Assembly (NCBI GenBank): GCA_903889735.1
Contig: CAISYQ010000217.1
Location: 1 to 32,894 of the forward strand
Direction: 5' to 3'
Length of the DNA: 32,894 nt
Source: an uncultured Methylibium sp.
Lineage (GTDB): Bacteria > Pseudomonadota > Gammaproteobacteria > Burkholderiales > Burkholderiaceae_C
Part shown: piece after piece, positions 1-32,894 of the stretch
Layout of the letters: each line of letters starts with the position of its first letter
Numbering within the stretch: the first letter of the stretch is position 1
The notes under the pieces: generated by a model
Seen by the model: the letters and a program-made list of their open reading frames with translations, nothing else
Databases searched by the model: none
What the model was told of the DNA's origin: nothing
Translations under genes and position numbers: made by a program

Positions 1-1
1 C

Positions 2-1222
2 CTACCGGAGCTTGCGGTAGTCCCACCAGGGCAGGGCCTGGGTCAATGACAGCACCGCACCGGGCTCGGTGGCCTGGTAGCCGGGCAACGCCGACAGGGT
101 CTGAGACCAGGCGGTGGATTCCAGCAGTGCCACCAGCCTCTGCATCGCCGGCTGCTCGAGCGCGCTCTTGAGCGTGACGAGGAAATAGCGCTCCCGCGTC
201 AGCGGCAGGAAATCCAGCCCGGCGGCCACCGCCGCGGCCTGCAGCCCGAAAGCGGCATCGGCCGCACCGCTGGCCACCGCCTGCGCAGCGGCGGCGTGAG
301 AGGGCTCCACCAAGGCGAAGCCGGCCGGCTGGGGCAGGCCAGCCTGGTGGAGCAGTTCGTCCAGCAGGATGCGTGTGCCGGTGCCCTCGGCGCGGCCGAC
401 CCAGCGCAACCCGGCCCGGGCGAGGTCGTGCAGCGAGTGCACCTGCTGGGGGTTGCCTGGTGCCATCATCAGGCCCTGGGTGCGCTGCGCGAAGCCAATC
501 AGCTTGTGGTGGCCGGGCTTGAGCCGGGCGCGGTAGGCGCGCGCGCTGGCCGAGCCGCTCGCCGCACCGTCCATCACGTGGAAACCCGCCAGCAGTGCGC
601 GGCCGCTGTCCAACGCCCGCAGCGCTTCCAGGCTGCCGACGAATTCCAGGTCCAGATGCAGCTGCTGCGCCAGGGCCAGATCGCGCAGCAGGGGCAGCGC
701 CTGGTCGTGGCTGGCGCAGACCGGCAGCACGTCGACCCGGTCGTCGAAGGCGTCCGCGAAGGCGCGCTCCAGCTCCAAGCGCAGGGCCTCGATCTGCGGC
801 GCCAGCCGCGCCTGGGCACGCCGTTCGGCCCACAGCAGCTTCTCGCCAAAAGGCGCGAGCGTGGCCCGCTGGCCCTTGTTCCAAACGATCAGCGAGCGGC
901 CGAGCTCCGCCTCCCAGCGCTTGAGCTCGCCCCACACATGGCGGTAGGACAGGCCCAGGGTCTGGGCCGATGCCGCGACCGAACCGCCGTCGTGCAGGGC
1001 GGCCAGCAGAGCGAACAGCGGATGGTGCACCGGTCCGCGGGCGGCGTCGCTGCCGAGCGCATAGGTCAGCTGCACCCGCTGCGGTTGGCGGGCGAGGTCG
1101 GCGCTGGCGCCCGCCGCCTCAGCCTGGGGGGGGCTGGCGGGGGCATCCGGTGCGCGGTCGCCGGTGCTGCCGTGCAGTGGGGGGGTGGAAGACAAGGGTG
1201 AGCTCGAGGGGCTGCTATGCAT
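2..1222 (-). CDS. HTH (ModE/LysR-type) transcriptional regulator with periplasmic-binding-protein-like sensor domain
   Basis: A 406-residue protein. Residues 1-48 are a Ser/Pro/Ala-rich tail of no recognised fold. Residues 65-125 form a winged HTH of the ModE/LysR type (SVAASAQTLGLSYRHVW is the helix-turn-helix core). Residues 165-385 resemble the PBP-like domain found in molybdate- or tungstate-linked regulators, including GRAEGTGTR at 276-284. The gene is divergent from tupBCA, so it probably senses tungstate or molybdate (or the cofactor) and controls that operon; this is inference from family and position. The ATG at 1222 has no clear Shine-Dalgarno sequence. An internal GTG before VQLTYALG (residue 50), where similarity to the family should begin, is an alternative start. 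The stop codon lies at the very edge of the window, so the gene is complete. Confidence 0.85.
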   Translation of the reverse strand: MHSSPSSSPLSSTPPLHGSTGDRAPDAPASPPQAEAAGASADLARQPQRVQLTYALGSDAARGPVHHPLFALLAALHDGGSVAASAQTLGLSYRHVWGELKRWEAELGRSLIVWNKGQRATLAPFGEKLLWAERRAQARLAPQIEALRLELERAFADAFDDRVDVLPVCASHDQALPLLRDLALAQQLHLDLEFVGSLEALRALDSGRALLAGFHVMDGAASGSASARAYRARLKPGHHKLIGFAQRTQGLMMAPGNPQQVHSLHDLARAGLRWVGRAEGTGTRILLDELLHQAGLPQPAGFALVEPSHAAAAQAVASGAADAAFGLQAAAVAAGLDFLPLTRERYFLVTLKSALEQPAMQRLVALLESTAWSQTLSALPGYQATEPGAVLSLTQALPWWDYRKLR

Positions 1223-1232
1223 GAACGTTCAT
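1221..1232. promoter_or_regulatory. Perfect 12-bp palindrome, candidate operator between regulator and tup operon
   Basis: ATGAACGTTCAT is an exact inverted repeat. It overlaps the first codon of the divergent regulator and lies about 85 bp before tupB. The location suits an autoregulatory or tup operator. It does not match the classical E. coli ModE site, and its use as an operator is inference. No convincing -35/-10 pair could be assigned in the 94-bp intergenic region. Confidence 0.35.
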
Positions 1233-1316
1233 ATCGATTTGCCGACCGGCACTGCCTAGCATCCAGGGCGCTGCAGTGTGCCGCACGGCGGCAGCTCTCG
1301 TGAACGCCTTCCACCC

Positions 1317-2066
1317 ATGAACCCCTTTGCCGAAAGCCTGCAGACCGCACTAACCCTGATCCTGCAGGCCGATGCGGCGCTGTTCCAGGTGGTCGGGCTG
1401 TCGCTGGGTGTCAGCAGCACCGCCTGCCTGCTGGCGGCGGCCTTCGGCGTCGCGGCGGGCTGCGCGCTGGCGATCCTGCGTTTTCCGGGTCGCCGGGCGG
1501 TGCTGGTGGTGTTGAACACCTTGCTGGCCCTGCCCTCGGTGGTGGTGGGGCTGGTGGTCTACCTGCTGCTGTCTCGCTCCGGTCCGCTGGGCAGCTGGGG
1601 GCTGTTGTTCACCCCGGCTGCCATGGTGGTGGCCCAGACCGTGCTGGTGGTGCCGGTGGTGGCCGCGCTCACCCGCGAGGCCATGGCGGCGAGCTGGAAG
1701 GCCAACAGCGAACAACTCCGCTCGCTGGGTGCCAGCCGCGGTGCGACGGCCCTGCTGCTGCTGTGGGACGAGCGCCTCACCATGCTGACGGTGCTGCTGG
1801 CGGCCTTCGGGCGGGCGGTCTCGGAGGTGGGCGCGGTGATGATCGTCGGCGGCAACATCGCCGGTCACACCCGGGTCATGACGACCGCCATTGCGCTGGA
1901 GACCAGCAAGGGTGACCTGCCCCAGGCGCTGGCCCTGGGCCTGGTGCTGCTGGGGGTGGTGCTGGTCCTCAATGCCCTCATCGCCGCGGTGCGCTGGCAC
2001 AGCACCCACGGCGGCGACAGTGCTGCGCCCAAGACCGCCATCGCGTCGGGGGGTGCCCATGGCTGA
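1317..2066 (+). CDS. tupB: Tungstate ABC transporter, permease subunit TupB
   Basis: Inner-membrane permease of the TupABC tungstate importer, 249 residues with about five hydrophobic segments. The cytoplasmic EAA-type coupling loop is visible around SLGASRGAT, and the FGRAVSEVGAVMIVGGN stretch is typical of Tup/Mod/Cys-type permeases. The ATG at 1317 is chosen because TupB proteins begin with a short MNPF-like segment before the first helix; an in-frame GTG at 1278 would add 13 atypical residues. The 3' end overlaps tupC by 8 bp. Molybdate or sulfate permeases are related, but the adjacent TupA-type binding protein favours tungstate. Confidence 0.88.
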   Translation: MNPFAESLQTALTLILQADAALFQVVGLSLGVSSTACLLAAAFGVAAGCALAILRFPGRRAVLVVLNTLLALPSVVVGLVVYLLLSRSGPLGSWGLLFTPAAMVVAQTVLVVPVVAALTREAMAASWKANSEQLRSLGASRGATALLLLWDERLTMLTVLLAAFGRAVSEVGAVMIVGGNIAGHTRVMTTAIALETSKGDLPQALALGLVLLGVVLVLNALIAAVRWHSTHGGDSAAPKTAIASGGAHG

Positions 2067-2811
2067 ACCCCTGATCGCCCTGGACAACGTGGTCCTGCGC
2101 TACGGTGACCACGAGGCGCTCACTGGCATCAACCTGGGCGTCAACGCCGGCGAGCGCATCGCCTTCGTCGGCGCCAACGGCTCGGGCAAGAGCACCCTGC
2201 TGCGTGTGCTGCATGGGCTCCTCGCGCCGACCGAAGGTCTGAGGCGCGAGTCATTGGTAACGCCGGCCGACGGTCGGCCGCTCGAGACGCGCGGCTCGCT
2301 CGGTCGTGCCCGCCCGCTGCGGGTGGCGATGCTGTTCCAGCGGCCCTTTCTGCTGCGGCTCTCGGCCGAGGCCAATGTGCGCGTCGGACTCTGGTTCGCT
2401 GGCGTGCGCGGTGCCCATGCGCGCCAGCAGGCGGCCGAGGCGCTGCGGCGCGTGGGCTTGGCGACCGAGGCGCAGCGGCCCGCCCGTGCCCTCTCGGGTG
2501 GGCAGCAGCAGCGGCTCGCCCTGGCCCGTGCCTGGGCCCTGCAGCCCGACGTGTTGCTGCTCGACGAGCCCACCGCCAGCCTGGATCCCACCGCCAAGCG
2601 CGAGGTCGAGGCGCTGCTGGCCGAGCTTGCCGCCCAGGGCATGACGTTGCTGATGGCCTCGCACCAGCTCGGCGAGGTCAGGCGCTTTGCGCAACGCGTG
2701 GTCTACCTCGAGCGCGGCCGCGTGCTGGCCGACGCGCCGGTCCAGGAATTCTTCGAGGGCGCAGTGCCCCCCGAAGCCCGTTTGTTTCTCAAAGGAGAGT
2801 TGCCATGGTGA
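2059..2811 (+). CDS. tupC: Tungstate ABC transporter, ATP-binding subunit TupC
   Basis: A 250-residue ABC ATPase that would power tungstate import. Walker A is GANGSGKST (38-46), the Q-loop glutamine is near 93, the signature is LSGGQQQR (144-151), Walker B is VLLLDEPT (164-171) and the switch histidine is near 201. The length equals a bare nucleotide-binding domain, without the C-terminal TOBE/regulatory domain of ModC. The start overlaps the end of tupB and the stop overlaps the start of tupA, indicating translational coupling of all three subunits. Confidence 0.88.
   Translation: MAEPLIALDNVVLRYGDHEALTGINLGVNAGERIAFVGANGSGKSTLLRVLHGLLAPTEGLRRESLVTPADGRPLETRGSLGRARPLRVAMLFQRPFLLRLSAEANVRVGLWFAGVRGAHARQQAAEALRRVGLATEAQRPARALSGGQQQRLALARAWALQPDVLLLDEPTASLDPTAKREVEALLAELAAQGMTLLMASHQLGEVRRFAQRVVYLERGRVLADAPVQEFFEGAVPPEARLFLKGELPW
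2792..2797 (+). promoter_or_regulatory. Strong Shine-Dalgarno sequence for tupA, inside the tupC 3' end
   Basis: AAGGAG is placed 7 nt before the ATG at 2805. It supports that ATG over the internal ATG at 2907, and it may raise synthesis of the binding protein relative to the membrane subunits. Confidence 0.7.
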
Positions 2812-3740
2812 GCCAGAACGCAGTGATGATGAAGTGGCTGGGCGTGGGTCGCCGCTGGCGCCTCGGGTCGGTCCGCCGGATCGTCGGTCAGGGGCTGGGG
2901 GCTGGGATGGTGAGAGCGGCGGCGCGGGCCGCCGCCACGGCGACCGCGCTGGTGTGGGCCTTGTCGGGCGGCTCCGCCGCCATGGCGCAGGACAAGTCCA
3001 TCGTCATGGCCTCGACCACCTCGACCGAGCAGTCGGGCCTCTTCACCTACCTGCTGCCCGCCTTCAAGGCCGCCACCGGCATCGAGGTCAAGGTGGTGGC
3101 GCTGGGCACCGGGCAGGCGCTGGACATGGGCCGCCGCGGCGACGCCGACCTGCTGTTCGTGCACGACCAGGCGGCCGAGGAAAAGTACGTGGCCGAGGGC
3201 TACGGCCTCAAGCGCCTGCCGGTCATGTACAACGACTTCGTGCTCATCGGGGCCAAGGCCGACCCGGCCGGGCTCAAGGGCAACGACATCGTCGCCGCAC
3301 TCGGCAAGCTCGCCAAGTCCGGCGCCAGCTTCGTGTCGCGCGGCGACAAGAGCGGCACCCACGCGGCCGAGCTGCGCTACTGGAAGGCGGCCGGCATCGA
3401 GGCGCCCAAGGCCGCCTTCACGGGCTACCAGGAATGCGGCTGCGGCATGGGTCCGGCGCTCAACATCGCCGCCTCGACCAACGCCTATGTCCTGGCCGAC
3501 CGCGGCACCTGGCTCAGCTTCAAGAACCGCGCCGACCTGGCGGTGCTGGTGGAGGGCGACAAGCGCCTCTTCAACCAGTACGGCGTGATCGTCACCAACC
3601 CCGCCAAGCACCCGCACACCAAGACCGCGCCGGCCCAGGCCTTCGCCGACTGGATCGTCTCCGCGCCGGGGCAGGCCACGATCGCGGGCTACCAGATCGG
3701 CGGCCAGCAGCTGTTCTTCCCGAACGCCGGCACGCCCTGA
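2805..3740 (+). CDS. tupA: Tungstate ABC transporter, substrate-binding protein TupA
   Basis: A 311-residue periplasmic binding protein that captures tungstate and delivers it to TupB. The leader is unusually long: basic segments precede a hydrophobic stretch (about residues 40-58) and a probable cleavage site after AAMA (59-61). The TTST motif at 71-74, followed by EQSG, matches the oxyanion-binding start of the mature TupA family. ECGCGMGPALN is also characteristic. A second in-frame ATG at 2907 would give a conventional 26-residue signal peptide, but the upstream ATG has the better ribosome-binding site. It is the last gene of the operon and overlaps tupC by 7 bp. Confidence 0.88.
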   Translation: MVSQNAVMMKWLGVGRRWRLGSVRRIVGQGLGAGMVRAAARAAATATALVWALSGGSAAMAQDKSIVMASTTSTEQSGLFTYLLPAFKAATGIEVKVVALGTGQALDMGRRGDADLLFVHDQAAEEKYVAEGYGLKRLPVMYNDFVLIGAKADPAGLKGNDIVAALGKLAKSGASFVSRGDKSGTHAAELRYWKAAGIEAPKAAFTGYQECGCGMGPALNIAASTNAYVLADRGTWLSFKNRADLAVLVEGDKRLFNQYGVIVTNPAKHPHTKTAPAQAFADWIVSAPGQATIAGYQIGGQQLFFPNAGTP

Positions 3741-3751
3741 CTCGTCACGGG

Positions 3752-3772
3752 CGGCGGCCCCTGCGGCCGCCG
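3752..3772 (+). terminator. GC-rich hairpin after tupA, possible terminator
   Basis: An 8-bp perfect stem (CGGCGGCC with GGCCGCCG) and a 5-nt loop start 12 bp after the tupA stop. No T-run follows, so it may be a weak or factor-assisted terminator or an mRNA-stabilising hairpin. Confidence 0.35.
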
Positions 3773-3793
3773 GCTCAAAGCGCGAGACCCTGC

Positions 3794-3838
3794 CCGGCGA
3801 TCCGGCATCCGGCGATCCCGTCCCCGGTGATCCTGTCG
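3794..3838. repeat. Three tandem copies of a 15-bp unit
   Basis: The core CCGGYGATCC recurs at 3794, 3809 and 3824 with an exact 15-bp period and diverging spacer bases. It lies in the 171-bp gap between tupA and the AIM24 gene, which otherwise holds the tupA hairpin and the ribosome-binding site at 3901-3906. Function unknown. Confidence 0.6.
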
Positions 3839-3911
3839 CCCGCCTTCGCTACCATCCTGTCCCATTGACCCACAGGCCGTGCGATCGCGCGGCCGCTGAC
3901 AGGAGAAGCAG

Positions 3912-4727
3912 ATGGCGATGGACGTGGTGGACTACGAGATCAAGGGCGCGGAGATGCAGTTCGTCGAGGTCGAGCTCGACCCCGGTGAGGCGGCCATCGG
4001 CGAGGCCGGCAGCATGATGTTCATGGACGCCGGCATCGGCATGGACACCGTCTTCGGCGACGGCTCGGCCAGCCAGGGCGGCGGCCTGTTCGGCAAGCTG
4101 CTGGGCGCCGGCAAGCGGCTGGTGACGGGCGAGTCGCTCTTCACCACCGTCTACAGCAACAACGCCAGCAGCAAGCAGCGGGTGGCCTTCGCCGCGCCCT
4201 ACCCGGGCAAGATCCTGCCCATGGACCTGCGGACCCTGGGCGGCACGCTGATCTGCCAGAAGGACGCCTTCCTGTGCGCCGCACGCGGCGTGAGCCTGGG
4301 CATCGCCTTCCAGCGCAAGCTCGGCGTCGGCTTCTTCGGCGGCGAGGGCTTCATCATGCAGAAGCTCGAGGGCGATGGCCTGGCCTTCGTGCATGCCGGC
4401 GGCACGGTGGTCAAGCGCGAGCTCCAGCCCGGTCAGACCCTGCTGGTGGACACCGGCTGCGTGGTGGCCTACACACCCAGCGTCGATTTCGAGATCCAGT
4501 ACGTCGGCAAGATCAAGACGGCGCTCTTCGGCGGCGAGGGCCTGTTCTTCGCCAAGCTCACCGGCCCCGGCACGATCTGGCTGCAGAGCCTGCCGTTCTC
4601 GCGCCTGGCCAGCCGCATCTTCGCGGCAGCCCCACAGCGCGGTGGCTCGCGGGAGGAGGGCTCGGTGCTGGGCGGCTTGGCCGGCGGCGGCCTGCTGGGC
4701 GGCATCCTGGGCGGGGACGACGAGTGA
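3912..4727 (+). CDS. AIM24 / TIGR00266 family protein
   Basis: A 271-residue protein of the AIM24 family, a beta-sheet-rich fold found in bacteria and, as AIM24, in yeast mitochondria. The bacterial biochemical role is not established. Family features include an early ...[17 protein letters not shown] segment, repeated Gly/Phe turns ([21 protein letters not shown]) and a glycine-rich C-terminal tail ending in acidic residues. AGGAGA lies 5 nt before the ATG at 3912; an ATG two codons later is an alternative. There is no signal peptide. The stop codon shares one base with the next gene (TGATG), so the two are probably co-translated. Confidence 0.85.
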
Positions 4728-5410
4728 TGGCGAGCGCGCCGCTGGCCGGCCGCCGGGTGCTCATCACCCAGGCCGACGATTTCATGGGCCCGGTGCTCTG
4801 CCAGGTCTTCGCCGAGCAGGGCGCCGAGGTGCTGGCCGACCGCGGCCCGCTCGGCGACACGCCCACGGTGGAGGCCCGGTTGGCGGCCTATGGCCGGATT
4901 GACGCGCTGGTGGCCAATCTGGCCATCCCCGCGGCCCGCTCGCTGGCCGCGGAGGCCAGCGACGCCGAATGGCGCGCGATGTTCGACGCCCTGGTCGACC
5001 CGCTGCCGCGGCTGGTGCGGGCGGTGCTGCCGCAGATGATCGAGCGGCGCGCCGGCAAGATCCTGGTGATGGGCAGCGCCTCGGCGCTGCGCGGCATGAA
5101 GCGGTCGTCTTCCTACAGCGCGGCGCGCGGCGCCCAGCTGGCCTACGCGCAGGCGGTGGGCGTGGAGGTGGCGCCGCACCAGGTGCAGGTGAACGCCATC
5201 GCGCAGAACTTCGTCGAGAACCCGACCTACTTCCCGCCCGAGGTGCAGGCCGACCCGGTCTTCCAGGAGCGGCTGCGGCGCGAGGTGCCGCTGGGGCGCT
5301 TGGTGGGCGCACGGGAGGATGCGTCCTTCGCGGCCTACCTGTGCAGCGCGGCGGCCGACTGCTTCGTCGGGCAGGTGTTCCCGATGTGCGGCGGTTGGGT
5401 GCCGCGCTGA
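4727..5410 (+). CDS. Halohydrin dehalogenase-like SDR-fold protein (putative)
   Basis: A 227-residue short-chain-dehydrogenase-fold protein with a non-classical active site. The dinucleotide-binding motif TGxxxGIG is absent. Instead T14-x4-F19-x-G21 matches the T-X4-F/Y-X-G motif of halohydrin dehalogenases. The triad reads S117-x12-Y130-x3-R134, with arginine replacing the usual SDR lysine; this is the second halohydrin dehalogenase signature. The C-terminal half carries NPTYFP, VPLGRL and VGQVF, which recall, from memory, HheA/HheC-type enzymes. Known family members convert vicinal haloalcohols to epoxides and use anions such as azide, cyanide or nitrite for ring opening. Whether this protein does so is inference. 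It could instead be an inactive or repurposed SDR. It overlaps the AIM24 gene by 1 bp. Confidence 0.78.
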   Translation: MASAPLAGRRVLITQADDFMGPVLCQVFAEQGAEVLADRGPLGDTPTVEARLAAYGRIDALVANLAIPAARSLAAEASDAEWRAMFDALVDPLPRLVRAVLPQMIERRAGKILVMGSASALRGMKRSSSYSAARGAQLAYAQAVGVEVAPHQVQVNAIAQNFVENPTYFPPEVQADPVFQERLRREVPLGRLVGAREDASFAAYLCSAAADCFVGQVFPMCGGWVPR

Positions 5411-5502
5411 GCCCAGGTCGGGAAGGCGAGACCTCGGCCCCGGTCTGGTGGCGCCAGCTCGCTGCCGCCCCGTGCGGCGCACAATGAACTGAAGGAGCTC
5501 CC

Positions 5503-5790
5503 ATGCCAGACATCACCCTTGCCGAATTCGAGACCCGCGCCCTGGCCCAGGGCTTCGACGAGGTGCTGACCCGCGAATGGGCGCCCGGCCAGGTGGTCGG
5601 TACGCACAGCCATCCCTTCGACGTGAGTGCGCTGGTGGTGCGCGGCGGTTTGCTGCTGTCGGTGGACGGGCAGGATCGCCACCTCTCGGCCGGGCAGCCC
5701 TTCGAGCTGGCCCGCGGTGTACCCCATGAGGAGCGCTACGGCCCCGAGGGCGCCACCTTCTGGGTGGCGCGGCGCAACCCGGTGGACTGA
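5503..5790 (+). CDS. Small single-domain cupin protein
   Basis: A 95-residue protein that is essentially one cupin barrel. Probable metal ligands are H35 and H37 (THSH) in the first cupin motif and H75 (GVPHEE) in the second, consistent with a mononuclear metal site. The glycine turn VRGGLLLSVDG lies between them. AAGGAG sits 5 nt before the ATG. It follows the dehalogenase-like gene by 92 bp on the same strand, so co-transcription is possible. Substrate unknown; there is no signal peptide. Confidence 0.8.
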   Translation: MPDITLAEFETRALAQGFDEVLTREWAPGQVVGTHSHPFDVSALVVRGGLLLSVDGQDRHLSAGQPFELARGVPHEERYGPEGATFWVARRNPVD

Positions 5791-5791
5791 G

Positions 5792-5830
5792 TCCGCTCCC
5801 GCACCGACCGCAGTCCGAGGTGGGAGCGGG
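5792..5830. terminator. Inverted repeat between convergent cupin and aminopeptidase genes
   Basis: Left arm 5792-5805 (TCCGCTCCC..ACC, with a 2-nt bulge) pairs with right arm 5819-5830 (GGTGGGAGCGGG). It lies just after the cupin stop and before the end of the opposite-strand gene. No T-run is present, so it is a possible bidirectional terminator of modest strength. Confidence 0.4.
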
Positions 5831-5868
5831 CACCGAAGCCTCGTCCGGGCGGCCCGCTCAAGGCGGAT

Positions 5869-7692
5869 TCAAGAGCCCAGGGGCTCGGTCCGCGTCATCA
5901 GCCATGCCATCGCGGCGCCGCTCACCAGCGGCGCAAGCCGCTCCCGCACCAGGGCGTGGTAGCGGTCGAGCCAGGCCCGCTCGTCCACCCGCAGCAGAGA
6001 AATCTCCAGGCTGCGGGTGTCGATGGGGCAGAGGGTGAGGGTCTCGAATTCCAGGAACTCGCCGAACTCGTCGGCCGGGGCGGGCACGTTGAGCACCAGG
6101 TTCTCGATCCGCACGCCCCAGCGCCCGGGCCGGTAGAGACCGGGCTCGATGCTGGTGATCATGCCGGCCTCCATCGCCATCTCGGGCGTGGCCACGGCCT
6201 TGCTGATGGACTGCGGGCCCTCGTGCACGTTGAGGAAATAGCCCACGCCGTGGCCGGTGCCATGGCCGTAGTCCAGGCTCTCGGCCCAGAGCGGCGCGCG
6301 GGCGATGGCGTCGAGCATGGGACTGGGTGTGCCGCGCGGAAAGCGCGCGCGGCTCAGCGCGATCGTGCCCTTGAGCACGAGGGTCACATCGCGCCGGATC
6401 GCATCGCTGGGCGTGCCGATGGGCCAGACGCGGGTGATGTCGGTGGTGCCGCCCAGGTACTGCGCGCCCGAGTCGATCAGCAGCAGGCCGTCGGCCACCA
6501 CGCCCTGCGGGGTCGAGATGAGGGCATGCGAGTCCGGCGTGGCGCGGTAGTGCGGCATCGCGCCATTGGCGTTGAAGCCGGCGATCACCGGGAAGCTCAG
6601 CGACACATAGCCCGGCTGCCGGGCGCGTTCGGCGCTCAGGCGCTCGGCGATGGTGAGCTCGGTGAGGGTCTCGCGGCCCAGGGCCTGCTCGAACCAGGCG
6701 TAGAAGGCGCACATCGCGGCGCCGTCGTGGGCCATGGCCTCGCGGATGAAGGCGGCCTCGGCCGCGCCCTTGCGGCTCTTGGCGAGCGTGGAGGGGTTGA
6801 TGGCCTCGATCACCGCCACGCCGGCCGCCACCGCCTCGCGCAGCGCCAGCGTCACGCGCTTGGGGTCGATCAGCAGGCGGCTGGTGGCCGGCAGCGCCGC
6901 CAGCGTGGCGCGAGCCTCGCCGTAGGGCCGCAGCTGCACGCCGTCGGCGGCCAGCACGGCCTGCAGCGCGGCACCCACCTTGCCCTCGCCAACGAAGAGG
7001 CAGGCGCTGCTTGAGTCGATGAGCGCATGGGCCAGGAAGACCGGGTTGTAGTCGACGTCGGCGCCGCGCAGGTTGAAGATCCAGGCGATGTCGTCGAGGG
7101 TGGAGACCAGGTGGTGGCTCGCGCCGCGCTGCACCATCGCCGCGCGCACCTCGGCCAGTCGGGCACTGCGCGGCACCGGGGCATGGGGCGCATGGTGCTC
7201 GTAGACCGGGGTCGCAGGCAGGTCCGGCCGCTCGGGCCAGGCGCCGGCCAGCGGGTCGGTGCCAGTGCGCAGCGCGATCCCGGCGGAGGCCATCGCCGCC
7301 GCCAGCTGCTGCGCCGCCGCCAGTCCCAGCACCGCGCCGTCGGCGGCCAGCACCTGTCCGGACTTGAGCGCCTGGGCCAGCCAGTCGACATGGGTGGTGG
7401 CGCCGCCACTGGCGATCTTCACCAGCTCGATCGTGCTGCCGGCCAGCTCGGCCTCGGCCTGCGACCAGTAGCGGCTGTCGGCGAAGAGCGCGGCCCGGTC
7501 GGCCAGCACCGCCAGCGTGGCCATGGAGCCGGTGAAGCCGGAGAACCACTCGCGACCCTGCCAGTGCGCGGGCAGGTACTCCGAGAGGTGTGGGTCGCTC
7601 GAGGGCAGCAGCACGGCATCGATCTGCTGCGCGGCCATCTGCTCGCGCAGGCGCTCCAGGCGCAGGCGCACGGGGGAGGTCCGGGTGTCCAT
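5869..7692 (-). CDS. Aminopeptidase P family (M24B) Xaa-Pro aminopeptidase
   Basis: A 607-residue three-domain aminopeptidase P, the long form resembling eukaryotic cytosolic APP. It removes an N-terminal residue that precedes proline. Two creatinase-like N-terminal domains span about 8-310 and the pita-bread catalytic domain about 311-540. Dinuclear metal ligands are assignable as D407, D418, H481 (HGTGHGVG), E516 (SIEPGLY) and E530 (RIENL). A C-terminal extension ends near WLDRYHALV. There is no signal peptide, so it is probably cytoplasmic. It is the last gene of a minus-strand operon, 8 bp after ndh; its GAGGA ribosome-binding site overlaps the ndh stop codon. Confidence 0.92.
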   Translation of the reverse strand: MDTRTSPVRLRLERLREQMAAQQIDAVLLPSSDPHLSEYLPAHWQGREWFSGFTGSMATLAVLADRAALFADSRYWSQAEAELAGSTIELVKIASGGATTHVDWLAQALKSGQVLAADGAVLGLAAAQQLAAAMASAGIALRTGTDPLAGAWPERPDLPATPVYEHHAPHAPVPRSARLAEVRAAMVQRGASHHLVSTLDDIAWIFNLRGADVDYNPVFLAHALIDSSSACLFVGEGKVGAALQAVLAADGVQLRPYGEARATLAALPATSRLLIDPKRVTLALREAVAAGVAVIEAINPSTLAKSRKGAAEAAFIREAMAHDGAAMCAFYAWFEQALGRETLTELTIAERLSAERARQPGYVSLSFPVIAGFNANGAMPHYRATPDSHALISTPQGVVADGLLLIDSGAQYLGGTTDITRVWPIGTPSDAIRRDVTLVLKGTIALSRARFPRGTPSPMLDAIARAPLWAESLDYGHGTGHGVGYFLNVHEGPQSISKAVATPEMAMEAGMITSIEPGLYRPGRWGVRIENLVLNVPAPADEFGEFLEFETLTLCPIDTRSLEISLLRVDERAWLDRYHALVRERLAPLVSGAAMAWLMTRTEPLGS

Positions 7693-7700
7693 GGTGATCC

Positions 7701-9128
7701 TCAGGGGCCGGGGGGCGTGGGTGTGGAAGGGATGGCCGAGGCGATGGCGGCCGGCGGGTTCTCCGGGTCGGCGACCACGCGCGCCTGGCGCTCGAAGCTG
7801 AAGTAGGCCCAGGCCCAGTCGCTCAGCACCACCAGCCGGTTGCGGAAGCCGATCAGGAAGTAGATGTGCACGAAGAGCCAGAAGAGCCAGGCCATCACGC
7901 CGCTGAACTGCACCCGGCCGATCACCGGCACGTCGACCATCGCGATGGCTGAATGCCGCCCGATGGTGGCCAGGGCCCCGTAGTCCAGGTAGCGGAAAGC
8001 CCGGGTCGGTTCACCGCGCAGGCGCCGCAGCAGGTTCTGCGCCGCGGTGCGCCCCATCTGCTTGGCCGCTGGACTCACGCCGGGCACGGGCGTGGGGTCG
8101 CCGCGCCGAGGGTGGCTCATCGCCGCGGCCAGATCGCCGATCACCGAGATCTCCGGGTGACCCGGCAGCGCCAGGTCGGCCTCCACCGCCACCCGCCCGG
8201 CGCGGTCGAGCGTGCAGCCGCTGCTGCCCGCCAGCGCGCGGCCCAGCGGCGAGGCGGCCACGCCGGCGGCCCAGACCACCGTGTGGGTCGGGATGCGCTG
8301 CGGGCCCTGCGGTCCGTCGTAGTCCAGGCCCTCGGCATCGATGTTCGTGACCTTGGCATCGGTCAGTACCTCCACGCCCAGGGCGTGCAGCTGGGCCAGT
8401 GCCTTGGCCGAGAGCGCGTCGGTGAAGCCGCCCAGCACCCGCGGCCCACCCTCGACCAGGACCACCCGGGCGCGTCGCGAGTCGATGCGCCGGTACTCGT
8501 CGGGCAGGGTGTGGTGGGCGATCTCGGCCAGCATGCCCGCCATCTCGACCCCGGTGGGGCCGGCACCGACCACGGCGAAGGTCAGGCAGGCCTTGCGGCG
8601 CTCCAGGTTGGCCTGGCGCTCGGCGCGCTCGAAGGCCAGCAGCACGCGGCGGCGGATCCGGAAGGCGTCGGCCAGGGTCTTGAGGCCTGGCGCGTGCGCG
8701 GCCCAGTCGTCATGCCCGAAGTAGCTGTGGGTGGCGCCGGCCGCGACGATCAGGTGGTCGTAGGCGATCTGCTCCTTGTTGCCGTCCAGCGTCACGCGGC
8801 GCGCGGCCACGTCGATGCCGGTCACCTCGCCGAGCAGCACGGTGAGGTTGCCGCGCTGCATCTCGTGGCGCAGGATGTGGCGGATCGGGCCCGAGATCGC
8901 TGGCGCCGACAGCCCCGCCGTGGCCACCTGGTAGAGCAGCGGCTGGAACAGGTGGTGGTTGGTGCGGTCGATCAGGGTGATCTCGACATCGGCCTCGGAC
9001 AGTGCGCGCACCGCCTCGATGCCACCGAAGCCGCAGCCGACGATCACGACCTGCGGGCGGCCAGGCGCGGCGCCCGCTTTCGGGGCGTCTTGGAGGGAGG
9101 GGTCTGAGCCAGGGGTGTGGGAATTCAT
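7701..9128 (-). CDS. ndh: Type II NADH dehydrogenase (NDH-2), FAD-dependent
   Basis: A 475-residue flavoprotein that would transfer electrons from NADH to quinone without proton pumping. The FAD Rossmann motif GCGFGG is at 31-36. The NADH-binding motif VVGAGPTGVEMAG follows near 180, and the third FAD segment is ISVIGDLAA. A hydrophobic C-terminal segment (VMAWLFWLFVHIYFLIGF) would bind the inner membrane, as in other NDH-2 enzymes. The ATG at 9128 is chosen because it overlaps the upstream stop (ATGA) and precedes the Rossmann fold by a normal distance; the same frame runs open much further upstream, but only across the TAXI gene. Confidence 0.9.
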   Translation of the reverse strand: MNSHTPGSDPSLQDAPKAGAAPGRPQVVIVGCGFGGIEAVRALSEADVEITLIDRTNHHLFQPLLYQVATAGLSAPAISGPIRHILRHEMQRGNLTVLLGEVTGIDVAARRVTLDGNKEQIAYDHLIVAAGATHSYFGHDDWAAHAPGLKTLADAFRIRRRVLLAFERAERQANLERRKACLTFAVVGAGPTGVEMAGMLAEIAHHTLPDEYRRIDSRRARVVLVEGGPRVLGGFTDALSAKALAQLHALGVEVLTDAKVTNIDAEGLDYDGPQGPQRIPTHTVVWAAGVAASPLGRALAGSSGCTLDRAGRVAVEADLALPGHPEISVIGDLAAAMSHPRRGDPTPVPGVSPAAKQMGRTAAQNLLRRLRGEPTRAFRYLDYGALATIGRHSAIAMVDVPVIGRVQFSGVMAWLFWLFVHIYFLIGFRNRLVVLSDWAWAYFSFERQARVVADPENPPAAIASAIPSTPTPPGP

Positions 9129-10636
9129 GGGGCGCGGGGGTCGGGCGAATCGGGGGCGGTTTGCGAGGCGACTTGCGGATCGGCTTGCGGTTCGGCTTGC
9201 AAGGCAGGGGGCGAGTCCGGACCGGCGATCACCGTCGAGGGGCGCGCACCCAGCGCCCTCAGCTGGCCGCGCACGAGCTCGATGTGACTGCGCAGCGCGT
9301 AGAGCTCGTCGGCATGCGACAGCGGCACCTGCAGCTGCCGCACATGGGCGTCCAGGGATTCGAGCTGGGCCATCAGGGGCTGCGCCTGCGCACCCCGGTC
9401 CGCGCCGGCCAGGCTGTCCTCGATCTGCCGCAGCCGGCCGTACCAACGGAACACCCGCGAGCGCACCCGCAGCTGGTAGAGCGGCGGCAGCACCCGCGAC
9501 AGCGGGATCAACACCACGATCAGGCCCGCCACCACCACCCACATCCGGTCCACCAGGTTGGCGACCCAGAAGGGCAGGTAGCGCTGCATCAGCGGCGGGC
9601 CGCTCTGGAAGAAGCGCTCGGCCTCGCGGGCCAGCGGCAGCGCGGAGCCGCGCGCGGCGGGGAACTCCCCGCGCTTCTGGAACCAGCCGGGCTCGCCGTG
9701 GATCACCCGGGCGGCCTGCACCAGCAGCTGCTGCAGCACGGGGTGGGTGCTGCTGCGCGAGACCATCGTCGCGGTCGGCGCGACCAGGCGCATGTCGGCC
9801 GCGGGCAGGTCGGCGTCCAGCTGCACCAGGCCACGCGGCAGCAGCACCGGGGCGAGGAAATGGAGCTTGCGCGCATAGGCCTCGGACTGCGCAAAATCCA
9901 TCAGCCCGATGCCCGGGGTCAGCAGCAGCATCTGCACCAGCGGCGCTTCGGGCGCCGCGACGAAGGCCACCGCGTCCAGCTCGCCCGCCAGCAGCGCGAC
10001 GGTGGCCTCGGTCTGCGTCATCCGCCGCAGCTGCAGGTCGTCGGGCTTCAGGCCGTTGGCATCGATCAAGCGCAGCATCAGGTTGGTCACGCCGCTGCCC
10101 GGCGCGCCGATGTTGAGTCGCAGGCGCTTGAGCTGAGAGAAGCGCTCGATGCGCGGCGTTCCCAGCCGCTGGCGGGCCGCCTCCACGCGGTACAACAGCC
10201 ACACCGGCTCGTAGAACAGGCTGCCTAGCGAGACCAGGCCGGTGGATTCGGGCTCGTCGGGCTGGGGCAGGGGCTCCGAGCCGCCCTGCACGAAGGCCAC
10301 ATCCACGCCCGAGTCCGGGTCCTGCAGCAGCCGGAGGTTCTCGGCCGAGCCCTGGGTTGCGCGCAACTCGACCTCAACGCCGAATTTCGCCAGCTGGGCC
10401 TTGTAGCGCTGGCCGAACTCGGCATAGGCGCCCTGGGCGGCACCGGTGGCCAGGATGAGCTTCTTGGGTGGGGTGGGGTCCAGTCGCCAGTAGGCCAGCA
10501 TGAGCAGGCCCGCCAGCAGCAGGAGGGCCGGTCCGAGGGTCACCAGCAAGTCGCGCCGGCTCCAGGCGCTAGTGCGCAGGCGTCTTGGTCGTGGCCCGGG
10601 GTGGCGCGCGGGATCGGATTCGGGTTCGGCGCTCAT
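9125..10636 (-). CDS. TAXI-family TRAP-type solute-binding protein, membrane anchored
   Basis: A 503-residue protein. A hydrophobic N-terminal segment (about 31-50) follows a basic SRRDLL stretch. The TAXI-type binding domain runs from about 58 to 340, starting ILATGAAQGAYAEFG and including NIGAPGSGVTNLML. A second transmembrane segment (RMWVVVAGLIVVLIPL) is followed by a cytoplasmic coiled-coil-like tail and a Pro/Gln/Ala-rich end. TAXI proteins normally pair with a TRAP permease, but none is present here. The double anchoring suggests a sensor or scaffold role rather than free periplasmic capture; that is inference. It is the first gene of a minus-strand operon and overlaps ndh by 4 bp. Confidence 0.85.
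   Translation of the reverse strand: MSAEPESDPARHPGPRPRRLRTSAWSRRDLLVTLGPALLLLAGLLMLAYWRLDPTPPKKLILATGAAQGAYAEFGQRYKAQLAKFGVEVELRATQGSAENLRLLQDPDSGVDVAFVQGGSEPLPQPDEPESTGLVSLGSLFYEPVWLLYRVEAARQRLGTPRIERFSQLKRLRLNIGAPGSGVTNLMLRLIDANGLKPDDLQLRRMTQTEATVALLAGELDAVAFVAAPEAPLVQMLLLTPGIGLMDFAQSEAYARKLHFLAPVLLPRGLVQLDADLPAADMRLVAPTATMVSRSSTHPVLQQLLVQAARVIHGEPGWFQKRGEFPAARGSALPLAREAERFFQSGPPLMQRYLPFWVANLVDRMWVVVAGLIVVLIPLSRVLPPLYQLRVRSRVFRWYGRLRQIEDSLAGADRGAQAQPLMAQLESLDAHVRQLQVPLSHADELYALRSHIELVRGQLRALGARPSTVIAGPDSPPALQAEPQADPQVASQTAPDSPDPRAP
9160..9207. repeat. Four degenerate tandem 12-bp units in the 3' end of the TAXI gene
   Basis: Units start at 9160, 9172, 9184 and 9196 (consensus CTTGCGGWTCGG on the plus strand). 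They encode a short Gln-Ala-Asp/Glu-Pro repeat in the disordered C-terminal tail. The two central units differ by one base. Confidence 0.55.
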
Positions 10637-10739
10637 CGTCGCGCCGATTCTCGGTCAGTTGCGGGGGCCGTCGCACCCACCGACCCCCTCGCAGGGCATC
10701 GGCCTGCCACAGCCCCCCAAGCAACGGCGGCGACCGGAC

Positions 10740-10755
10740 CGGGCCCAGCGGCCCG
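10740..10755 (-). terminator. Short hairpin after rarD, possible terminator
   Basis: CGGGCC and GGCCCG form a 6-bp stem with a 4-nt loop, 7 bp beyond the rarD stop. No T-run follows on the minus strand. The 126-bp gap from 10637 to 10762 must also hold the promoter of the TAXI-ndh-aminopeptidase operon; no clear -35/-10 was identified. Confidence 0.25.
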
Positions 10756-10762
10756 CCCCCCT

Positions 10763-11659
10763 TCAGCGCGGTGGGGCGCTCACTGGCAGGGCGGCGCGGC
10801 GGCTGCGCCACCAGCTCTCGGCGCTGTAGATTGCCAGCGCCGCCCAGATCACCGCGAAGCCGATCAGGCGCTCGGGCGTGAAGGTCTCGCCGAACAGCAG
10901 CACGCCCAGGAGCAGCTGCACCGAGGGCGCGATGTACTGCAGCAGCCCCAGCACCGACATCGGGATTCGCCGTGCCCCCGAGGCGAACAGCAGCAGCGGG
11001 ATGGCGGTGATCGGGCCCGAGGCCAGCACCAGCGCCTGCAGCCAGAAGCCCTGGTGGACGAATTCCGAGCGGCCCTGCATCAGCAACCAGGCCAGCCCGG
11101 TCAGCGCGATCGGACCGAGCATCAGCGTCTCCATCGCCAGGCCCTCGAGCGGACCGAGCGGGGCGGTCTTGCGCAGCAGGCCGTAGATGCCGAAGGTGAT
11201 GGCCAGCGTGATCGCAATCCAGGGCGGCTCGCCGGTCTGCCAGCCGAGCCAGGCCACGCCCGCCCCTGCCACGGCCACCGCCAGCCACTGCGCGGGCCGC
11301 AGACGCTCCTTGAGAACGGCCGCACCCAGCAGCACATTGACCAGGGGGTTGATGAAGTAGCCCAGGCTCGCGTCGAGCACGCGCCCGTTGACGACCGCCC
11401 AGATGTAGAGGAACCAGTTGAAGGCGATCAGCGAGGCGCTGGCCGCAAAGCCCAGCATCAGTCGGCGATTGACCAGTGCCGGGCCCAGCCAAGCGTGGCG
11501 GCGCTGGCTCCCCAGCAGCAGGGCCACGAAGGCCAGCGTGCAGGCGATGCGCCAGCCCATCATCTCCAGCGGCGGCACCGCTTCCACCGCCTTGAAGTAG
11601 AGGGGAAAGAGCCCCCAGAGGGCGAAGGCGAGGGCGGCGCTCAGCGCGCCGGATTGCAC
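10763..11659 (-). CDS. rarD: RarD, EamA-family transporter
   Basis: A 298-residue inner-membrane protein of the drug/metabolite transporter superfamily with about ten hydrophobic helices in two EamA repeats. The opening ALWGLFPLYFKAV and the internal GYFINPLVNVLLG and PLLLFASGARRIPMSVLGLLQYIAP are hallmark RarD segments. RarD was named from a chloramphenicol-sensitivity context; its transported substrate is not firmly known. The start is a GTG at 11659, placed just before the first helix as in the family. It lies 16 bp after the FKBP gene and is probably co-transcribed with it. Confidence 0.9.
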   Translation of the reverse strand: MQSGALSAALAFALWGLFPLYFKAVEAVPPLEMMGWRIACTLAFVALLLGSQRRHAWLGPALVNRRLMLGFAASASLIAFNWFLYIWAVVNGRVLDASLGYFINPLVNVLLGAAVLKERLRPAQWLAVAVAGAGVAWLGWQTGEPPWIAITLAITFGIYGLLRKTAPLGPLEGLAMETLMLGPIALTGLAWLLMQGRSEFVHQGFWLQALVLASGPITAIPLLLFASGARRIPMSVLGLLQYIAPSVQLLLGVLLFGETFTPERLIGFAVIWAALAIYSAESWWRSRRAALPVSAPPR

Positions 11660-11675
11660 GGGAAGCCGCCGGTGC

Positions 11676-12026
11676 TCAGCTCACCCCGAGCAGCTCAACC
11701 TCGAACAGGAGGGTCGCGTTGGGCGGAATCACGCCGCCGGCACCGCGCGCCCCGTAGCCGAGCTGCGGCGGGATCACCAGCCGGCGCGTGCTGCCGACCT
11801 GCATGCCGGCCACACCCTCGTCCCAGCCGCGGATCACCATGCCGGCGCCCAGCGTGAAGGAGAAGGGGTCGCCGCGGTCCTTGCTGGAGTCGAACTTGCG
11901 GCCGGGGCTGCCCTCGTTGTAGAGCCAGCCGGTGTAGTGCACCCGCACGGACTGCCCCGCGGTGGCGGTCGGGCCGTTGCCGACGCTGGTTTCTTCGAAC
12001 TGGAGTCCCGAGGCGGTGGTGATCAT
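11676..12026 (-). CDS. FKBP-type peptidyl-prolyl cis-trans isomerase
   Basis: A 116-residue single FKBP domain with no signal peptide or extra domain. It catalyses cis-trans isomerisation of prolyl bonds in the cytoplasm. Active-site motifs are visible: [51 protein letters not shown] and [14 protein letters not shown]. An AGGA box lies about 10 nt before the ATG. It leads the FKBP-rarD pair, and its promoter must lie in the gap shared with the divergent efflux operon. Confidence 0.93.
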
Positions 12027-12340
12027 CTTGGAGGGTCCTTTCTGTGCCGAGTCTGGCGCGGGGTCTGACGAAGGGGCGGAGCATAGCCGCCCAGGGCCCC
12101 CCTGTCCCGCCCCCTGTCATGAGCGCCCCGGCGCCGTTCGGTCGCGACCCGCGGCGCCAGCGCTGCTCGGCAGGGGGAGAACACGGCGCCCTGCCAGGCG
12201 CCATTCGCCGGCCCGCGGGTACCACCGGCCCTTATCGGGGTCCGGTCGATTAAAGTCCGACCGCCTGAATCCCGGTTCGCTTGTGCCGGACGATCGATCG
12301 CGGCCCTGACCGCGCTTGAGGCTTCACCCAGGAAACCGAG
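12027..12340. other. Divergent intergenic region (FKBP gene / RND efflux operon)
   Basis: These 314 bp must carry both divergent promoters. Stop codons and composition argue against a gene. The clearest structure is the dyad at 12243-12263. An AGGAAA box lies just before the adaptor ATG. No textbook -35/-10 pair stood out. Confidence 0.5.
12243..12263. promoter_or_regulatory. Inverted repeat, candidate operator upstream of the RND efflux operon
   Basis: CGGTCG (12243-12248) and CGACCG (12258-12263) are exact inverted repeats separated by a locally AT-rich 9-bp spacer, about 80 bp before the first efflux gene. The layout resembles a TetR-type operator, but no regulator gene is adjacent, so the assignment is speculative. 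Confidence 0.3.
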
Positions 12341-13606
12341 ATGCCCCACCGCCTGCACCGAACCTCAGCCGATCACGCCCTGGCGCCCCTGGCCCTCAAG
12401 ACACTGCGCCGACCGCTGCCCTGGTTGCTGCTGGCCGCCTTGACGCTGGCCGGCTGTGGCAAGGAGAAGGCGGTGAGCGCCCCGCCCCCGCCGCCCGAGG
12501 TCGCGGTCCTGACGGTGACCCAGCAGGCCACGCCGCTGTCCATCGAGATCGTCGCCGAGGTCAAGGCCCTGCGGGAGGTGGAGCTGCGGCCCCGCGTCTC
12601 GGGCCTCGTGATCCGCCAGAATTTCCGACCCGGCCAGTCGGTCAAGGAAGGCGATCTGCTGTTCGTCATCGACCCACGGCCCTATGACGAGGCGGTGACC
12701 ACCGCCCAGGCCAACCTCGCCGAGGCGCAGGCCAACCTCGCCCGTGTGCGCCAGGATGTCGAGCGCTACAAGCCTCTGCTCAAGGACAACGCGATCCCGC
12801 GCCAGACCTACGAGCAGACGGTCGCCCAGGAGCAGCAGACCCAGGCGGTGGCCGATGCGCGCCGTTCCTCGCTGGACAAAGCCCGGCTGGAGCGTTCCTT
12901 CGCAGAGGTGCGCTCGCCCATCTCGGGACAGATCGGGCTGCAGAAGGTCGAGGTCGGTGGCCTCGCCAGCGCGGGCCAGACCGTGCTGGCCACGGTGTCG
13001 ACCCTGGACCCGGTGGCGGCCTACTTCAGCATCGCCGAGGTTGACTACCTGGCCTTTGCCAAGCGGATCGGGTCCGCCCGCGCGGGCAACGGCGAGCGCA
13101 AGAGTCCGCCCACCGAGCTCGTCCTGGCCGATGGCAGCCTCTACGACCAGCCCGGCCAGATCGACTTCGCCGACCGGGCCCTGAACCCGGCCAGCGGCAC
13201 CCTGACGCTGAGGGCCCTCTTTGCCAACCCGCAGGACCTCCTGCGCCCGGGCATGAGCGCGCGGGTGCGCATCGTCTACGACGTGGCCGAGAAGGCCATC
13301 CTGGTGCCCCAGAAGGCCATCACCGAGATGCTGGGCAAGCAGTTCGCCACCGTGGTCGGTGCCGACAACAAGGTCCAGCAGCGGCCGGTCACCACCGGCG
13401 CCCGGCTCGGCGAGCAGTGGCTGATCGAGGCCGGACTCCAGCCCGGCGAGGTGGTCGTGGTCGAGGGCCTGCAGAAGGCGCGCCCGGGCACGACGGTCAG
13501 GCCGGTGCCGCTCACCCCCCCGACGCCGACTGCCCCTGCGGCTGCCGGCTCGGCCGCTCCTGCGGCCTCCGCGCCGGCAGGTGGCGCCTCGGCCCGCCAG
13601 CCGTAA
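12341..13606 (+). CDS. RND efflux system, periplasmic adaptor (membrane fusion) lipoprotein
   Basis: A 421-residue adaptor of the AcrA/MexA type, linking pump and outer-membrane channel. The signal peptide ends in a lipobox LTLAGC with the acylated cysteine at 39. Next come the barrel-sandwich entry (VELRPRVSGLVIRQNFRPGQSVKEGDLLFVIDPR), a coiled-coil hairpin (about 110-180), the returning lipoyl half (RSPISGQIGLQKVEVG) and C-terminal beta-barrel and membrane-proximal domains. The end is an Ala/Pro-rich tail. It is the first gene of the operon, 10 bp before the pump gene. Substrates cannot be read from sequence; multidrug efflux is the family default. Confidence 0.92.
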   Translation: MPHRLHRTSADHALAPLALKTLRRPLPWLLLAALTLAGCGKEKAVSAPPPPPEVAVLTVTQQATPLSIEIVAEVKALREVELRPRVSGLVIRQNFRPGQSVKEGDLLFVIDPRPYDEAVTTAQANLAEAQANLARVRQDVERYKPLLKDNAIPRQTYEQTVAQEQQTQAVADARRSSLDKARLERSFAEVRSPISGQIGLQKVEVGGLASAGQTVLATVSTLDPVAAYFSIAEVDYLAFAKRIGSARAGNGERKSPPTELVLADGSLYDQPGQIDFADRALNPASGTLTLRALFANPQDLLRPGMSARVRIVYDVAEKAILVPQKAITEMLGKQFATVVGADNKVQQRPVTTGARLGEQWLIEAGLQPGEVVVVEGLQKARPGTTVRPVPLTPPTPTAPAAAGSAAPAASAPAGGASARQP

Positions 13607-13616
13607 GGGGGCGGAC

Positions 13617-16600
13617 ATGGCGAAGTTCTTCATCACGCGGCCGGTGGCCGCGATCGTGCTGGCGATCCTGATGGTCATCGCCGGGCTGATCGCCGGGATG
13701 GGCCTGCCCATCGCCCAGTACCCGCAGATCACGCTGCCCACCGTGCGCGTGGCGGGCTTCTACCCGGGTGCCGCCGCCGAGGTGGTGGAGCAGTCCGTGG
13801 CCCAGCCGATCGAGGAGCAGGTCAACGGCATCGAGGGCATGCTCTACATGAGCTCCAGCTCGGCCGGCAACGGCAGCTACAACCTGGACATCACCTTCGG
13901 TCTGGACACCGATGCCGACATCGCCGCGGTCCAGGTCCAGAACCGCAGCTCGCAGGCCAACGCGCGCCTGCCTTCGGAGGTGATCGCCAGCGGCATCACC
14001 ACCAAGAAGCAGAGCCCCGACACGTTGATGTACATCGCGATGGTGTCGCCGGGCGGCACCTACGACGACCTCTTCCTTGCCAACTACGCCACGATCAACG
14101 TGGTGGAGAGCCTCAAGCGCGTCAAGGGCGTGGGCAACGTCCAGCTCTTCGGCGCCGAGTTCGGCATGCGGCTGTGGCTGCGCCCCGACCGCATGGCCTC
14201 GCTGGGCGTCACCCCGACCGATGTCTACCGCGCGGTGCAGGAGCAGAACGTGCAGGCGCCGGCCGGCCAGGTGGGCCAGCTCCCGGCGCCGAAGAGCCAG
14301 CAGTTCCAGTACGGCGTGCAGCTGCGCGGCCGCTTGTCGGAGGTCCCGGAGTTCGAGAACATCATCGTCCGCGCCAAGTCCGACGGCTCCATCGTGCGCG
14401 TCAAGGACGTGGCGCGGGTCGAGCTCGGCGCCCGGGACTACGGCTTCCAGTCGCGCCTCAACGGCAAGCCGGCGGCGGCCCTGTCGATCAACCTCACCCC
14501 CGACGCCAGCGCGCTCGAGACCGCCGGCCTGATCCGCCAGCAGCTCGCCGAGCTGGCCACCGCCTTCCCCCAGGACATGGGCTACGACGTGGTGCTGGAC
14601 AACACCACCTTCGTGAAGGCTTCGCTCGAGGAGGTCGTGCACACCTTCGTCGAGGCGCTGCTCCTGGTGCTGGTGGTGGTGTTCCTCTTCCTCCAGAACT
14701 GGCGCGCCACGGTGATCCCGATGCTGGCGGTGCCGGTCTCGTTGATCGCTACTTTCGCGGCCTTCACGCTGCTGGGTTTCACCATCAACACGCTCACGCT
14801 CTTCGGCATGGTGCTGGCCATCGGCATCGTGGTGGACGACGCCATCGTGGTGGTGGAGGCCGTCGAGCACCACCTCGCCCATGGCGGAATGAGCGCGCGC
14901 GAAGCCACCATGAAGGCGATGGGGGAGGTCTCGGGCCCAGTGGTTGCGATCGCCCTCATCCTGTGCGCGGTGTTCGTGCCGGTGGCCTTCCTGGGCGGCA
15001 TCTCGGGCATCATGTACAAGCAGTTCGCCGTGACCGTGGCGGTGTCCACGCTGCTCTCGGCATTGGTGGCCCTCACCCTCACCCCGGCCCTGTGCGCGCT
15101 GCTGCTCAAGCCCCACGCAGTGGGCGCGGCCCCCGGCCTGCTGGACCGCTTCTTCGCACTCTTCAACCGGGTCTTCGACCACCTCACCGAGCGCTTCGGC
15201 CGCGGTGTGCAGCTGTTGATCCGGCGCATGGCGATTGCACTGGCGGTGCTTGCGGCCTTGATCTACGCGGCCTTCCACCTGATGGGCAAGGTGCCCGGTG
15301 CCTTCGTGCCGCCCGAGGACCAGGGCTATTTCATCGGCAGCGTGCAACTGCCCGAGGCCGCCTCGCTCAACCGCACGCTGGACGTCACCCGCAAGGTCGA
15401 TGGCCTCCTGTCCGATTTGCCCGGCGTCGAGAAGCGGCTGGTGATCAACGGTTACAACGTGCTCAACGGCGTCTCGCAGCCCGACAGCGCCCTGTTCGTG
15501 GCAACCCTCAAGCCCTGGGAGGAGCGAACCGCCCCCGACGAGCAGCTGGGCGCCATCATCCGCGCGACCTACGCGCGCATGGCCACGCTGCCCGAGGCGA
15601 TGGTGCTGTCCTTCAACCCGCCGGCGATTCCCGGCATGGGGGCCACCGGCGGTTTCTCCTTCAAGCTGCAGGACCGCTCCGGCGCCACGCCGCAGGAGCT
15701 GGCCCAGGTGGCCGAGGCCTTCATGGCCGAGGCCCGCAAGCGGCCCGAGATCGGCAGCATCTACTCCAAGTTCAACCCGCGCACGCCGGCCTTCCGCCTG
15801 GAGCTCGACCGCGAGAAGGCCAAGAAGCTGGGCGTCCCCATCAGTGACGTGACCAACGCGCTGCAGACCTTCCTCGGCGGCCTCAACATCAACGACTTCA
15901 GCCGCTTCGGCCGCACCTACAAGGTCACGATGCAGGCCGAGTCCGAGTTCCGCAGCGACATCGAGGGCGTGGCCATGTTCCACGTCCGCAGCGCCAGCGG
16001 GCAGATGGTCCCCTTGTCCTCGCTGGTCCGCTCGGTGCCGATCAGCGCCCCCAACGTCACCCAGCGCTACAACCTCTACCGCACCGCCGAGCTCGGCGGC
16101 GATTCGGCGCCCGGGTTCAGCTCGGGCGAGACCCTCAGGGCCATGGAGGAGGTGGCGGCCCAGGCGCTGCCGCCCGGCTATGGCTACGAATGGTCGGGCA
16201 TCAGCCTGCAGGAAAAGCAGTCGGCCGGCCAGGCACCGGTGATCTTCGGGCTGGCGATCCTGTTCGTCTTCCTCTTCCTCGCGGCCATGTACGAGAGCTG
16301 GGCGGTGCCCTTCGCCGTGCTGCTGGCGGTGCCGCTGGGTGTCTTCGGGGCGATGCTGGGGCTCTACCTCACGGGCCTCACCAACAACATCTACGCCCAG
16401 ATCGGGCTGGTGCTGCTGATCGGTCTCGCGGCCAAGAACGCGATCCTGATCGTGGAGTTCGCCAAGATGAAGCGCGAGGCCGGCGAAGACGCGGTGAGCG
16501 CGGCGGTGGGGGCCGCCAAGCTGCGCCTGCGGCCCATCGTCATGACGTCCTTCGCCTTCATCCTCGGCGTCGTGCCGCTGGTGACGGCCTCGGGCGCCGG

Positions 16601-16790
16601 TGCCGCTTCGCGCGTGTCGATGGGCATCACGGTGCTGTGCGGCATGCTGGCCGCCACGTTGCTGGCGATCTTCATCGTGCCGGTGCTCTTCGTCGCCATC
16701 GACCGGCCGACCCACCGGGGCAGCCGGCACGCGCCATCGGAACCCACCGCGCCGCCCCACGCGGCCCGGCTCACCGAGGAGCACGCATGA
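13617..16790 (+). CDS. RND efflux pump, HAE1 (AcrB/MexB-like) inner-membrane transporter
   Basis: A 1057-residue proton-driven pump that extrudes amphiphilic compounds through the tripartite complex. The two-fold repeat of one helix, a large periplasmic loop and six helices is evident. The proton-relay residues fall at D407-D408 (GIVVDDAIVVVE) and K940 (LAAKNAIL), the same numbering as E. coli AcrB, so the core has almost no insertions or deletions. The ATG at 13617 gives the canonical start MAKFFITRPVAA; an upstream in-frame start would add 12 residues overlapping the adaptor gene. It overlaps the outer-membrane factor gene by 4 bp (ATGA). Confidence 0.95.
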   Translation: MAKFFITRPVAAIVLAILMVIAGLIAGMGLPIAQYPQITLPTVRVAGFYPGAAAEVVEQSVAQPIEEQVNGIEGMLYMSSSSAGNGSYNLDITFGLDTDADIAAVQVQNRSSQANARLPSEVIASGITTKKQSPDTLMYIAMVSPGGTYDDLFLANYATINVVESLKRVKGVGNVQLFGAEFGMRLWLRPDRMASLGVTPTDVYRAVQEQNVQAPAGQVGQLPAPKSQQFQYGVQLRGRLSEVPEFENIIVRAKSDGSIVRVKDVARVELGARDYGFQSRLNGKPAAALSINLTPDASALETAGLIRQQLAELATAFPQDMGYDVVLDNTTFVKASLEEVVHTFVEALLLVLVVVFLFLQNWRATVIPMLAVPVSLIATFAAFTLLGFTINTLTLFGMVLAIGIVVDDAIVVVEAVEHHLAHGGMSAREATMKAMGEVSGPVVAIALILCAVFVPVAFLGGISGIMYKQFAVTVAVSTLLSALVALTLTPALCALLLKPHAVGAAPGLLDRFFALFNRVFDHLTERFGRGVQLLIRRMAIALAVLAALIYAAFHLMGKVPGAFVPPEDQGYFIGSVQLPEAASLNRTLDVTRKVDGLLSDLPGVEKRLVINGYNVLNGVSQPDSALFVATLKPWEERTAPDEQLGAIIRATYARMATLPEAMVLSFNPPAIPGMGATGGFSFKLQDRSGATPQELAQVAEAFMAEARKRPEIGSIYSKFNPRTPAFRLELDREKAKKLGVPISDVTNALQTFLGGLNINDFSRFGRTYKVTMQAESEFRSDIEGVAMFHVRSASGQMVPLSSLVRSVPISAPNVTQRYNLYRTAELGGDSAPGFSSGETLRAMEEVAAQALPPGYGYEWSGISLQEKQSAGQAPVIFGLAILFVFLFLAAMYESWAVPFAVLLAVPLGVFGAMLGLYLTGLTNNIYAQIGLVLLIGLAAKNAILIVEFAKMKREAGEDAVSAAVGAAKLRLRPIVMTSFAFILGVVPLVTASGAGAASRVSMGITVLCGMLAATLLAIFIVPVLFVAIDRPTHRGSRHAPSEPTAPPHAARLTEEHA

Positions 16791-18361
16791 GAACGCCGCG
16801 CCACACCCCGAGTGAACTCCTGCGCGGGCAGCACGCCGGGGCCTCAGCGGGCCACCGGGCGGTGCCCTGCGCCGGCTTCCCTGATGCCGGCCGGTCCGCG
16901 GCGTCGCCCCAGCCCGCCCCGGGCCCCCGCCTGGGACTGGCGCTCCTGGCGGTCGCCCTGCTGGGCGGCTGCGCCCTTCCGCCGGTGTCTCAGGATTACC
17001 AGCGTCCCGCGGTGGACCTGCCAGCCGCCTACCCGGCGGCAGACCTTGCGCCAGGGGCTGCAGGGCCTCTCGGCGATACCCGCAGCCTGGCCGATCAGCC
17101 CTGGCGCCAGGTCTTCACCGACGCGCCCCTGCAGGCCCTGATCGAGGAGGCCCTCAAGGGCGGCCCCGACGGTCTGCTGGCCGCGGCCCAGGTGCGGGAA
17201 GCCGCCGCGCAGGCCGGCATTGCCCGCGCCCCCCTGCTGCCCGGCGTGAGCCTGAACCTGAACACCTCGCCGATCGCGCGGCTGCCGGGCGACCGGGTTT
17301 CTTCCTCCTTCCTGGCCGGCGCGGCCGTCAGCTGGGAGCTCGACCTCTGGGGGCGCATCGCCCGGTCCTCGGAGGCGGCCCGCGCCGACCTGATGTCGCG
17401 CGGGGAGAACCAGCATGGCGTCACCACGTCGGTGATCGGCCAGGTGGCGGGCCTCTACTACCAGCTGGCCGCGTTGCGCGACATCCAGGTCGTCACCCTG
17501 GCCGCAGCGGCCAACCAGCGTGAGGGCCTGCGCCTGATCCAGCGCACCTCCCAGGCCGGCATCTCCACCGCGGCCGAGGAGCGACAGCAGGAGAGCGCGC
17601 TGGCGGCCACCGAGGCGCGCCTGCCACCGCTGCGCCGCCAGATCGTCGAGACGCAGAACGCGTTGGCCCTCCTGCTGGGACGCCCTCCTGGCGGACTGAA
17701 GGTGGACACCCCGCCCGGCCTGATCCTGCCCGGGGCAGCGCCGGCCGGTCTGCCCTCGGCCTTGCTGGAGCGCCGCCCCGACCTGCGCCGTGCCGAGGCC
17801 CAGATCGTGGCCGCGAATGCCCGCGTGGGCGAGGCCCGGGCGCGATTCTTCCCCAGCATCTCGCTCACGGCCCTGCTGGGCGGGGTCAGCACCAGCCTGG
17901 GAGATGCGCTCACCGGCCAGGGCGCCACCGTGGCCTCGCTCGGGCCGGGCATCGTGCAGCCGCTGTTCCAGGGCGGCGCCCTGACCTTCAACCGCGACGC
18001 GGCGCTGGCGCGGCTCGACCAGGCCCTGATCGTCTACCGCAAGACCATCCTGTCGGCGCTGGGCGAGGTGGCCGACAGCCTGAGCGCCTACGAGACTAGC
18101 GCCGAACTGCTGGAGGTCCAGGGTCGGCGCTCCACGGCCGCGCGCGAGGCCCTGCGCCTGGCCGACCTGCGGTTCCGGGCCGGCGTCACCAGCTTTCTCG
18201 AGGTGCTCGATGCCCAGCGGCAGCAGCTGGCGGCCGATACCGAGGTGGCCCAGAGCCTGCTCGAGCGGCGCCAGGCGCTGATCCGGCTCTACCTGGCGCT
18301 GGGCGGTGGCTGGCAGGCCGATGCCGCGGCATCGGTTGCGTCGCAGCCGGGCAAGCCCTGA
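16787..18361 (+). CDS. RND efflux system, outer-membrane lipoprotein (NodT/OprM family)
   Basis: A 524-residue outer-membrane channel subunit completing the tripartite pump. A lipobox ALLGGC places the acylated cysteine at 62, followed by the two repeated TolC-like halves (WELDLWGRIARSSEAARAD in the first, VGEARARFFPSISLTALLGG in the second). The C-terminal half ends in ADLRFRAGVTSFLEVLDAQRQQL, a family hallmark. About 48 residues precede the hydrophobic signal core, which is long for a lipoprotein. An internal GTG at residue 26 could be the real start, although the ATG has a GAGGAG box and a 4-bp overlap with the pump gene. Confidence 0.92.
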   Translation: MRTPRHTPSELLRGQHAGASAGHRAVPCAGFPDAGRSAASPQPAPGPRLGLALLAVALLGGCALPPVSQDYQRPAVDLPAAYPAADLAPGAAGPLGDTRSLADQPWRQVFTDAPLQALIEEALKGGPDGLLAAAQVREAAAQAGIARAPLLPGVSLNLNTSPIARLPGDRVSSSFLAGAAVSWELDLWGRIARSSEAARADLMSRGENQHGVTTSVIGQVAGLYYQLAALRDIQVVTLAAAANQREGLRLIQRTSQAGISTAAEERQQESALAATEARLPPLRRQIVETQNALALLLGRPPGGLKVDTPPGLILPGAAPAGLPSALLERRPDLRRAEAQIVAANARVGEARARFFPSISLTALLGGVSTSLGDALTGQGATVASLGPGIVQPLFQGGALTFNRDAALARLDQALIVYRKTILSALGEVADSLSAYETSAELLEVQGRRSTAAREALRLADLRFRAGVTSFLEVLDAQRQQLAADTEVAQSLLERRQALIRLYLALGGGWQADAAASVASQPGKP

Positions 18362-18421
18362 GGTCCAGGCCGGGGGACGGGGCCCCCGCCCGAGGCGCGG
18401 CTGACACCGCGCCCGACAACG

Positions 18422-18449
18422 AAAAACGCGGCCGAAGCCGCGTTTTTTT
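18422..18449. terminator. Bidirectional intrinsic terminator (efflux operon / cold-shock gene)
   Basis: An 11-bp perfect stem, AAAAACGCGGC with GCCGCGTTTTT, surrounds the loop CGAA (18433-18436). Seven Ts end the plus strand. Read on the minus strand, the loop becomes a C(UUCG)G tetraloop followed by a T-run. It lies between convergent genes and should stop transcription from both sides. Confidence 0.9.
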
Positions 18450-18454
18450 CAACC

Positions 18455-18470
18455 CGGGCCCGAAGGCCCG
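18455..18470 (-). terminator. Second hairpin with UUCG tetraloop after the cold-shock gene
   Basis: CGGGCC and GGCCCG form a 6-bp stem around CGAA (UUCG on the minus strand), 6 nt beyond the cold-shock stop codon and just ahead of the main terminator. It may protect the mRNA 3' end or assist termination. Confidence 0.5.
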
Positions 18471-18476
18471 AAGCCA

Positions 18477-18686
18477 TTACAGCGGGCGGATGTTCGCAGC
18501 CTGCGGGCCCTTTTGGCCTTGCTTGACTTCGAATTCGACGCGCTGGTTTTCCTGCAGGGTCTTGAAGCCCGTGCCCTGGATGTCCCGGAAGTGGGCGAAG
18601 ACGTCAGCGCCGCCGCCGTCCTGGGCGATGAAGCCGAAGCCCTTGCTCTCGTTGAACCACTTCACGGTACCGGTTTGCACGCTCAT
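18477..18686 (-). CDS. Cold-shock protein, CspA family
   Basis: A 69-residue single cold-shock domain that binds single-stranded RNA/DNA and acts as an RNA chaperone. It begins [15 protein letters not shown] (RNP1 is KGFGFI), RNP2 is VFAHF, and it ends [14 protein letters not shown], as in the beta-proteobacterial Csp group. An AGGA box lies 5 nt before the ATG. Two UUCG-loop hairpins follow the stop. The 227-bp upstream gap leaves room for a long structured leader, typical of csp genes. Confidence 0.95.
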
Positions 18687-18779
18687 AACATTCCTATCGA
18701 TCGATCAAAAGTAGGACACGACGACATGCCGCGCCCCTGCAGAGACACTCAAGAAACGTTACCTGGGGGAAGAACCAGA

Positions 18780-18801
18780 CGCATGCCGGAACCGGCGTGC
18801 G
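18780..18801. promoter_or_regulatory. Inverted repeat in the csp upstream region, possible leader hairpin
   Basis: CGCATGCCGG and CCGGCGTGCG form a 10-bp stem with a 2-nt centre and one non-Watson-Crick position (U-G on the plus strand, A-C on the minus strand). It lies about 95 bp upstream of the csp start. It could be part of a structured csp leader or an operator; neither is proven. Nothing else clear was seen from 18687 to 18913. Confidence 0.35.
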
Positions 18802-18913
18802 GATCGAACGAACCTCGAAGAACCACGGTCTTGTGCATATCTACGGAGTCGAGTGTAGCGCATGCGCCTGGCCAGGGCTGCGCGTCACAATGGCTGCGCG
18901 CCCGTTCGGGGCG

Positions 18914-19405
18914 ATGGAGCCCTCCGTGAGCGAACTTCCGATCGAACCTCCACCCCCGCGCTGGCAGCAGGATGGCGTGCGCGTCGTCGCGGCCGACCAG
19001 CTCGACGCCAACACCGCCCAGACCCCGGGCATGGACCGCAAGGCCGCCATCAATTTTGCGCGGGTCGGCGCCCAGAAACTGTGGGCCGGCACGGTGCACA
19101 TCCACCCCGATGCCAAGACCGGCGCCCACCACCATGGGCCTCTGGAGAGCGTGATCTTCATCGTCAAGGGCCGCGCCCGCATGCGCTGGGGTGAGCGGCT
19201 GGAATTCACCGCCGAGGCCGGCCCGGGCGACTTCATCTACGTTCCGCCCTACGTACCCCACCAAGAGATCAATGCCAGTGCCGACGAGGTGCTGGAATGC
19301 GTGCTGGTTCGCAGCGATGGGGAGGCCGTGGCGGTCAACCTCGACATCGAGCCGGCCGAGCCGCCCCAGACCGTGCGCTGGATCGACGCCATCCACCGCG
19401 ACTGA
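18914..19405 (+). CDS. Cupin-domain protein
   Basis: A single-cupin protein of about 163 residues. The first cupin motif GAHHHGPLESVIFIVKGRARMRWG supplies a His cluster and a glutamate. The second, GDFIYVPPYVPHQEIN, supplies the remaining histidine, consistent with a metal-binding barrel. The start is uncertain: the ATG at 18914 is used here, and a GTG at 18926 with a GGAG box 6 nt upstream is equally plausible. The frame is open further upstream, but that part resembles no cupin and overlaps the csp leader region. The enzymatic activity cannot be predicted; it could be a dioxygenase-like, isomerase-like or binding cupin. Confidence 0.85.
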   Translation: MEPSVSELPIEPPPPRWQQDGVRVVAADQLDANTAQTPGMDRKAAINFARVGAQKLWAGTVHIHPDAKTGAHHHGPLESVIFIVKGRARMRWGERLEFTAEAGPGDFIYVPPYVPHQEINASADEVLECVLVRSDGEAVAVNLDIEPAEPPQTVRWIDAIHRD

Positions 19406-19462
19406 GTCGCCCCGGACGGGTCAGCCCGACCGGTCGTGCACGGACCTCGCCGAAGCCGGAGT

Positions 19463-20509
19463 TCAGCCGAGCGCTGCGATCCGCTGGGCCAGGGCCTCGA
19501 TGCCTGGATCCGAGAGGTCCTCGGTCTCCACGCGGGCGCAGGAGGGCAGGGCGGCGAGGTGGCGGCCCTGTGAGCGTGCGTAGAGAGGGTCGTAATGGCC
19601 GGACATCAGCTCGGCGAACAGGGGCGCCAGGTCACCCGCCCGCGACCAGCCCTGCCAGCGGTCGATCGTCTCGCCCGATTGCAGGTCCTTCAGGCAACCG
19701 ATCTGGTCCGCCAAGCCCTGGGGGTCGTCGGCGAACCAGGCGTAGTCGCGCAGCAGGTAGGCCAGCCGCGCCGCGGGTGTGGCGACGATCTCCACCACCG
19801 GACTCTCGCGCAGGCGCAGCAGCAGCGGCTCGGGCACGGTGAGCCGTCCGATGCGCCGGCTCTCGGCCTCGATCCAGACGGTACGACCGGTGTCCAGCGC
19901 CCCCAGGGCCGCCACGAGCTGGGTCTCGAAGGCCTTCTGCGAGGGCTGCGCGATGCCCGGCAGGGCGCCCAGCACCGAGCCGCGGTGGGCCGCCAGTTGC
20001 TCCAGGTCCAGCACCTGCTCGCCCTGGGCCGCCAGCGCCTGCAGCACCCGCGTCTTGGCGCTGCCGGTCGGACCGCACAGCACCCGCAGCGGCAGGGTGG
20101 GTGCCAAGGCCGCCAGTCGCTCGATCACATGGCGGCGCCAAGCCTTGTAGCCGCCCTGCAGCTGCTGGGCGTCCCAGCCGACCAGTCGCAGCCAGGTGGT
20201 GAAGCTGCCGCTCCTCATGCCGCCGCGCCAGCAGTAGACCAAGGGTCGCCAGCTCTTGGGCTGGTCCCGAAAGCGCGCCTCCAGGTGCTCGGCGATGTGC
20301 CGCGCGACCATCGCGCCGCCCAGCTTGCGCGCCTCGAAGGCCGAGACCTGCACATAGGTGGTGCCGACCAGCTGGCGCTCCTCGTCGTCGAGCACAGGAC
20401 AGTTGATCGCGCCGGGGAGGTGATCCAGGGCGAACTCTGCCGGCGAGCGCGCGTCGATCACGGTGTCGAAGCGGTCGAGGTCGTCGATGGTGGTGGGCCG
20501 GGGGTTCAT
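19463..20509 (-). CDS. mnmH: tRNA 2-selenouridine synthase MnmH (SelU/YbbB)
   Basis: A 348-residue enzyme that replaces sulfur by selenium at the wobble 2-thiouridine of some tRNAs, via geranylation. The N-terminal rhodanese domain (about 10-125) holds the catalytic loop VYCWRGGMRSGS with C93. The C-terminal P-loop domain has GPTGSAKT at 146-153, where alanine replaces the usual glycine before the lysine. WIEAESRRIGRLTVPEPL is strongly characteristic of MnmH. The ATG at 20509 is chosen because the rhodanese domain begins right after it; the frame is open upstream, but only antisense to the S4 gene. No selD is visible, so the selenophosphate source must lie elsewhere. Confidence 0.93.
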   Translation of the reverse strand: MNPRPTTIDDLDRFDTVIDARSPAEFALDHLPGAINCPVLDDEERQLVGTTYVQVSAFEARKLGGAMVARHIAEHLEARFRDQPKSWRPLVYCWRGGMRSGSFTTWLRLVGWDAQQLQGGYKAWRRHVIERLAALAPTLPLRVLCGPTGSAKTRVLQALAAQGEQVLDLEQLAAHRGSVLGALPGIAQPSQKAFETQLVAALGALDTGRTVWIEAESRRIGRLTVPEPLLLRLRESPVVEIVATPAARLAYLLRDYAWFADDPQGLADQIGCLKDLQSGETIDRWQGWSRAGDLAPLFAELMSGHYDPLYARSQGRHLAALPSCARVETEDLSDPGIEALAQRIAALG

Positions 20510-20657
20510 CGCGGTGGGCGGGCGTGTTTGAAGGACACTGGCGGCATGGAATTCGTGAACATCTCGGCGTCGATGGGCTTGCAGGGCAGGCCGGGCTTGG
20601 GGCCGGCGCACCCCCCGATTCTGTCGCGCATCGCATGCGCAACGGCCTGAGGCGGCC

Positions 20658-20912
20658 ATGGAAACCATCGACTTCGAGATCCGCGGTGAGCTCATCACGC
20701 TGGACGCCCTGCTCAAGGCCACAGGGCTGGCCGGCAGCGGCGGTGCCGCCAAGGTCCTGATCGCCACAGGCAAAGTGCAGGTCGACGGACGCGAGGAGCT
20801 GCGACGCGGCGCCAAGCTGCGCCCTGGGCAGGTGGTGGCCGTGCAGGGCGTGCGGGTGCACCTGCGGGCCGAAGGGGAGGCCGGGGCCCCAACGGCGCCA
20901 GAGTTGGCGTAG
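20658..20912 (+). CDS. S4-domain RNA-binding protein (YbcJ family)
   Basis: An 84-residue protein formed almost entirely by an S4 RNA-binding domain: ITLDALLKATGLAGSGGAAKVLIATGKVQVDG is the helix-loop-strand core, followed by basic residues (REELRRGAKLRPGQ). E. coli YbcJ has the same plan. GAGG lies 5 nt before the ATG. It is divergent from mnmH across a 148-bp gap; both proteins are RNA-directed, but a functional link is only a guess. Confidence 0.88.
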   Translation: METIDFEIRGELITLDALLKATGLAGSGGAAKVLIATGKVQVDGREELRRGAKLRPGQVVAVQGVRVHLRAEGEAGAPTAPELA

Positions 20913-21235
20913 CCCATGGCAGCCTCCCGGGCGGGCCGCGGTTCGGCGGCTCAACGCCCAGGGCCACCCCTCTTCCGCGGAGCCCAACGGCCCCGAATCC
21001 TGGTCCGATGCCCCTGTAGGCCGAGGCCAACAAGTTCCAGTCTCACGGCCCGGATCAGGCCACCGACCTGACCCTGGAGTCACTCCGTCAACGGCGCGGA
21101 GCCGCTCACGCCGGGCAGCTTGCTCGGGTTTTCACCGAGTTCTGGGCGATGTCAGCCGCTTTCATTACCATTCGCCTGTCGTCGGAAACCCCCGACGCCG
21201 CGTTTACCTCTCACCTCAACCTCACGGAGAACCCG
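20913..21235. other. Intergenic region upstream of the HiPIP gene
   Basis: 323 bp without a recognisable gene. The stretch 21030-21235 is open in the HiPIP frame but has no family resemblance and no ribosome-binding site for the ATG at 21149. It holds a 6-bp inverted repeat (CGTCGG/CCGACG, 21180-21197) in the probable leader, and GGAGA at 21226-21230. No confident promoter was assigned. Confidence 0.5.
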
Positions 21236-21538
21236 ATGACCGCTCGCCGACAGTTCATTCAATGGATCCCCGCCGCCGGCTTGGCACTGATGGCCGCACG
21301 CAGCGCCCAGGCCGAAATGGTCGGTGACAAGGACGCCAACGCGGTGGCCCTCGGTTACGTGGCCGACGCCACCAAGGCCGACAAGGCCAAGTTCAAGACC
21401 TATGCCGCCGGCCAGAAGTGCAGCAATTGCCAGCTCTACCAAGGCAAGGCCACTGACGCTGCGGGCGGCTGCCCGCTGTTCGGCGCCAAGCAGGTGGCTG
21501 GCCCTGGCTGGTGCAGCGCCTACGCCAAGAAGCCCTGA
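21236..21538 (+). CDS. High-potential iron-sulfur protein (HiPIP), Tat-exported
   Basis: A 100-residue periplasmic electron carrier with one [4Fe-4S] cluster. The Tat signal has ARRQFIQW near the start and ends at ARSAQA (residues 21-26). The four cluster cysteines are C62, C65, C79 and C93, in the C-x2-C-x13-C-x13-C pattern of the family. HiPIPs carry electrons from the cytochrome bc1 complex to terminal oxidases or photosynthetic reaction centres. GGAGA lies 5 nt before the ATG. It is followed by two hairpins, the second a good intrinsic terminator, so it is probably monocistronic. Confidence 0.95.
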   Translation: MTARRQFIQWIPAAGLALMAARSAQAEMVGDKDANAVALGYVADATKADKAKFKTYAAGQKCSNCQLYQGKATDAAGGCPLFGAKQVAGPGWCSAYAKKP

Positions 21539-21551
21539 GCGAGCAAGGGTC

Positions 21552-21569
21552 CCCGCGGCTGACCGCGGG
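21552..21569 (+). terminator. GC-rich hairpin downstream of HiPIP
   Basis: CCCGCGG and CCGCGGG form a 7-bp stem with a 4-nt loop, 13 bp after the HiPIP stop. It has no T-run and is probably an accessory to the terminator at 21589-21614. Confidence 0.4.
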
Positions 21570-21588
21570 AGTCCCGGCCAGGGTATCG

Positions 21589-21614
21589 AAAAAGGGGCCG
21601 CGAGGCCCCTTTTT
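21589..21614. terminator. Intrinsic terminator between HiPIP and the pseudouridine synthase gene
   Basis: An 11-bp perfect stem, AAAAAGGGGCC with GGCCCCTTTTT, and a GCGA loop. Five Ts end each strand in turn, so it can act for the HiPIP gene and for the convergent minus-strand operon. Confidence 0.88.
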
Positions 21615-21732
21615 CATGGACGGCTGATGGGCCGGATGTGCGGCCCGTCGCTGGAGGCTGCCGTGGGCCCAGGGCCAACCCGATAGGGTCGTCGTAGCGC
21701 TGGTGAGATACGCCTGTGGACCGCGCCACGGG

Positions 21733-22419
21733 TCAAAACGGCAGCGGGCTCTCGAAACCCAGCCTCTCGCCGCTGACCGGATGCGGCAGCTCAAGCCCCG
21801 TTGCGTGCAGCAGCATGCGGACCTCGGTCGGCGCCACCTCGGGCCCGTACAGCCGATCTCCAACGATCGGGTGACCGATCGCCGCCAGGTGGACGCGCAG
21901 CTGGTGCGTTCGTCCTGTCATCGGCTCGAGGGCGAGCCGGGTGCGGTCGGGGCAGGGGCTTTTCTGATCTGCGGGGGCTTCCCGCCCATCCCCGACGGCT
22001 GCGGTTTCGCTTGTCGGCAGGATGCGCCACCGGGTCAAGGCTGGTTTGCCCTGGTCGGGATCCACGCGCTGCCGGGGCCGCTGGGGCCAATCGGCACCGA
22101 TCGGCAGGTCGATCAAGCCGGCCGTCTCGGCCGGTCGGCCGTGCACGACAGCGACATAGCGTTTGCCAACCTCGCGCTGCTCAAAGGCGCGCCCGAGCGT
22201 GCGCTGCGCCAACGCACCGCGGGCGAACACCATCAGGCCCGAGGTCGCCTCATCGAGGCGGTGCACCACGCGGGCATCGGGCCAGACCTGCAGGACGCGC
22301 AGCGCCAGGCAGTCCTGCTTGTCGGCTCCGCGCCCCGGCACCGCCAACAGCCCGGCCGGCTTGTCGATGATCAGGAAAAAAGGGTCGAGGTGGATCAGCG
22401 CAAGCGGTCCGGCGTTCAC
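21733..22419 (-). CDS. RluA-family pseudouridine synthase
   Basis: A 228-residue RNA pseudouridine synthase without an S4 domain. The catalytic motif is VVHRLDEATSG with D56. Further family segments are KRYVAVVHG, RLALEPMTGRTHQLRVHLAAIGHPIVGDRLYG and RMLLHATGLELPHP. The short length and lack of an S4 domain resemble RluA- or TruC-type enzymes; the exact target uridine cannot be told. The start is a GTG whose last two bases are in the stop codon of the upstream peptidase gene (GTGA), so translation is probably coupled. Confidence 0.92.
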   Translation of the reverse strand: MNAGPLALIHLDPFFLIIDKPAGLLAVPGRGADKQDCLALRVLQVWPDARVVHRLDEATSGLMVFARGALAQRTLGRAFEQREVGKRYVAVVHGRPAETAGLIDLPIGADWPQRPRQRVDPDQGKPALTRWRILPTSETAAVGDGREAPADQKSPCPDRTRLALEPMTGRTHQLRVHLAAIGHPIVGDRLYGPEVAPTEVRMLLHATGLELPHPVSGERLGFESPLPF

Positions 22420-24569
22420 TTCAGCAGCGTCTGCTCCATGAAGGCCAGCATGGCGTAGAACTGGAAGTCGGCGTTCTCCTTGCGGCGGAAGCCGTGGCCC
22501 TCGTTCTCGGCGCGCAGGTACCAGACCGGCGAGCCGTTCTCGCGCACCTTCGCGACGATCTGCTCGGCCTCGGTCACCGGCACGCGCGGGTCGTTCTTGC
22601 CCTGCACCACGAAGAGCGGTTTCCTGATCTTCTGCGCGTTGTTGAGCGGCGAGATCCTCTCCAGGAAGGCGCGCATGGCGGGGTCGCGCTCGTCGCCGTA
22701 CTCGACGCGGCGCAGGTCGCGGCGGTAGCTCTCGGTGTTCTGCAGGAAGGTCACGAAATTCGAGATGCCGACCACGTCGATCGCCCCGGCGATGCGGTCG
22801 GCGAAGTGCACGCTGGCCGCCAGGCTCATGTAGCCGCCGTAGCTGCCGCCGTAGACCAGCACCCGCGAGGCGTCGAGCCCGGGCTGGGTGGCGATCCAGT
22901 CAAGCAGCGAGCCCAGGTCCTTGACCGAATCCTCGCGCTTGAAACCGTTGTCCAGCGCCAGGAAAGTCTTGCCGTAGCCGGAGGAGCCCCGCACATTGGG
23001 CTCGATCACTGCCACGCCGAGCTCGTTGATCAGGTAATGCCAGCGGCCCAGGAAGCCGGTGGTCGCCTGGCTTTCGGGGCCGCCGTGAACGATCACCACC
23101 GCCGGCCGCTTGCCGGTGAAGCGGGCCGGCGGCGTGCTCATCACCCCCGACAGGGTGAGGCCGTCGAAGCCCTGCCAGCGCACGATGCGCTGGTCGGCGA
23201 AGCTGGAGGTATCGATGCCCGGCGGCACGTAGGGGCGGGTCCAGGGGGTGGTGCCCGCGCCCTCCAGCACATGGAGCTGGTTCGGTCCGCGGCTGCTGTC
23301 CACAGCGACGGCCATCAGGTCGAGCCTGGGATGGAATCGGGCGGTGTTCACGCTGCCGGCCGGCAGGGTGGGCGCGGGCAGCTCGGCGAGCGTCTGCGCG
23401 TCGAAGAGCCTCAGCTCCGAGCGGCCGTCCACGTTGATCCGTGCGGCGATGCGCCGACCGGCGCTGCTCAGGCTGGCGTCCTCCACGTCCCAGGGGATGT
23501 GTCCCGTGACGCGCTGCAGTTGCCCCGCACCGGGACCGCGCAGGGTCAGGCGCATGAGTTCGCGGAACTCGCCGCTGCGGTCGCTCACCACGAAGAGCGC
23601 GCCGTCGTCCTCGCTGAAGCCGACTGGCGCATGCGAGGCCTTGAGCGCCTCGCCCTTGGCAGGCAGCAACTGCGCGGCGCGGCCACTGGCCAGGTCGAGC
23701 GTCCAGACCTCCGATTCGTTCGCGGACACGTAGCGAGTGAGGGCCAGCGTGCGGTCGTCGTGCGAGACATCGCCGCCCGACCAGCCGGTGCCGGGCAGTT
23801 CGGCGATCTTGCGCCGCCCCGCGGGCTCTAGCGGGTCCATGAGCCACAGCGTGGTGCTGGGCGCCACGCGGCTGCCGCCCTGGGCGGTGCGGTCCAGCGG
23901 CACCGAGCTGTAGATGAGCCGGGCGCTGCCGTGCAGCCAATCGATGGCGGCATGGCGCTCGTCGGGATCGGTCAGGAGCACGGCCTCGCGCGAGGGCGGC
24001 ACCAGCCGGTAGAGCTGGTTGGCCTCGTTCCCACCGCTGCTGCGGCCGAACACCAGGTAGCGGCCTTCGCGCGGCTCCCAGCTGCCGCTGCCGGCGGGCT
24101 CGGGCCCGTCGGTGAGCGGTTCGGGCTCGGCGAGTGCCGCGCCCACGCGAAAGAGCTGCGCCACACTCGCGCCGGCCTGACGGTGCGAAACCAGCATCTC
24201 GGGGCGGGTGGGGTGCCATTCAACGAAGCCATGGCCGCGGAATTCGGTGTATTTCTCGACCTGCCGCACCAGCGACATCGGGATCGGCGGGATGCCCTGG
24301 GCGACCAGGTTGGCGTTGGGCGCCAGCACCGGCTCCGCCACCGCCACCGCCACCGCCACCGCGGCCGACATGGTGGGGGCGTCCGGCGCGGTAGGCGGGG
24401 CGGCGCAGCCCGCGAGGATCGCGCCGAACCAGGCCGCAAGCCACCCCGCCCTCCACGGGGTACCGAGCCTGGAGCGGGGCGACACCGACACCGTGCGGCG
24501 GATGAATCCTTCCAGCCCGCCGGGCGAGATGCCGCTTGGCGGTGGGGCGAGGGGGGAGGTTGCAGGCAT
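22416..24569 (-). CDS. S9-family peptidase (prolyl oligopeptidase type), predicted lipoprotein
   Basis: About 717 residues. A basic, hydrophobic leader ends in ILAGCAAPP, a lipobox, so the enzyme is probably a membrane-anchored lipoprotein. A beta-propeller domain with WD-like blades precedes the C-terminal alpha/beta-hydrolase domain. With the ATG at 24569 the catalytic residues are about S576 (GGSYGGY), D660 (GKNDPRVP) and H692 (EGHGF). It should cleave short peptides, often after proline or other small residues. The start is uncertain because the region is proline-rich with simple repeats and has no clear ribosome-binding site; the open frame reaches 24731, inside the upstream gene. It follows the NYN gene by 46 bp. 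Confidence 0.88.
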   Translation of the reverse strand: MPATSPLAPPPSGISPGGLEGFIRRTVSVSPRSRLGTPWRAGWLAAWFGAILAGCAAPPTAPDAPTMSAAVAVAVAVAEPVLAPNANLVAQGIPPIPMSLVRQVEKYTEFRGHGFVEWHPTRPEMLVSHRQAGASVAQLFRVGAALAEPEPLTDGPEPAGSGSWEPREGRYLVFGRSSGGNEANQLYRLVPPSREAVLLTDPDERHAAIDWLHGSARLIYSSVPLDRTAQGGSRVAPSTTLWLMDPLEPAGRRKIAELPGTGWSGGDVSHDDRTLALTRYVSANESEVWTLDLASGRAAQLLPAKGEALKASHAPVGFSEDDGALFVVSDRSGEFRELMRLTLRGPGAGQLQRVTGHIPWDVEDASLSSAGRRIAARINVDGRSELRLFDAQTLAELPAPTLPAGSVNTARFHPRLDLMAVAVDSSRGPNQLHVLEGAGTTPWTRPYVPPGIDTSSFADQRIVRWQGFDGLTLSGVMSTPPARFTGKRPAVVIVHGGPESQATTGFLGRWHYLINELGVAVIEPNVRGSSGYGKTFLALDNGFKREDSVKDLGSLLDWIATQPGLDASRVLVYGGSYGGYMSLAASVHFADRIAGAIDVVGISNFVTFLQNTESYRRDLRRVEYGDERDPAMRAFLERISPLNNAQKIRKPLFVVQGKNDPRVPVTEAEQIVAKVRENGSPVWYLRAENEGHGFRRKENADFQFYAMLAFMEQTLLK
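24335..24358. repeat. Four perfect tandem copies of a hexanucleotide
   Basis: CCGCCA is repeated four times exactly, with a decaying fifth copy (CCGCGG). On the coding strand it gives alternating Val-Ala in the mature N-terminus of the S9 peptidase. Gain or loss of a unit would keep the frame. Confidence 0.75.
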
Positions 24570-24580
24570 GGGCGTCAGGC

Positions 24581-24598
24581 TCGGTGTCGGTATCGGTA
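24581..24598. repeat. Three tandem hexanucleotides before the S9 peptidase start
   Basis: TCGGTG followed by two copies of TCGGTA, then a TCGCGG remnant, in the short gap between the NYN gene and the proposed S9 start. It lies where the ribosome-binding site would be expected. Confidence 0.5.
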
Positions 24599-24615
24599 TC
24601 GCGGTCAACCCGGGG

Positions 24616-25554
24616 TCAGTGGTCTGCCGGCTGGGGCGCCTCTTCAGGGGTGGCCAGGGGCGCGGCCTCGGGCGGCGCCAGGCCTTGCGGCGAGCCGTCG
24701 TCGGCCAGCGCCACGGCCCGGGCCAGCTCACGCATGAGCCGCTTCTCGGGCACGGCCAGGGGCCGACCGAGCTGCTGGCTCAGGTGCAAGAGCAGCTGCC
24801 GGTCCGCCTCCTGGGGCAGGCCGCGCTGGTTGGGCAGGTGGGCATAGAGATCCTGGCGGGCCGATTCCGGGACCTCGGCCCACCAGCGGGTCACCATGGA
24901 TTCGAGGGCCTCGCGCAGGGGGCCGGCCTCGGTCGCGGCCGGGCCCTGGCGCCCCCGGGGCGCCTTGTGCGGCGCCAGCCCATCGCCCCAGAGCGTTTGC
25001 TCGAGATCGGCGCTGCTGACCACGACGCGCCGGTCGCCCTGGCGCAGCAGCGAGACCCAGGGCGCGTCGGTGCGGGCCAGGGCCGCGAGGTCGGCGGCCG
25101 ATTCGTCGGCCAGGAGGTGGACCATCATGCCGTGCAGCTGGGCCGCGTCGATCGCGGGCAGCAGGCGGTCATCGTCCGAGACCACCAGCACATGCTCGCA
25201 GGCGCGGTGCTGGGCCAGCTGCGTCAGGTCGCGGGAGAGGGCCTGCAGCAGCGAGACGCCGCCGTCGGCCGCCTCGGGGCGGACCCAGCGCAGCAGGTGG
25301 CCGTCGATGGTCTGCGAGGCCGCGTGGCTGCTGTACCAGTACACGCGCACCACCTGGGCCGCCACCTGGACCTGCGCCAGGGCGTCTTCCAGCAGGCCCT
25401 GCAGGCGCTCGCGCCGGGCGGGTTGGGATTCCCCGCCCTCGGAGTCCTTGCCGCACAGCCAGTCGAGGAACCGGGCGTCCACCAGGGCGATGCACCGCTC
25501 CTGCTCGGTGGCTCGGGGGTTCCAACGCGGTGCGGGTTTCTCGGTTCTGGTCAT
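24616..25554 (-). CDS. NYN-domain (PIN-like) protein
   Basis: A 312-residue protein. The N-terminal half resembles the NYN/LabA branch of the PIN nuclease fold: an early acidic strand end (CIALVDARFLDWL), a central YWYSS segment and the hallmark VLVVSDDDRLLPAIDAAQLHGMMVHLL with clustered aspartates. These would bind metal in an RNA-cleaving site. The C-terminal half (about 205-312) is charged and helical and ends in a Pro/Ala/Glu-rich tail; I do not recognise it. The ATG at 25554 begins MTRTEKPAP; an upstream in-frame start at 25623 would add an unlikely Arg/Pro-rich 23 residues. It is the first gene of a minus-strand operon with the S9 peptidase and pseudouridine synthase. Confidence 0.75.
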   Translation of the reverse strand: MTRTEKPAPRWNPRATEQERCIALVDARFLDWLCGKDSEGGESQPARRERLQGLLEDALAQVQVAAQVVRVYWYSSHAASQTIDGHLLRWVRPEAADGGVSLLQALSRDLTQLAQHRACEHVLVVSDDDRLLPAIDAAQLHGMMVHLLADESAADLAALARTDAPWVSLLRQGDRRVVVSSADLEQTLWGDGLAPHKAPRGRQGPAATEAGPLREALESMVTRWWAEVPESARQDLYAHLPNQRGLPQEADRQLLLHLSQQLGRPLAVPEKRLMRELARAVALADDGSPQGLAPPEAAPLATPEEAPQPADH

Positions 25555-25836
25555 GGGAAGGGGGCAGGGTCTGCCGCTGGGGCGGACGGGGCGAGCGGAG
25601 GGGGGTGATGATCGGCCGTGCACCGTGCCGGGGCAACCGCATGCGCGCGCCGGATCGGATCGGGGTGGAGATGGTAGTCCGTGCGGGGGCTGGGTTGGCG
25701 TTCCGGGGGAGCCGGCCCTCCCTGGTGGCGCGGTAGCGGTGGCATGCTTCCTGCGGACGGTGATCGGGGGTGCGGCTCAGCCCCTGACAATCGCGGCACC
25801 GATCACCCTCCCTCCACCCCCTTTCCGAAAGCAAGC
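25555..25836. other. Divergent intergenic region (NYN gene / ParA-like gene)
   Basis: 282 bp between divergent starts. It is GC-rich, with open frames on both strands that resemble no protein. No strong inverted repeat, ribosome-binding site or promoter consensus was recognised. Confidence 0.4.
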
Positions 25837-26532
25837 ATGACCCCCATCCACCTGATCGGCGGCGAGAAAGGCGGCGTGGGCAAGTCCGTGGTCGCACGGC
25901 TGCTGGCGCAGTACCTGATCGACCATGAGCAGCCCTTCCTCGGCTTCGACACCGACCGCTCGCACGGCGCGCTGCTGCGCTTCTACGCCGGCTACGCGTC
26001 CGCGCTGCCGGTCGACAGCTTCGAGGCCATGGACCAGATCGTGGAAGCCGCGGTCGATGAGCCGGGCCGCCGCATCCTGGTGGATCTGGCCGCCCAGACC
26101 CATGACCCGCTGGTGAAGTGGATGGACGAGTCCGGCGTGCTGGAAATGGCCCATGAGGTGGGCCTGGAATTCCATTACTGGCATGTGATGGACTCGGGCC
26201 GTGACTCGGTGGACCTTCTCAAGCGCGTGCTCGACCGCTTCGGCATGCGGCTGCAGTACCGGCTGGTGCGCAACGAGCTCCGCGGCGACGACTTCTCCAT
26301 CCTCGAGCAGTCGGGCGAGGCGGCGCGGGCGCTCGAGTTCGGTGCGCGCGTCATCAAGCTGCGCCGCCTCCACGACAGCGCCATGCAGAAAATCGACGGC
26401 AGCAGCGCCAGCTTCTGGTCCGCCGCCCACCGCGCCGACCGCGAGACCACCGGCCTGGGCCTGATGGACCGCCAGCGCGTCAAGCTCTGGATGCGCGATG
26501 CCTACCGGGAGTTGGGGGCTGCGGGCGTCTGA
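25837..26532 (+). CDS. Orphan ParA/MinD-type P-loop ATPase
   Basis: A 231-residue ATPase with the deviant Walker A GEKGGVGKS (9-17; signature lysine K11 and catalytic K16), typical of the ParA/MinD/CobQ group. FDTDRSHG (the Walker A' region) and ILVDLAAQ (the Walker B-like strand) follow. The rest is unusual: there is no obvious amphipathic MinD tail and no N-terminal DNA-binding domain. No parB, minC/E, chemotaxis or conjugation gene lies beside it. Some TraL-like plasmid ATPases look similar, so a mobile-element origin is possible, but no other evidence supports that. There is no clear ribosome-binding site before the ATG. Confidence 0.8.
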   Translation: MTPIHLIGGEKGGVGKSVVARLLAQYLIDHEQPFLGFDTDRSHGALLRFYAGYASALPVDSFEAMDQIVEAAVDEPGRRILVDLAAQTHDPLVKWMDESGVLEMAHEVGLEFHYWHVMDSGRDSVDLLKRVLDRFGMRLQYRLVRNELRGDDFSILEQSGEAARALEFGARVIKLRRLHDSAMQKIDGSSASFWSAAHRADRETTGLGLMDRQRVKLWMRDAYRELGAAGV

Positions 26533-26619
26533 GGCCCTGCTAAAGTGAAAGATGTTCCAAGTCCCACGATCTCTTGCGGGGGCCTTTGCGGAACGCTGGG
26601 CAGTCTGGGAGGTCGTTGA

Positions 26620-27456
26620 ATGAGCAGCAGGCAGTGGAGGCGTGACTTCCTGGCGGCATCCGCCGGGGTCGGTTTGTGGCTGGCAGCGGGCCTGCCCGCC
26701 CTGGCGGCCCCGGGGGGCTTGCCCACCAACGTGGCGCACACCGACTCCTCGCCCGAATGGGAGCGGCTGCGCGCCAACCTCTTCAAGGACCGGCCCATCG
26801 AGGTCACCGCATCCCAGGTGCTGCTGATGGTGCCGCTGCGCGCGGCCTACGGCGCCGCCGTGCCGGTCAAGATCGCCTCCCGCCTGCCGCAGACGCCCGA
26901 GCTCTATGTCAAGCGCATGTACGTGGTGGTCGACAAGAACCCCTCGGAGCTGGCCGCGGTGCTGGACCTCACGCCCGAGCTGGGGCAGGCCGACTTCGAG
27001 ATGCGGCTGCGGGTCAACGAATACAGCCATGTGCGCGTGGTCAGCGAGCTCAGCAACGGCGAGCTTCACATGGACTCCCGCTACGTCAAGACCTCGGGCG
27101 GCTGCTCGGCGCCGCCCAACCGCGGCCCGCTCAGCGAGATCGGCAAGACCGCCTTCAAGCTTCCCGATGGCGTCAAGATGAATGCCTTGACCGTCGCCGA
27201 CGTGCGGGTGGTCCACCCCAACGACACCGGCTTCGAGCTCAACAACCAGACGGTGATGTTCATCCCGCCGCACTTCGTGCGATCCATCAAGGTGAGCTAC
27301 GGCCAGAGCAAGCTGTTTGACGCCGAGCTCGACTTCTCGGTCAGCGAGAACCCGCAGCTGCGCTTCCATTTCGTGCCGCGCCAGCCCGGTGTCCTCAAGG
27401 CCGAGGTGGAGGACTCCAAGGAGGCGCACTTCCAGGGTTCGCTGGCGGTCCAGTGA
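26620..27456 (+). CDS. Fused SoxYZ-like sulfur carrier (quinoprotein dehydrogenase-associated type)
   Basis: A 278-residue exported protein. A Tat signal (WRRDFLAAS, residues 6-14) ends near ALAA. Residues 45-165 resemble SoxY and end in VKTSGGC (C162), the equivalent of the SoxY swinging arm that carries sulfur intermediates on its cysteine. In true SoxY this motif is the C-terminus; here it runs on into a SoxZ-like domain (about 175-278), so the two subunits are fused. This matches the family described as quinoprotein-dehydrogenase-associated SoxYZ-like carriers. GGGAGG lies 7 nt before the ATG. A thioredoxin-fold gene follows, but no dehydrogenase or other sox gene is in the window. Confidence 0.85.
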   Translation: MSSRQWRRDFLAASAGVGLWLAAGLPALAAPGGLPTNVAHTDSSPEWERLRANLFKDRPIEVTASQVLLMVPLRAAYGAAVPVKIASRLPQTPELYVKRMYVVVDKNPSELAAVLDLTPELGQADFEMRLRVNEYSHVRVVSELSNGELHMDSRYVKTSGGCSAPPNRGPLSEIGKTAFKLPDGVKMNALTVADVRVVHPNDTGFELNNQTVMFIPPHFVRSIKVSYGQSKLFDAELDFSVSENPQLRFHFVPRQPGVLKAEVEDSKEAHFQGSLAVQ

Positions 27457-27587
27457 GGCCGTCGCCAGGGGGCCTGACCGCCCGGGCGCGACACCGGGGC
27501 CCGCTCTCCGTGTGGGCGGCTCGCGGCCTCTGGACTGCGGCTGCCGTTCGGGGTATTCGTGCCGCGCAGGCTCGTGCCGCCGCACCA

Positions 27588-28118
27588 ATGACCGCACTCA
27601 TGGCCGCGCTCCTGGCCTGTCTTCTGCTGGTGTCCTCGCCCGCCGCGCAAGCGTTGGGGCTGCCGGCGGCCTATGGTGCCACCGTGATCCAGCCGAGCGG
27701 CCTGCCCGAGCGGGCCGAGTTCGATCTCAGCGCCGTGGTCGAGCGCGCCCGCCGCGAGAACAAGCGCCTTTATGTCTACCTGGGCGCCAACGACTGCCGC
27801 TACTGCCGCCGCTACGAGGCCTTCCTGGAGCGCCACCAATCCGAGCTGCTGCCGCATTTCCAGCGCGACTACCTGCTGGTCGATCTGCGCAGCTCGCTCT
27901 CGGTGCTGGCCCGATCGGTGTTCATCCGGGTCGGCCCGCGCCTGCAGAACTACGCCGAGTTCCAGACCGCCATTGGCGACGAGCGCGCCCGCCAGCTCGT
28001 CTACCCGACGGTGTGGCTGCTGGACGCCCAATTGAAGCCCCTGCTCCAGATGCCCTCGGGCGCGGGCACCTTCGAGACGGTGCCTGAGCAGATCGAGGTG
28101 CTGCAGCTCGTGCAGTAG
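27588..28118 (+). CDS. Periplasmic thioredoxin-fold protein (CxxC)
   Basis: About 176 residues with a signal peptide (MTALMAALLACLLLVSSPAAQA). The active-site pair is C70-R-Y-C73 in YLGANDCRYCRRYEAF, and YPT later in the chain supplies the cis-proline. It could reduce or load the SoxYZ-like carrier encoded just upstream, similar in concept to SoxW; that pairing is inferred from adjacency. The start is uncertain: the ATG at 27588 gives a clean signal peptide, while a GTG at 27453 overlaps the upstream stop (GTGA) but adds 45 Arg/Ala-rich residues. No strong ribosome-binding site was seen for the ATG. Confidence 0.78.
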   Translation: MTALMAALLACLLLVSSPAAQALGLPAAYGATVIQPSGLPERAEFDLSAVVERARRENKRLYVYLGANDCRYCRRYEAFLERHQSELLPHFQRDYLLVDLRSSLSVLARSVFIRVGPRLQNYAEFQTAIGDERARQLVYPTVWLLDAQLKPLLQMPSGAGTFETVPEQIEVLQLVQ

Positions 28119-28174
28119 CCGCGGCCGCCCTGATCCTGGAGATGGCAGCCCCCGGCTGCCGCTGGAGACCCCTC

Positions 28175-30041
<1,867 letters not shown>

Positions 30042-30049
<8 letters not shown>

Positions 30050-30443
30050 TGAATGCGGCGCGCACCACCCGCCACTCCTGGGGCGCGTTGTTGTTGCGCG
30101 AGCAGCCCAGGGGCTCCGGCGCGGAGGCGGGCGGCAGGTCGGTGCGCGAGCGGTCGCCGGTGCCGGTGCCCGCGTGATACCGGTCCAGCCACACCCGCAG
30201 GCCGCGCGTCGGGTGGGTGTTCTTCACCAGCACCTGCACGCCGCTGCGGGCCACGCAGCTGCCGGTGAATTCCTCGACGAAGAGCAGGTATTGCCGGGGG
30301 TCGTCTTCGGCGGCGATGGCTTCGGCGGCGGTGGCCGGGGCCAATCCCCCGCCGGGGAAGGCGGTGAACAGGGCGACCATGACGGTCAGCAGGGGCCTGA
30401 GCAGGGTCTGGGTCCGTGCGGCCGGGATCGGTTTGCGGTTCAT
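30042..30443 (-). CDS. Small exported protein of unknown function
   Basis: 133 residues. A basic N-terminus and hydrophobic segment (LLRPLLTVMVALFTAF) end in a likely signal cleavage near ATAAEA. The mature part has two cysteines (GSCVAR and LGCSRN) that could form one disulfide. I do not recognise the family. A GGAGGGA box precedes the ATG at 30443, which is why this start is preferred to the longer open frame. It follows another small exported protein by 53 bp and may be co-transcribed with it. Its stop overlaps the convergent ABC exporter gene. Confidence 0.7.
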
Positions 30444-30496
30444 GGGTCCCTCCAGGCGCTTGGGGCGGGTTGTCGGCGTGGCCGGCGGTTGAGCGG

Positions 30497-30895
30497 TCAA
30501 AAGCAATTCGGCTCCGGCAGCGCCAGCCGGCAGCTCCATCGAAAGCCCTCGGTGCCTTGTTTGGCCGAGCGGCGCAGCACCGCGGTGGCCTCGTTCGCGA
30601 TCGCCTCCGGCAGCGGCAGGGCCAGCGGCGCGGCGGTCGAGTTGGTGTAGAAGTTCACGAAGCAGGTTTCCCGGCCGGCGCAAAGGGCCCCGATCTGCAC
30701 CCGGTAGGCCTCGCGGTCGCTGGCCAGCGCCATGGGCACGATGACCTGCAGGATCACGCCCTGGCGGCCGGCCACGGGCCAGGGCTCGGGCACCGTCTGC
30801 GCGGCGGCCTGCAGGGCCCCCAGCAGCGCCGCGGTCACGGCCCCCAGGGCGAGCCCGCGCCCGCAGTGCAGGGGGAGGCGTGTTGTTTGCAGCAT
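30497..30895 (-). CDS. Small exported cysteine-containing protein of unknown function
   Basis: 132 residues, with a signal peptide-like segment (GLALGAVTAALLGALQAAAQ) and a mature domain of about 97 residues. The mature part has four cysteines (LCAGRETC, WSCR and PNCF at the C-terminus), compatible with two disulfides in the periplasm. The family is not recognised; the fold could be a small beta-sandwich. The ATG at 30895 has a GGAG about 9 nt upstream. The open frame continues upstream to 31246, but that part is antisense to the next gene and lacks protein-like character. Confidence 0.68.
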   Translation of the reverse strand: MLQTTRLPLHCGRGLALGAVTAALLGALQAAAQTVPEPWPVAGRQGVILQVIVPMALASDREAYRVQIGALCAGRETCFVNFYTNSTAAPLALPLPEAIANEATAVLRRSAKQGTEGFRWSCRLALPEPNCF

Positions 30896-31022
30896 GGCTG
30901 GGCTCCGGTTCAGGGGACGGCGGCGTGACGCCCTGGGCGCGTTGGACCTGGACCCCGTGCGGCTGCAGTGTAGGGTGGGAATCCCCTCAGAGACGCCATG
31001 AGGGATGCCTTGCGGACCCCTT

Positions 31023-31101
31023 GAATGAGGCGATGATCGAGGCCATGAGCGGCGTACGGGCTCCCCCACGAATGAGGTCATGATCAAGCCCATGAGCGAC
31101 G
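31023..31101 (+). repeat. Direct repeat duplicating the translation-start region of the DUF1415 gene
   Basis: Copy 1 (31023-31054) and copy 2 (31070-31101) match at 27 of 32 positions with a 47-bp period. Each copy contains ATGATC...ATGAGCG. Because 47 is not a multiple of three, copy 1 opens a separate 16-codon frame (ATG at 31033) that ends in a TGA at 31081, overlapping the ATG at 31080 as ATGA. Confidence 0.7.
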
Positions 31102-31763
31102 CCCCCCCAGACCCCTTGGCCACCGGGCCGGCAGAGATCGCCGGTGCAGCCACCAAAGCCGCCACCGAGGCCTCCGCCGCCGCCGGCCGGGACGGCGTGG
31201 TGGCCTGCACGCGTGGCTGGCTCGAACAGGCCGTGATCGGGCTCAACCTCTGCCCCTTCGCCAGGGGGGTTCATGTCCGGGGCCGCATTCGCTGGGTGGT
31301 CAGCGAGGCCCGCGACACCGATGCGCTGCTCGCCGTGCTGTGCGAGGAGCTCGACCACCTGGCCGCGGCCGACCCCGAGCAGACCGAGACCACCCTGCTG
31401 ATCCACCCCGGTGTGCTGCAGGACTTCGGCGACTACAACGATTTCGTGGCCCTGGCCGAGAGGGCGGTGGAGCAACTCGGCCATGGCGGCGTGCTCCAGG
31501 TCGCGGGCTTTCACCCCGACTACCGCTTCGGCGACGCCGAGCCCGACGACCCGGCCCATGCCACCAACCGCTCGCCCTGGCCCCTGCTGCACCTGCTGCG
31601 CGAGGACAGCATCGACCGCGCCGTGGCGGCCTTCCCCGAGGCCGAACTCATCTACGAGGCCAACATCGCGACCTTGCGCCGCCTCGGCCATGAAGGCTGG
31701 GCGGCGCTGCAGGCGCGCTGGCGTGGGGACATTGACCCGGCGGCGCAAGACCCCGGCGCCTGA
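31080..31763 (+). CDS. DUF1415 family protein
   Basis: A 227-residue protein of the DUF1415 family, with no established function. Family-defining segments are [18 protein letters not shown] (with a conserved cysteine), [36 protein letters not shown], and [20 protein letters not shown]. The first 40 residues are Ala-rich and low complexity. The start may be the ATG at 31080 or at 31092; neither has a well-spaced ribosome-binding site, and the first overlaps the stop of a short leader frame. It is a soluble protein without a signal peptide. Confidence 0.88.
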
Positions 31764-31846
31764 GCCGGCAAGGCAGGCGCCGCTACCATCGCGCCGCTTC
31801 CCCCCTTTGCCGCGGTCAACCCCGCACCGACCCCAAGGACCGCCCC

Positions 31847-32806
<960 letters not shown>

Positions 32807-32832
32807 GGATCCAAGCCGGACCGCCCAGCGGA

Positions 32833-32855
32833 CGCAGCTGACCGGGTCAGCTGCG
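32833..32855 (+). terminator. Near-perfect 23-bp inverted repeat after the DUF808 gene
   Basis: CGCAGCTGACC and GGTCAGCTGCG form an 11-bp arm pair with a single central base, 26 bp beyond the stop. No T-run follows. It could be a terminator stem or a protein-binding site; the window ends soon after. Confidence 0.4.
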
Positions 32856-32894
32856 GGCCCTGTCAGTCCAGGCCGGTGCTCCGGCCCCTGGCGC

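Follow-up and report, generated by a model that had tools for sequence, protein, structure and literature searches.

The gene that we call hheD, carried on a contig of an uncultured Methylibium sp., very probably encodes a cofactor-free D-type halohydrin dehalogenase (HHDH); we put the probability of this assignment at about 0.93. A literature search found one paper that names both HHDHs and Methylibium, a soil study, and no report of an HHDH from Methylibium. The window, by which we mean the whole 32,894-nucleotide stretch of DNA that was analysed, contains the following features relevant to the gene and its setting.

3912..4727, + strand: AIM24 family gene (PF01987), the upstream neighbour, conserved in congeners without an adjacent hheD
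4727..5410, + strand: hheD, D-type HHDH (probable), 227 amino acids
4766..4789, + strand: motif 1, T14-x4-F19-x-G21, predicted nucleophile/halide pocket that replaces the SDR glycine motif
5075..5128, + strand: motif 2, S117-x12-Y130-x3-R134, predicted catalytic triad
5219..5236, + strand: NPTYFP, residues 165-170, a loop conserved among the closer D-type homologues
5503..5790, + strand: small cupin gene (PF07883), located beside hheD and between the AIM24 and aminopeptidase P genes, an arrangement peculiar to the window
5869..7692, - strand: aminopeptidase P-like gene (PF00557), the right border of the extra stretch

The reading frame of hheD translates without an internal stop, and its ATG begins on the final base of the AIM24 stop codon. 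The preliminary description had claimed that the product carries both HHDH motifs and lacks the NAD-binding glycine motif, and we find both claims to be correct. T14, F19, G21, S117, Y130 and R134 occupy the expected positions and are invariant in both homologue alignments (18 and 37 sequences), and the classical SDR signatures T-G-x3-G-x-G and S-x10-14-Y-x3-K are both absent. The window protein combines motif 1 (T-x4-F/Y-x-G near the N-terminus) and motif 2 with an SDR fold, as judged from the model described below, that is devoid of the glycine-rich cofactor motif. This motif definition, and its success at finding active enzymes, is given in PMC4989007.

The motif pattern extends to the relatives of the window protein. 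We checked 120 sequences, comprising the window protein, 80 loci from GTDB contigs and 39 loci from the order and family samples (L120 and L123 were left out, and some genes are present twice, from two collections). Both HHDH motifs are found in 119 of these, and the SDR glycine motif and S-x10-14-Y-x3-K in none. The sole exception is a D-type homologue (L023:1501-2172) that reads T-x4-F-x-A, and thus has no motif-1 glycine, but keeps motif 2. None of the seven SDR paralogues in the same genome as hheD carries both HHDH motifs, and five carry both SDR motifs; one paralogue (L004) has a motif-1-like string, but not both HHDH motifs. A search of NCBIfam returned, among the matches listed (25 of 171), solely general SDR-type families that score far under the cut-offs. 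Judging from the differences at first, second and third codon positions between hheD and the genes of two congeners (42/33/68 and 41/35/63, over 223 codons each), the protein is under constraint.

The closest known enzymes are of the D type. A phmmer search of the PDB placed 7b73 first (7e-97), followed by 8xxb (4e-90), HheB (5e-54) and 6a41 (1e-32); the PDB titles identify 7b73 as HheD2 and 8xxb as a triple mutant of HheD8 with chloride. HheD2, from a gammaproteobacterium, is 68.0% identical to the window protein over 222 aligned residues and shares both motifs and NPTYFP, but comes from a different organism and differs in about one third of its residues. The 8xxb chain is 66.8% identical and is an engineered mutant: the window protein has the wild-type letters of the title at A69 and M124, but S at position 127, where the wild type has R. 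HheB (PDB 4zd6), a 227-residue chain with 46.2% identity, also has both motifs, but with Y for F in motif 1 and a different loop at 160-170. For comparison, HheD19-HheD38 are listed with 57-95% identity to verified HheDs in PMC4989007.

Two trees agree with these identities. The careful tree has 43 hand-picked rows and the quick tree 78 rows (every second of the 80 GTDB loci plus chosen others), both without HheE, HheF and HheG sequences. In the 43-row tree, the window protein groups with HheD2, HheD8, HheB and the D-type homologues in one clade (100/97), and the HHDHs stand apart from three SDRs of the same genome (100/99). The HHDH assignment of the preliminary description is upheld in a tree that includes ordinary SDRs, and the quick tree has the same main split. 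Most branches inside the D clade are poorly resolved. HheB sits on a long branch within D, although the topology test does not reject D as a clade of its own (p-AU 0.088), and the tree program gave a long-branch warning for HheA2, HheC, HheB and the SDRs. The identities of 68% and 67%, together with the grouping with HheD2 and HheD8, indicate that the window protein is a previously undescribed member of the well-studied D subfamily. As an enzyme, it is one more 67-68% relative of two structure-solved D-type HHDHs, and at most a candidate biocatalyst.

An AlphaFold2 model built from the 37-row alignment (mean pLDDT 81.8, pTM 0.82) supports an SDR fold for the window protein. Foldseek ranked 7b73, 8xxb and 4zd6 at the top, with VIA-align Z scores of 26.6, 25.7 and 25.5, respectively. 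Other SDR-fold entries follow close behind (4yqz, 25.4; 8xwk, 25.0), so the fold alone is not decisive. Because residues 161-168, which are part of the expected pocket, have pLDDT values below 50 and the rmsd to 7b73 is ∼6 Å, the halide pocket is not visible in the model. Relatives such as chloride-bound 8xxb suggest that a halide pocket would replace the nicotinamide site, and it is by homology with the solved HHDHs that we infer the HHDH activity, pocket geometry and substrate of the window protein.

In HHDHs, the serine of the triad (Ser117 here) holds the substrate oxygen. In the lyase reaction predicted by homology, Tyr130, with its pKa lowered by Arg134 and with help from Ser117, would deprotonate a vicinal haloalcohol, and the alkoxide would then displace the halide to close an epoxide ring. 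The leaving halide would pass into the motif-1 pocket formed by T14, F19 and G21, at the place where an SDR holds nicotinamide. In the reverse direction, anions such as halide, azide or cyanide could open the epoxide. For HHDHs in general, PMC4989007 and PMC11976700 describe the triad and the motif-1 pocket.

We next consider how widely such genes occur and what accompanies them. With a threshold of E≤1e-40 and the window's own genome included, homologues are present in 33/399 genomes sampled from the order (six of the 33 belong to the distant clade described below), in 27/200 genomes of the family and in 3/6 of the genus. In a sample of the phylum, the same threshold gave 4/398, all four from the window's family. 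A scan of GTDB contigs matched at least 592 stretches, and at least 495 of these encode a relative by tblastn. The family had been described as small and sparsely distributed; the sampled fractions of the order and family agree with sparse, but this number of GTDB loci does not agree with small. The best 80 of the at least 495 loci were examined and, going by their labels and without a count, come mainly from Beta- and Gammaproteobacteria, although some bins carry other labels.

No widely recurring ORF cluster was found in 81 neighbourhoods, made up of these 80 loci and the window. The largest neighbour cluster after hheD itself covers 15 loci at scattered offsets, with a representative that looks like an ABC transporter ATPase, and the next two cover seven loci each. 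These counts come from a crude ORF picker that sometimes chose shadow ORFs in GC-rich genomes, and in the window an antisense ORF displaced AIM24; for this reason, the absence of AIM24 and the cupin was rechecked by tblastn on DNA, as given below. In five of the 80 loci (L057, L063, L079, L087 and L098), an HMG-CoA lyase gene lies directly downstream of hheD, supported in L098 by the Pfam family HMGL-like, and a gene further upstream in these loci looks like an enoyl-CoA hydratase. A leucine-degradation context was rejected as a general setting, since it is confined to these five loci. With so many loci available and no fixed partner among the best 80, the natural role should be testable by comparison of lineages.

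Our guess for the default physiological role is the removal of environmental haloalcohols or epoxides. A search of the window's own genome for an EHN-type epoxide hydrolase found none, which counts against haloalcohols as a carbon source, where such an enzyme would be wanted. The same absence, and that of a widely conserved partner gene, speak for a rival reading in which the window protein would be an SDR relative with another natural reaction, based on different anion chemistry or serving a non-haloalcohol role, and with HHDH activity as a side reaction. The 2016 review (PMC4989007) does not exclude other physiological functions; it also calls HheD through HheD6 experimentally verified, and this, the naming of HheD2 and HheD8 as HHDHs in the PDB and the retention of motif residues that are invariant in both alignments all speak against another natural reaction. 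We regard such a reaction as possible but rather unlikely. For the D-type HHDHs as a group, the natural job may differ from haloalcohol use because the genes are widespread, solitary and mobile and have no conserved partner for haloalcohol degradation; the clearing of endogenous epoxides made by oxidation is one example of such a job, although a job of this kind is, in our view, doubtful.

The position of hheD beside AIM24 was described as an unusual context. Unusual it is, but only this strain has it, and there is no sign of a functional link. The start of hheD overlaps the AIM24 stop by one base, as would be the case if AIM24 and the HHDH formed a functional unit in a translationally coupled operon. 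However, a tblastn search on DNA found an AIM24 homologue in 0/127 other loci with hheD homologues, and a cupin homologue likewise in 0/127 (some places are counted twice, so that not all loci are independent, and some flanks are short, down to 2,069 bases). AIM24 is present in five of six Methylibium genomes, the four others being 86-93% identical to that of the window. In three of these (G561, G456 and G953), AIM24 is followed within ∼0.2 kb by a convergent aminopeptidase P gene, without hheD there, in a longer region of synteny with the window, and two of them (G456 and G561) carry hheD elsewhere, with 76% identity, in a region common to both. A coupled AIM24-HHDH unit is therefore highly improbable. 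We reject AIM24 as a partner on the basis of the 127 loci and the congener synteny, and the cupin as a conserved partner on the basis of the 127 loci; the adjacency of AIM24 looks incidental.

Of the Methylibium genomes compared, that of the window alone carries hheD and the cupin in the interval from AIM24 to aminopeptidase P; our reading is that they were either acquired or moved there within the genus. In another congener (G955, L149), ∼2.3 kb of other DNA lies between the same two genes. The AIM24/aminopeptidase P junction (window 4727-5869) seems to take insertions; inspection by eye found no clear junction repeats in the window. The GC content of hheD is 73.8% versus 70.9% for the window, and its GC3 is 95.6% versus 96.0% for AIM24. 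The nearest rows in the tree by path are the two congeners, with several other genera equally identical at ∼76%. This fit in composition, taken together with the congeners as nearest rows, argues against recent arrival from a foreign source. The tree leaves it undecided if the three Methylibium HheDs share a single clade (p-AU 0.243), and it therefore does not discriminate between gain from outside and relocation inside the genus. A phage or plasmid origin was also considered and rejected: 62 pattern matches in viral contigs yielded none confirmed as a relative, phages gave no match at 1e-20, and plasmids gave one match at 1e-30 (44.5%), on a Novosphingobium plasmid.

The preliminary description had further pointed to NPTYFP and VPLGRL as recalling HheA-type enzymes. 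Both strings are present, VPLGRL at residues 187-192, and both are shared with HheA2. Every row of the 37-row D-type alignment contains NPTYFP, which is not invariant in the more diverse 18-row alignment; a string so constant among D-type proteins is no marker of HheA. HheA2 (1zmo) and HheC (1pwx) resemble the window protein in their motifs and fold, but their identities are 32.9% and 30.2%, and together with 6a41 (36.6%) they form a separate clade (99/91, on long branches) in the 43-row tree; the HheA, HheC and HheG entries of the PDB score ∼1e-15 to 1e-21 in phmmer, in the range of FabG-type SDRs. Because the identity is 68% with HheD2 and 67% with the HheD8 mutant, but 33% with HheA2, an HheA-type enzyme can be dismissed, and the chance that the window protein is either of that type or a new subtype is close to negligible. 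The alternatives offered earlier, a new subtype or another anion-dependent chemistry, are not supported for a protein that lies within D.

A more distant group of proteins with HHDH motifs is found in eight of nine genomes of one small-genome genus of the same order (L035-L037, L141-L145, L150-L156). Their signatures are T-x4-Y-x-G and S-x12-Y-x3-R, and both motifs are present in all seven that were checked of the eight proteins. Three members were compared: their identities are 42-44% to the window protein and 38-46% to HheD2, 8xxb (the HheD8 mutant) and HheB, and the three placed in the 43-row tree group together (97/95) beside D plus B. This clade may represent a further subtype.

A photolyase gene is adjacent to the HHDH-motif gene in four of the five stretches fetched from this clade, with Pfam support in L141; the fifth (L142) ends at a contig end ∼1.1 kb past the gene. 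Among the 80 D-type loci, four (L040, L051, L054 and L065) have a DNA photolyase gene 111-122 bases after hheD, again with Pfam support in one (L051). A search of the literature found no paper joining halohydrin dehalogenase and photolyase. The photolyase gene is ∼110-220 bases away in both the distant clade and one Thauera-type D lineage, and this adjacency would fit a role in light or oxidative stress.
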